From a virus, in the IMG/VR virus record IMGVR_UViG_3300017963_000411, positions 1 to 42,347 of that record: a stretch of 42,347 bases of DNA; one strand, 5' to 3'. The notes under the pieces were generated by a model, which saw only the letters and a list, made by a program, of their open reading frames with translations, did no database searches and had not been told where the DNA came from. Of the stretch, positions 1 to 42,347 are shown piece by piece. The first letter of the stretch is position 1; each line of letters opens with the position of its first letter. Both the position numbers and the translations under genes were made by a program.

Positions 1-432
1 AACGGCCGTCAACACATCTTCAAGCGCCTGAATCGACGCGGCAAGCGCGGTCATGGTTGTATTTTTGTCCGTATCGAACGATTCGGTTACGTCTGTCCCG
101 TTGACGGTTACGACGATATCGCCGGCCGTATAAGTTCCCGCGTCGTCTGTAACGACGACAACGTCATTAACGACCGTATCTTCAAACATTTGGGCGACGG
201 CATCGCCGCCGGCATCGGGAATGCCAATAATATGTAATGGATTTGATCCGACTTTTATTAATGTATCGATTACGCCATTATCGGCGACGGCTTCCGAATA
301 GCTACCAGCGACGAAAGATTTTCCTTGATGTATACGGGAATGTGGTTCAAGAATAACGCGGCCGGATTTTGTTAAAGGATCAACTATCGAATCAACGATC
401 GGACTTCCTGTTTTTACTGAATCAACGCCCAT
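1..432 (-). CDS. Head decoration protein, N-terminal part (runs off left end)
   Basis: The first 144 codons are visible; the gene is cut by the window edge. Start is the ATG at 432, with SD AAAAGGGG about 7 nt upstream. Residues 1-90 form an unrecognised N-terminal domain containing EPHSRIHQGKSFV; residues 98-144 begin an Ig-like domain (YTAGDIVVTVNGTDVTESF). The gene lies between the head morphogenesis gene and, across the contig break, the major capsid gene, the usual place for a capsid decoration or cement protein. The DNA encoding residues 98-138 is repeated at the right end of the window, so this is either the 5' part of the gene at 41767-42347 or a paralogue of it. The virion role is inferred from position and domain type. 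An intrinsic terminator sits just upstream. Confidence 0.6.
   Translation of the reverse strand, partial: MGVDSVKTGSPIVDSIVDPLTKSGRVILEPHSRIHQGKSFVAGSYSEAVADNGVIDTLIKVGSNPLHIIGIPDAGGDAVAQMFEDTVVNDVVVVTDDAGTYTAGDIVVTVNGTDVTESFDTDKNTTMTALAASIQALEDVLTAV
21..143. repeat. Direct repeat, left copy (partner at 42225-42347)
   Basis: Bases 21-123 are identical to 42225-42327 (103 bp). Bases 124-143 match 42328-42347 with four mismatches. Bases 1-20 diverge from the corresponding right-end bases although the reading frame stays homologous (ALEDVLTAV against ALATVSTAA). Because the flanks differ, this is not a simple overlap of a circular contig; it looks like two recently duplicated in-frame copies of an Ig-like domain. 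Confidence 0.9.
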
Positions 433-451
433 ATTTTAACCCCTTTTCAAT

Positions 452-485
452 AAAAAAGCCCGGGACCTTGTAAGGTCAACCGGGC
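452..485 (-). terminator. Intrinsic terminator upstream of decoration/capsid genes
   Basis: On the minus strand a stem of GCCCGG/CCGGGC (458-463 with 480-485), extended inside by GACCTT/AAGGTC, is followed directly by six T (457-452). It lies only about 10 bases before the SD of the gene starting at 432, so it separates portal/head morphogenesis transcription from decoration/capsid transcription. A second imperfect GC-rich hairpin (494-500 with 505-513) precedes it. Confidence 0.8.
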
Positions 486-620
486 GTTAAACTACCGGGA
501 TGTGTCCCCGGGTTTATGTCGCTTCCTGTTAAGAAATCTAAACAATTTTTTTTAAAAAAGCAAATTATTTCCTCAAAGATTCCTTAACTATTCTTTGCTT
601 CCTTCAAAAATCCCTATTTA

Positions 621-794
621 TCACCTCCCCTTTAATGAAAAAGGTTCGTTCTGTTTTTGGCGAATTTCTACGCCATGGGTCCCGATTCCGCCGTCCCTGA
701 AATTGAATGTAAATATTATTTGACCGGTAAACTTCATACCGGCGTATTTTGCTAAATATACGACGACCTTTTCGGCAAGGTCCTTTAATGTCAT
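621..794 (-). CDS. Small hypothetical protein (57 aa)
   Basis: An ORF of 57 codons starts at the ATG at 794, with GGGG nine bases upstream, immediately after the preceding gene ends at 807. It begins MTLKDLAEKVVVYLAKYAG, likely one short helix followed by a beta-rich tail ending KGR. No family is recognised. Its tight spacing and own SD support translation. The last codons read GGGGAGGTGA, which itself looks like a very strong SD, but no good start codon follows; the 188 nt from here to the start at 432 contain only the hairpin and terminator. Confidence 0.6.
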   Translation of the reverse strand: MTLKDLAEKVVVYLAKYAGMKFTGQIIFTFNFRDGGIGTHGVEIRQKQNEPFSLKGR

Positions 795-806
795 GTATTC
801 CCCGCG

Positions 807-1022
807 TTAAGCTTGTTCGAACTGTATTCCGTGATCCCCCGGAAACGGCTTTCTATGGTCATTTTCGCCCGAATCGATTTCGTCCGGGATTCCGTCCGGG
901 AAAGCTTCGCAATAATTAAAAATATCCGGTTCGATTTCCGGTTCTTCCTGAATTTCCTTTAATCCCAAATAATGTTTACAATTAAAACAAGCGTTCATAT
1001 TCGGTGGCAAGTATGAACCCAT
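807..1022 (-). CDS. Small cysteine-containing phage protein (71 aa)
   Basis: The start overlaps the stop of the upstream gene (TAATG at 1020-1024), so the two are translationally coupled. The protein has CFNCKHY near residue 12, a later Cys in [11 protein letters not shown], and ends [15 protein letters not shown]. Small proteins with this CxxC and (C)EAFPDGIP...PGD.GI.F pattern are common next to phage head genes, and the Cys/His pattern suggests a bound metal. Its function is not known to me; a role in head assembly is only suggested by position. Confidence 0.8.
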
Positions 1023-2755
1023 TATAAACCCCCGCTTAATATTTTATCGAAAAAATCGGTCATGTCTTTTGGTAACGCTTTTGTTTCCGAATAATACGGA
1101 CTTGTATAATGCGAAAAAGATTCGGTAAAAAATTCGATACTTTTTTTACCGCCGTAATCCGATACATTTTGGCGGCGCCAAGCCCGATCGTATTTCGCTT
1201 TTAATTTTAACCATTCCGAATTTTGTTCGATTCCATATTTACCTTGTAAAATATGGGCGTATTCATGTCGAACAACTATTCGTCTATGATCTTCTTTTTT
1301 TATCCAATCCCAAGGCCGATTCATTCTTTTTTCCCAATCTTCTATATTTTTCCAAGCTTTCGCCGACCATTCATTTGAAAATGAAATACTTGCCCGCATG
1401 GAATCCCTAAAACCGGCATGGGCGCGGCCCCGAACTGCTTTTGTTACATAGAATTTATTTACTTTCGGAAGGCCCAATTTTGGATATGCCGCCTTGAATC
1501 TTTCCATTTCATCAAATATAATTTTGAATTTTTCAAGTGCCGCGGCTTGGGAAATTTTACCGCCCCAAGTTCGGCCGCCCGAATATTCAACTGAATTGGC
1601 GATATCATTATATTTTATATAAGCTTCTATGTCGTCGAACTTTTTAACGTCGGCCGCTGTTTTTATTTCTTCGGATTTTTTCGCGGCCGCCTTTGGTTTT
1701 CGTGTCTGAACTACGGCCCGGGATATGACGCCGACGGCTGTTATTGGATCGACGACGGCGACTTCGTCGCTTAATAGGTCCCCGAAAACCGGTTCGGCGA
1801 CGCAACGACATTGATAGTCTTCCCCCGGGTGTCCGGTATCAAGCGGCGGTTTGTCCCAACGGAATTTTTTTCCTTCCTTGGTCCTGTGGCTTTGCCGGAC
1901 GCGTTCGTCAAGGGACGTTCGCCAAATATATTCTTGAATCCCAAGCGCGGTTTGGCGGCGTTCTGTCAATTGACCGTTAAGCTTGGCGACTTGATCCCGG
2001 GCGATCAATTTAGCCCGGGCGCGGGTCGTCCCGAATTGTCCTTCGACCTGTTTTCGGATCGTTTCGGCCCGCTGACCTTGTTTAATTCCGCGCTGGACCA
2101 TGCCTTCAATGTCGGTTACGGCCTTATCCTGTATCGATTTAATAAGCGCGACATTTTCTTTTGAAAAGGAAGTAACAACGTCGTTCAACCAAGGTTCCCG
2201 GGCGAACGGATCGACGCCAACGGTTCCCCGCATTACTTTACGCCATTGGTTATCGTTCCAATCGCTTGTAAACTGGCCGACGTTCAAAGTCATTGTCGGC
2301 GGATCAAAAGGCGGCGTATTAGTAATCGAAGTATTAAGGGAATCGATCAAGCGTCCGGCTTCGTCGGACCAACCGTCGGCCCGGGCCGAATCCGCGATCG
2401 TCAATTCATATTGTTTAACAAGATCATCTAAAAAAGGGAATAAAATTTGACGCGTTTTATTTTCGATATTCTTTACGAAATCGAATAATTCCCGCTTGTA
2501 AAATAATTCAACCGGCGTCGGAAATAACCACTTCGGCGGCCGGCCGATCTTTTTTCCGGTTTTTCCTAATTGGGCGCGATAACGAATAATTTTATTTTTG
2601 AAAAATTCTGATTGGTCCGAACGGGATTGACTTATTTTAATTGCGGCGCCTTGTTTGGCCGCTTTCGATTTCGCTTGGGGACCAAGGTAACAAAAACCAC
2701 TTTTCCCGAATTTATAACCTTTTATCCCGTTACGCGTACAACGCATTACGGGCAT
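1022..2755 (-). CDS. Head morphogenesis protein (SPP1 gp7 / Mu gpF-like) fused to HEXXH metallopeptidase-like domain
   Basis: This 577-residue protein shows three parts. Residues 1-40 ([20 protein letters not shown], then YLGP, AKKQGAAI-like) resemble a small phage module often found alone. Residues of roughly 240-325 form the Mu F-like/SPP1 gp7 minor head domain, with [25 protein letters not shown] and PGEDYQCRC. The C-terminal 180 residues carry HEYAH at 497-501, a zinc-metallopeptidase HEXXH signature, followed about 45 residues later by [10 protein letters not shown], whose Glu541 or Glu545 could be the third ligand. The gene follows the portal (stop at 2757) with SD GGAAGGCGG. The minor head role is well supported; peptidase activity is inference. 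No separate prohead protease or scaffold gene is visible in the window. Confidence 0.88.
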
Positions 2756-2756
2756 A

Positions 2757-4133
2757 TTAACCGCCTTCCCCTGTTGTTGGCGTCGGCGGCGGTTCCGTCC
2801 CTTCGTCCGGTTCTGGTTCTGGCTCCATTGTCCGAAGTTCCGTATTGATTTCGGTTTCCGTTGAATATCTGTCCCCGCCGAATCTTGATAACGCGACTTC
2901 GTCCGCGGTTAGGACCCCGGATTCGATATAAATTTTATCCGTTTCGGCTTGATTCTTCCTGACTTCCGAAGCTTCCTTTTCGTCCATTTGCCAAAGCGAA
3001 TTATATTTAATCGACCAATCTTCCGGTTTTTCGCCTTTGTAGTCTGCGGATTTTAGAATTAACGAAATGATCCGTTCGTCGACCGATAATAATTTTTCTT
3101 CCTGTTCGGACGCGATATTATCATACCATAATTGTATATCACTTTCACCGGTCGCGGATAATCCCTTCGGTGATTGACCCATTAATAAAGTCATTGGGAT
3201 ACCGGTAACGGCCGAAAGATACTTTTGAAACTCTTGTAATATTTGGGCGATCCCGGCAACCGACGACGCCCGCTTTTCGAACTTTTCCCGGGCGTCTAAA
3301 AGCATTGTATTTATTGCATGGCGGGACAAATCCAATAATTCGATTCGTCTTTTGACAAAGTCTTCCTGTCCGGCTGCGATCATTTCTTGTAAATTTTCGA
3401 TTGTTAAAACGGCCGTTTCGAATGAATCCATTACGTTACGGACCGCGCCATTTATAGAACATAAATCCCGCAATTGGCTGTATGCTGATTGAAGGACGGA
3501 AAGACCCCAATTATTATTCCGGCGTTTTTCAGAATCCGGAAGATCGATTCCGTCAATTAATACGACCCGGGACCGGTGTACCTTGAATTGTGTTCCTAAC
3601 TTTGTTTCCCTTGACGGCGAAACGGTAAACGTTATCAATTCGCCGTATGTATCGGAATTCATATCCCGATCGATTCCGGAAGTTCGATCGACGCGGAATC
3701 GTTGATAAACTTTTATTCCTTCGAAAACTTTTATATTGTTTTCGTTCAATGGTTGTTCCAAGGAATTTTCGTCCGTATTCCCATCGTCGATTATCATTAC
3801 GCCAATGGCGCCCCCGTAAACCTTTGACCAACGTAACATATTTCGAACGGCCGAATTGAATTTCCGCTTTTTGTAATAATCTAAAACGTCGCCGGAAGAA
3901 TCGCCTTCGACGACGAATCCTTTTCGTGTCATTTCTTTTACGGGAAGATCAATTATCCGTTTAGCGAATCCGTCTTGTTCGTACATTGAAATCATTTCGC
4001 TTTCGGATAATAGGTAATCCCGGACATAGTACGTACTTTTTGTTTTATCCCGCCCGGTAACGCCCATTCCCGTTAAAAGGTTTGTCCAACCGTCAAAAAC
4101 CTTTTTTTTCAATAGCTTCATTGTATCGGCCAT
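2757..4133 (-). CDS. Portal protein (DUF1073 / HI1409 type)
   Basis: The 458-residue protein begins with an LKKKVFDGWTNLLTGMG segment and has the family pattern YYVRDYLLSESEMISMYEQD, IIDLPVKEMTRKGF and RWSKVYGGAIGVMIIDDG, then SAYSQLRDLCSINGAVRN and TGIPMTLLMGQSPKGLSATG. These are typical of DUF1073-type portals, which form the dodecameric DNA channel at one capsid vertex and dock the terminase. The C-terminus is proline/glutamate-rich (EPEPEPDEGTEPPPTP) and probably disordered. Start is the ATG at 4133 with SD GGGG. It sits directly between large terminase and head morphogenesis genes, the canonical order. Confidence 0.92.
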   Translation of the reverse strand: MADTMKLLKKKVFDGWTNLLTGMGVTGRDKTKSTYYVRDYLLSESEMISMYEQDGFAKRIIDLPVKEMTRKGFVVEGDSSGDVLDYYKKRKFNSAVRNMLRWSKVYGGAIGVMIIDDGNTDENSLEQPLNENNIKVFEGIKVYQRFRVDRTSGIDRDMNSDTYGELITFTVSPSRETKLGTQFKVHRSRVVLIDGIDLPDSEKRRNNNWGLSVLQSAYSQLRDLCSINGAVRNVMDSFETAVLTIENLQEMIAAGQEDFVKRRIELLDLSRHAINTMLLDAREKFEKRASSVAGIAQILQEFQKYLSAVTGIPMTLLMGQSPKGLSATGESDIQLWYDNIASEQEEKLLSVDERIISLILKSADYKGEKPEDWSIKYNSLWQMDEKEASEVRKNQAETDKIYIESGVLTADEVALSRFGGDRYSTETEINTELRTMEPEPEPDEGTEPPPTPTTGEGG

Positions 4134-4141
4134 AAAAACCC

Positions 4142-4393
4142 CTAATGTGTTAATTTATAATAAAAAATTGTGTCGTTTAACGATATTTTTTTTCTATGGG
4201 AAAATTCGTATTTTTCAACGCGGGCGGCGACAATTACTTGTTTCAATCCTAACGGTTCGCGGCGCGGGTCCGTCAGAACGTCGAAACCTTTTGGTAATTG
4301 TTCATGCAGTATTCGGCGCCCGTCACAATATCCGCCTACAAACTCGATTAAATACCTTGAACCCTTTTCCATATCCTTAAAATATATCTTCAA
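4142..4393 (-). CDS. Hypothetical protein between terminase and portal (83 aa)
   Basis: This small basic protein contains FVGGYCDGRRI followed by a proline-containing stretch, a pattern of short phage proteins of unknown function. The longest reading starts at a TTG (4393) overlapping the terminase stop (TTGA). No SD precedes it, so translational coupling would be needed; the ATG at 4372 (MEKGSRYLIEF) is an alternative with a too-close AAGG. A role cannot be assigned; the position between terminase and portal suggests packaging or head assembly. Confidence 0.7.
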   Translation of the reverse strand: MKIYFKDMEKGSRYLIEFVGGYCDGRRILHEQLPKGFDVLTDPRREPLGLKQVIVAARVEKYEFSHRKKISLNDTIFYYKLTH

Positions 4394-5928
4394 GCAACGG
4401 TTAGCAAATTATAGTCGACGCCCGATAATTTGGCAAAACAAAGCATTAAAGCGTCGGCCCGGTTCGGTGATTTTAACCCCCGCTTTTTCATATCTTCCTT
4501 TTTTTCGATTTGGATTTTTCCGGACCGGGCGAATTTATATTTTGGCTGTGAAAGTTCAATTATTAATCCGGAATCGTTCGGAATCGATATTAATTCGTCA
4601 ACCCGATATTTCATATTATTGTATTTTTGATTATAAACCCGTTGAAATCGGCGCCGCATATCCCACCACATAGCGGCCCGCATATTCAAAAACATTTCTT
4701 GCCAAGGTTTCCCGGGTTCGAAGTTCCCGGCCGGCGGCTTCCCGCCGCTATGTATGCCATGCGGGACAACCGACATTTTCTTTTCTTCCTGATTAATCGC
4801 CCATATTTCACCCTTGACGCCGGCGCCGACGCCGATTGAATCGTAACGCAATAATTTTATTTTATTAAGTTTACAAGTACCATACGCCCGGCGGGTCGTT
4901 TCCGTTGTATTCCCTTCCTTCCAAGCTTCGACCGATTTAACGACGACTCCTTTACGCCATACGAACGAATTTTCGTCGCCGCCTTCGTCCGCAACGTCAA
5001 GGCCGCCGATCTTCAATCCTGAATCTTCCAAGTTAAAATCGACGGCCGCTTGGACCCATTCGGCCGGAATACAAACCATTTCCGTTGACGCGTTATAATC
5101 GATATCGACTTCTTGGGCCAAAATGACCGGGTCCAATTCCCGTTTTTGTTTTTTGTACCAAGCGTCGTCTTTCCGCGGGTCGCTTTTCCAATGGAAAGTA
5201 AAAACCGGGAATATTCCGCCAACGCGTTTATTATAAAATGGATTCCCGGTTCCGTTCGGCGTCGATACGTCGACCCGAACGTCGGAATTGCCGGCCAAGG
5301 AAGCATCGATCTTATCCGGACGCGCGTAAAATGCTGATTCGTCTTTGAAATAAATTGTATTACGACCACCGCGACCGATATTGTCGCCGGATTCGCCTGT
5401 AATTACTGATCCGTTATCTGGATTAATGATCTTCATAAATGGCGCGTGTTCGTCAACGTCGAAACCGAACGGTAAAAATTCCCGTGGCAAGTATCGAAGG
5501 AACATTCGGCCTTTTTCGAAGATCGAATCCGGGTCCCCGATCTTGTCGACTAAATCTTCTTTGCGGGACCCGAAGCCGATTTTTTTTCCCGGCCAGAACA
5601 ACCAAAGCAAAATCGCGAACGCCATATTTAACCATGTCGCGCCCATGTCCCGGGACTTTTCGACGACGCAAGATTGGCCGTCGTCCATTTGCTTTTTAAG
5701 CCAAAGGATATATTCTTCTTGTTTTGGAAAAAGGATAAAAGGAAGTAAAGACGGGTCGCGGCGGGGATCGAATGTTATTCCCCAATCGTTTATAAAATCG
5801 ACGGGGTTATATTTGTAATGAACTACTATCGATTTATAATATGATTCATCCTTCCGGATTCTATCGATTTCGGCGGATCGATTTTTCCAAATAGCGTCGT
5901 AATCTGGATTTTTCCAATTTATTACCAT
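4390..5928 (-). CDS. Terminase large subunit
   Basis: The 512-residue protein is the DNA-packaging motor. It shows a deviant Walker A (EKSRDMGATW, residues 90-99), a Walker B with catalytic acid (TIYFKDE, 191-197) and a coupling motif (STPNG, 222-226). The C-terminal RNase H-like nuclease has Asp311 in GLDVADEGGDEN, Asp363 in RYDSIGVGAG and a final Asp in NRADALML. It hydrolyses ATP to pump DNA through the portal and cuts concatemers. Start is the ATG at 5928, two bases after the upstream stop; no clear SD is seen, consistent with coupling. Length and motifs are complete. Confidence 0.95.
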   Translation of the reverse strand: MVINWKNPDYDAIWKNRSAEIDRIRKDESYYKSIVVHYKYNPVDFINDWGITFDPRRDPSLLPFILFPKQEEYILWLKKQMDDGQSCVVEKSRDMGATWLNMAFAILLWLFWPGKKIGFGSRKEDLVDKIGDPDSIFEKGRMFLRYLPREFLPFGFDVDEHAPFMKIINPDNGSVITGESGDNIGRGGRNTIYFKDESAFYARPDKIDASLAGNSDVRVDVSTPNGTGNPFYNKRVGGIFPVFTFHWKSDPRKDDAWYKKQKRELDPVILAQEVDIDYNASTEMVCIPAEWVQAAVDFNLEDSGLKIGGLDVADEGGDENSFVWRKGVVVKSVEAWKEGNTTETTRRAYGTCKLNKIKLLRYDSIGVGAGVKGEIWAINQEEKKMSVVPHGIHSGGKPPAGNFEPGKPWQEMFLNMRAAMWWDMRRRFQRVYNQKYNNMKYRVDELISIPNDSGLIIELSQPKYKFARSGKIQIEKKEDMKKRGLKSPNRADALMLCFAKLSGVDYNLLTVA

Positions 5929-5931
5929 TTA

Positions 5932-6150
5932 TTAATTTTTTTTCATTATAGACCGGATAAATTCTTGGAAATCGTCCGAATCTTTTATCCCAAGCGTCGC
6001 ACAAATATATAAAATTGTGTATTGATTCATGGTTATTCTAACGTTGAAACGCTTTTGTTTATCAAGGTCTTTTATTAATGTACTTAATCGCATTTCCATT
6101 TTTAAAGCCGTCGAAACTCTGTCAATATATTTTTTTATTTTTTTTATCAT
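5932..6150 (-). CDS. Small basic hypothetical protein (72 aa)
   Basis: The ORF is open back to 6264, but that extension lies on top of the DUF1353 gene. The ATG at 6150 overlaps the DUF1353 stop in the ATGA form and gives a sensible protein starting MIKKIKKYIDRVSTALKMEMRLS, so I use it. The N-terminal half looks like an amphipathic basic helix, then FNVRITMNQYTILYICATLGI and a charged C-terminus. No family is recognised. It directly precedes the large terminase gene and is probably cotranscribed with it. Confidence 0.7.
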   Translation of the reverse strand: MIKKIKKYIDRVSTALKMEMRLSTLIKDLDKQKRFNVRITMNQYTILYICATLGIKDSDDFQEFIRSIMKKN

Positions 6151-6572
6151 GGAGCGACGTACTCTTTTTTCGCATTCTTTGGGTCCGCCGCAAAGCCGGC
6201 GAACTTCCGGACGGCCCGCAAGACATACCAAGCCCGAAGACGGGACATTCCATCGGCTCGACAAACATCATGTAATCTTTGGTCCGCCAATTCCCGGGCC
6301 GACTGTGGAAGATATCCCAATCGCATTAATTGATAAAAAGCGTCGTGTTCAAGCGGTCCCCGCATAAAATTTTTAGTATCGATCGTTAAACCGCTTGGAC
6401 CGTCCCAAGCGTAACCGACGGAAATACATAATATTCCATTTGGCGAATAATCCGGTATTAATTCAATAAACCGTGTCGTTATTCTTTCGTCCGGTCGGAT
6501 TGGAACGACGCTTTTATACGGCTTCGATAATTGATATTTGTATCCTTTTTTATAATAAATTTTATTGTCCAT
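6147..6572 (-). CDS. DUF1353 family protein
   Basis: The protein (141 aa from the ATG at 6572) has the DUF1353 hallmarks GYAWDGPSG, a following TIDTKNFMRGPLEHDAFYQL segment, a HD pair, then ADQRLHDVCRADGM and RAWYVLRAVRKF. The family is widespread in tailed phages, usually near lysis or structural genes, and its biochemical role is not established. The ATG at 6572 overlaps the upstream stop (TAATG) and has a GGGGGG SD; the longer reading to 6713 overlaps the Acb2-like gene in another frame and is rejected. It ends in an ATGA overlap with the next gene. Confidence 0.85.
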   Translation of the reverse strand: MDNKIYYKKGYKYQLSKPYKSVVPIRPDERITTRFIELIPDYSPNGILCISVGYAWDGPSGLTIDTKNFMRGPLEHDAFYQLMRLGYLPQSARELADQRLHDVCRADGMSRLRAWYVLRAVRKFAGFAADPKNAKKEYVAP

Positions 6573-6826
6573 TATTCCCCCCCGACTTCCGGATCGGTTC
6601 CCGGTCCGTTCGTATCGCCCATATATCCGGTCTGCGGCGTCGGAAGTGCGGCCCGGATAAAACAATCCTTTGCCTCTAAAAGTTTCCGAAGGCCAGCGGA
6701 CTTTTCCGCGCAATCGGGCAAACTGTTTTCCATTACGGAAGCGACGGTCGCTATTGGACTACTAACCGCTTGTAATTTTTCCGGTAAATGTGAATACTCA
6801 AAAAATCGCATTATCGGACTTGGCAT
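6572..6826 (-). CDS. Acb2/Tad1-like cyclic nucleotide sponge (anti-CBASS)
   Basis: The 84-residue protein has the pattern FEYSHLPEKLQ (residues 9-19), then SLPDCAEKSAGLRKLLEAKDC followed by FIRAAL. This matches the small helical-hairpin family that includes anti-CBASS Acb2, which assembles into a hexamer that binds and sequesters cyclic di- and trinucleotide signals so that CBASS effectors are not activated. The aromatic of FEY and the LLEAKD segment are the family signature. The C-terminus (GDTNGPGTDPEVGGE) looks disordered. Start ATG at 6826 has SD GGGGG. Its place in the packaging operon suggests middle or late expression. Family call rests on remembered motifs; ligand binding is inference. 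Confidence 0.75.
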   Translation of the reverse strand: MPSPIMRFFEYSHLPEKLQAVSSPIATVASVMENSLPDCAEKSAGLRKLLEAKDCFIRAALPTPQTGYMGDTNGPGTDPEVGGE

Positions 6827-6837
6827 TGGTCCCCCTT

Positions 6838-7473
6838 TTATTTTGGATTTAATTTCGAAAGATAAGCGGCCTTCGCGTCGTCCGGATCGATATTGTCGTC
6901 GATATCAAGGCCGATATGTTTAATATCCTGTTTGGTCTTCCGGACCCAACCTTCAACGACTTCGAACCAAAGTTGAATCGCCCGGACCGATCCTTTTTGG
7001 CCGGCGGATACCAAGGCGGCGAACATATCGTCCGTGAAAACGCGCCAAATACTTTTCTGTGGCTTCCATTCCAAATCTTTAACATGGCGCTTGATCGTTT
7101 GTTCGTGTAATCCGGTCGCTTCGGCAATTTCCCGATTTGACGGCTTCCGGCCTTTTTGTTTGGCCATAAGATCAACCATTGCGTTACGGATTAAAATTTG
7201 GTTGGATTCCCGATCGACCCGGTCCCCGGGCGGCGTCGGCGGCTTTTTCCGCGGTTTTTTCCGCGGCTTTTTTTTTCGAATAGTTTTTGTAGTTCTCGAC
7301 GGCTTCGTCCCGCCGAAAGGCGCTTTTGTCCCGGTTTGATCCTGTTTCGTCCCGCCGGACGCCGATTTCGTTTCGCCGACCGCGGTTTTCGTACCGTTTT
7401 GTATATTGGCCGCCGGCCGGGTTTCCGTATTACGTTTAACGGATTTTTTTAGCTTTTTACGAAATATCGCCAT
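6838..7473 (-). CDS. Terminase small subunit candidate (HTH protein)
   Basis: The 211-residue protein has a disordered N-terminal third of repeated GGTK/GTK units (residues 27-58), a very basic patch (RKKKPRKKPRKKPP), then a helix-turn-helix (SNREIAEATGLHEQTIKRHV) and an alpha-helical C-terminal part with MFAALVSAGQKGSVRAIQLWFE. The segment GSVRAIQLWFEVVEGW resembles the oligomerisation region of small terminases. Its position two genes upstream of the large terminase supports this. Small terminases recognise the packaging start site on DNA and load the motor. No SD is evident at the ATG (7473); the upstream 36-residue ORF overlaps the start, suggesting coupling. Confidence 0.7.
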   Translation of the reverse strand: MAIFRKKLKKSVKRNTETRPAANIQNGTKTAVGETKSASGGTKQDQTGTKAPFGGTKPSRTTKTIRKKKPRKKPRKKPPTPPGDRVDRESNQILIRNAMVDLMAKQKGRKPSNREIAEATGLHEQTIKRHVKDLEWKPQKSIWRVFTDDMFAALVSAGQKGSVRAIQLWFEVVEGWVRKTKQDIKHIGLDIDDNIDPDDAKAAYLSKLNPK

Positions 7474-7559
7474 ATTTTTAATAATTCCCGTCGGATCAAC
7501 CGGGCGCGGCCGTAAAATGTATTTTCAAGCGCCCGTCGATATTCTTTGTTAATCTTCAT
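7449..7559 (-). CDS. Very small basic protein (36 aa)
   Basis: An ORF starts at the ATG at 7559, overlapping the stop of the ParB-like gene in the ATGA form, and ends inside the start of the small terminase gene in another frame. It begins MKINKEYRRALENTFYGRAR and is strongly basic and helical. Both ends interlock with neighbouring genes, which favours real translation, but no homologue is recognised and the SD is weak. Confidence 0.5.
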   Translation of the reverse strand: MKINKEYRRALENTFYGRARLIRRELLKIWRYFVKS

Positions 7560-8008
7560 TTTTTAAATATGTGTCCGCATTCCGGACAAGTTACGGTCGT
7601 ATCGCCTTTTTTTACGGATTCGGTCCCCGGGTCCCGGTGTTCTCCGGGATCGGTCGCCAAACCAAGGTCCGCCGGTTTGAATCCCCAATCAAAAAGGTCT
7701 TCCCGTTCGTAATCGTTCGCCAAGATATCGGAATCCCATTCCCCGGCGGATATATTCGATCGGGCGTTGTATTCCTTCCGTTCTGGACCCGTCAAGGCCC
7801 GGCAAGGGACCCGAACGTCGATTACTTCGTCCCCGCGGCCCATAAGTCGAAGAATCTGTAAACGCTGATTTCCGGCTAATACTGTACCGTCGGCGTCGAC
7901 TGCGGGAATTTCGGCAAGGTCGAATTTTTCAAGGGATTTTCGAAGATCGTTCGCGCCCTTTTCCTTTAATATGCGGGGATTCCCCGGGAACGGGACAAGG
8001 TCCGACAA
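7556..8008 (-). CDS. ParB/Srx-like N-terminal domain protein with C-terminal zinc ribbon
   Basis: The N-terminal half has the ParB-like pattern PFPGNPR, then VLAGNQRLQIL and VPCRALTGPERKEYNARSN. The C-terminus ends CPECGHIFKK, with CPEC as half a zinc ribbon. Proteins of this type occur in phages beside terminase or methyltransferase genes and act as DNA-binding or nuclease-like factors. The first standard start is a TTG at 8008 without SD, but coding similarity extends upstream in frame (KLTWKTEKRKLSDLVPF), which fits the family better. A CTG at 8044, overlapping the upstream stop (CTGA) and preceded by GGGGG at ideal spacing, may be the real start (162 aa). The function is inferred from the fold only. 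Confidence 0.75.
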   Translation of the reverse strand: MSDLVPFPGNPRILKEKGANDLRKSLEKFDLAEIPAVDADGTVLAGNQRLQILRLMGRGDEVIDVRVPCRALTGPERKEYNARSNISAGEWDSDILANDYEREDLFDWGFKPADLGLATDPGEHRDPGTESVKKGDTTVTCPECGHIFKK

Positions 8009-8040
8009 TTTACGCTTTTCAGTCTTCCAAGTTAATTTTT

Positions 8041-8271
8041 TCAGATACGACCCCCGGAGTTTGGCGCCCGTCCGACCTTTTCAAGATATTCCGTTTTGAT
8101 TCCTTCGTAACAAAGAATCCCGCCCGTTTCAAAGGCCGCCATTTTGACGACCGAATATCCTTGGGTTTTTGAAGCCCAACAATAAATCGCTAATTTACCG
8201 AAGTATTCTTTTCTTGGACGCGATACGACAAGGACGTCGTTTTTTCGAAATGATTTCCTTTTCTTTGCCAT
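8041..8271 (-). CDS. Hypothetical protein (76 aa)
   Basis: The ATG at 8271 has SD GGGGG six bases upstream. The protein is basic at the N-terminus (MAKKRKSFRKNDVLVV) and predicted mostly beta, with CYEGIKTEYLEKVGR near the end. No family is recognised. It immediately precedes the ParB-like gene; the SD-like GGGGG in its last codons probably serves that gene. Confidence 0.7.
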   Translation of the reverse strand: MAKKRKSFRKNDVLVVSRPRKEYFGKLAIYCWASKTQGYSVVKMAAFETGGILCYEGIKTEYLEKVGRAPNSGGRI

Positions 8272-8284
8272 TGATACCCCCGCG

Positions 8285-8470
8285 TTAAAATTCGTCTAAA
8301 TAATCGGATTCAAAATACATTTGGATTCTATCGCTTCGATTTTGACCAACGGCGGCGGCCTTCCTGTCTGCGGCTTCGACGTGAATTTTTAGGACCCGGC
8401 AAGTAATGATCATTGTTTCCTTGTCGCCTGTATTTTTTGGTCTTCCGATTTTCTTTTCTGGTTTGCTCAT
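8285..8470 (-). CDS. Small ribbon-helix-helix-like protein (61 aa)
   Basis: The sequence KKIGRPKNTGDKETMIITCRV followed by HVEAADRKAAAVGQNRSDRIQMYF resembles a ribbon-helix-helix DNA-binding protein: a basic N-terminus, one beta strand, then two helices with an NRSDRI turn. Such small proteins usually regulate phage transcription, but no operator can be tied to it here. The ATG at 8470 lacks a clear SD. A second ORF in another frame (8328-8579) overlaps most of it. Confidence 0.6.
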   Translation of the reverse strand: MSKPEKKIGRPKNTGDKETMIITCRVLKIHVEAADRKAAAVGQNRSDRIQMYFESDYLDEF

Positions 8471-8579
8471 TTTTAGCCCATAAATTAAATAGGGAACAAT
8501 GGTTCGCGACTGATTTTATTTTGCATATATTAAAACAACCGCAATTTTTGAAATCGCATACCATTAATATAATTTCCAT
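8328..8579 (-). CDS. Possible cysteine-rich small protein overlapping the RHH-like gene
   Basis: The N-terminal half (VCDFKNCGCFNICKIKS, then NHCSLFNLW) has a Cys/His pattern that could bind zinc and is not explained by any other gene between 8470 and 8579. The C-terminal half is Lys/Arg-rich and lies on the RHH-like gene in another frame, which looks like shadow translation. No SD is seen at the ATG. A real gene may end earlier or be frameshifted. Confidence 0.35.
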   Translation of the reverse strand: MEIILMVCDFKNCGCFNICKIKSVANHCSLFNLWAKNEQTRKENRKTKKYRRQGNNDHYLPGPKNSRRSRRQEGRRRWSKSKR

Positions 8580-8591
8580 ATTACGTTTTTG

Positions 8592-8801
8592 CTAAATATT
8601 TTTTGTATTACGCAATTTCCGGAATATCCCGAAAAGTGCGTAAAAAAAGAAGATCAATAAAATAATGTCCAATTTGAAGTTAATTATTTTTTGACGATCC
8701 AAGATTTGTTCTTGACGGGCGACGACATGAGATTGAAGGTGAAAACGATAATTGTTTAATACGCGGCCGGTATGGTCGGCGTATTCTTTGGCGGTATCCA
8801 T
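8592..8801 (-). CDS. Small single-pass membrane protein (69 aa)
   Basis: The ATG at 8801 overlaps the stop of the upstream ORF (TAATG). The protein has a charged helical N-terminal half (HVVARQEQILDRQKIINFKL) and one strongly hydrophobic segment, DIILLIFFFYALFGIF, at residues 44-60 followed by a basic tail. It probably inserts in the inner membrane with one pass. It could be a superinfection, lysis-control or envelope protein, but nothing in the sequence decides this. Confidence 0.6.
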   Translation of the reverse strand: MDTAKEYADHTGRVLNNYRFHLQSHVVARQEQILDRQKIINFKLDIILLIFFFYALFGIFRKLRNTKNI

Positions 8802-9175
8802 TATTGATATTCCTTTTTTATTATAGCTTTTATACTATCTTTCCATTTAATTTTTGACATGTCTTTAAAATGTCGATATATATTCCGAATTCCGCTATCG
8901 GACTGCAATATTTCGATCGTTGAAATATGTTCGTTTGCTTTCCAGTTAATGGTGCACCGCCGCTCTACACACATTGAGCTAACGCACCCCTTATAGCCGC
9001 TGTTAATGGATAGTCGAGCCGTTCCAACAGTCCAACAAGCGAGAACCAGGATACCAGCCCTGTAAATTCCCGCAATGGGATTTGCACCCACTAAGTCGAT
9101 TTCTGCCCCGTCTGCCTGTACAACGGCATCGACACTTTTGACGGAGTGATTTTTGGCAAGTGGTAAATTTGCCAT
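8801..9175 (-). CDS. Uncertain ORF running through a structured inverted-repeat element (124 aa)
   Basis: The ATG at 9175 is preceded by GAGGG at good spacing, so it is preferred over upstream in-frame ATGs without SD. The predicted protein (MANLPLAKNHSVKSVDAVVQ...) has a hydrophobic stretch IYRAGILVLACWTVG and an unusual Cys-rich middle (GCVSSMCVERRC). The coding region contains one side of long inverted repeats whose other side covers the SD, so the start could be sequestered in mRNA. Composition between about 8943 and 9263 differs from the flanks. The C-terminal 35 residues (MSKIKWKDSIKAIIKKEY) look like ordinary phage sequence. This may be a gene, an insertion into one, or a structured RNA. 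Confidence 0.4.
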   Translation of the reverse strand: MANLPLAKNHSVKSVDAVVQADGAEIDLVGANPIAGIYRAGILVLACWTVGTARLSINSGYKGCVSSMCVERRCTINWKANEHISTIEILQSDSGIRNIYRHFKDMSKIKWKDSIKAIIKKEYQ

Positions 9176-9225
9176 TATGCCCTCGCTTGTTGGATTATTA
9201 TACATAGGCTCGATTTCCATTAACG
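9002..9225 (-). repeat. Nested inverted repeats forming one long hairpin element
   Basis: Three perfect inverted-repeat pairs nest in register: GTTAATGGA (9002-9010) with TCCATTAAC (9217-9225), TCGAGCC with GGCTCGA just inside, and TCCAACAAGCGAG (9031-9043) with CTCGCTTGTTGGA (9182-9194). Together they pair 29 bases around a loop of about 138 nt that contains a further GTCGAT/ATCGAC pair. Just outside, 8951-8987 can form GGTGC/GCACC with an inner GCTC/GAGC. The arrangement looks like a structured RNA, a MITE-like insertion or an attC-like folded site; no known class is recognised. Confidence 0.7.
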
Positions 9226-9228
9226 TCT

Positions 9229-9263
9229 GCGAAACGGGCGAAGTTTTAATTTTGCCCTTTCGC
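9229..9263. other. Strong hairpin between small genes
   Basis: GCGAAA plus GGGC (9229-9239) pairs with GCCC plus TTTCGC (9254-9263), giving a 10-bp stem with one bulged base and a 14-nt AT-rich loop. No T tract follows on either strand, so it is not a typical terminator. It lies just upstream (minus sense) of the 9002-9225 element and may be part of the same structured region. Confidence 0.6.
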
Positions 9264-9283
9264 TGTTGTACGCTGTCGCAAAA

Positions 9284-9484
9284 TTACTCCACTTTTGTAA
9301 AATTTTTATAAACTCTATACCAACCAGAACCGTTTTCCGATACTAAATCATAATAACGTTCTGGAGAATATGATCCGTCGTTATGATGTACGGCATGTTC
9401 TATTATACGTTTATGGAAATTGATAATGAACATAGTTAATATCGAACCATCAATATTTAATAATGTAAAAATTTTACCTATCAT
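9284..9484 (-). CDS. Small hypothetical protein (66 aa)
   Basis: The ATG at 9484 has a textbook SD (AGGAGG followed by four T) and is preferred over the longer reading to 9514. It begins MIGKIFTLLNIDGSILTMFI and ends with SGWYRVYKNFTKVE. The N-terminus is moderately hydrophobic; the rest looks like a small beta-rich domain. No family is recognised. Confidence 0.65.
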   Translation of the reverse strand: MIGKIFTLLNIDGSILTMFIINFHKRIIEHAVHHNDGSYSPERYYDLVSENGSGWYRVYKNFTKVE

Positions 9485-9551
9485 AAAACCTCCTAATTTT
9501 GCGATTGTGTACAATATATAAATATCCTAATTCATTTATTCGACCTTCCAT
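9474..9551 (-). CDS. Possible 25-residue peptide
   Basis: An ATG at 9551 overlaps the stop of the upstream gene (TAATG) and has SD GGGGCG at good spacing. The peptide (MEGRINELGYLYIVHNRKIR plus five residues) ends across the start of the next gene. The interlocking ends and SD support translation; the size leaves this uncertain. Confidence 0.4.
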   Translation of the reverse strand: MEGRINELGYLYIVHNRKIRRFYDR

Positions 9552-9712
9552 TAATCGCCCCTTTTGTCTTTGGTTAAAATTTCAAGTTCCTTTATGAATT
9601 CCGTTTTTATCCTGTAATCGCCCCCCGGCATGAATTGAGCATGACGAAGCATTCGCCGGACCGCTTCCGTTAACTCCAAATAATCTGTTTTGCAAATTGA
9701 TCCATTTACCAT
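9551..9712 (-). CDS. Small helical hypothetical protein (53 aa)
   Basis: The ATG at 9712 has SD GGGGG six bases upstream. The translation (MVNGSICKTDYLELTEAVRR, then MLRHAQFMPGGDYRIKTEF and a charged end) looks like a genuine soluble helical protein. A longer open frame over the same DNA (9582-9794) begins at TTG and turns into improbable sequence after its first 25 residues. No homologue is recognised. Confidence 0.6.
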   Translation of the reverse strand: MVNGSICKTDYLELTEAVRRMLRHAQFMPGGDYRIKTEFIKELEILTKDKRGD

Positions 9713-9786
9713 AATCGCCCCCGTGTATTTTGTATCTTCTATACAAATCCTTTAAAATAAGAGTGTCGACCGAATCCATATCTAAT

Positions 9787-9969
9787 TTATTCAAAATCCC
9801 GCCAATATAAAAAAGCCAATAATGGCGATAATAAAAAACTTAATATGGCAAGTATAACATTCCTTCTAAAATAAAACGGCGTCGTCCAAACGCACCAAAG
9901 GCATTTAAAATATCGAAATACATAACTGAGCGCGGACCGCCGGCGTTTAAAAAATATATGTTTACTCAT
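9787..9969 (-). CDS. Small membrane protein (60 aa)
   Basis: The ATG at 9969 overlaps the end of the HNH-like gene by 8 nt and is preferred over the upstream ATG at 10074, which would lie wholly on that gene. The N-terminus is basic (MSKHIFFKRRRSALS); the C-terminal third holds a hydrophobic segment (VILAILSFLLSPLLAFLYW) consistent with one membrane pass, positive side in. Its function is unknown. Confidence 0.6.
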   Translation of the reverse strand: MSKHIFFKRRRSALSYVFRYFKCLWCVWTTPFYFRRNVILAILSFLLSPLLAFLYWRDFE

Positions 9970-10294
9970 ATTCAAATTTCCTTCCGTGTTTATTTCTATA
10001 ATACAAACCGACTTCATATAAGTCAATACAATATTTCTTCTCAATTTCGAATGGTCCTTTTGCGTGTATTTCATTGTGATGTTTCAAACATATTGGTACG
10101 CATTCCCGATCGTCACATTTCTGACCGACGCCTTTTCCTCGTTTTCCGTAATGGTGATGTATCCCGCCGGCTGGATATCTCGGAACTGCGCGATTGTCTA
10201 CAGTAACCCACTGATAACAGCAACAACACGGTTCATCATCAAGTAATTTTAAATATTCCCTATCACGAATAGGTTTATTTTTTTGTAAAGTCAC
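9962..10294 (-). CDS. HNH-like nuclease (DUF968-like)
   Basis: The 110-residue protein opens with IRDREYLKLLDDEPCCCCYQW, has GGIHHHYGKRGKGVGQKCDD and then CVPICLKHHNEIHAKGPFEI. The Cys pairs, HHH triplet, KCDD and HHxxxH arrangement match DUF968/HNH proteins encoded in phage recombination regions, where they are thought to cut branched or single-stranded DNA intermediates. Start is a GTG at 10294 overlapping the upstream stop (GTGA) with an AAAAGG SD. It lies in the same unit as a RusA-like resolvase and ERF protein, consistent with DNA processing. Nuclease activity is inferred from the zinc/HNH pattern. Confidence 0.78.
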   Translation of the reverse strand: MTLQKNKPIRDREYLKLLDDEPCCCCYQWVTVDNRAVPRYPAGGIHHHYGKRGKGVGQKCDDRECVPICLKHHNEIHAKGPFEIEKKYCIDLYEVGLYYRNKHGRKFEYE

Positions 10295-10443
10295 CTTTTC
10301 AATTCCTTTTTTACCATTGCTTTAACCCGCGCCTTATAACAGGAATAACATAGATCGTATATCTTCCCGTAGAATTCGACGTTAATCATGAGATTTCTTG
10401 TTGGTTTTTTACAGTCAGAACAGTCATTTAAAATTTTTGGCAT
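10291..10443 (-). CDS. Zinc-ribbon-like small protein (50 aa)
   Basis: The ORF from the ATG at 10443 (SD GGGG) reads MPKILNDCSDCKKPTRNLMI, then YDLCYSCYKARVKAM and a Lys-rich end. The two CxxC pairs 22 residues apart are a clear zinc-ribbon pattern. Its stop overlaps the GTG start of the HNH-like gene, so the two are probably co-translated and may cooperate. No family is assigned. Confidence 0.65.
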   Translation of the reverse strand: MPKILNDCSDCKKPTRNLMINVEFYGKIYDLCYSCYKARVKAMVKKELKR

Positions 10444-10452
10444 GGTACCCCA

Positions 10453-10560
10453 CTATTTGAAATTTAAAAACGGTCGAACAAAAATTATGTATATTAAAAA
10501 CGAGATAGTTAAAATTATCGGAACTGCCAATATGATTTTTATGGTCAATTCGAACATCAT
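10453..10560 (-). CDS. Tiny membrane peptide (35 aa)
   Basis: An ATG at 10560 overlaps the stop of the upstream gene (ATGA). The peptide is almost entirely hydrophobic (MMFELTIKIILAVPIILTIS followed by FLIYIIFV) with a short basic end, so it is a single-pass membrane peptide. It resembles the small inner-membrane peptides phages make early in infection; nothing specific can be said of its role. Confidence 0.5.
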   Translation of the reverse strand: MMFELTIKIILAVPIILTISFLIYIIFVRPFLNFK

Positions 10561-10703
10561 TCTTTTTTCTCGTTCTGCTTTTCGTATTCAACTTTCGCGC
10601 ATTTTGCACAAGCCTTAACACCGCCAATAATCCAGTAACATTCACCTTTTTTAATAGCACAGGAACAGTAAAAACATTTAGTCTTATATCTTGCTTTTTT
10701 CAT
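10557..10703 (-). CDS. Zinc-ribbon small protein (48 aa)
   Basis: The ATG at 10703 overlaps the stop of the upstream gene (TAATG) and GGGG lies about ten bases before it. The peptide has CFYCSC near the N-terminus and CAKC near residue 35, a four-Cys zinc ribbon, and a charged C-terminus. It overlaps the membrane peptide gene in ATGA form. No family is recognised; part of a run of small Cys-rich proteins from 10.3 to 11.5 kb. Confidence 0.6.
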   Translation of the reverse strand: MKKARYKTKCFYCSCAIKKGECYWIIGGVKACAKCAKVEYEKQNEKKE

Positions 10704-11305
10704 TATTTCCCCAAATATTCGATTTTCGAAGACATTAACTCTTCGTAATCAAAATAATTTTTAAAAGCTTCGACTATCATAAACGACTCACCTTCCAATC
10801 CGAAAAAATGATTATCATAAACGACTGCGTACCTTGGTACCATTAATTCGTTTTTAACAAATCTGGCGCCTTCGGCCGTATAATAATAATGTCCAGATTT
10901 ATTTTCATTCTTTCTAATTAATCCCCAAAATCGAAGTTTTGCGACGTCACCGCGCGTCGCTGATGATGTTCTACACCGCTTCAAAAATCCCTCGATGTGC
11001 ATTGACTTCAATACGTTGTGATCGTATTTGAAATAATATTTATGAATAAGAATTAACGCCCTGGCCATTGATGAAGTTATTGTCCTGTGATATATTTTTG
11101 TCCAACGTCCACAAGCGAAGCATTTACAACCGTCGCCGGCCGCTTGTTCTCGAATCCAATCGTTCGGGATTCCGTAATCTTCTTTTTCAATTGGCCGATA
11201 ATTAAAAAGGTCCAATTGTTCGGGATTTTTTGTTTTCGTAAAATCACTTTGAGTGTCAGCTTCATAGCTATTTATTGTACTATAACCATTAAAATCATTT
11301 TTCAA
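10703..11305 (-). CDS. Winged-helix DNA-binding-like phage protein (200 aa)
   Basis: Translation most likely starts at the TTG at 11305, which has GGGGGTTAAGG just before it; the longer frame to 11392 overlaps the next gene. A zinc-like CKCFACGRW motif near residue 60 is followed by a helical segment (SSMARALILIHKYY), then a winged-helix pattern (TRGDVAKLRFWGLIRK, GHYYYTAEGARFV) and a conserved-looking end (FDYEELM). I recognise this layout from an uncharacterised, widespread phage family. It is likely a DNA-binding regulator or recombination accessory; this is inference from fold. Confidence 0.75.
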   Translation of the reverse strand: MKNDFNGYSTINSYEADTQSDFTKTKNPEQLDLFNYRPIEKEDYGIPNDWIREQAAGDGCKCFACGRWTKIYHRTITSSMARALILIHKYYFKYDHNVLKSMHIEGFLKRCRTSSATRGDVAKLRFWGLIRKNENKSGHYYYTAEGARFVKNELMVPRYAVVYDNHFFGLEGESFMIVEAFKNYFDYEELMSSKIEYLGK

Positions 11306-11307
11306 CC

Positions 11308-11484
11308 TTAACCCCCTTTTATTAATTCTTCCTTTATTCCGCAATAATCGCAATGACCATCCGATATTGAAGCATGAATACAATATCCGCATTTTTCACA
11401 ATACAGAACTCCGAAGCCGTCGAAGTCTTCGTATTCCGCGCCGCATTTCGGACAAGTCATTATTGGCATTTCGTTATTCTTCAT
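11308..11484 (-). CDS. Double zinc-ribbon small protein (58 aa)
   Basis: The ORF from ATG 11484 contains TCPKCGAEY, YCEKCGYC and HCDYCG, three CxxC knuckles typical of zinc ribbons. Its start overlaps the 3' end of the methyltransferase gene and its stop touches the TTG start of the next gene. The SD is weak, so translation is probably coupled. No function is assignable; zinc ribbons of this type often bind nucleic acid. Confidence 0.65.
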   Translation of the reverse strand: MKNNEMPIMTCPKCGAEYEDFDGFGVLYCEKCGYCIHASISDGHCDYCGIKEELIKGG

Positions 11485-12304
11485 TTGTCAATAATTCCCA
11501 TACCACTCTAACCACTTGCGGAACTTGTCCGTTTCCAATTGCTTTAAGGCGCTCCACTCGATTGGCCATCCCATAAGCCATTCGACCCAATCCGGATTCA
11601 GGGAACCAGTCTTTTCTTTTTCTGTTTTCGCTACTGCTGTAACAAGATCGTCCCCACCTGACTTTTTCCTGTTCACTCTGGAATAATCCGGACCGCTTGC
11701 GCTCGCTCTCGGGGTCGGCCAAATTCTCAAACCTTCCCGGACTGCTATTTGATCCCGTAAATTGTTCGGTTCCTTGTATTCCGACGCTTTTGGAGACAGC
11801 CAATATCCATATTCTTTTCCGTCTATGGAAGGCTCCAACGTTATTAGCCCCATATTTAATCGCTGGTAACGCTTCGTATCCGTTTTCAGATAATTGGTTG
11901 AATATTGTAATGGTGTATTCGTGAGACAATAAACCGGGAACGTTTTCAAGAAAGACAAAGATTGGCTTGATTCTTCGAATAACGTCAATTGTTTCGGGCC
12001 ACATATTTCTATCATCTTTTTCCGCTTTTCCTTTACCCGCGACACTAAATGGTTGACAAGGGAATCCCGCTGTAATGACGTCAACCATTCCCGAATATGC
12101 GTCGGCGTACCCTTCATTAATGAATTTTCGGATATCGCCGAATATTGGAGCATTATCGAAGATTCCGTCTTCAATTCTTCGTCTAATAATTTTTTGGCAA
12201 TATTTATTGAATTCGACATATCCTATACACTCCCAACCTAAAAGTTTAGTTCCAAGCAAACCGCCTCCGGCTCCTGAAAATAAAGACAATTCTTTAATAG
12301 CCAT
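11474..12304 (-). CDS. DNA (cytosine-5-)-methyltransferase
   Basis: From the ATG at 12304 (276 aa) the protein has motif I LFSGAGGG (8-15), the catalytic GFPCQPFS loop with Cys83, motif VI ENV (120-122), motif VIII HRRKRIW (160-166), and the C-terminal pair GRMAYGMANRVERLKAIGNG and QVP (motifs IX/X). It would transfer a methyl group from S-adenosylmethionine to cytosine C5 and probably protects phage DNA from host restriction. It overlaps the RusA-like gene by 11 nt. An in-frame TTG at 12325 is less likely. A second long reading frame overlies its last 530 nt. Confidence 0.92.
   Translation of the reverse strand: MAIKELSLFSGAGGGLLGTKLLGWECIGYVEFNKYCQKIIRRRIEDGIFDNAPIFGDIRKFINEGYADAYSGMVDVITAGFPCQPFSVAGKGKAEKDDRNMWPETIDVIRRIKPIFVFLENVPGLLSHEYTITIFNQLSENGYEALPAIKYGANNVGAFHRRKRIWILAVSKSVGIQGTEQFTGSNSSPGRFENLADPESERKRSGLFQSEQEKVRWGRSCYSSSENRKRKDWFPESGLGRMAYGMANRVERLKAIGNGQVPQVVRVVWELLTNEE
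11488..12015 (-). CDS. ORF overprinted on the methyltransferase (175 aa)
   Basis: In a different frame of the same strand, an ORF of 175 codons begins at ATG 12015 (GGAAAAAG just upstream) and stays open back to 12219. It reads MIEICGPKQLTLFEESS, later WPTPRASASGPDYSR, GGDDLVTAVA, and ends with LNPDWVEWLMGWPIEWSALK, LETDKFRKWLEWYG. I recognise this as a phage protein type (QLTLF start, WPTP, LNPxWVEWLMGWP near the end) that normally accompanies phage cytosine methyltransferases, not as random shadow sequence. The methyltransferase C-terminus is conserved in its own frame over the same DNA, so both frames appear to be used. Function is unknown; it may be a companion or specificity factor. Confidence 0.6.
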   Translation of the reverse strand: MIEICGPKQLTLFEESSQSLSFLKTFPVYCLTNTPLQYSTNYLKTDTKRYQRLNMGLITLEPSIDGKEYGYWLSPKASEYKEPNNLRDQIAVREGLRIWPTPRASASGPDYSRVNRKKSGGDDLVTAVAKTEKEKTGSLNPDWVEWLMGWPIEWSALKQLETDKFRKWLEWYGNY

Positions 12305-12683
12305 CGGGCCGCCATACTTCAACAACGATTCGCGGATTTTCCAAGGTCCAAAATTTTACGGCTTTATCAAAAGCGATCGATCTATCGTCTTTGAATAACG
12401 CATCTTTGACCGCCTTTAAAATATTATCGCTATCCGGCACGCTTTGATGATATCGCCCGGCCATTGCCGCTTTTTTCTTTTCTGACCATGACTTCGGAAC
12501 TTGGATATATATTTCCAAAAAAATACCGGTCGGACGGACCGGAAGGCGCCCCGCTTGCAATCTTGCCGAATCCGCCCAAATACGATATTTCATAACGCAT
12601 GGACGTTCTTTCCAGCGGTCGCGCTGTGATTGCCGCGGCTTGGCGACCGGATTTCCATGGATTACAAATTTTTTTGATTCCAT
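12294..12683 (-). CDS. rusA: RusA-like Holliday junction resolvase
   Basis: The 129-residue protein has the RusA pattern: IHGNPVAKPRQSQRDRW at the N-terminus, IYIQVPKSWSEKKKAAM in the middle, then PDSDNILKAVKDALFKDD with Asp84, Asp86 and Asp99/100 as the metal-binding acids. RusA homodimers cut Holliday junctions symmetrically, resolving recombination intermediates so that concatemeric DNA can be packaged. Start is the ATG at 12683, without clear SD, 13 nt after the preceding gene. The length is normal for the family. Confidence 0.88.
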   Translation of the reverse strand: MESKKFVIHGNPVAKPRQSQRDRWKERPCVMKYRIWADSARLQAGRLPVRPTGIFLEIYIQVPKSWSEKKKAAMAGRYHQSVPDSDNILKAVKDALFKDDRSIAFDKAVKFWTLENPRIVVEVWRPDGY

Positions 12684-12695
12684 ATTATAATTTAA

Positions 12696-13730
12696 TTAAA
12701 CAACCGCAATTTTCCAAAACCCGTCTTCTTGTTCCGGGTCCCCAATTGCTTTGAATGTTTCTTTTCCTTCGTAATTCTGTATTTCCCCTTCCTTTACCAT
12801 TCGGAAGGTCTGTCCTTCCTTTAATCCGGCGAATGGAATTTCGACCCATTTTTCGCCGTTCTTAACTTCGACGTCGGTTCCGGGTTCGTTGTCGACTATT
12901 TCAAGGACCTTGCCGTCGGTCGCGTCTTCCGATTCCCCTGATTCTTCTGGGATCGATCCGTCAAGCGGTTTTCCGTGGTCTTCAAGATCAAGCTTTTCCT
13001 GCCTGTCTTCGTCCGTTATCGGCTTTTCTTGTAGAACTTCACCGGATGATTTCCGGATAATGTGTTTAATTCCCTTGGTCCAATTGAATTCGATAATACA
13101 TTCGATTTCTTCAACCTTGGTTTTTTCGCGATAATTTTTTGCAAGCGTCCGGATTTCGGCGTCCAATTTTTTCATTGATTTACCGTAATCCTTTTTAATG
13201 TCGGATAGTTCTTCCTCTAAATCCTCAAAAGCTTTTATCTTTTGGGAAATATCGTCCATTACGGATATAAGTTCGTCTTTCCCAAGCGCGACCGGAAGCG
13301 ATAAAGTATCTTCCCGTTTCGTGATTTCCATTTCATCGGCCATAAGTACCCCGCTTTTGTTTAATTTATATGGTATTTGAAAAAATTTTAATTGTCCTTT
13401 TATTGAAATAAATGGAAGCGGGCGGCCGTTTTTAATTACGAACCCCCAAGGACCCGCGAACCATTTACTTTGCGAATTGGCGACGCAATCAATTATTTCT
13501 GCATATCCTACAATACCCCCTTTTGGTAATGTTGAGATTACGGGTATCCGGGCGGCGGCCGCGTCCGGGATCGTCGAAGCGATCCAATCATACGCGCCGC
13601 GGTCAACCGACTTTCCCGCGTGGATTAAAACAGGGCCGCGATAATTCGTCGGCCAAGTTCGATTTTCAATATCTTTAAAGCCATTGGCGATTAACCAAGC
13701 CCAAGGCTGTTTTATGCTTAAAGCGTACAA
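12696..13730 (-). CDS. ASCH-domain protein fused to a coiled-coil phage protein
   Basis: Residues 1-115 form an ASCH domain (MYALSIKQPWAWLIANGFKD, IENRTWPTNYRGPVLIHAGK, ending FISIKGQLKFF), a PUA-like fold that binds RNA or modified nucleotides. After a short linker, residues 130-344 look like a separate protein: a charged coiled coil (DDISQKIKAFEDLEEELSD), a beta segment (EIECIIEFNWTKGIKHIIR, SSGEVLQEKPIT), an acidic linker and a C-terminal domain. A strong internal SD (GCGGGG) precedes an in-frame ATG at 13343 exactly at the junction, so the second part may also be made alone. The main start is a TTG at 13730 with AAGGA upstream. Confidence 0.75.
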   Translation of the reverse strand: MYALSIKQPWAWLIANGFKDIENRTWPTNYRGPVLIHAGKSVDRGAYDWIASTIPDAAAARIPVISTLPKGGIVGYAEIIDCVANSQSKWFAGPWGFVIKNGRPLPFISIKGQLKFFQIPYKLNKSGVLMADEMEITKREDTLSLPVALGKDELISVMDDISQKIKAFEDLEEELSDIKKDYGKSMKKLDAEIRTLAKNYREKTKVEEIECIIEFNWTKGIKHIIRKSSGEVLQEKPITDEDRQEKLDLEDHGKPLDGSIPEESGESEDATDGKVLEIVDNEPGTDVEVKNGEKWVEIPFAGLKEGQTFRMVKEGEIQNYEGKETFKAIGDPEQEDGFWKIAVV

Positions 13731-13731
13731 A

Positions 13732-14436
13732 TTACCAATCCTTTTGAAGTTCGGTTAATTTTTGCCGTCTGACTGCGTGAATTATCCGGTAATATTCTTT
13801 CGTGTCTATTTTTTCAGAATTCCATTTTTCGGATTCTTCCGGGTGATCTTCTAAATATTGCGCGACGGATTCTTGTTCAAGAATAAGCTTATTGTATTCA
13901 TCTTCTGGAAATCCGGAAACCCGCGGCCGCATAGATAACCCGTACTTTTCCCGAAGGCCCGGGGTTGTTTCATGTGAAACCGCGAATTCGTTAAAAGATT
14001 TATATTGCATTTTTAAAAATTCCGTTAAGTCGTCCCCGGACAATGCAAACCATTTTTTATTAAACCAATCCCGCCAACGGTAATAATCTTCCTTCGATAA
14101 TTGCATTAATTTTTTACCGGCGGCGGCGACCGTTAAACCGTAAAATTTTGATTGTTCCGGTGTTACCTTTATGGCCGGATCGACCGGCGCCGCGTTTTGT
14201 TCTTTTAACTGTCGGCGGATTTCAAGGACCCGGCTTTTAAAGAACGACAATAAATTAAGGTCCCGTTTCGGAATGTCGATTGATTCGAGCATATCGACTG
14301 CGTATTTAAATTCTGAATCCGTCGTCCCAATTCCGTTTAATGATTTGAAAATAACTTCGCCGTCGGCTTCGTTGAACCGGCGACCGGTTATTACTTCAAT
14401 CCGTTGCATTTCTAATTTGAATGTTTTGAAGACCAA
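13732..14436 (-). CDS. Hypothetical replication-region protein (234 aa)
   Basis: The protein starts at a TTG (14436) with a GGGGGGG SD seven bases upstream and overlaps the previous gene by 25 nt. The N-terminal region (IEVITGRRFNEADGEVIF, SEFKYAVDMLESIDIPKRDL) is helical; the C-terminal half has KFYGLTVAAAGKKLMQLSKE and YYRIIHAVRRQKLTELQKDW. No enzyme motifs are visible. It follows the DUF4373-like protein, a pairing reminiscent of initiator plus helicase-loader gene pairs, but that role is a guess. Confidence 0.65.
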   Translation of the reverse strand: MVFKTFKLEMQRIEVITGRRFNEADGEVIFKSLNGIGTTDSEFKYAVDMLESIDIPKRDLNLLSFFKSRVLEIRRQLKEQNAAPVDPAIKVTPEQSKFYGLTVAAAGKKLMQLSKEDYYRWRDWFNKKWFALSGDDLTEFLKMQYKSFNEFAVSHETTPGLREKYGLSMRPRVSGFPEDEYNKLILEQESVAQYLEDHPEESEKWNSEKIDTKEYYRIIHAVRRQKLTELQKDW

Positions 14437-15167
14437 GACGATACCCCCCCGCCGCCGGACTGCCGCGGCTTATAAACTTTATTTATATCGATTGCGTTCG
14501 TGAAAGTAAGGCGCCAATTAATCGTCGCGGCTTTTTTATTTTTCTTATAATTCCAACCGGCCGGCTTTCCCCAAAAATTTAAATGGGCCTTTTTTAAGGA
14601 TAATAAAATATCGACATTTGGGTTTAATTCGGATTGTTCTTTTATGAATTCTTGATCGGCTGTTATTTCTTTATATGCTAAAATTTCAGATTTTAAATAC
14701 GTCCAAAAATCCGTCCGCCAAGTACGTACTTTTTTAGTATCTTTATTTCCTTTTTCTTTTTCTATTTCTATCTTATTCTTATTCTTATTCTTATTCTTAT
14801 TGTCGATTTTTTTATTTCGGACTTTGGTAAAAATCAATGATTTAGGTAAGGTAATTTTCCAATTCATATACGAAACATTTCCAATTGTTTTCGGAATCTT
14901 TTCGAAAAGTATTCCAATTGTTTCCGAAAACAATTCAATAAGTTTCGGGAAACTTCTGCAATTGATTTGCAATTCTTTTAATAAAGTTGCTTCATTAATA
15001 ATGAAAAAATTTACGGGTTCGTCCTTGTGAATTTGCATTTCCATATATAATTCTTGGATAATCCAAAAGGCGCCGTATCCTTCCTTGCCGCCGGCCTTTA
15101 AAAGTAATGAAAGACCGTCTTTTTTACGGCAATTCATGTCATGCTGAAACCAAGTTTTCGCGCTCAT
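14412..15167 (-). CDS. DUF4373/Lin1244-like replication protein
   Basis: From ATG 15167 (251 aa) the N-terminus reads MSAKTWFQHDMNCRKKDGLS, then GYGAFWIIQELYMEM, matching the DUF4373 winged-helix domain found at the N-terminus of phage and mobile-element replication initiators. A Lys/Asn repeat (KNKNKNKNK, about 137-147) links to a C-terminal domain with TDFWTYLKSEI and NWRLTFTNAID. An in-frame TTG at 15206 lengthens the ORF without an SD. No SD is obvious for 15167 either; the structured leader upstream could control initiation. It probably binds DNA at the origin; this is inferred from family. Confidence 0.75.
   Translation of the reverse strand: MSAKTWFQHDMNCRKKDGLSLLLKAGGKEGYGAFWIIQELYMEMQIHKDEPVNFFIINEATLLKELQINCRSFPKLIELFSETIGILFEKIPKTIGNVSYMNWKITLPKSLIFTKVRNKKIDNKNKNKNKNKIEIEKEKGNKDTKKVRTWRTDFWTYLKSEILAYKEITADQEFIKEQSELNPNVDILLSLKKAHLNFWGKPAGWNYKKNKKAATINWRLTFTNAIDINKVYKPRQSGGGGVSSWSSKHSN
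14771..14800. repeat. Hexanucleotide microsatellite (TTCTTA)5
   Basis: Five in-frame copies of TTCTTA (minus-strand AATAAG) encode the Asn-Lys linker of the DUF4373-like protein. Changes in copy number would keep frame and only alter linker length. Confidence 0.85.
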
Positions 15168-15179
15168 ATAATAAAAAGC

Positions 15180-15252
15180 GGGGACCCGGGACGGGTGGAA
15201 AGACAACGGACGGATTGGCGCGTCCGAAATCGTATTCCGTCTTCGGGTCCCC
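15180..15252 (-). promoter_or_regulatory. Structured mRNA leader upstream of the replication gene
   Basis: GGGGACCCG (15180-15188) and CGGGTCCCC (15244-15252) form a perfect 9-bp closing stem; inside, GGACG and CGTCC form a second stem. The element lies in the 244-nt gap between an intrinsic terminator and the gene starting at 15167, 12 nt from its start codon, and that gene lacks an SD. This fits a regulatory leader or attenuator. A weak promoter might lie at 15330-15375 (TTGACT and TATAAC, but with poor spacing). Confidence 0.5.
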
Positions 15253-15374
15253 TGTTAAAAGTTTTTCTTTGGATAATTACCAACCTTTTTGAATGTTCCG
15301 GGCTTCCAACCCTATGATATCAACAAAAAATTATTTCATAGTTATAAACTAAAAAGCGTATTACAAAAAGTCAA

Positions 15375-15404
15375 GAAAAAAATACGGGCGTTGCCGGCCG
15401 CCCG
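15375..15404 (-). terminator. Intrinsic terminator after the exonuclease gene
   Basis: On the minus strand CGGGCG/CGCCCG (15404-15385) is followed by TATTTTTTTC. It lies 8 bases past the stop of the exonuclease gene and closes the recombination operon that begins at the 18757-18785 promoter. Confidence 0.85.
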
Positions 15405-15411
15405 CGTCCAA

Positions 15412-15987
15412 TTACCGAAAACAATTTTTAATAGTTCCAAGAAAACAAGTTCCGAAATCCCGGGACGCCCGGACGTCGGAAAGCGCGTCGTGTGCATCAA
15501 GCTTAATTCCGACGGCTTCGCAAATTGTTGATAATTTTAAATTTACCGGTTGAAATGTCGGAAATTGTTTCATAATAACTGCAATATACATTGTATCGAT
15601 AGGTTGCCAAGTCATGTATGAACCAAAACCGTACTTGTCGCCGTGTCGCTTTGCGAACTCCATTAACATACGAACGTCGAAAAGAACATTATGTCCGGCC
15701 GGGAAGAACTTATCTTCTTTGTCGTATTTATTGATATATTTATCGAATAACTGGATTAATTCCAGATATACCGACTTCGGGTCCGGCCAAGACATTATTT
15801 CGTCTTTGGTCTTTCCGATCGTTTCCAATGCTTCCGGTTCGATATTATCCGGGTTCGCCGGTCGGCAAGTAAAATTAAATTCCTTTTTTACTTCGCCGTC
15901 TATTTCTATAATTCCGGCGATTTGGACGATATCGTTTTTAACCGGATCAAGGCCGGTCGTTTCCGTGTCGAACCATAAAACTTTCAT
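15412..15987 (-). CDS. DnaQ-like 3'-5' exonuclease (DEDDh)
   Basis: The 191-residue protein has all DEDDh motifs: Asp7 and Glu9 in WFDTETTGLD (ExoI), Asp104 in GHNVLFDVRM (ExoII), and His166 with Asp171 in HDALSDVRASRD (ExoIII). It would digest DNA or RNA from the 3' end using two metal ions. Without a phage polymerase nearby, a role in recombination with the ERF protein, or in degrading host nucleic acid, is more likely than proofreading. Start ATG 15987 abuts the upstream stop. A terminator follows. Confidence 0.9.
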   Translation of the reverse strand: MKVLWFDTETTGLDPVKNDIVQIAGIIEIDGEVKKEFNFTCRPANPDNIEPEALETIGKTKDEIMSWPDPKSVYLELIQLFDKYINKYDKEDKFFPAGHNVLFDVRMLMEFAKRHGDKYGFGSYMTWQPIDTMYIAVIMKQFPTFQPVNLKLSTICEAVGIKLDAHDALSDVRASRDFGTCFLGTIKNCFR

Positions 15988-15988
15988 T

Positions 15989-16774
15989 TTATACCCTCAC
16001 TTTCGTTGACGTTCCGGAAACAACTTTGACGCCGGCCCAAGACCGGGCGCCCTTCGTTTGGTTTGCTTCCTTGGTTAATAATGCGATCTTTATTTCCAAA
16101 TATTCGAACTGGCCGCGTTCTACACATTGCCGTATAAACGCCGCCTTGTCTTCGACGACTGCGGAATACGTTGTAACGAACGATACGCCCTTGGCGGCCG
16201 GTTCCTGTTTTATTATAGGCTCTTTAATTTGTTCCGCCATAGATTCGTAAACAAGCGCCTGATTTCCGGCGTTGTCGGCCTTTATTTCTTCCCGCTTCGA
16301 CTGTTTTAAAAGATCGGCTTTTTTCTTGGCGTCGGCTTCGGCTTCGGCCTTCCGCTTTAATTCTTCGGCCGCCTTGCGTTCCTTTTCTTCTTTTTCCCTT
16401 TGGATCCGGGCGGCTTCTTCTTTTTTCCGGCGTTCGGCGTCGGCCTTTTCCCGGGCTATACGTTCCGCTTCCTTCCGTTTCTTTTCCAATTCGGCGTTAT
16501 ATGCCGCGACCTTGTTTTTTAAAACGTCTTCGGCCCGGGACAATTCGCCCATTACCGGTTTAAATTGATTGTTGATAAATTTTACATGATCGTTAAGCGG
16601 CTTAACCAGCGCGACCCGGATTCCTTCTTGTTTTTTATATTCCCGCTTAATTGTCTTTATTCCTTCGGCGACCATTAAATAACCTTTATCGTCTGTAATC
16701 TGTAACTTTTGCATGTTGGCGGCGACCGACAAAGATACGTCGAACGCCTGTTTTGTTTCTTGTGTTAATTCCAT
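15989..16774 (-). CDS. Coiled-coil recombination-region protein (DUF1351-like)
   Basis: The 261-residue protein has an N-terminal helical region (TQETKQAFDVSLSVAANMQK), a long Lys/Glu/Ala-rich coiled coil (about residues 88-165) and a C-terminal compact part with VTTYSAVVEDKAAFIRQC. The layout resembles DUF1351-type proteins encoded beside single-strand annealing proteins in phages. Their role is unclear but the association with recombination is consistent, and this gene sits between the ERF and exonuclease genes. Assignment to the family is tentative. Confidence 0.7.
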   Translation of the reverse strand: MELTQETKQAFDVSLSVAANMQKLQITDDKGYLMVAEGIKTIKREYKKQEGIRVALVKPLNDHVKFINNQFKPVMGELSRAEDVLKNKVAAYNAELEKKRKEAERIAREKADAERRKKEEAARIQREKEEKERKAAEELKRKAEAEADAKKKADLLKQSKREEIKADNAGNQALVYESMAEQIKEPIIKQEPAAKGVSFVTTYSAVVEDKAAFIRQCVERGQFEYLEIKIALLTKEANQTKGARSWAGVKVVSGTSTKVRV

Positions 16775-16793
16775 AATTTTATGTACTCCAGCG

Positions 16794-17252
16794 TTATTCG
16801 ATTATACCCATTTGTTTTAATTTTTCTGTTTGGATTATTTCGACGACGATTTTGTCTTCGTGTGTCGTTTCAATCAATTTAGGAATCGCCAAGGTATCGG
16901 CCATTAATTGAACCTTGGCCGCCTTCCATGCCGACTGACCGCCGGCCAATGCGTCGCGGGCCATATCTTGCGAACTTCCCTTTCCGCCAAATAAAAATTT
17001 TTTCATTAATCGCGTGTCGACTTTTGTTTTTTTCTTTTTCCCATATTTAACGACCGATTCGCCGCCCATGTACTGAGTTTTGAATTGAACAAGATTTTTT
17101 TCCTTCATGCGTCGGATTAATTCTTCGTCTGCATTTGCCCGGACTTCCCGCAATTGGGCCATTGCGTCCTCAATTTTGCAACGCCATTCGAAAAGTTCGT
17201 CCAGCGTTTCGGACATTTCATATTTGGTATATGGTTCAAGTTCCTTGTGCAT
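16794..17252 (-). CDS. Hypothetical protein of the ERF operon (152 aa)
   Basis: The ATG at 17252 follows the recurrent RBS AAAAAGGGGTTAAG. The N-terminus is helical (TLDELFEWRCKIEDAMAQLR), the middle basic (KYGKKKKTKVDTRLMKKF), and the end hydrophobic-charged (DKIVVEIIQTEKLKQMG). No family is recognised. Cotranscription with ERF, the coiled-coil protein and exonuclease suggests an accessory role in recombination. Confidence 0.65.
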   Translation of the reverse strand: MHKELEPYTKYEMSETLDELFEWRCKIEDAMAQLREVRANADEELIRRMKEKNLVQFKTQYMGGESVVKYGKKKKTKVDTRLMKKFLFGGKGSSQDMARDALAGGQSAWKAAKVQLMADTLAIPKLIETTHEDKIVVEIIQTEKLKQMGIIE

Positions 17253-17264
17253 CTTAACCCCTTT

Positions 17265-18134
17265 TTATTTGTTTAAATTGTCAATAAACATTGATATTGA
17301 TTTTTCAATTTCCTTCGGATTCCGGGCCATTTCCTTAATAACATATTGGATTTGTTCCGCTGTTAAAACGGCGGAATCGATTATTTGTTTTCCTAAAACT
17401 TTTGATACATAGGCGTAAAGCGCGTCGGCGCGGCTGTTTTCTGGAATATTGGCGGCCGCCGGCGTGGTCGTAAATACATTGAAAATACTTTTTAATTGAA
17501 GGTCCCGGACGGTCTGAGGCGATTCTATCTTATTACCTTTATTCTCTGTCGTCTTTGGTTCGATATCCCAAGTCGCGCCGCAACCGCCTTTTCCTTTAAG
17601 ACAATAATATTTCGTCGGGTCCTGTTTGGATATGATAACATATTTCTGTTGATTACATTTCGGACAATCCGGAAATTTCTTTTTACCGCCGTTCGACTTT
17701 GCCGCTGGTCCGCCGTTCCCGGCCCCGGTCGCGTCGTCGTCGGCTTCGGAAGCAACGCCAAGCAAAGCCCCGGCCGCGTATCGGCGCCCGTATGTAATCG
17801 ACGAACCGATCGACTGGACAATATTCTTTGTATCGTCGACGACCGGAAGGCGAAGCGTCGATTTAAGAAATTCCCCGGACGAATGTAATAACAAGGAAAC
17901 GATTATAATATCGTCGTCTGCATGGTCAACGGACTGCGAAAAACAAAGATTGTTCGCCGACAAAATAGGAATAACACCTTGGAACATGGCGCCTAAATCT
18001 GTATAATTATACGAATATGTCGCGCCCGACTTGGTCGTTACATTGACAGTTTTTTCTTTTTTGAAGATCGGGAATTCGGCTTGTGCCTTGGACAAGGCGG
18101 CCGCTATATTTTTAAGTTCCTTTGACGTTTCCAT
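17265..18134 (-). CDS. erf: ERF family single-strand annealing protein with zinc ribbon
   Basis: Residues 1-140 match the ERF superfamily: LSKAQAEFPIFKKEK, YSYNYTDLGAMFQGVIPILS, LLLHSSGEFLKSTLRLP, then GSSITYGRRYAAGALLGVAS and a DDDA motif. ERF proteins bind single-stranded DNA as rings and anneal complementary strands, joining or circularising phage genomes. After a Gly/Lys-rich linker a zinc ribbon appears (CPKCNQQKY ... YYCLKGKGGCGATW), then a helical tail. The ATG at 18134 has AAAAAGGGGTTAAG nearby. It overlaps the preceding small gene by 23 nt. Confidence 0.88.
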   Translation of the reverse strand: METSKELKNIAAALSKAQAEFPIFKKEKTVNVTTKSGATYSYNYTDLGAMFQGVIPILSANNLCFSQSVDHADDDIIIVSLLLHSSGEFLKSTLRLPVVDDTKNIVQSIGSSITYGRRYAAGALLGVASEADDDATGAGNGGPAAKSNGGKKKFPDCPKCNQQKYVIISKQDPTKYYCLKGKGGCGATWDIEPKTTENKGNKIESPQTVRDLQLKSIFNVFTTTPAAANIPENSRADALYAYVSKVLGKQIIDSAVLTAEQIQYVIKEMARNPKEIEKSISMFIDNLNK

Positions 18135-18363
18135 TTCTTAACCCCTTTTTTTTTGCCATTTTCTGTTTATGGATTGCGGCGTCCATGGCTTTATTTATTT
18201 CGGCCATTTCTTCGGGACGTATACAATGTTTACAAATATCGTAAAGCTTTTGAAACTCTTTGTCGCATCCCATTATCGAACCTTGGGCCGTTGACATCTT
18301 CCGGCGACAACGCCGACAATGGATAACCGCGACGGTCATTTGGATTTTTGTTTCTTTCCTCAT
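18112..18363 (-). CDS. Small zinc-finger-like protein (83 aa)
   Basis: The ATG at 18363 overlaps the stop of the upstream gene (ATGA). The protein has VIHCRRCRRKM, then GCDKEFQKLYDICKHCIRPEE, so CxxC pairs that could bind zinc, and a Lys-rich C-terminus overlapping the ERF start. No family is recognised; a nucleic-acid-binding accessory to ERF is plausible from context. Confidence 0.65.
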   Translation of the reverse strand: MRKETKIQMTVAVIHCRRCRRKMSTAQGSIMGCDKEFQKLYDICKHCIRPEEMAEINKAMDAAIHKQKMAKKKGLRNGNVKGT

Positions 18364-18539
18364 TTCTTTTTACCGTTCCGCTTGGCGGTCGCTTCCTTAA
18401 CAATCGTTTTAAATGCGTCAACCTTCCGCCCCTTGAATTCTTCGTCGGCGATTTTATGGAAGCCGTCGAAAACTTCTTTTGCGTCGGATCCGCGCAACTG
18501 GAAAGCGGAAATCGGATAATTTAATTGTGGTTCGGCCAT
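18360..18539 (-). CDS. Small hypothetical protein (59 aa)
   Basis: The ATG at 18539 lies within the end of the upstream gene, with GGGGGTGA about 12 bases before it. It begins MAEPQLNYPISAFQLRG and continues EVFDGFHKIADEEFKGRKV with a basic tail ending KKK. It is probably a soluble helical protein of unknown role. The ATGA overlap with the following gene and gap-free packing support it. Confidence 0.65.
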   Translation of the reverse strand: MAEPQLNYPISAFQLRGSDAKEVFDGFHKIADEEFKGRKVDAFKTIVKEATAKRNGKKK

Positions 18540-18709
18540 AGGATAGATTCACCCCCTGTATATGTACGGTTATCATTCGGATTTTTTTTAATAGGTTCCT
18601 TGGGATCGTCGATCAAAATAGTCTGTTGACATTGCGGACAAAACCCGCGCCGCTTCCCATTGTCGGAACCGATTTCGGCCGCCTTTGACCCGCAAGTCGG
18701 ACAATTCAT
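18521..18709 (-). CDS. Zinc-ribbon protein, first gene after the early promoter (62 aa)
   Basis: The ATG at 18709 has SD AAGGGGGTGA and lies about 40 nt downstream of the predicted transcription start from the 18757-18785 promoter. The protein opens MNCPTCGSKAAEIG and has GFCPQCQQTILI, a clean four-Cys zinc ribbon of about 25 residues, then a disordered tail. Phages often place a small zinc-ribbon protein first in an early operon; this one may modulate host transcription, but that is inference. Confidence 0.72.
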   Translation of the reverse strand: MNCPTCGSKAAEIGSDNGKRRGFCPQCQQTILIDDPKEPIKKNPNDNRTYTGGESILWPNHN

Positions 18710-18756
18710 ATTTTCACCCCCTTTGCGTTAATTAAGTTAATTGATTGCTTTATTTA

Positions 18757-18785
18757 AATATATAATTCAATTATTTAATTGTCAA
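18757..18785 (-). promoter_or_regulatory. Strong sigma70-type promoter, minus strand
   Basis: TTGACA (18785-18780), a 17-bp spacer and TATATT (18762-18757) make a near-consensus sigma70 promoter driving the recombination operon. The spacer contains a perfect inverted repeat CAATTA-AA-TAATTG. A half-site TTGCGTTAA lies downstream at 18723-18731 in the leader. The -35 box is only 7 bp from the -35 box of the divergent plus-strand promoter, so binding of one regulator could affect both. Confidence 0.85.
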
Positions 18786-18792
18786 GCCGGGA

Positions 18793-18821
18793 TTGACAGG
18801 GAAAGCCGTTTCGTTTATATT
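18793..18821 (+). promoter_or_regulatory. Strong sigma70-type promoter, plus strand (sRNA promoter)
   Basis: TTGACA (18793-18798), a 17-bp spacer and TATATT (18816-18821) form a near-consensus promoter on the plus strand, where no protein gene follows. Transcription should begin about 18828 and meet a perfect intrinsic terminator about 85 nt later. It is the only convincing plus-strand transcription signal seen in the window. Confidence 0.82.
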
Positions 18822-18827
18822 GAAAGC

Positions 18828-18921
18828 ATACCTTAACCCTGTATGGTTAATAGCTTTCTTCGGCTGTTAATCCTCAAAAGCAAGGCGCCGGGAAAAGCTA
18901 ACCCGGCGCCTTTGTCTTTTT
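18828..18921 (+). ncRNA. Predicted phage small RNA (about 94 nt), undescribed
   Basis: Bounded by a consensus plus-strand promoter and a perfect terminator, this interval has no sensible plus-strand ORF. The predicted RNA has an unpaired 5' segment (AUACCUUAACCCUGUAU), a stem-loop of GGTTAATAGC (18845-18854) with GCTGTTAATCC (18863-18873) around an 8-nt loop, a short AU-rich spacer, then the terminator hairpin. A competing small hairpin can pair TTAACC (18833-18838) with GGTTAA (18845-18850). The 5' segment is complementary to the recurrent SD/start region of phage mRNAs, best to the gene at 19487-20125. The RNA is also antisense to the 3' end of the gene at 18833-19291. The layout resembles trans-acting antisense regulators; function is inference. 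Confidence 0.7.
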
Positions 18922-19291
18922 CCAATAAAAATTTTTCAATCTGCAATCCAAGCGCGGAGACGGCTTCGACCCGATCCCGGCCGATCACCGACAATTCCTT
19001 CCCGTCCATTTTATCATTATCGGTATTAACCAAAATCGCCCGGATTTCTTCGCCGACGTGTTCAAGAATTGCAATATAATTTTTTCCTTCGTGTTTAAAA
19101 TGGACATTCGGCGCGGCCTGAATTTTTGATTGTTCAAATATTCGGCCGACCAATCCTTCAATTATGGCGATATCGACGTCCAATACTTCCGGTTCTTTAT
19201 GAATCTTTTTTAAATTCGCAAGTCGACGCTTTTTGTCAAAAAGCGCGGATATTACTAATGTTTTTTCCCGATCGTCAAGACGGATAATCAT
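18833..19291 (-). CDS. Hypothetical early protein (152 aa)
   Basis: The ATG at 19291 overlaps the upstream stop (ATGA) and has SD GGGGG. The N-terminal part (MIIRLDDREKTLVISALFDK, LDVDIAIIEGLVGRIFEQ) is helical, the middle beta-rich (KNYIAILEHVGEEIRAIL). The last 25 residues (GLAFPGALLLRINSRRKLL) are encoded by the terminator hairpin and sRNA region, so this tail is probably a by-product of the RNA element. No family is recognised. Confidence 0.65.
   Translation of the reverse strand: MIIRLDDREKTLVISALFDKKRRLANLKKIHKEPEVLDVDIAIIEGLVGRIFEQSKIQAAPNVHFKHEGKNYIAILEHVGEEIRAILVNTDNDKMDGKELSVIGRDRVEAVSALGLQIEKFLLEKDKGAGLAFPGALLLRINSRRKLLTIQG
18883..18921 (+). terminator. Perfect intrinsic terminator (plus strand, possibly bidirectional)
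   Basis: GGCGCCGGG (18883-18891) and CCCGGCGCC (18902-18910) form a 9-bp perfect stem followed on the plus strand by TTTGTCTTTTT. On the minus strand the same stem is followed by TTGCTTTTGAGG, a weaker U tract, so it may also end transcription of the first early operon. It lies inside the last codons of the gene at 18833-19291. Confidence 0.88.
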
Positions 19292-19485
19292 TCGTCCCCC
19301 TTTTCAAATTTCACAATTTTACAACTATTTTTTGGTAAACCCATTTTTGATTTAAATAATATCGCGTCATTGCGCGTCTTGAATTTAACAAGACCAAGGC
19401 CCCCGGAATTCGACCAACAAGGGAAAACCAAATTATGAAAATAAAACTTCTGTCCGCTTTTTTCTGTCTTTTCAAGGACCCACAT
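19288..19485 (-). CDS. Small hypothetical protein (65 aa)
   Basis: ATG 19485 with SD AAGGGG follows the upstream stop by one base. The sequence (FHNLVFPCWSNSGGLGLVKF, then KTRNDAILFKSKMGLP) looks like a small beta-rich domain. No family is recognised. It is the third gene of the first early operon and ends in an ATGA overlap. Confidence 0.65.
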   Translation of the reverse strand: MWVLEKTEKSGQKFYFHNLVFPCWSNSGGLGLVKFKTRNDAILFKSKMGLPKNSCKIVKFEKGDE

Positions 19486-19486
19486 A

Positions 19487-20125
19487 TTAAGCCCCTTGGT
19501 CTAAAGGTTCCGTCTGTTCTTCGTTCGGAATTACCTTTATAAGCTTGAACCCCCGGTCCGTCAATCGCTCTAATTCTTCATCGGTTTCGTCCCCTTTAAC
19601 AACATATTCAATGGCCGTCGGCGTGAATACGTGAAAGATTCCGGGGATAAATTCGGGTTCTTCGCCGACAACAAGCGACTTTTGAATCGCTTTTCTGTGA
19701 GCGACGAATACTATTGTTTCGCCGACTTTGAAGTCTTTCGGAATTGCGGATACGCGGCGGGATACTCCCATTTGTAAAGCTTCCCGGGTCCAATCCGCCG
19801 GCGTCGGATAAAATTTTTCGCCGATCCATAGAAGACCGACGCGACCGACCGTCCGGCTTAACGGACAATCGGAACAATCGATCCGAGCGCCCGGGTCCTT
19901 GTGGAATCGACATTCCTTTGACCCGATAATCGCGTCGCCGTCAATCCATGTCCAACCCCGGGACGGCTTAATCCCGGCGTCGCAACAAGGACAACGCGTT
20001 AATTCAATCGGAAGTTTCCCGCAACCCCGGGGAATCCCGAAACTTACCATATACTTACCGCCGCCTTTGCGGTATCCGCAACCGCGTTTATTTTCCGTCC
20101 GTGTTTCAATATTAATATTTGACAT
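19487..20125 (-). CDS. Conserved phage early protein with cysteine clusters (212 aa)
   Basis: The protein shows RGCGYRKGGGKYMVSFG, IPRGCGKLPIELTRCPCCDA, SRGWTWIDG, then CRFHKD and CSDCPLS, followed by LLWIGEKFYPTPADW, SRRVSAIPKDFKVGET and VFVAHRKA. I recognise this pattern from a widespread uncharacterised family of phage early proteins. The Cys pairs suggest one or two zinc sites. Start ATG 20125 lies in GGGGTTAAGGTATG; this SD/start region is perfectly complementary over 13 nt to the plus strand at 18827-18839, the 5' part of the predicted small RNA, so its translation could be a target. Function is unknown. Confidence 0.8.
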   Translation of the reverse strand: MSNINIETRTENKRGCGYRKGGGKYMVSFGIPRGCGKLPIELTRCPCCDAGIKPSRGWTWIDGDAIIGSKECRFHKDPGARIDCSDCPLSRTVGRVGLLWIGEKFYPTPADWTREALQMGVSRRVSAIPKDFKVGETIVFVAHRKAIQKSLVVGEEPEFIPGIFHVFTPTAIEYVVKGDETDEELERLTDRGFKLIKVIPNEEQTEPLDQGA

Positions 20126-20141
20126 ACCTTAACCCCTTTTT

Positions 20142-20309
20142 TTATCTGTATTCTTTTTGAAGTTCAATAAATGTAACCGTTTCGCCGGCGGCCCCCCTAC
20201 GCCGGACAATGTCTTTTTTCGCGCTTTCAATCGTTGACGCTTCGACGTTTTCGAAGTCGTATTCGATCCGATTGTTTTTACTTATGTACTCAATAAAAAA
20301 TCTTAACAT
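20142..20309 (-). CDS. First gene of the early operon (55 aa)
   Basis: The ORF from ATG 20309 (SD AAGGGGG) lies about 20 nt downstream of the predicted start of the 20335-20363 promoter. It reads MLRFFIEYISKNNRIEYDFE, then STIESAKKDIVRRRG and ETVTFIELQKEY, resembling a small beta-alpha-beta fold. No family is recognised. Being the first gene after a strong promoter, it should be among the earliest phage proteins made. Confidence 0.68.
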   Translation of the reverse strand: MLRFFIEYISKNNRIEYDFENVEASTIESAKKDIVRRRGAAGETVTFIELQKEYR

Positions 20310-20334
20310 AAAACCCCCTTTTTCCTATACCTAC

Positions 20335-20363
20335 AATATAGTTAATTAATTGCGTTAATGCAA
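20335..20363 (-). promoter_or_regulatory. Early promoter, minus strand
   Basis: TTGCAT (20363-20358), a 17-bp spacer and TATATT (20340-20335) form a good sigma70 promoter for the operon 20309 to 18833. The -10 hexamer and spacer length are identical to those of the 18.76-kb promoters. Confidence 0.78.
20350..20363. promoter_or_regulatory. Candidate operator (TTGCGTTAATGCAA)
   Basis: This 14-bp imperfect palindrome (TTGC...GCAA with central TTAA) covers the -35 box of the early promoter. Its half TTGCGTTAA recurs at 18723-18731 in the leader of the second promoter, again beside TTAATTAA sequences. A shared phage or host regulator is the simplest reading, but no candidate repressor is identified. 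Confidence 0.45.
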
Positions 20364-20552
20364 ATAATTAATTAAGCTATTTTCGACGGGTAAAAATTGC
20401 CTATTTAACGAATTTAACGCCGACCGATTTTAAAGCCCTGTACGGGCCGCGGCCGGCCGGCTGTCATAACTCTTGGACCGGCCCGGGTTCGTGGCGTGGC
20501 GCCCCGTTTCCTGTACGTGGTCCTATGGATTTAAAGGAAATAGCGTTGACGT
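20364..20552. other. GC-rich intergenic region with hairpins, no gene seen
   Basis: The 323-nt gap between the early operon (20309) and the holin gene (20633) holds the early promoter at one end and the late terminator at the other. Between them I see several GC-rich palindromes (GCCC/GGGC near 20434-20446 and runs of GGCC/CCGG) and no credible ORF. The early/late boundary is a place where an origin or packaging site can lie, but nothing here proves either. Confidence 0.5.
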
Positions 20553-20582
20553 AAAAAAGGCCGACGCGCGGGTACGCCGGCC
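20553..20582 (-). terminator. Late-region terminator after the holin gene
   Basis: On the minus strand GGCCGGCG pairs with CGTCGGCC (one G-T pair), followed by TTTTTT (20558-20553). It closes the late operon. A preceding GNRA-type hairpin (CCGGT..CCC GCAA GGGACCGG, about 20592-20612) may add to termination or protect the 3' end. Confidence 0.82.
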
Positions 20583-20632
20583 ATGCCCCCGGTCCCTTGC
20601 GGGAACCGGCTCCCGAATATGCGGTCCGGGTA

Positions 20633-21013
20633 TTACTGGACTTTGTAAATTCTATGTTTTTGCCAATTCCAAAGCCAAGATTGTAAACCATGGAAAATTC
20701 CGGTAATTGCGGCCGTAATCAAAACCATTAACGACGCTTCGATTTGCGGGTCCAAATCAACGGCCGGCCCAAGCTTCGATTTTATGACAGAAAAGACAAC
20801 CGCAGCGACGGCGGCCGTTAAAGCGCCCTTTTTCGTATCTTCCTGTCCTTTTTTTACCGAAATTTTACTATCATACATTTTTGGTACTTTATGGGCGAAT
20901 TTGATAATATCTTCTACGACGTCGTCTTTTAAAGCTTGGACTGGTTCGGCCCGGGCGATACTGTTTAATTGTCTTTTTACCGCGGCGAATTCGTCGGTTT
21001 GTTTCGGATTCAT
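20633..21013 (-). CDS. Holin-like membrane protein
   Basis: The 126-residue protein has a soluble N-terminal half (QLNSIARAEPVQALKDDVVE) and two hydrophobic segments, GALTAAVAAVVFSVIKSKLG (about 62-81) and SLMVLITAAITGIFHGLQSW (about 93-112), ending with a basic tail. Two membrane passes, small size and position directly after the endolysin gene fit a holin, which forms inner-membrane lesions that let the signal-less endolysin reach the cell wall. Start ATG 21013 has SD AAAAAGGGGG. The long soluble N-terminus is atypical, so another membrane role remains possible. Confidence 0.72.
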   Translation of the reverse strand: MNPKQTDEFAAVKRQLNSIARAEPVQALKDDVVEDIIKFAHKVPKMYDSKISVKKGQEDTKKGALTAAVAAVVFSVIKSKLGPAVDLDPQIEASLMVLITAAITGIFHGLQSWLWNWQKHRIYKVQ

Positions 21014-21025
21014 AATTCCCCCTTT

Positions 21026-21451
21026 TTACCTTGGGTCCTGTAAAAATGCAAGATACGCCCATTTCCGATTTATCTTATGGGCGGACCACCAATCAAGCGT
21101 CTTTCCGTCGTCCAAGTGCATTGAATATTCGGTCCCATTCCAATAAACTCCGATTCCTTTAAATCCAACCGTCAAGGCCGCTTTAACGTATCCGTTTACG
21201 TCCGTAAATTTAACGACGCCGTCCCTCTTGTCGAAACGAATATCGAACGCCTTTCCGTCGTCGTGTTCTTTGGAATTATGTTTTCCGGAATTAATACCGT
21301 TCTTTTGGAATTTTACCCGGCGATTTATGGCCGTCCTGAAATTTTGTAATTTTGCGAACGCCCGGAAATCGATTCCGGAAAGCTTCCCTCCGGCTTTGAT
21401 TATTTCGCCATGCGAAAAATTAGGGAATAAATCAATTTGTCTTTTTGTCAT
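21026..21451 (-). CDS. Endolysin, M15-type zinc peptidase
   Basis: From the ATG at 21451 (SD AAAGGCGG) the 141-residue protein has the M15/D-Ala-D-Ala carboxypeptidase-like zinc site: His63 in KEHDDG, Asp70 in GKAFDIRF and His112 in SMHLDDG, with TVGFKGIGVYWNGTEYS between. It would cleave peptide cross-links of peptidoglycan at the end of infection. No signal peptide is present, in line with release through the neighbouring holin. The longer frame to 21544 overlaps the previous gene and is rejected. No spanin gene is recognised. Confidence 0.82.
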   Translation of the reverse strand: MTKRQIDLFPNFSHGEIIKAGGKLSGIDFRAFAKLQNFRTAINRRVKFQKNGINSGKHNSKEHDDGKAFDIRFDKRDGVVKFTDVNGYVKAALTVGFKGIGVYWNGTEYSMHLDDGKTLDWWSAHKINRKWAYLAFLQDPR

Positions 21452-21704
21452 TTTCGCCGCCTTTTTTAAACGGGACGGTTTTTCCTGCCGCGTCCTTATC
21501 GCTTGGACGTTCAATAATGCCGTATTTTTCATTGTAGAGTTCAATTATTTTGTCTTTTTCGTTAATGATAATAATCGCATTATTTAATTGTGCCTGAAAT
21601 GCCCGGCATTGTTCGGCCATGGTGTGAACAATTGACGTTGCTTTACTGGAAGCAATCGAATGTTGCTCCACAATTTCTGCTAATGTTGGCATTTGTTGAT
21701 CCAT
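21432..21704 (-). CDS. Coiled-coil hypothetical protein before the endolysin (90 aa)
   Basis: The protein is helical and heptad-rich (LAEIVEQHSIASSKATSIVH, LNNAIIIINEKDKIIELY) with a charged tail that overlaps the endolysin start by 20 nt. No membrane segment or lipobox is visible, so it is not an obvious spanin. It could be a lysis regulator or fibre chaperone judging only from position between fibre and lysis genes. Confidence 0.6.
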   Translation of the reverse strand: MDQQMPTLAEIVEQHSIASSKATSIVHTMAEQCRAFQAQLNNAIIIINEKDKIIELYNEKYGIIERPSDKDAAGKTVPFKKGGENDKKTN

Positions 21705-21732
21705 AAAAAACCCCCGCGTTTTGAAATTAAAA

Positions 21733-22707
21733 TTATGTTACGACCGCGACTTTTACATCAACGCCCGCGACCTGCATTATAAAATAATTCGATACTGTTT
21801 CGGTTGTGACTGTCTGTAATGTTTGCGAATTCATATCAATTTTTCCGTTGCTTCCGTCAATTAAAACCTTTTGCGTTGAAACATTACCAAAACGTCCGAC
21901 CCCAACGACTGACAAATCGTATAAACCGTTAACACTTGACGATTTATAAACCGAACTCGCGTTCGATTTCATTTCAACTAATAAGTTGTTTGATGAATCC
22001 CGGCATTCAATAAAACCATTTACCGCCGAAGGTCCGGAAATACCGCCGGCAAGTATTGTATCCGCTACCCTAATATTCCCGGGAGTAACATTAATTTCGA
22101 TTACGTTTGTTCCGACTGTTATTGAATTTGTTGTCGTAACGGCACCCAAAGCGCTGACTGTAAACGCGGAACTTCCAATATCTAAACTTCCCGCAATCGT
22201 TGTATTTCCGCTTGCACCGTCAACCGTGAATTTATCGGTATTTATAATTAAGTCTTTACCGTCTTTGATTTCGAAATCTGTTTTCACATAACTTGATACG
22301 GCGACTTCCCCGCTTAATTGACACATTGTATTTGCTCCGGTATTGTCTTCGACTCTAAAAACGCCGTCTTTAGCTGTGCCGTCTACATAACCATAAACAA
22401 CCCTTTTACCTAAATCATTGAATATAGACAAAGCGGCGGACCCGGTTACGCCATTACATTTTACCGATTGGTGTATGACGTCGCTGTCGGTATTTAATTC
22501 TTGATCGATTGAATCATCAAGATATTGGCACCATAAATATGTATATCTTGCAAGCCAGTTAAAATATTGACGCGGCGGTTTCTCTTTGAAATCCCAACCT
22601 AAAAGCTTAATAGCTCCGGCCGGTTCGACAACATTGTTTTGTCCGGACGTCGGATCGACGACGTCGTTTACCGCCCATTCCGGAATTTTTGTTGGTTTTG
22701 TAGCCAT
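21733..22707 (-). CDS. Tail fibre protein (324 aa)
   Basis: The N-terminus (PEWAVNDVVDPTSGQNNVVE, then GWDFKEKPPRQYFNWLARYT) is a motif I know from the baseplate-attachment end of phage tail fibres. The remainder is Ser/Thr/Gly-rich beta structure (GNTTIAGSLDIGSSAFTV, AVTTTNSITVGTNVIEIN), typical of trimeric fibre shafts, ending in a compact hydrophobic tip (NYFIMQVAGVDVKVAVV). It is expected to contact the host surface. It has no intramolecular chaperone signature. Confidence 0.78.
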   Translation of the reverse strand: MATKPTKIPEWAVNDVVDPTSGQNNVVEPAGAIKLLGWDFKEKPPRQYFNWLARYTYLWCQYLDDSIDQELNTDSDVIHQSVKCNGVTGSAALSIFNDLGKRVVYGYVDGTAKDGVFRVEDNTGANTMCQLSGEVAVSSYVKTDFEIKDGKDLIINTDKFTVDGASGNTTIAGSLDIGSSAFTVSALGAVTTTNSITVGTNVIEINVTPGNIRVADTILAGGISGPSAVNGFIECRDSSNNLLVEMKSNASSVYKSSSVNGLYDLSVVGVGRFGNVSTQKVLIDGSNGKIDMNSQTLQTVTTETVSNYFIMQVAGVDVKVAVVT

Positions 22708-22722
22708 AATATATTTACCCCT

Positions 22723-23466
22723 TTAAGAAATTAATTCAACCATTTGTCCGCCGATTGGCTGTCCGCCTTCTGTATAATTATATTCGGAAAAGCCGTCGCC
22801 TTCGGCGTATGGGATACCGCCTTCCGTGTCGAACTCAAAAGGTACAACGCCGTACCCGGCAACGATTGACAACCCGACGCCGGCCGGAATTACTTTTCGC
22901 ATTGTGACCAGTAAGTCGCCGAGAATATCTGACCCGTTTGTATATAAATAAATATGTGCCGGGAAAAATTCAATTAATCGAACTTGTGTCGCTTGCGTAA
23001 CTGTTTTTAATACCGTCATAACAACGTCCGGTTGGCCGCTGGAAACATTAATAAATACCTTGAACTCAATAGCGACCCGGTAATCGTCGTCGCTTCGTCC
23101 CTGCCGATCTTCCCCGACAATTTCGCCAATGCCGTCAAGTTGGACGCCTTCGGCCGTCGAAATTAATCTTTTCATTATTAAAAAATCAGCTTGGTCGTTT
23201 GTTTCTTCTAATTGCTCCGTAAAAACTTCAATAACACCTTTTAAATTATCCGACCGCTTAAACTGTTCAATCATTAAACTAAGCGTATCGCCTGTTATGT
23301 CTGCGATATAATACGGAGAATGTCCGGCGGATCCCGGCGGAAAATATGTTGACCAAATCGCCGCCCGCTGTTCGTCGTCAATTTCCCCGACCGGAAAAGG
23401 GAAGGACCCCCAAGGCATCGGGAAAAACCAAGATCGTTGTCGTTTTCTATCGGTATCAAAAGCCAT
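22723..23466 (-). CDS. Baseplate-to-fibre connector (DUF2612-like)
   Basis: The 247-residue protein has an N-terminal RSWFFPMPWGSFPFPVGEID segment, then the DUF2612-type pattern: MIEQFKRSDNLKGVIEVFTE, MKRLISTAEGVQLDGIGEIV, GRSDDDYRVAIEFKVFINVS and GQPDVVMTVLKTVTQATQVR. Proteins of this kind link the baseplate wedge to fibres in contractile-tailed phages. The C-terminal part is Gly/Tyr-rich (GGIPYAEGDGFSEYNYTEGG). Position between two fibre genes agrees. The family name is from memory of the central motif. Confidence 0.72.
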   Translation of the reverse strand: MAFDTDRKRQRSWFFPMPWGSFPFPVGEIDDEQRAAIWSTYFPPGSAGHSPYYIADITGDTLSLMIEQFKRSDNLKGVIEVFTEQLEETNDQADFLIMKRLISTAEGVQLDGIGEIVGEDRQGRSDDDYRVAIEFKVFINVSSGQPDVVMTVLKTVTQATQVRLIEFFPAHIYLYTNGSDILGDLLVTMRKVIPAGVGLSIVAGYGVVPFEFDTEGGIPYAEGDGFSEYNYTEGGQPIGGQMVELIS

Positions 23467-23469
23467 GTT

Positions 23470-25722
23470 TTACGCTCCTGTAATCGCTTTTTCTTCAATA
23501 TATGTTGTGTCGTCGTCGGAAACATTCTTTTTATAAATCTTCGTTCCGGAAGAATTATAAAAATCTTTTGAAGCGGATCCGCCCTTGGTCTGTGTTCCCC
23601 GGAATACATGAGCCATGCGAAGCCGTGTTATCATTGCCGCTATTGATTCAACTGTCGGCGGTGTACCCTGTGCGATTTCCGCCGGTGTATCAACAAAAAT
23701 CACGTCGACAACTTCGGCGTTAATCAATGCCTTGGCCGCTGTCGTAAAGTCTTCGACTGTTACGTCCGGAAGATTTGCAAACGCGCCGGCCGCAAACGCG
23801 CCGGTTGCGTCGTCCAACTCGATATCGCCGTCCGCATTATCGGAACCGGCAATCTTAGCCTTGGTCGGGAGTTTTGCTTCTATATTATTAATGCCTGTAT
23901 CGATATCGGTTAATGCTCCGGAATTCGGTAAGGCATCCGTTACGGCTTTTATGGCATCGATAACCGTATCGTTGTCGGCCTTATCAGAAGAACCCATAAT
24001 ATCATTTGTCGGTAATTTCCCGTCAACGACTTGGGTATCTGTATAAATATCGTCCAAGTGTTCGTCAACAGAACCAGCCGCCGGCGCTCCGCCTGTAGGC
24101 GCTAATTTCATAGCGTCCCGGACCTGTTGAGAAGTTATCCCCGTTCCGGAACCTGTTGAAACTTCGACGTCAAGATATTTTCCGAAGGTACCGGCTGTCG
24201 TATGTCCGGACTGTAATTCGTCCCAAACGTCGTCAACGATTGCGTCGCGCGAAGCGCTCGAAAGTGCATAGCCTGTTTTATCGTTATTCGTGGTTACTGT
24301 TACCCCGGCCGTGACACTTGCGACGGATCCGGTTACATTTCCTTGAACACTCGCGACGCCTTGGCCGAATGTGCCGGCGGTTACGTGTGCCGATCTGAGT
24401 TCGTCCCAAACCTTGTCAACAATCGCGTCTTGGTCGGCCGAAGTTAAAGTATATCCTGTTTTATCATTATTGGTTGTTACGGTTACGCCTGCCGTTACGG
24501 ATCCAACGGCACCAATTACAGAACCGACCGAACCCGTCACATTGCCGCCGACATTTCCGTCAACATTACCCGTTACACTTCCCTGTACAGACGCAACACC
24601 TTGACCAAAAGAACCGGCGCTTGTATGGCCTGACCTTAATTCATCCCAAACAGCATCCGCGACCGCGTCCCGGGAAGCTGTTGAAAGCGCGTAACCCGTT
24701 TTATCATTATTAGTTGTTACCGTTACGCCGGCCGTTACACTACCGACCGCCCCGGTTACACTTCCAACCGAACCGGTTACATTACCCTGTACGCTTGCGG
24801 CGCCTTGACCGAATGTCCCGGCCGTAGTATGACTTGCACGTAATTCGTCCCAAACCTTATCAACGACGGAATCTTCCGAAGCTGTCGAAAGTGCATAACC
24901 TGTTTTATCGTTACACGTTCCGACAATTACGCTATCCGAAGTATGGTCAAAATCTGACCGCGTTGTCATATCGGCGTCAAGCCGCTTTCCAAAGGATCCG
25001 CCCGTTGTATGTCCTGACTGTAATTCATCCCAAACCTTATCAACAATCGCGTCCTGTTCGCCGGACGTTAAAGTATATCCCGTTTTGTCGTCATTCGTTC
25101 CGACTGTTACTTTACCGGTTGTCGAAGTTATTGCAAGATCCCCGAAATTCGTAGGCGCGGACGCGGCAAGTAATGCGTTATCGGTTCCCCGCATATCTGT
25201 ATTTGCTGTACAGGTTCCAATTGTTGAATTCGACTTATTGTATCCTGTACCGTCGTAATCAGCTTCTAAATTTCCCGGGGCCCCGGTATCCCCTGAAATT
25301 TCTTGAATGTCACATTGTACATATCCATTACCGGAAAATGGTATCGATTGCGGAATACGTGACATTACCGTACTTATATCGGAACCATTCGCGTATATTT
25401 GTGTAAAAGCATCCTCGATATAACGTGTCGTCGCCTCTACTGCGAATCTATACGTTAGACAACCGCTACATGCGACAGATACAAAATATTTGCCGGCAAG
25501 TGAAAATTCGCCTTGTCCGATTCTTAACCAGTATTCACCGTTTCCCGCTTCCTTCCAGTCGTCAGTCGTTACTGTATATGTTGTCTGACTCGTTGCCGCT
25601 TCATATTCATATTTTACTGTGACGTCTCCGTATACCTTCCCGGTTTCCGGTGTCTTCATATCTGCGTCGTCAAGCAATAAAACAGGGAACCATTTATCAA
25701 AGCCTTTTTTTCCGAATAACAT
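23470..25722 (-). CDS. Repeat-rich tail fibre protein (750 aa)
   Basis: The N-terminal domain (residues 1-100; MLFGKKGFDKWFPVLLLDDA, GNGEYWLRIGQGEFSLAGKY) is followed by a region with five copies of NDKTGYxLTSxxQDAIVDKV-like sequence plus WDELRSGHTTAGTFG, separated by Gly/Val/Ser-rich GSVTGAVGSV spacers. The WDExxSGHTTAGSxG motif is common in phage fibres. The C-terminal 200 residues contain IDTGINNIEAKLPTKAKIAG and end KKNVSDDDTTYIEEKAITG. The protein is likely an extended fibre shaft. The repeats are 170-240 bp at the DNA level and could recombine to change fibre length. Confidence 0.78.
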   Translation of the reverse strand: MLFGKKGFDKWFPVLLLDDADMKTPETGKVYGDVTVKYEYEAATSQTTYTVTTDDWKEAGNGEYWLRIGQGEFSLAGKYFVSVACSGCLTYRFAVEATTRYIEDAFTQIYANGSDISTVMSRIPQSIPFSGNGYVQCDIQEISGDTGAPGNLEADYDGTGYNKSNSTIGTCTANTDMRGTDNALLAASAPTNFGDLAITSTTGKVTVGTNDDKTGYTLTSGEQDAIVDKVWDELQSGHTTGGSFGKRLDADMTTRSDFDHTSDSVIVGTCNDKTGYALSTASEDSVVDKVWDELRASHTTAGTFGQGAASVQGNVTGSVGSVTGAVGSVTAGVTVTTNNDKTGYALSTASRDAVADAVWDELRSGHTSAGSFGQGVASVQGSVTGNVDGNVGGNVTGSVGSVIGAVGSVTAGVTVTTNNDKTGYTLTSADQDAIVDKVWDELRSAHVTAGTFGQGVASVQGNVTGSVASVTAGVTVTTNNDKTGYALSSASRDAIVDDVWDELQSGHTTAGTFGKYLDVEVSTGSGTGITSQQVRDAMKLAPTGGAPAAGSVDEHLDDIYTDTQVVDGKLPTNDIMGSSDKADNDTVIDAIKAVTDALPNSGALTDIDTGINNIEAKLPTKAKIAGSDNADGDIELDDATGAFAAGAFANLPDVTVEDFTTAAKALINAEVVDVIFVDTPAEIAQGTPPTVESIAAMITRLRMAHVFRGTQTKGGSASKDFYNSSGTKIYKKNVSDDDTTYIEEKAITGA
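24165..25100. repeat. Five diverged tandem repeats in the fibre gene
   Basis: Copies begin at each DKTGY and contain VWDEL, then GHTTAGTFG. Copies two to four also carry VQGNVTGSV and VTAGVTVTTN spacers of differing length, one with an extra NVDGNVGGNV insert. The DNA copies are similar but not identical, indicating older duplication with drift plus length change. Confidence 0.8.
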
Positions 25723-25740
25723 TTTATACGCTCCTTATTT

Positions 25741-28700
25741 TTAATTTACTTTTAATTCGATCAAATGTTCTAATAAATATTCGGGATTGTTGGCGAAAAA
25801 AACTACTTGTTGCGCGTTACTTGCTCCGATATCCCACGTTTCGGGCCGTGCTTCGCTCAAAATATCATCGTCAAACGGTAAGTATGTATCGCTCGAAAGG
25901 TCCGCTCCGTATCCTCTTGCGATTGTATCCAAGTCAGATAACAAGAAATTATCTGCGCCTTCATTTACAAAAGATACTTCTCCATTTCTGCCACTCGTTC
26001 CGGGTTCTGTTCCATCGTCAGAACAATTATTATTTGCCGTGTCGAAAGTACCATCATAGCAATATGTAAGACAGTCTTGAACAATATTGTTTTTAGCATA
26101 AACCGTATTTCCCGAACCTCTTTTTATTCCGACATCGCAATTATGTACAGTATTATTATAGCAATAACTCGTCGCGCTATTCCAGCCAGTCATATCGATA
26201 CCATAGGCACTCGGCCCGTCATTCCAATCATAAATTATATTATTCCATATTTTTACGTTATAAGTTGCTACAATACCATGATTCCCATAAGATCCTGTCG
26301 CGGAAGCCTGATTCCAAACTATACAATGACTTATTCTCATATCGCCATTTGATCCCGATTGTGCCAAGATTCCAAATGCCTCGTATGCAGTTGTACCGGT
26401 TAATGTAACCTGCAAACCTTCAAGTCTTGTGTATGATCCACCGGAACCGATATTTATTGTATATGAATAAGCAGAACAGGCAAATGTTATATAATATTTC
26501 GATGAATCCCAATATCCGGCGTGTCTTTCTGATAATGGAGTGTAGATTTTAATATAATTGGCCGGTCCGTCAGTCCATGATAATATATTCAATTCTCCTG
26601 TATCTCCAGAAGCCAGCGCATAACATTCAATTTCGAGTTTTCGATTATTTGCTACAAGATTTCCGATATCTGACTGTAAATCGGCTTCTGCATTAACGAC
26701 ACCGGTATAGTTGCCGCCTGAATCTTTCACGGTACGCAGAACAGTATATGCGTGTAATGCTCCAATATCCCATTGCGTAGGACTGGTACCACGTGATACT
26801 CCGGCCGCGTCGTCGCTGTATAATCCAGAAGATGGATCGATAGCACCAGCGAATTGTAAATCTGTATCAGTTGCTTTTAATCGAAAATCTCTTGTCGAAA
26901 CATCTTCGAATACATCGTTCCAATTTGACGGAGTGACCGGGTTCGTCCCGTCACCATCATTGCTTGCACAATTCATGATAGTATTGAATGTTCCGACAAA
27001 ATCATCATTATTTCCAAATACTGCCGAGTCATATACATTGAAAGTTCCACCATCACGGACGATTGCGTCGTCGCAATTATATACAGTACAATTGTACACG
27101 TTATATGTTCCATTTGCTCCTGAATTAGAGTCGATAGCGCGACCGTTCGTTACCGGGAAATCATACATAATACAGTTCATGTAATTTACATATGATCCTG
27201 AGTTCGGAGTAATACCCATATAAATACCCATGTGATTTTGTCCGGTTGATGATGTACTACCTTTTAATATTAATTTTTCAAAATTCCAATGAAAATCCGC
27301 CGTTCCTCCACGAATGCAATATCTATAATCAAAAGACGACGTCGAACATTCAATTTGAATTCCTTTAATATTGACATAATCTTCGTATATATAAATATTT
27401 CCTGGACTACTGGCAACTAATCGATAGCAATCTGTAGACCAATAACCGGGATGTGTCTGTCCTGTTTTTGCTTCAATATTAATATCATAACCTTCCGCAG
27501 TGGTCCATCCGTTTAAATCAAATGGGGTAGTATCTTCGAACGCATGACATAAAGCAAATTTTCGACGCTTTGTCGTCGCAAGTGCTTCTTGTTCTCCTGC
27601 GTTAAATCCTGAAAGTGTTGTATAATCTGCGTCTATTGTATTTATGTCGTAATATAATTCTAATATTTGATCCGCCCCAATGTCCCAATTAGAACCGACA
27701 TCGTTTCCGCCAATACCAATATTATACGTTGCTCCGGAATTAGTACCATTTTCGAAAGCTTCGCCTGTCCTTTGGATTCTGAAATCATCAGAACTATAAT
27801 CTACAAAAATATTTGCCGCCGCTTTACTTGCCTGATTGTAACTACCTCCGACATTCGAATCTGTTGAACCGTCAGAATCCAGATTATAATCTGAACTTGA
27901 CGAATATGTGCCTGCGTAAAAATCCTCATCTGTCGTGCTTCCCATTGCAATATTATCCTGCACAAGATGATTAGTGCTCGAACATCGAATACCGCACCAA
28001 CACCCGTAAACTGAATTACTTATTACGTTGACAACACCAAAACCATCGATTCTCATTCCACCGGTATACGAAAATCCAAAACCATAAATAATATTACGAT
28101 AGATATTTCCGGTCGGATTGGTAACTGAATACGTATATCTGATACCGCCAAGATGTGAATTTTCCTGACCATCTAAAATACAATGATGAACATCGATATT
28201 AGTATGTTCTAAATTATTGATCGCATACTCATCCGCCGACGAACTGCTCGGCCGTATTTGAAGCCAGCTAATCTCAACATTACTTTCGTATAAAGTTATT
28301 CCGCTATTGTTGCCAGTAGTCTCAAGCCTGTATTTAGTATCGTCCCATACTTTACTTAAATTCCGTCCTTCTGACGAACTGGTTAAAATCAATTTATTTG
28401 TAGCGTCAAGAGTCCATCCATTTACGGAAACGGCTGTCGTATCAAGCATTGAATTACATTGTATTTCGACGATTGCGGAATCTCCGGCGTCGGAAGACGT
28501 CACATAATTTGCCGGTGTTCCAGTTTCGTATATTTTTTCTGCCTGAAACGTTCCGGATATGCTCTGTATTAAAACCTGTGAATCTGTGATTGATACTATT
28601 GTCCCTGTCGCGCTTGAATTCTCGCCGGTTACCGAATCGCCGTCGGAAAGTGTACCGGTAATTCCTCCATGTGCAAAAACCTTTGTAGTCGCCACCGTAA

Positions 28701-28788
28701 GATTGCATTGACAAGCAGTCTCAGCATTCTGTAAACTGGTATAATTACCGCCGCTATCGTCAACAGTTGTAATGTATTTCGTTGCCAT
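25741..28788 (-). CDS. Triple beta-helix tail adhesin (about 1015 aa)
   Basis: The protein consists of three consecutive modules, each opening with a (S)GG.YT.L.(N)AE-type segment (VDDSGGNYTSLQNAET; IDADYTTLSGFNAGEQEA; VKDSGGNYTGVVNAEADL) and closing with WDIGA (NWDIGADQ, QWDIGALHAY, TWDIGASNAQ). Inside each are Asn/Gly-rich turns such as NIYRNIIYG, NCIMYDFP and NNIVQDC, typical of right-handed parallel beta-helices (pectate lyase-like, surface-glycan binding or cleaving). No certain catalytic residues are seen. ATG 28788 is chosen; a TTG two codons upstream is possible. The DNA is more AT-rich and codon use differs from neighbouring tail genes, suggesting acquisition by transfer. Confidence 0.8.
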   Translation of the reverse strand: MATKYITTVDDSGGNYTSLQNAETACQCNLTVATTKVFAHGGITGTLSDGDSVTGENSSATGTIVSITDSQVLIQSISGTFQAEKIYETGTPANYVTSSDAGDSAIVEIQCNSMLDTTAVSVNGWTLDATNKLILTSSSEGRNLSKVWDDTKYRLETTGNNSGITLYESNVEISWLQIRPSSSSADEYAINNLEHTNIDVHHCILDGQENSHLGGIRYTYSVTNPTGNIYRNIIYGFGFSYTGGMRIDGFGVVNVISNSVYGCWCGIRCSSTNHLVQDNIAMGSTTDEDFYAGTYSSSSDYNLDSDGSTDSNVGGSYNQASKAAANIFVDYSSDDFRIQRTGEAFENGTNSGATYNIGIGGNDVGSNWDIGADQILELYYDINTIDADYTTLSGFNAGEQEALATTKRRKFALCHAFEDTTPFDLNGWTTAEGYDINIEAKTGQTHPGYWSTDCYRLVASSPGNIYIYEDYVNIKGIQIECSTSSFDYRYCIRGGTADFHWNFEKLILKGSTSSTGQNHMGIYMGITPNSGSYVNYMNCIMYDFPVTNGRAIDSNSGANGTYNVYNCTVYNCDDAIVRDGGTFNVYDSAVFGNNDDFVGTFNTIMNCASNDGDGTNPVTPSNWNDVFEDVSTRDFRLKATDTDLQFAGAIDPSSGLYSDDAAGVSRGTSPTQWDIGALHAYTVLRTVKDSGGNYTGVVNAEADLQSDIGNLVANNRKLEIECYALASGDTGELNILSWTDGPANYIKIYTPLSERHAGYWDSSKYYITFACSAYSYTINIGSGGSYTRLEGLQVTLTGTTAYEAFGILAQSGSNGDMRISHCIVWNQASATGSYGNHGIVATYNVKIWNNIIYDWNDGPSAYGIDMTGWNSATSYCYNNTVHNCDVGIKRGSGNTVYAKNNIVQDCLTYCYDGTFDTANNNCSDDGTEPGTSGRNGEVSFVNEGADNFLLSDLDTIARGYGADLSSDTYLPFDDDILSEARPETWDIGASNAQQVVFFANNPEYLLEHLIELKVN

Positions 28789-28794
28789 AATCAA

Positions 28795-29202
28795 TTATTC
28801 CTGTGTTTTATCTTCGATTTTACTTTCTTCGATTGGTTCAACATACCACGGATTCGCTTTTATTGACGCCAGCTTTGCCGGTGTCAAATGCTTTTTATAA
28901 TCAAACTTGTATTTACGCCGTATTAATATGTCAGCCCTTCCAGTTATAGGATCAACGGCAGACATTACCTTATCACAATATTTACGTCCATCGTCAACAG
29001 TCATTTCTGGAATGCTGACAACTAAAAATTTCGGCAGACATTCATTTTTTCCCCAATTACTCCCGTCAGGCTTTACAGATATTATATCGTCTTCTTTGTA
29101 GCATCCAGCCAAGTCCTTCGCCATTATTTCTGCCTCTGTTTCTGTTGATCCGGGCATCGCCGTATAGTGTGCGTCTATTGCTTTGATTAAAAATTCACAC
29201 AT
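28795..29202 (-). CDS. Hypothetical protein between baseplate J and adhesin (135 aa)
   Basis: ATG 29202 has SD AAAGGGGG and is preferred to upstream in-frame codons lying on the baseplate J gene. The protein (MCEFLIKAIDAHYTAMPGST, GRADILIRRKYKFDYKKHLT, ANPWYVEPIEES) resembles small phage proteins found near fibre genes, without known function. It may help fibre attachment or folding. Its stop is followed by the adhesin start within a few bases. Confidence 0.65.
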   Translation of the reverse strand: MCEFLIKAIDAHYTAMPGSTETEAEIMAKDLAGCYKEDDIISVKPDGSNWGKNECLPKFLVVSIPEMTVDDGRKYCDKVMSAVDPITGRADILIRRKYKFDYKKHLTPAKLASIKANPWYVEPIEESKIEDKTQE

Positions 29203-29213
29203 TAAAACCCCCT

Positions 29214-30857
29214 TTATGCTGTTTGTGCTGTAATCCGGTCCATATCCCACAGAAGTATTGAAACTTCGCCGATTACTATATTTGAACTTGACCATGTCTT
29301 CTCTACTGAATACGATTTACCAGTCGCCAAAAAAATATCTGCGGCAAGGTCTAATTGTACGGCTGAATCGATACCATTTACAGTTGTTTCCGTTGCATCA
29401 GTTACGTTTTTACAAGTCATTCCAGCCTCGACCCCTCCATCAAGAAATTGCTCGGCCGACGTATCAACAAGCTTATTAGCAGATACATTCGAGTTGGTAC
29501 CAGTTACCGCCGTCGGGCCGGGAGTCGTCGAAATCTGAATTGTTGCCGTTGCTATTCCTTGAACTTCGAACACCGGCGTATACAATTTCTGTAAAATAAA
29601 ATCATCGCCGACGTCATAATTTGCTATACCAAAATCATATATTTTTTGTCTTATTAACGTCAGACCATCAACCGGGAAATCTTCTTCCGGATTTAATGTT
29701 ATTGTAACGTCAACCCAAGCGTACCGCGACGTCGGCCGACTGAATTTCATTACTTGCGTATCGCCTTCGGTATCGGTAACATTAACGGAAACATTCCCGT
29801 GTGTCGCAATACCGGCCGGCTTTACTTCCCATATTTTATCACCAATATCTTGATTCGTTCCGCCTTGGACGACGGCTTCGAATGAATGCGGCGGACGTCC
29901 GCCCCCGTCGGTTACATCCGTCCGGTTTTCAAATATCTTTACAGATAAAACAGAATCGACTTGTTGTAATAGTCGGGCCTTAATTGCTTCGACTGTTCCG
30001 GCCGCGGCAATTGCTAAACTTTGAATACGGCGTAATCTTAATTCCGGGTCCGTTTCTAAATCGCGTCCCAAGTCGGCGTCGTTTAAATTGTCAATAGCAT
30101 CAAAACCCGATACCGGCGTTTCGATTGTTGTTAGTGTTCCGGTATTTGCGACAATGGCGCCCGTTTCTTTTGATTCGTAAAGCGCTGGACTCCAAATCTC
30201 ATCAAGCGTTAAATTTACATCGACGTCAACCGAAAACGGCGTATCTTTATCGTCAACCGTAATTGTTAATGTTCCGTCGTTATTGTCAACGGCTGTTAAA
30301 TAAGCCTGTCCGACATTAATAGACGACGTTAAGCCGGCGGCGATTTCTATAGCTGTCGCGTCGGCATCCGAAGTAAAATCATATCCAATAGAATCCAAAG
30401 TAACCGTATATAGTTGATTATTTAAAACGTTTCCAACTCCGATTTTTGTACGAAGGACGGATAATTTTGTTATTGTTACGGGGCCGACCTGTTCGAAAAT
30501 GTCCCCGGTAACGGCGACGGACGCTTGGTTATCGTCCGGGACGATTGTTCCTTCGGTACCTTCGATAATTGCTTCGACCTGTGATTGTGTCGCGGCAAGC
30601 CGGACAATACCGGTCATTTGTGCGACATTGTCAAGCGAAAACCCTTCGGCGCTTGCGGGATACTGTGATAAATAAACCGCTTCCAATATTTCCCAAAGAT
30701 CGGAAAGCGGGTTCGCCATTAAACCAATAATTTGTCCGACAACTGAATCCGGGGTTACAGATATCCCGGGGAATTTCGCCCGGAATGCTTCTTCAAGATC
30801 CGCTTGAATTTCCGGCAATCTTTTAATTTCAAAACCGTCACTTGTTAAACCGCTCAT
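29214..30857 (-). CDS. Baseplate J-like wedge protein with Ig-like insertion
   Basis: The 547-residue protein begins FEIKRLPEIQADLEEAFRAK with GQIIGLMANPLSDLWEILEA and has VPDDNQASVAVTGDIFEQVG, then DLETDPELRLRRIQSL and PPHSFEAVVQGG, all standard in baseplate J/Mu gp47-like wedges. Residues of about 147-218 carry an inserted Ig-like domain (YDFTSDADATAIEIAAGLTS, NNDGTLTITVDD) also present in the tail sheath protein. The C-terminus (WSSSNIVIGEVSILLWDMDR) matches the expected ending. It forms the baseplate ring that triggers sheath contraction. It overlaps the gp25-like gene by 4 nt. Confidence 0.92.
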   Translation of the reverse strand: MSGLTSDGFEIKRLPEIQADLEEAFRAKFPGISVTPDSVVGQIIGLMANPLSDLWEILEAVYLSQYPASAEGFSLDNVAQMTGIVRLAATQSQVEAIIEGTEGTIVPDDNQASVAVTGDIFEQVGPVTITKLSVLRTKIGVGNVLNNQLYTVTLDSIGYDFTSDADATAIEIAAGLTSSINVGQAYLTAVDNNDGTLTITVDDKDTPFSVDVDVNLTLDEIWSPALYESKETGAIVANTGTLTTIETPVSGFDAIDNLNDADLGRDLETDPELRLRRIQSLAIAAAGTVEAIKARLLQQVDSVLSVKIFENRTDVTDGGGRPPHSFEAVVQGGTNQDIGDKIWEVKPAGIATHGNVSVNVTDTEGDTQVMKFSRPTSRYAWVDVTITLNPEEDFPVDGLTLIRQKIYDFGIANYDVGDDFILQKLYTPVFEVQGIATATIQISTTPGPTAVTGTNSNVSANKLVDTSAEQFLDGGVEAGMTCKNVTDATETTVNGIDSAVQLDLAADIFLATGKSYSVEKTWSSSNIVIGEVSILLWDMDRITAQTA

Positions 30858-31216
30858 GATATTGACTCCGTTATTGTACCGGTCGACCCGTAAAGCGTGT
30901 CAACCTCAAACGTTATAGTTAATGATCTATTTGTATTATCGTAATCGCTTTCGTAACTTAATAATTCTTTGACGTTCGGCGTATTAACAATTTCAGATTT
31001 TATAATATTATCAATATTTGGAATGTTTGGATTTTTTACAAAAATATCGTCATAAAACGGAAGGCCCTGTAATGTATCCAAGAACCATTCGCCTTTAAAA
31101 AACAATAACCGAATTTTAATTTGCTGGACGACTTTGTCGATTCCGGTTACTAATTCGAAATCGTAGTTTTCTATTTCAATATCATGTGTTGTGGTATCCA
31201 ATAAAATATCACTCAT
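30854..31216 (-). CDS. Baseplate wedge protein, gp25/gpW-like (DUF2634 type)
   Basis: The 120-residue protein carries the gp25 pattern: an acidic N-terminus, VTGIDKVVQQIKIRLLFFKG, then EWFLDTLQGLPFYDDIFVKN and a beta-rich end. gp25-like proteins sit in the wedge next to baseplate J and initiate sheath polymerisation. The gene overlaps baseplate J in ATGA form and the previous gene by 4 nt, consistent with stoichiometric coexpression. Confidence 0.9.
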   Translation of the reverse strand: MSDILLDTTTHDIEIENYDFELVTGIDKVVQQIKIRLLFFKGEWFLDTLQGLPFYDDIFVKNPNIPNIDNIIKSEIVNTPNVKELLSYESDYDNTNRSLTITFEVDTLYGSTGTITESIS

Positions 31217-31554
31217 GCAACTAACCCCGTTCCGTCATTATTTTGTAAACCGGTCGCATAATTGGCCGGAACTGCGGCCGCCATACTTGTTTTTAATGTC
31301 GCGCCGCCGTCTGTTGGTGTTACAGGCGAAGCCGTAAACGCCGCCGATAAAATGCCGCCGGTATCTATATTTACATTTACGCCTTTTATTTCAAGATTTG
31401 CGACAATGTGTTCAACAATAGCCGCGGCCAATGCGTCCAGCGTATCCCAAGTCATTTGTTCATTTTTTGTAATAGGTTGTCCAGCCAATAATTTTGTTTT
31501 CATAAGACCAGCTAAACCCGTACCTGATTGGGCGTCGCCCGCTAATAATGCCAT
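31213..31554 (-). CDS. Small baseplate-region protein (113 aa)
   Basis: From ATG 31554 (SD GGGGAG) the protein reads MALLAGDAQSGTGLAGLMKT, ending PANYATGLQNNDGTGLVA. Proteins starting with this GTGLAGxM pattern regularly sit between the spike and gp25-like genes in phages with a Gp138-type spike. Role is unknown; a small structural or chaperone function in spike assembly is plausible. The TTG at 31581 would overlap the spike gene and is rejected. Confidence 0.75.
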   Translation of the reverse strand: MALLAGDAQSGTGLAGLMKTKLLAGQPITKNEQMTWDTLDALAAAIVEHIVANLEIKGVNVNIDTGGILSAAFTASPVTPTDGGATLKTSMAAAVPANYATGLQNNDGTGLVA

Positions 31555-31555
31555 T

Positions 31556-32191
31556 TTATAAACTCCCCTTAATTGCCGCAAGTTTTGTTTTAATCTGCGT
31601 AAAGGTCGTATCTATCGATTTACTTAATAATTGCGGTCCTAATGCCGTCGCCGTGGTCGTGATAACCAGAGCGTCGATTAATTGATCGAATAAATCAAGC
31701 AATTCTTGACTGGTATTACCAAAAGCAATTTTCCCGGTATTATCAATTTTAAGCGTTCCGCCCTTGAATGTTAATCGACAATTTGTATTATCTACGGCGT
31801 CGCCTGTTTCAGAAAAAGGGAAAAGCCCGGGAATCGCAATCGCGTCGGATAAGTCGAATTTACGCGGGTCCCCGGGTCCCGTATCGCCGCCCTTGGATAA
31901 CCACGTATCTAAGGATCTTTGAGAAAAAACCAATAATACGCCGTCGCCTTTTTCTAATGGAAATGTCAAGGATCCGCCGCCGCCCCGCGGCCATACGACC
32001 GGGACGTTTACGATTACCGGTAACGCTTCCGTTGTTCCATCGACGTACAATTTTTTAATAAGCGGTTTGACGTCGGCTTTTTGTTTGGCGTAATCATATT
32101 TTTCGATCCGACCGGGAAGACAAGTATTAACGTCTGTCAACGAAAACGTTATCGCTTTTTTTACCGCGGTCGCTAATGAAGGCGCGTTCAT
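31556..32191 (-). CDS. Baseplate spike protein (Gp138 N-terminal domain)
   Basis: The 211-residue protein has an N-terminal OB-fold pattern: LPGRIEKYDYAKQKADVKPL, VPVVWPRGGGGSLTFPLEKG, DGVLLVFSQRSLDTWLSKGG, then DPRKFDLSDAIAIPGLFPFS. This is the Gp138-type spike, the trimeric membrane-piercing tip at the centre of the baseplate. A beta segment (LTFKGGTLKIDNTGKIAFGN) and a C-terminal helix follow; the long beta-helix tip of larger spikes is absent. Confidence 0.88.
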   Translation of the reverse strand: MNAPSLATAVKKAITFSLTDVNTCLPGRIEKYDYAKQKADVKPLIKKLYVDGTTEALPVIVNVPVVWPRGGGGSLTFPLEKGDGVLLVFSQRSLDTWLSKGGDTGPGDPRKFDLSDAIAIPGLFPFSETGDAVDNTNCRLTFKGGTLKIDNTGKIAFGNTSQELLDLFDQLIDALVITTTATALGPQLLSKSIDTTFTQIKTKLAAIKGSL

Positions 32192-32192
32192 A

Positions 32193-33044
32193 TTATTTTC
32201 GTTCCTCTACTTCGGACGCCGTATTCCATTCGTTCCCCCAAGTGTCGCCGTTATGCTCAACATTGATAACCCGGAAAAACGTTCCTTTTTTTATTAACTG
32301 ACTTTCGACGGATACAAGGCCGCCAATCGATATTTTCGGAAATAAAAGCGAATTGATCCGCCAACCCGGGCGTTCCGTGTTTTTTTGCTTTGATAGGTCT
32401 TGGACGCGTTCCGGGGTCCCGATTAAACCGGTCCGTGGCGATAAATGTATCGCCTGTTTTTTATTGGTCCCGCCGATTCTGATAATCTGCAATTCATTAT
32501 CTTGTATGGACCATTCAAGATTTAAAGTCGAAGAAAGCTTTTCCAAAACGAACTTAAACGGGCCAAGGAATGAAAATCCATTAACGAACTGTACGTCCTC
32601 AATATCGGTCGTATCGACAAATTGAGAAGCCAAAGGAATTAAATTAATTACGTCGTTCAATATTTCCTTGGCGCTTGAACCTTCCTTATATGAAAGATTT
32701 ACTTTCGTATTTCGAATAACCTTCGCGCCGTCGTCGCATTCCAATTTTGTAATAATATCGGCGCCCTGTTTGATATGGTTAATATTGGTAATATTCCCAA
32801 TAAATACGTTTTCAACGCCGACGTTTTCAAAATATCCGGCGTTCAAAATAACAAGATCGTCAATATTTATTAACTTTTCCCGGGTGTCCTTGCTTAAATT
32901 ATAAATGTCGATTAATGCGTTATTCGTTTCCGGCTTTTCGCTTTTCTTTACTTTGAAGTTTACCCGAAGGCCGCGGATTCCGATTCCTTGTTCGGACCCT
33001 TCCGGACCGACGGTCAACGATATTTGACGATTAAATAACGCCAT
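32193..33044 (-). CDS. Baseplate hub protein
   Basis: The 283-residue protein contains IRGLRVNFKVKKSEKPETNN, ALIDIYNLSKDTREKLI, GNITNINHIKQGADIITKLE, SAKEILNDVINLIP and FVLEKLSSTLNLEWSIQDNE, a hub pattern (gp27/gp44-like) in which two tail-tube-like domains support the spike. The C-terminus has SVESQLIKKGTFFRVINVEH. It connects tail tube and spike. It abuts both neighbours. Confidence 0.82.
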   Translation of the reverse strand: MALFNRQISLTVGPEGSEQGIGIRGLRVNFKVKKSEKPETNNALIDIYNLSKDTREKLINIDDLVILNAGYFENVGVENVFIGNITNINHIKQGADIITKLECDDGAKVIRNTKVNLSYKEGSSAKEILNDVINLIPLASQFVDTTDIEDVQFVNGFSFLGPFKFVLEKLSSTLNLEWSIQDNELQIIRIGGTNKKQAIHLSPRTGLIGTPERVQDLSKQKNTERPGWRINSLLFPKISIGGLVSVESQLIKKGTFFRVINVEHNGDTWGNEWNTASEVEERK

Positions 33045-33045
33045 T

Positions 33046-33390
33046 TTACAAAGTCCCCGCTTCGATTTGTTCGACTTCGTCTTCGGTTACATAAACCAAA
33101 AAGACGTTTTCGTCTGTGAAATCGTCTTGACTTATCCGCTGAACGGTCCCGCTTGGATCGACGGCGACCATTTCCCCGGGCGGCAAACTTCGGCCCGGAA
33201 AATTGGCGATTAATTCGTAATCGATAACGATTTTTATTCCGGCGACCAAAACATTATCGTTTGAATCGGATATTATCATTGACCAAAATTCCCCGTTGTC
33301 ATTCCAATTGAACGAAAACCGGTACGGGACCCCGTCCAAAATAACGTCTTCGGTAAAGGAAGGATATTCGATAAATGGAATAGTTACCAT
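33046..33390 (-). CDS. Small tail/baseplate plug-like protein (114 aa)
   Basis: The protein reads IPFIEYPSFTEDVILDGVPY, RFSFNWNDNGEFWSMIISDS, then VLVAGIKIVIDYELIANFPG and VYVTEDEVEQIE. This YxxxFxWNxxxxxWxxxIxD plus G(I/V)xxVxxxxLL.. pattern is typical of a family placed between Dit-like and hub genes, related to the plug of cyanophage Pam3-type baseplates. It is likely to line or close the hub channel. The exact role is inferred from family position. Confidence 0.75.
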   Translation of the reverse strand: MVTIPFIEYPSFTEDVILDGVPYRFSFNWNDNGEFWSMIISDSNDNVLVAGIKIVIDYELIANFPGRSLPPGEMVAVDPSGTVQRISQDDFTDENVFLVYVTEDEVEQIEAGTL

Positions 33391-33391
33391 A

Positions 33392-34018
33392 TTAAGACCC
33401 CGTTAAAATATTTTTAGCTCGTTTCAATAATGACGTACTTGTCGATTGTGTTTCGGACGTCGGCGTCTTCACTGTTTGCTTTCCGTTCGATTGTGTCGGA
33501 ACGCCCTTGTTGGCAGCCGGCGCTTTTAAATTCGGGACGACGACGGTTTCGGAAGTTACCTTCGTTAATTTCTGAAATTCGGCCGTGAAGCGTAAAGAAT
33601 CCCCGGACGTCCGGTCCCTTGGAAACGTAATCGATAACATGACCATTTCGGTATAAACCTTCAATGTCGATACGATCGTTATCAATTCTCGTTCGCGGAC
33701 GCCCGTAATCGGATCAAGCTTCCCTTGGGATATTGCCAACAATTCGTCGAAGGCGACTTCGGTTCGATTCCGTCCGATTCCCCGAATAAGATTCGAAGCG
33801 ACGCCCAAAAAATTAACCGGGGAATTGGTAATAAAACCGGTCATTGTTAAACGTTCCGGACGACTGATAATATGGTCGGCAATTTCGGACCCGTCTTCAA
33901 GAGGATGATTTGTTACAATATTTTCGTAATTATGGTTTTCCGATATGGTCGCGTCCAAAACAATTTCCCCGATTTGACCCGGTTTTTTAAATCCAAATAA
34001 TAAAGACGTAATCGGCAT
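33392..34018 (-). CDS. Dit-like / LysM-domain-region tail protein (208 aa)
   Basis: The N-terminal 150 residues (FGFKKPGQIGEIVLDATISE, NHPLEDGSEIADHIISRPER, LTMTGFITNSPVNFL, ITIVSTLKVYTEMVMLSITF, LRFTAEFQKLTKV) match the Dit-like N-terminal domain of phage tail proteins that join the tube end to the baseplate. The C-terminal tail is Thr/Ser/Gln-rich and probably flexible. The gene follows the tape measure, the standard place for such a protein. Confidence 0.82.
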   Translation of the reverse strand: MPITSLLFGFKKPGQIGEIVLDATISENHNYENIVTNHPLEDGSEIADHIISRPERLTMTGFITNSPVNFLGVASNLIRGIGRNRTEVAFDELLAISQGKLDPITGVRERELITIVSTLKVYTEMVMLSITFPRDRTSGDSLRFTAEFQKLTKVTSETVVVPNLKAPAANKGVPTQSNGKQTVKTPTSETQSTSTSLLKRAKNILTGS

Positions 34019-34020
34019 GT

Positions 34021-35685
34021 TTATTTTTCAACCTGTGAATTATTGGTTTCAAGATTTCGGACCATTTCCGCGTTTGATTCGTCAACCGCCTGTTTAACTA
34101 CCTTTTTAATATCTTGGGTTTGTGCTTCGCTCATTGCCGCCGGGACTGTTAATGTTAAATTTGTATTGGAATTAAAATTCTGGTTAACTGACCGGCTGCC
34201 TCCTTTTCTTGTTGCTCCGATTCCGGAACCAGCAAACGCCGGCGTCGGGTTAAAACGATTTTCAACTCCGGAGCCAATCAAGCCGCCGCCTTCAATAAAT
34301 TGTTTTCCTTTTTCTTTTACAAATCCCTTGGCACGATTAAAAAGGTTCGATACTTTTTCGATTGTCGCGCTCAACATTTCCTTGAATTTTGTTTTTATTA
34401 TACTGAAAATATCGACCATTATATCTTTAAATCGATTCCATGCGTCAATGACAGGATCCGGAATAAAAGACATAATTAATTTTTTCGCAATTTCAATAAA
34501 CTGTCTTAAATCTTCCCGTAATATTTTAAATATCAACATTACGCGTTCTTTGAAATTTTCCCATGTCCCTAAAAAATCGCCGATTGCTGATTGGCCGCCA
34601 TGGACCCAAACCCAAATATCTTCTATAAGAAGACCGATAAACGCTATCAATGCGACGATTGCCGCAATCTTGGCGGCGACCGCTAAAGTAATCCCTTTTA
34701 ACATTGCGATAAGCGGACCACCCGCTTTTATAAAAAGCGTCCACAATCCGACCAATGTTTTTAAACCGCCGGCCATAAAGAAATATAATTTTCCAAGTGT
34801 ACCCAAAATTAAAAGAACCGGTCCAATTGCGGCGACAAGACCGACCGACAACAATATTAAACGTTTGGTACCGTCCGAAAGATTCTTAAACCATTGAACC
34901 GCTTTTCCAACCCCTTCGATTAAAATTTCAAACCGACGTTTTAAATCGAATGTTTCAACGATAAGCCGCCCGAATTCCGCCCGGGCAAGGAATAAAACGT
35001 CAAGAAAATTTGACCATAAACCGCCCAAAGTCTTTGATTGTTTGGTCATTAAATCCTCAAAACGGCCGCCTTCCGAAGACATGGCGACAAACGCTTGCTT
35101 GACATCTTTAAATCCAATTTTCCCGGCCGATACCATGTCCCGGATTTCCGCCGTTGTTTTACCGAATTGCTTTCCTAATTGGTCAAGGATTGGAACGCCG
35201 GCCAATGTGAAATCGCGCAATTCGCGGCCGGTTAATTTCTGTTGTGCGCGGACCTGACCGTAATTGAGGACCAGACGTTCAAGGGGAACGGATAAGCCGG
35301 CGGAAACGTCGCCAAGTGCCTTTAATGTCGGGATAATATTTTTTCCTTCAATTCCAACAGCTAATAATTGTTTTGTGGTTTGTCCAATATTCTGAATTTC
35401 AAACGGAGTCTTGGCGGCGAATGCGTAAAGTTCTTTTATAAGCTGGCCCGCGGCTTCGGCGCTTCCCAACATGGTTGTCATGGCAACGTCTAATTGTTCA
35501 ACGTCTGACGCGGCTTTAAGGGACGCCCCGGCAACGCCAAGAATCGGCGCTGTAACAAATAGCGTCAATTTTTTACCGGCGTCCTGCATTCGATTGGACA
35601 TATCCCGAAATTTCCGTTCGGCAACTTCCAAGTCTTTATTGTCGACTTTAAATCCAATCAAATTAATTAATTCACGAACAATCAT
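34021..35685 (-). CDS. Tape measure protein
   Basis: The 554-residue protein begins with a tape-measure domain: ASLKAASDVEQLDVAMTTML, AKTPFEIQNIGQTTKQLLAV, GRELRDFTLAGVPILDQLGK and GKIGFKDVKQAFVAMSSEGG. Hydrophobic segments follow at about 265-350 (LILLSVGLVAAIGPVLLIL, AAKIAAIVALIAFIGLLIED), then amphipathic helices and a Gly-rich, Asn-rich tail. Tape measures fill the tail tube, set its length and enter the host envelope with DNA. At about 1.5 angstrom per residue the tail would be roughly 80 nm. The start overlaps the upstream gene (ATGA). Confidence 0.92.
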   Translation of the reverse strand: MIVRELINLIGFKVDNKDLEVAERKFRDMSNRMQDAGKKLTLFVTAPILGVAGASLKAASDVEQLDVAMTTMLGSAEAAGQLIKELYAFAAKTPFEIQNIGQTTKQLLAVGIEGKNIIPTLKALGDVSAGLSVPLERLVLNYGQVRAQQKLTGRELRDFTLAGVPILDQLGKQFGKTTAEIRDMVSAGKIGFKDVKQAFVAMSSEGGRFEDLMTKQSKTLGGLWSNFLDVLFLARAEFGRLIVETFDLKRRFEILIEGVGKAVQWFKNLSDGTKRLILLSVGLVAAIGPVLLILGTLGKLYFFMAGGLKTLVGLWTLFIKAGGPLIAMLKGITLAVAAKIAAIVALIAFIGLLIEDIWVWVHGGQSAIGDFLGTWENFKERVMLIFKILREDLRQFIEIAKKLIMSFIPDPVIDAWNRFKDIMVDIFSIIKTKFKEMLSATIEKVSNLFNRAKGFVKEKGKQFIEGGGLIGSGVENRFNPTPAFAGSGIGATRKGGSRSVNQNFNSNTNLTLTVPAAMSEAQTQDIKKVVKQAVDESNAEMVRNLETNNSQVEK

Positions 35686-35954
35686 TTATTACCTTTTGTC
35701 TTTACATTTTCCGCCTGTTTTTCATCAATAAAATTTCGCATATCTAAAACCGCATTCATTTTGACAATATCTTCATAACTATATATTGTCGATAATTCCT
35801 TTAATGTTGCGACGCGTTCCGTTATTAAACGCCAAACCGGGAATTCGTCTTGAATTTCCGGCGCTAATCGTTTATTGACTTCTTCGTCGATTCTGTTGGA
35901 GTTATTGGGATCGTCGGATTTTCTATCCGTTCGAACAGTTTTCCAATACTCCAT
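35682..35954 (-). CDS. Tail assembly chaperone, second frame product (90 aa)
   Basis: The ORF overlaps the end of the upstream chaperone gene by about 90 nt in the -1 frame and ends overlapping the tape measure start. It reads RIDEEVNKRLAPEIQDEF, then VATLKELSTIYSYEDIVKMN and MRNFIDEKQAENV. In tailed phages the gene pair before the tape measure usually makes a short chaperone and a -1 frameshifted fusion. An ATG (35954) exists but its SD is poor, favouring expression by frameshift. The chaperone coats tape measure during tube assembly. Confidence 0.7.
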   Translation of the reverse strand: MEYWKTVRTDRKSDDPNNSNRIDEEVNKRLAPEIQDEFPVWRLITERVATLKELSTIYSYEDIVKMNAVLDMRNFIDEKQAENVKTKGNK

Positions 35955-36358
35955 TTTCCGAAAAAACGGTTTGCTTCGATAACAAATAAAAGGACTTTAT
36001 ATAATTTGGAATATTCGCCGGCGAATTTTAAATTTATTGTATTCTTGGTTATCGATTCGCCATTGATTCGGGTTTGCGTTAAAAGATCAAGAATTAAATT
36101 AATCGTGTTTTCATTATCCAACGATTCCGTTAATCCTTCAATTGCTTGGCCGACAACTTCTAAATTTATATCGGTGTCCATTACTGATTTGCCGGTACCG
36201 GTTTTAATTCCCGAAAAAGCTTTTCCGACTGCGGGACCGACTATTTTTAAAAGCCGGCCCTTTAGTCGTAAACCATGAAGCCCGGGAAATATTGTACATT
36301 CAACAGAATCATTATCAATTACCTTTTTTTCCGTCCTTAATATGTTATCGTTGCTCAT
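35864..36358 (-). CDS. Tail assembly chaperone, first frame (164 aa)
   Basis: The protein follows the tube gene and precedes the tape measure, the fixed slot for tail assembly chaperones. It reads VECTIFPGLHGLRLKGRLLK, GPAVGKAFSGIKTG, NTINLILDLLTQTRI and LYKVLLFVIEANRFFGKWS. The end of the frame contains A-rich stretches (GGAAAATGG, GGAAAACTG) where a -1 slip would continue into the overlapping ORF. The sequence similarity to T4 gp- or lambda gpG-type chaperones is not visible, so the call rests mainly on order. Confidence 0.75.
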   Translation of the reverse strand: MSNDNILRTEKKVIDNDSVECTIFPGLHGLRLKGRLLKIVGPAVGKAFSGIKTGTGKSVMDTDINLEVVGQAIEGLTESLDNENTINLILDLLTQTRINGESITKNTINLKFAGEYSKLYKVLLFVIEANRFFGKWSIGKLFERIENPTIPITPTESTKKSIND

Positions 36359-36383
36359 TCAAACCTCCGCGTTTTGGCGATTC

Positions 36384-36827
36384 TTAGGTCGCCGGTTCAA
36401 ATTCGGCATTCCCGCCGTTAAATGGTACATAATCGGCAAGGTCAAACGTCCATTCCCGATTTGATAATTCTTTTCCAAATTCTGCCGTCGGATCCTGTTG
36501 AATCCAAGCATTACCAGCAAAATGAACCGATCTTCCGGAATTGTCTTTAACCATGACGGGAACAATGCCGGTACTGGATAATTCATCCAGCGCGGCAATT
36601 CCTTCCAAGACGTCATTTGATGGGCTTGTTTGTGCCAATGTTAAAGTCATTGTTCCGGTTTTATCGTTCGATTTTGAACGCGATACTATACCGTCGGCTC
36701 CGGATACCATTTGGAATTTTGGGTTATTCCGTTCTACCGAAATAAAGGTTCCGTCCGCAAATCCGGAAATTGGGACGCCGCCAATCAAAACGCTTACGCT
36801 TGCTGGGTCGTATGTTCTTACTGACAT
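36384..36827 (-). CDS. Tail tube protein (DUF3277)
   Basis: The 147-residue protein matches DUF3277 tail tube: TYDPASVSVLIGGVPISGFA, DGTFISVERNNPKFQMVSGA, DGIVSRSKSNDKTGTMTLTL, AQTSPSNDVL and a C-terminal WTFDLADY. Hexamers stack to form the inner tube through which DNA passes. It directly follows the sheath gene. Length is normal. Confidence 0.93.
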   Translation of the reverse strand: MSVRTYDPASVSVLIGGVPISGFADGTFISVERNNPKFQMVSGADGIVSRSKSNDKTGTMTLTLAQTSPSNDVLEGIAALDELSSTGIVPVMVKDNSGRSVHFAGNAWIQQDPTAEFGKELSNREWTFDLADYVPFNGGNAEFEPAT

Positions 36828-36861
36828 TGTTTTTCTCCTATTTTAAATTATTAATATTCCG

Positions 36862-38166
36862 TTATAATACCACTGTTCCGGTTACTGTAACCGAATGAAT
36901 CGCGCCGGCAAGTGTCGCCGTAAATTTTACGTCCGGCAATGTCCGCGCCGCTTTGTCGACGCTTGAAACGTCGGCGGCCAATGGAACCGTTGTCGTGGGC
37001 GCCGGATCCGCGGCCAAACCGCCCCGGTCAATCCCCCGCTGTAATGAAGCCTTGACTTCTGCTTCCACAACGCCAATTCCGGGATCGGTAAAAGGAACCT
37101 TCGGAAGATTTACAAGCTTCGAATATATATTTGACGTCATGTCGGACTGTAACCAATCCACAAAGACAATAACGTCTATATATTCCGGTTCGGATACTGT
37201 ACCGTTTTGGGTTATATTAACGCCGCCGACCTCTGTATAACAATTTGCATTCTTTGCCAAAATGTTTGTAACCTGTGTATCGGTTAGGGTGTCAACTGTT
37301 ACAGAAGCCAAAGTCTTAAACTTTGCAGTATAGGATCCGGGATCCTGCGTTAATATCTTTCCAAGTAAAGCGGCGTCGATATATTCTGTCGCGGCGCTTG
37401 CTGAATAAAAAACAAAAGAACGCGCATAACTCGCGGCTTTTAACGTTGCGGCTATTGTGGTCGCATCCGCGGCGTCTGTAGTATCCGGGATATCGGCATC
37501 GGCCGAAGCGGTACCGAAAATCTTTATCTTGGCTTCTACCCATGCCGCCATTAATTCGACTGTTGCTTGGGTTCTGTCTGTTAATACAATCCCGTAAAAA
37601 TCGTCGGAAGCTTTTACAATAGCGTCCATTGTATCGCCTATTGTTTCGGTAATTGTAAATGCTTCCTGAGTACATTTTGTATCGATTAATAATGTATATG
37701 CGGTATCGGCAACGTCGGCGGAAAGTGTAAATGTTCCGTCGGTGTCGTCTGTTGCTGTAACTGGTTCGGCGCCGGCATTAACGGCCGCAACAAGACCCGC
37801 GGCAATTTCTATTGCTGTCGCTGTTGCATCGGAAGTAAAAGAAAATTTTGTACCATTGATATAAATATCATAATCCGTATCGTTCTGTACATCGGAAACA
37901 GCAACGCCGACCGGATCGTCAATCTTCCGACGGCCAACCGCTATTCTTGTCGGTGTCGGATTCTGACCAAACCAATCGGTCGCGGCGACATATTCCGCGT
38001 CGGTTGCTTCGAAATCTTCGGCCATGGCGGTTAATGTTGAATAAAATTTTATTCTTTCTGTGAAACGCTTATGCGCTCCAACAACAAGAAGTGTTCCAAA
38101 TCCCAAGCGCGAAACTGCCGCGGTCTGCCGGGTAATGGAAACATTGACAATATCGGATAACGGCAT
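36862..38166 (-). CDS. Tail sheath protein (DUF3383) with Ig-like insertion
   Basis: The 434-residue protein begins VNVSITRQTAAVSRLGFGTL and has FTERIKFYSTLTAMAEDF, NPTPTRIAVGRR, then MDAIVKASDDFYGIVLTDRT and FVFYSASAATEYIDAALLGK, all typical of DUF3383 sheaths. It forms the contractile outer tube. Residues of about 96-168 hold an inserted Ig-like domain (DIYINGTKFSFTSDATATAI, DGTFTLSADVADTAYTLLID) that should project from the surface and that also occurs in baseplate J. The C-terminus (KFTATLAGAIHSVTVTGTVV) is the conserved polymerisation end. Confidence 0.93.
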   Translation of the reverse strand: MPLSDIVNVSITRQTAAVSRLGFGTLLVVGAHKRFTERIKFYSTLTAMAEDFEATDAEYVAATDWFGQNPTPTRIAVGRRKIDDPVGVAVSDVQNDTDYDIYINGTKFSFTSDATATAIEIAAGLVAAVNAGAEPVTATDDTDGTFTLSADVADTAYTLLIDTKCTQEAFTITETIGDTMDAIVKASDDFYGIVLTDRTQATVELMAAWVEAKIKIFGTASADADIPDTTDAADATTIAATLKAASYARSFVFYSASAATEYIDAALLGKILTQDPGSYTAKFKTLASVTVDTLTDTQVTNILAKNANCYTEVGGVNITQNGTVSEPEYIDVIVFVDWLQSDMTSNIYSKLVNLPKVPFTDPGIGVVEAEVKASLQRGIDRGGLAADPAPTTTVPLAADVSSVDKAARTLPDVKFTATLAGAIHSVTVTGTVVL

Positions 38167-38188
38167 TTAAGCCCCCTTTGTAAAAAGT

Positions 38189-38731
38189 TTAATTAATTGT
38201 ATCGATCGTAATTTCTTCTGTTTTAACCAATACATCGTCTTTATAATATTTTCCTTCCATATCTTTAACAATTCCAATAAAACCGGTTCCGGGCTGGCTT
38301 TCGCGTGTCGTCCGGAATAATAGGTCCATGGATCCGCGCGGAAGGAATTTTGTATCCTGTATTCCTGTTAAATTTTGAATTGGGAATGAGTCGACAAACG
38401 CAATGCCGGCGACGCGTAACGGATCCAAATAAGTATTTGTATTTAATGCCATGCGTAAAGTTTCCAGCGCTTCGAAGGCATCGTCGAATAAATTGGCGCT
38501 TAACACTTGAACGTTCAACGTGAATTCCCGGTTTCCTGTTATTCTATTGTCGCCGTCGTCGTCCGGCCGTCCTTGATAATCACTTCCAACCGGGACGAAA
38601 GATTCCATACGCAATACGATATATGTTTTATCCGGTTGCGGGAAATCTTGGTCCGCCCAAATAGTTTCTATTGAAGTCGAACCATAAACCAGATTATACA
38701 ACGCCTGTTTTTTTACACTAAAATATGACAT
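38189..38731 (-). CDS. Neck/tail terminator protein (LIC_12616-like)
   Basis: From ATG 38731 (SD AGGA, TAATG overlap with the upstream stop) the 180-residue protein reads MSYFSVKKQALYNLVYGSTS, QDFPQPDKTYIVLRMESFVP, REFTLNVQVLSANLFDDAFE and FLPRGSMDLLFRT. This matches the LIC_12616-type neck proteins placed just before the sheath gene, likely the tail terminator that caps the tube and joins it to the head. The longer ORF to 38788 overlaps the previous gene. Confidence 0.78.
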   Translation of the reverse strand: MSYFSVKKQALYNLVYGSTSIETIWADQDFPQPDKTYIVLRMESFVPVGSDYQGRPDDDGDNRITGNREFTLNVQVLSANLFDDAFEALETLRMALNTNTYLDPLRVAGIAFVDSFPIQNLTGIQDTKFLPRGSMDLLFRTTRESQPGTGFIGIVKDMEGKYYKDDVLVKTEEITIDTIN

Positions 38732-39066
38732 TATTTTCCTAATGTAATGGATACTAAAATTAATACGACTGACATAGCAAGAAGCCAAAGATATACGGTT
38801 GAATATAAAAACTTTTTAGACGGTATTTTTTTTTCGATTGTCGATAAATCCTTTTTGTGTTCAACATCGGCTTTATCTAATTTATTAAAATGGTCGGCGC
38901 CATGCTTTAATCTTGTTTCGGTTGCGCTCTGAAATTCTTTTAAAACATCGACTTTATTATCAATTTTATTTAAAATACCTGACATATTTTTTTGATTTTG
39001 AACAAGCTGTCCCAATGTTTCCGACAACGGATCGATATTCATATTTAATATTCCTTCGCTACTCAT
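38731..39066 (-). CDS. Coiled-coil protein with C-terminal membrane anchor (111 aa)
   Basis: The protein has heptad-rich helices (LGQLVQNQKNMSGILNKIDN, TRLKHGADHFNKLDKADVEH) and one C-terminal hydrophobic segment, LYSTVYLWLLAMSVVLILVS. It is tail-anchored in the membrane with a coiled coil facing the cytoplasm. Its place among neck genes is odd for a membrane protein; it may be a lysis-related, superinfection or assembly factor. It overlaps both neighbours by 4 nt or less. Confidence 0.65.
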   Translation of the reverse strand: MSSEGILNMNIDPLSETLGQLVQNQKNMSGILNKIDNKVDVLKEFQSATETRLKHGADHFNKLDKADVEHKKDLSTIEKKIPSKKFLYSTVYLWLLAMSVVLILVSITLGK

Positions 39067-39395
39067 AATTTAACTACAATCGCTTTATAATGATTTATTA
39101 CATTATTTTGCCATGTCGCGCATGACAAAACTTCATATTCATTTCCATAAAATACTGCAATATCCGCGTTTTTTTTCGTGCTTGTCTTGGCTGTTAATAA
39201 TTGCGTATCTGTATAAAGCCGGAACGCTTCGGAATCCCGGCGCCCTTCTTCTAATAATTGCATTTCATTGGGCTTTAAAGGTTGGATACTTGCTTTAATA
39301 GTAAAATTAGACGTGGCGGCCGGGGCGTATATTCCGTCGGTTGCTACCGGGGCGGCGTCAACTCTTTTTATTGTAACGGCCTGTCTAAAACTCAT
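39063..39395 (-). CDS. Head-tail stopper/closure-like protein (110 aa)
   Basis: The protein reads MSFRQAVTIKRVDAAPVATD, then FTIKASIQPLKPNEMQLLEE, GRRDSEAFRLYTDTQLLT and EVLSCATWQNNVINHYKAIV. The iq.l.p.e...l.eGrR....f.lYt pattern is typical of head-tail joining (stopper) proteins of contractile phages. It would close the connector beneath the adaptor after packaging. ATGA overlaps link it to both neighbours. Confidence 0.75.
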   Translation of the reverse strand: MSFRQAVTIKRVDAAPVATDGIYAPAATSNFTIKASIQPLKPNEMQLLEEGRRDSEAFRLYTDTQLLTAKTSTKKNADIAVFYGNEYEVLSCATWQNNVINHYKAIVVKL

Positions 39396-39895
39396 GGTAT
39401 AACCTCGACGTGTTGAATTGATTGAACCATTTGTCCAGTATCAATGAGCGGGTTTGACGAACCTTTTTTTGCTATTGTTGTCGGCGCGTTCGGCGGGGTC
39501 CGTATGGCGCGTATTTTGGCTTGTGTCTTTGCTTTAAGCCATTCGCCTATTAACCCCAAAGATCGTTTAACATTAGAACTGCCATCGACAATTTTTTCAT
39601 ATTCATTCAGTACAAGGTTATTTATTTTTTCTCTATTTTCGTCGTATGTTGTCCGAATAAACGGCCGCGCCGGAATATTTTTTTTCGGCGCCCCGAATTC
39701 TTGAACCGCGCCAACGGTTACAAGTTCGGACATTTGAATAATTGGTTCGTTTCCGCTTCCTGTTTTCGTTCCTTCTTTTACTTCGCCTTCCTGTGGAAGA
39801 CCGACTTTCGTATATGAATTGTCGGCCTTCCGTACTTCTCTAATTATTCGATTCCATCCGCGATCGATAATTTTTTGTTTAATTGTTGCGGGCAT
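39392..39895 (-). CDS. Neck/tail-completion protein (HK97 gp10-like)
   Basis: From ATG 39895, directly after the upstream TGA, the 167-residue protein has VGLPQEGEVKEG, VGAVQEFGAPKKNIPARPFI, RTTYDENREKIN, then GLIGEWLKAKTQAKIRAIRT and PPNAPTTIAKKGSSNPLIDT, GQMVQSIQH. This full pattern is a well-known phage neck/virion morphogenesis family acting in tail completion. An ATG at 39934 would overlap the preceding gene without a better SD. Confidence 0.82.
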   Translation of the reverse strand: MPATIKQKIIDRGWNRIIREVRKADNSYTKVGLPQEGEVKEGTKTGSGNEPIIQMSELVTVGAVQEFGAPKKNIPARPFIRTTYDENREKINNLVLNEYEKIVDGSSNVKRSLGLIGEWLKAKTQAKIRAIRTPPNAPTTIAKKGSSNPLIDTGQMVQSIQHVEVIP

Positions 39896-39896
39896 T

Positions 39897-40247
39897 TCAA
39901 ATTGTCCGGTCCCTTGCGGAAAAGATAAGCGCATTCCGTAATCTTTTTAATTGTAAACCCCAAGACGTTGAATCAAGATCGGTTAATGTCTTGGATCCTG
40001 ACCCGCCGAAGGACCGCGCTAAATCGCCCTCTTTTTCGCTTTTGATTGCTCCGGGCGCGAATCCGCCGGCGCGGGCGTCTAATGCTATCCAATGAAGGAC
40101 CAATAAAGCAATTGCGTCATTTGTCTTGGACCCGAAGACGGATCCTATATCTTGGGTCGCCAACGTAATTAAATCGGTTACGCGGGCGTCAACGGTAACG
40201 TTCGGATTGCGAACGACGATAATATCCGCAACGGTTGAAACTGACAA
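39897..40247 (-). CDS. Head-tail adaptor (DUF4054-like)
   Basis: The 116-residue protein begins at a TTG (40247) with GGGGAAT upstream and reads NVTVDARVTDLITLATQDIG, FGSKTNDAIALLVLHWIALD, ARAGGFAPGAIKSEKEGDLA and a C-terminal STSWGLQLKRLR. This helical arrangement with a G.I.SEk.GdlsrsfG motif corresponds to DUF4054 connector proteins that bind under the portal. Position after the capsid gene and before the neck gene agrees. Confidence 0.8.
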   Translation of the reverse strand: MSVSTVADIIVVRNPNVTVDARVTDLITLATQDIGSVFGSKTNDAIALLVLHWIALDARAGGFAPGAIKSEKEGDLARSFGGSGSKTLTDLDSTSWGLQLKRLRNALIFSARDRTI

Positions 40248-40250
40248 GGT

Positions 40251-40682
40251 TTATTCCCCTTCCTTTTCGCTTTCCGGTTCCGATTCTAAAATTTCGATCT
40301 GCTTGTCGATAACTTTTGAAACGCTTTTCCGGGTTTCCTTTTTTTTCATTTCTTCAAGGTCCGCCAAAATAAGCGTTTCTTTAACGACGGAAATAGCGTC
40401 TTTGACGCTCATTTCCGTAATGTCGTCGGTTACTTCGTCGTCAACGGATTCTTTTGTCGGTTCTTCGACGACGTTTGTTCCGGACCCTTGGACTGGAACC
40501 GCAGGCTTTTCTTTTGTCTTTTCAATGATTTCAATAATCGGCGGGGACATTTCCATTTTTTCCTTAACCCAAGGACTTTTTAAAATTTCGTCCCTTTTAT
40601 CGTCCGGAAGATTGTTTACTCCGGGATAAATAAATTGTCCAGCGATTTTTGTAACGGAAGCTTTATTCCATTTGAGAATCAT
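40251..40682 (-). CDS. Acidic head/neck-region protein (143 aa)
   Basis: From ATG 40682 (SD AAGGAAGGG) the protein starts MILKWNKASVTKIAGQFIYP, with GVNNLPDDKRDEILKSPWVK, has a long acidic, Pro/Glu-rich middle and ends in a helical segment (SVKDAISVVKETLILADLEE, then KKKETRKSVSKVIDKQIEI). Small proteins with this N-terminal G...PG.N.l pattern follow the capsid gene in many phages. Role unknown; perhaps a connector accessory. A longer frame to 40742 runs through the hairpin and is rejected. Confidence 0.7.
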   Translation of the reverse strand: MILKWNKASVTKIAGQFIYPGVNNLPDDKRDEILKSPWVKEKMEMSPPIIEIIEKTKEKPAVPVQGSGTNVVEEPTKESVDDEVTDDITEMSVKDAISVVKETLILADLEEMKKKETRKSVSKVIDKQIEILESEPESEKEGE

Positions 40683-40703
40683 ATTATTACCCTTCCTTTG
40701 GAA

Positions 40704-40733
40704 ATACCCCGGGCCATTTCGGACCCGGGGTAT
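40704..40733. terminator. Hairpin after the major capsid gene (weak terminator/attenuator)
   Basis: ATACCCCGGG (40704-40713) and CCCGGGGTAT (40724-40733) form a perfect 10-bp stem between the capsid gene and the next gene. Only TTTCC follows on the minus strand, so it is more likely an attenuator or RNA-stabilising hairpin that keeps capsid mRNA in excess than a full terminator. Confidence 0.6.
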
Positions 40734-40754
40734 AGTTTTCAAATTATTATCGAA

Positions 40755-41735
40755 TTAAATGTCTTCGATAATTGATACGGAAAGCGGGTAATAAATGATA
40801 ACTCCGCCGATACGCGCTTCGGTATTTACCACAAATTCAAGCCCGCGTTCTTGAACTGGTAACTGCTCGAAAGGCATTGGAATTTCTAATGTTAGTTTAT
40901 CCGGATTCGGATTGTATCCTAACATTGCATTTGACGGACCGGCGCCGCCGGAAGGTTTCGGATCAAGGTTCCGTAACTGGTTGACGGCTTCGACGGATAC
41001 GCCCGGATTGTTCCGAAGGAAAAATTGAAGGATTGTCGTATCGGTCCCTGTTGCCATTCGGGTATTTGAAATTAACCCGTAATGAGGACGGGGGAGCAAA
41101 ATCTTTGTAATCATTTCGACGCCCAAAGTCAACGTATCAACGTCGACGCAAAGATCGGACATTTCCTTTACGATTTCGGCCGGGGTTTTTACATTTGCCG
41201 GTGTTGTTGTATTGATCCAAAGCGTTTGACCGGAAGACGCGCCTGTTGCGGCGCCGGCTTTGGTCGTATTCGCATTATAGATCAATCCGCAAAGACCGCC
41301 GTTGACGCCGTCGTCTGTCCGGGCCAAGAATGCGATACGTTCGACGGCCTGATCATAAGCGCGACGCGCGGAATTCGCTTTTCTTTGCTGTAGCGGTTTG
41401 CCGGCCATTGTCGCGGCCCTGATTTCCTGTCGATTGTATCCATACGATCCGCCAAGACCTTTGACCGGGGATGTAAATTCCTTCCCTTTAATGTCGGACC
41501 GTGGTAAATCGTCCGCATAATTGGCAATGATTTTCATAATTCCGACGCTGTCGAACTGTTGATACGTGATCGTATCGGCGCCGGAACCGGCTTCGTTTGA
41601 TACGGGAATCAAGCGCGTGGCTTTGTATTCGGGATATTGGATATCATAAGAACGCGCTTTGATATGCTCCAATTCGCGGGCGAAAAATGCGGATTCGTTC
41701 GCGTCAAGGATTGTACTGTTTATTACTTCTGGCAT
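40755..41735 (-). CDS. Major capsid protein (DUF2184)
   Basis: The 326-residue protein matches DUF2184 capsid proteins of the HK97 fold: ESAFFARELEHIKARSYDIQ, YPEYKATRLIPVSNEAGSGA, DTITYQQFDSVGIMKIIANY, ADDLPRSDI and GGSYGYNRQEIRAA; later TTILQFFLRNNPGVSVEAVN and a C-terminal IPMPFEQLPVQERGLEFVVN. It builds the icosahedral shell. No obvious N-terminal delta (scaffold) domain is present. Start ATG 41735 has AAAAAGGAG upstream. Confidence 0.93.
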   Translation of the reverse strand: MPEVINSTILDANESAFFARELEHIKARSYDIQYPEYKATRLIPVSNEAGSGADTITYQQFDSVGIMKIIANYADDLPRSDIKGKEFTSPVKGLGGSYGYNRQEIRAATMAGKPLQQRKANSARRAYDQAVERIAFLARTDDGVNGGLCGLIYNANTTKAGAATGASSGQTLWINTTTPANVKTPAEIVKEMSDLCVDVDTLTLGVEMITKILLPRPHYGLISNTRMATGTDTTILQFFLRNNPGVSVEAVNQLRNLDPKPSGGAGPSNAMLGYNPNPDKLTLEIPMPFEQLPVQERGLEFVVNTEARIGGVIIYYPLSVSIIEDI

Positions 41736-41766
41736 TTTCCATACTCCTTTTTAGGTTAATTGGTTA

Positions 41767-42347
41767 TTATACTGGTAAATTAATGTCAACCTTGGCGATC
41801 CCCGCGGCGCTTGTGGCTGAACGGAAAACCGCGCTTGGAACAAGGATATTCGGACTTGAAGAACTGTCCGTTAATTTCCCCTTGTTGGCGCCGGCTGTGA
41901 TAAGATAAACGGGCGTATCTATTACGACCGCGTCGGCGACCTCAACCCAAACTTGACCCTTGCGAAGTACGGAAACGGCGTCATTGGCGACGTATCCGGC
42001 GGCTTCAAAAGTCGAAGCGCCGATTGTCGGCAATGTGTTATTTGCAATATGGGAATGAACCGCGATTCCCCGAACCAAGTCAAGACAAGTTCCGACGATC
42101 GAAGATATCGTCATGGTCCCGGTAATCCCTGAAACGTCGACGGTTACGGTCAAATCAACGTCATTGGCCGCAACAATTGTGATTGTATGCGATCCGGCGA
42201 CGTATGCGGCTGTCGATACCGTGGCAAGCGCCTGAATCGACGCGGCAAGCGCGGTCATGGTTGTATTTTTGTCCGTATCGAACGATTCGGTTACGTCTGT
42301 CCCGTTGACGGTTACGACGATATCGCCCGCTGTATAGGTTCCGGCGT
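41767..42347 (-). CDS. Head decoration/cement protein, C-terminal part (runs off right end)
   Basis: The frame is open to the window edge, so the visible part lacks its start. It carries an Ig-like domain (YTAGDIVVTVNGTDVTESFD through HTITIVAANDVDLTVTVDVS) and then a cement-like domain with DLVRGIAVHSHIANNT, NDAVSVLRKGQVWVEVADAV, VIDTPVYLITAGANKGKLTD and VFRSATSAAGIAKVDINL. This C-terminal part resembles capsid structural cement proteins that sit next to the major capsid gene, as here. An internal ATG at 42258 exists but is not a likely start. It is homologous, and probably continuous, with the gene at the left end. Confidence 0.78.
   Translation of the reverse strand, partial: AGTYTAGDIVVTVNGTDVTESFDTDKNTTMTALAASIQALATVSTAAYVAGSHTITIVAANDVDLTVTVDVSGITGTMTISSIVGTCLDLVRGIAVHSHIANNTLPTIGASTFEAAGYVANDAVSVLRKGQVWVEVADAVVIDTPVYLITAGANKGKLTDSSSSPNILVPSAVFRSATSAAGIAKVDINLPV
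42225..42347. repeat. Direct repeat, right copy (partner at 21-143)
   Basis: Bases 42225-42327 are identical to 21-123 and the last 20 bases match with four changes. Both copies encode the same part of an Ig-like domain in the same frame. The downstream (minus-sense) continuation differs between the two copies. Confidence 0.9.

Follow-up and report, generated by a model that had tools for sequence, protein, structure and literature searches.

The locus and its setting

The window analysed here is a virus record of 42,347 bases from a tailed phage with myovirus-like tail genes. Its terminase shares at best 45% identity with those of isolated phages and 56% with those of uncultivated phages. 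No counterpart of the phage's early region was found in these terminase relatives, nor was a close relative of that region found in any collection searched. No repressor or integrase was recognised in this phage. All recognisable genes in the window lie on the minus strand. The first-pass annotation had extended this layout to the whole genome; it holds for the window only, because the sequences repeated near the two window ends (21-123 and 42225-42327) form an imperfect repeat, whose core is identical over 103 bp while its flanks have diverged. A closed circular genome was rejected on the same grounds, and the repeat probably represents neighbouring paralogous capsid-decoration-like genes where assembly stopped.

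The locus of interest, 18793-18921, is flanked on one side by a small minus-strand operon (20309 to 18833) and on the other by the recombination operon, whose first gene is 18521-18709 and which contains the ERF ssDNA-annealing gene 17265-18134. The stretch between the plus-strand promoter described below and gene 18521-18709 (18728-18787) is 85% A+T, tied as the most A+T-rich 60 bp of the window, and holds several inverted repeats; it may represent an origin or a region of UP elements. The leaders of the two early-looking operons (18723-18736 and 20341-20376) have TTGCGTTAAT and GTTAATTAA in common, and GTTAATTAA occurs twice on the plus strand of the window, once in each of these leaders. 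The shared sequence is possibly an operator for a common regulator.

A promoter-terminator unit on the plus strand

The following features were identified at the locus:

18793..18821, plus strand: promoter of the predicted small RNA, TTGACA (18793-18798), 17 bp, TATATT (18816-18821); 11/12 consensus
18757..18785, minus strand: divergent promoter of the recombination operon, TTGACA (18785-18780), 17 bp, TATATT (18762-18757); 11/12
18828..18921, plus strand: predicted small RNA of ~94 nt, its ends inferred from the -10 box spacing and the T-tract end
18845..18872, plus strand: internal hairpin, 11 pairs including three G.U, loop UUCUUC; -10.7 kcal/mol
18882..18921, plus strand: intrinsic terminator, 11-bp perfect stem, 9-nt loop and T tract; d = 20.1
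18833..18901, minus strand: tail of ORF 18833-19291, non-coding-like by codon score and antisense to the small RNA

The near-consensus plus-strand promoter was present as the first-pass annotation had described it, and it is the only promoter of at least 11/12 on the plus strand of the window, scored against a consensus that may not be that of the host. The claimed back-to-back arrangement with the promoter of the recombination operon was also found, with 7 bp between the two -35 boxes. Transcription would be expected to start at A18828, 7 nt past the -10 box. At the other end of the unit, the perfect 9-bp GC stem and T tract noted earlier are extended by two A-T pairs, so that the arms (18882-18892 and 18902-18912) form nine GC pairs plus two A-T pairs and the T tract TTTGTCTTTTT occupies 18911-18921. 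This is the sole strong terminator on the plus strand (d'Aubenton d = 20.1; the other plus-strand match has d = 2.7). A promoter of at least 11/12 followed within 300 nt by a terminator of d at least 10 occurs once on the two strands of the window, here, and simulated order-2 Markov strands that keep the window's trinucleotide statistics carried such a unit in 5 of 1562 cases (0.3%; 0.003 per strand).

The predicted RNA folds with -36.8 kcal/mol (z = -5.25 versus shuffles). Its first 17 nt are predicted to be unpaired, with a mean unpaired probability of 0.92 across the first 13, in agreement with the single-stranded 5' end that had been proposed; the internal stem-loop that had been placed at 18845-18873 was recovered at 18845-18872. 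The hairpin is strand-specific, at -10.7 kcal/mol on the plus strand versus -2.3 on the minus strand, because its three G.U pairs turn into mismatches on the minus strand. Such an asymmetry is the trace expected of a plus-strand RNA gene. Sequence statistics give good support to the proposal of a separate plus-strand small RNA that has a promoter and a terminator to itself. No Rfam family matched the RNA at the gathering threshold, which agrees with the earlier remark that it belonged to no recognised class. Sub-threshold matches to MIR530 and sraL were far under the cut-off and at chance level, the sraL match lying on the minus strand and aligning largely via the GGCGCC terminator stem.

The same palindrome allows a reading in which there is no functional RNA: it would be a bidirectional terminator of the minus operon 20309-18833, and the plus-strand promoter would be incidental or would block or tune opposing RNA polymerase. 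The palindrome does lie at the end of that operon, where it scores as a weak minus-strand terminator. However, d is 2.6 in this direction versus 20.1 on the plus strand, the plus-strand tail is much better (T score 3.70 versus 2.64), and both the plus-only hairpin and the placed seed match described below require separate explanations. We regard this reading as unlikely.

The first-pass annotation had stated that the interval contains no ORF, which does not hold in the literal sense. The minus-strand ORF 18833-19291 (152 aa) spans it, and a plus-strand ORF of 78 codons (18843-19079) also runs through it. The codon score of the minus-strand ORF is normal to about codon 130, then drops to -0.08 and then to -0.67, and amounts to 0.53 when the last 26 codons are left out. 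Its tail falls at the 0.9 percentile of in-frame windows, and the last ~22 codons are non-coding-like. Given this loss of coding character, the last stretch is probably an accidental open frame or a relaxed tail, and its DNA has likely been shaped by the small RNA. The 152-aa product has no match in Pfam, PHROGs or NCBIfam.

It is very improbable that the plus-strand transcript is instead a short mRNA for ORF 18843-19079. An ATG at 18843 does open a frame, but the ORF has no SD, its start codon would lie ~15 nt from the 5' end, the terminator that it crosses interrupts it, and the gene to which it runs antisense has a normal coding signal for most of its length. A peptide from this ORF was accordingly judged unlikely.

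Complementarity to a translation start

The 5' end of the predicted RNA directed attention to the following sites:

18827..18839, plus strand: seed CATACCTTAACCC, a perfect 13-nt antisense to the SD-AUG of gene 19487-20125
20123..20135, minus strand: predicted main target site GGGTTAAGGTATG, from the SD to the start codon of gene 19487-20125
19487..20125, minus strand: predicted main target gene, encoding a 212-aa Cys-rich phage protein
18137..18145, minus strand: weaker predicted site GGGGTTAAG, SD of the ERF gene 17265-18134; -13.5, net -11.1 kcal/mol
17253..17261, minus strand: weaker predicted site GGGGTTAAG, SD of gene 16794-17252; -13.5, net -10.0 kcal/mol

The start of gene 19487-20125, ~1.3 kb from the RNA gene, was the best partner of the seed among the phage TIRs tested; the first-pass annotation had not noted this complementarity. 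The hybrid is calculated at -20.1 kcal/mol, or -16.9 net of opening costs (0.3 kcal/mol for the seed and 2.9 for the target), and both sites are accessible. Within the window the 13-mer is restricted to the seed and the target site, and the match ends at 18827, a single base away from the predicted start of transcription at 18828. For a 17-nt seed, the chance of matching any SD-AUG core over 13 nt or more is ~0.0006, uncorrected for searching. The observed match gave P values of 0.003 versus shuffled seeds, 0.007 versus GC-matched genomic segments and 0.04 versus all genomic 17-mers, a set dominated by GC-rich ones. These target statistics are post hoc and four RNA segments were tried; we take them as suggestive to good, not conclusive. 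Neither the middle linker nor the terminator loop had significant targets (P = 0.45 and 0.63), and the whole RNA, unmasked, had none either (P = 0.20). The flanks of the two 13-mers are dissimilar (P = 0.6 and 0.3), and a duplicated gene start as the origin of the match was rejected for this reason.

The target site overlaps a repeated element. An SD cassette, AAAAAGGGGTTAAG, precedes three genes: 16794-17252 (cassette at 17253-17261), the ERF gene (18137-18145) and 19487-20125 (20126-20141). The three cassettes share 14-16 nt and are outliers among 2080 TIR pairs, the others sharing at most 12. A shorter version stands ahead of the gene starting at 432. The leader of that gene (433-620, minus strand) contains the hairpin CCGGGGACACATCCCGG and then the strongest terminator of the window (stem ends at 458, d = 30.0), which directly precedes the SD of the same cassette (AAAAGGGGTTAA); it looks like an attenuator or antitermination leader ahead of capsid genes.

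The seed covers 8-9 nt of the SD at the ERF gene and at 16794-17252, and its pairing with the gene at 432 is calculated at net -4.3 kcal/mol. The number of such weak partner sites is unremarkable (P = 0.11-0.16), and further targets are therefore hypothetical. We are doubtful of the wider scheme in which one 5' seed would recognise the repeated GGGGTTAAG cassette before several early recombination and DNA-metabolism genes while the RNA is titrated by read-through of the main-target operon. If true, an RBS cassette shared by co-regulated genes would be the landing pad for the phage's own RNA, which would be a new layout.

Reuse of the cassette also offers a neutral origin for the 13-nt match. 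The minus strand at 18839-18827 could be the leftover RBS of a lost gene (GGGTTAAGGTATG, then a 4-codon ORF, MLSI), and an RNA from the opposite strand would then be complementary to similar RBSs without selection. The SD-ATG spacing of this minus-strand copy is plausible. However, the A run and the fourth G that mark the cassettes are missing from the copy, its flanks resemble the target start only as much as shuffled sequences do, and the match runs out just at the predicted 5' end of the RNA. This origin seems to us quite improbable.

A further possibility is that the plus-strand RNA is real and acts only in cis, in the manner of lambda OOP, and that the seed match to 19487-20125 is luck. 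Full-length pairing with the 3' end of the minus operon (ORF 18833-19291) would then lower the mRNA, by double-strand cleavage or through RNA polymerase collision. The locus has the OOP layout, antisense to the 3' end of the upstream gene with the promoter in the following gap, and the overlap with ORF 18833-19291 is exact by construction. Action in cis has no need of an unpaired 5' seed, however, and it leaves the 13-nt match to an SD-AUG to coincidence; moreover, the overlapped stretch is non-coding-like and lies mostly beyond the weak minus-strand terminator. Here too the balance of the evidence makes the reading an unlikely one.

Relatives of the predicted target protein were found at 60 loci (51 viral and 9 bacterial; L032-L091), with identities of 29-58%. 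Cys and Gly positions are conserved across this family, which has no match in Pfam, NCBIfam or PHROGs. The protein is modelled with a pLDDT of 92; a structure search returned no solved relative and one model, that of an uncharacterised protein from the archaeal virus Haloarcula hispanica tailed virus 1. Because the neighbours of the homologues in other phages are DNA-metabolism genes (helicases, exonucleases, replication initiators, an SSB and SbcC-like proteins), an early role in DNA metabolism is likely, by association only. No synteny with the present locus was found among the homologues, and ~50 homologous target genes had no comparable antisense TIR copy within ~5 kb. One longer copy (18 nt, locus L040) does not include the start codon.

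Searches with other parts of the locus were likewise negative. Proteins 18833-19291, 17265-18134, 16794-17252 and 18112-18363 gave no match in the viral contigs searched, and 18833-19291 gave none in bacterial genomes; against phages it gave weak staphylococcal matches only (E = 0.5-0.9), and the locus DNA gave no match. A search for the hairpin pattern matched two contigs, in one of which the hit is a chance match to a GTTAA-rich repeat. As none of the collections searched yielded a relative of the locus, neither conservation nor covariation lends the RNA support.

A proposed antisense regulator and its known counterparts

We tentatively favour the interpretation that 18793-18921 is a small-RNA gene whose seed pairs across the translation start of 19487-20125, from SD to start codon, and so keeps ribosomes from binding. 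As judged from sequence, the RNA is most likely an antisense sRNA that represses translation of early DNA-metabolism genes. The plus-strand promoter would initiate the RNA at ~A18828 and the terminator would end it near 18921, giving a molecule whose 5' seed is single-stranded and is followed by a middle hairpin and then by a U-tailed terminator hairpin. On the 19487-20125 mRNA, a duplex of 12-13 nt over the SD and start codon would block ribosome binding and lower translation, and the ERF gene and 16794-17252 would perhaps be damped too, by weaker pairing (8-9 nt) of the same seed. Since the divergent promoters would yield the RNA and the recombination operon together, the RNA may serve as a brake. 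Because the RNA gene is antisense to the 3' end of the main-target operon, read-through of operon 20309-18833 would produce a complement of the RNA that could sequester or remove it.

This kind of regulator is known; judged by the collections searched, the RNA and its target are new. To our knowledge, only a small number of phage small RNAs have a target assigned to them, and most of these come from temperate phages that infect a handful of model hosts. In the present case the sequence by itself yields a candidate RNA together with its predicted 5' end, its seed and a specified target site. If true, the proposal would place early recombination genes under RNA control in a phage with no recognised repressor or integrase, and would give the first regulatory handle on a nameless protein family found in dozens of phages.

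Several known RNAs invite comparison. The P1 c4 and P4 CI immunity RNAs lie on the same strand as the operon that they control and arise by processing of its leader. The RNA described here resembles them as a phage RNA antisense to phage sequences, but it lies on the opposite strand with a promoter and terminator of its own, and the P1/P4-type likeness drawn in the first-pass annotation is therefore not supported. Unlike that of type I toxin-antitoxin RNAs, the predicted target is no small hydrophobic toxin but a 212-aa Cys-rich protein that is predicted to be well folded. P22 sar is encoded opposite its own target site, whereas here the target site lies elsewhere (20123-20135); moreover, no ant/arc-like gene was recognised and the target has no ant-like family match. 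Sar is a small antisense RNA that interferes with translation initiation of a phage gene (PMC12197685). The present RNA likewise matches a phage translation start in antisense, over 13 nt from the SD to the AUG of 19487-20125.

Trans-acting sRNAs have a 5' seed, a hairpin and a U-tailed terminator, and act through short seed pairing. The predicted RNA shares with this class, as read from its sequence, the 5' seed, the hairpin and the Rho-independent terminator with U tail. Lambda PreS and VP882 VpdS use Hfq, and the target of PreS is a host gene (PMC12197685), whereas the only target found here is a gene of the phage itself. Lambda OOP acts on cII via antisense pairing and RNase III (PMC3985674). 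As with OOP (PMC3985674, PMC12197685), the locus would encode a short opposite-strand RNA that is started and ended by signals of its own, covers the 3' end of the upstream gene in antisense and adjoins the replication/recombination block. The RNA differs from OOP in that its best predicted target is a start site ~1.3 kb away, reached via a 13-nt seed, and the overlapped gene is not cII but a 152-aa ORF with no family match; having no Rfam match, it is not an OOP member by homology. The RNA belongs to no named family and, by analogy, would combine an OOP-like layout with a sar-like action and the anatomy of a trans-acting sRNA.
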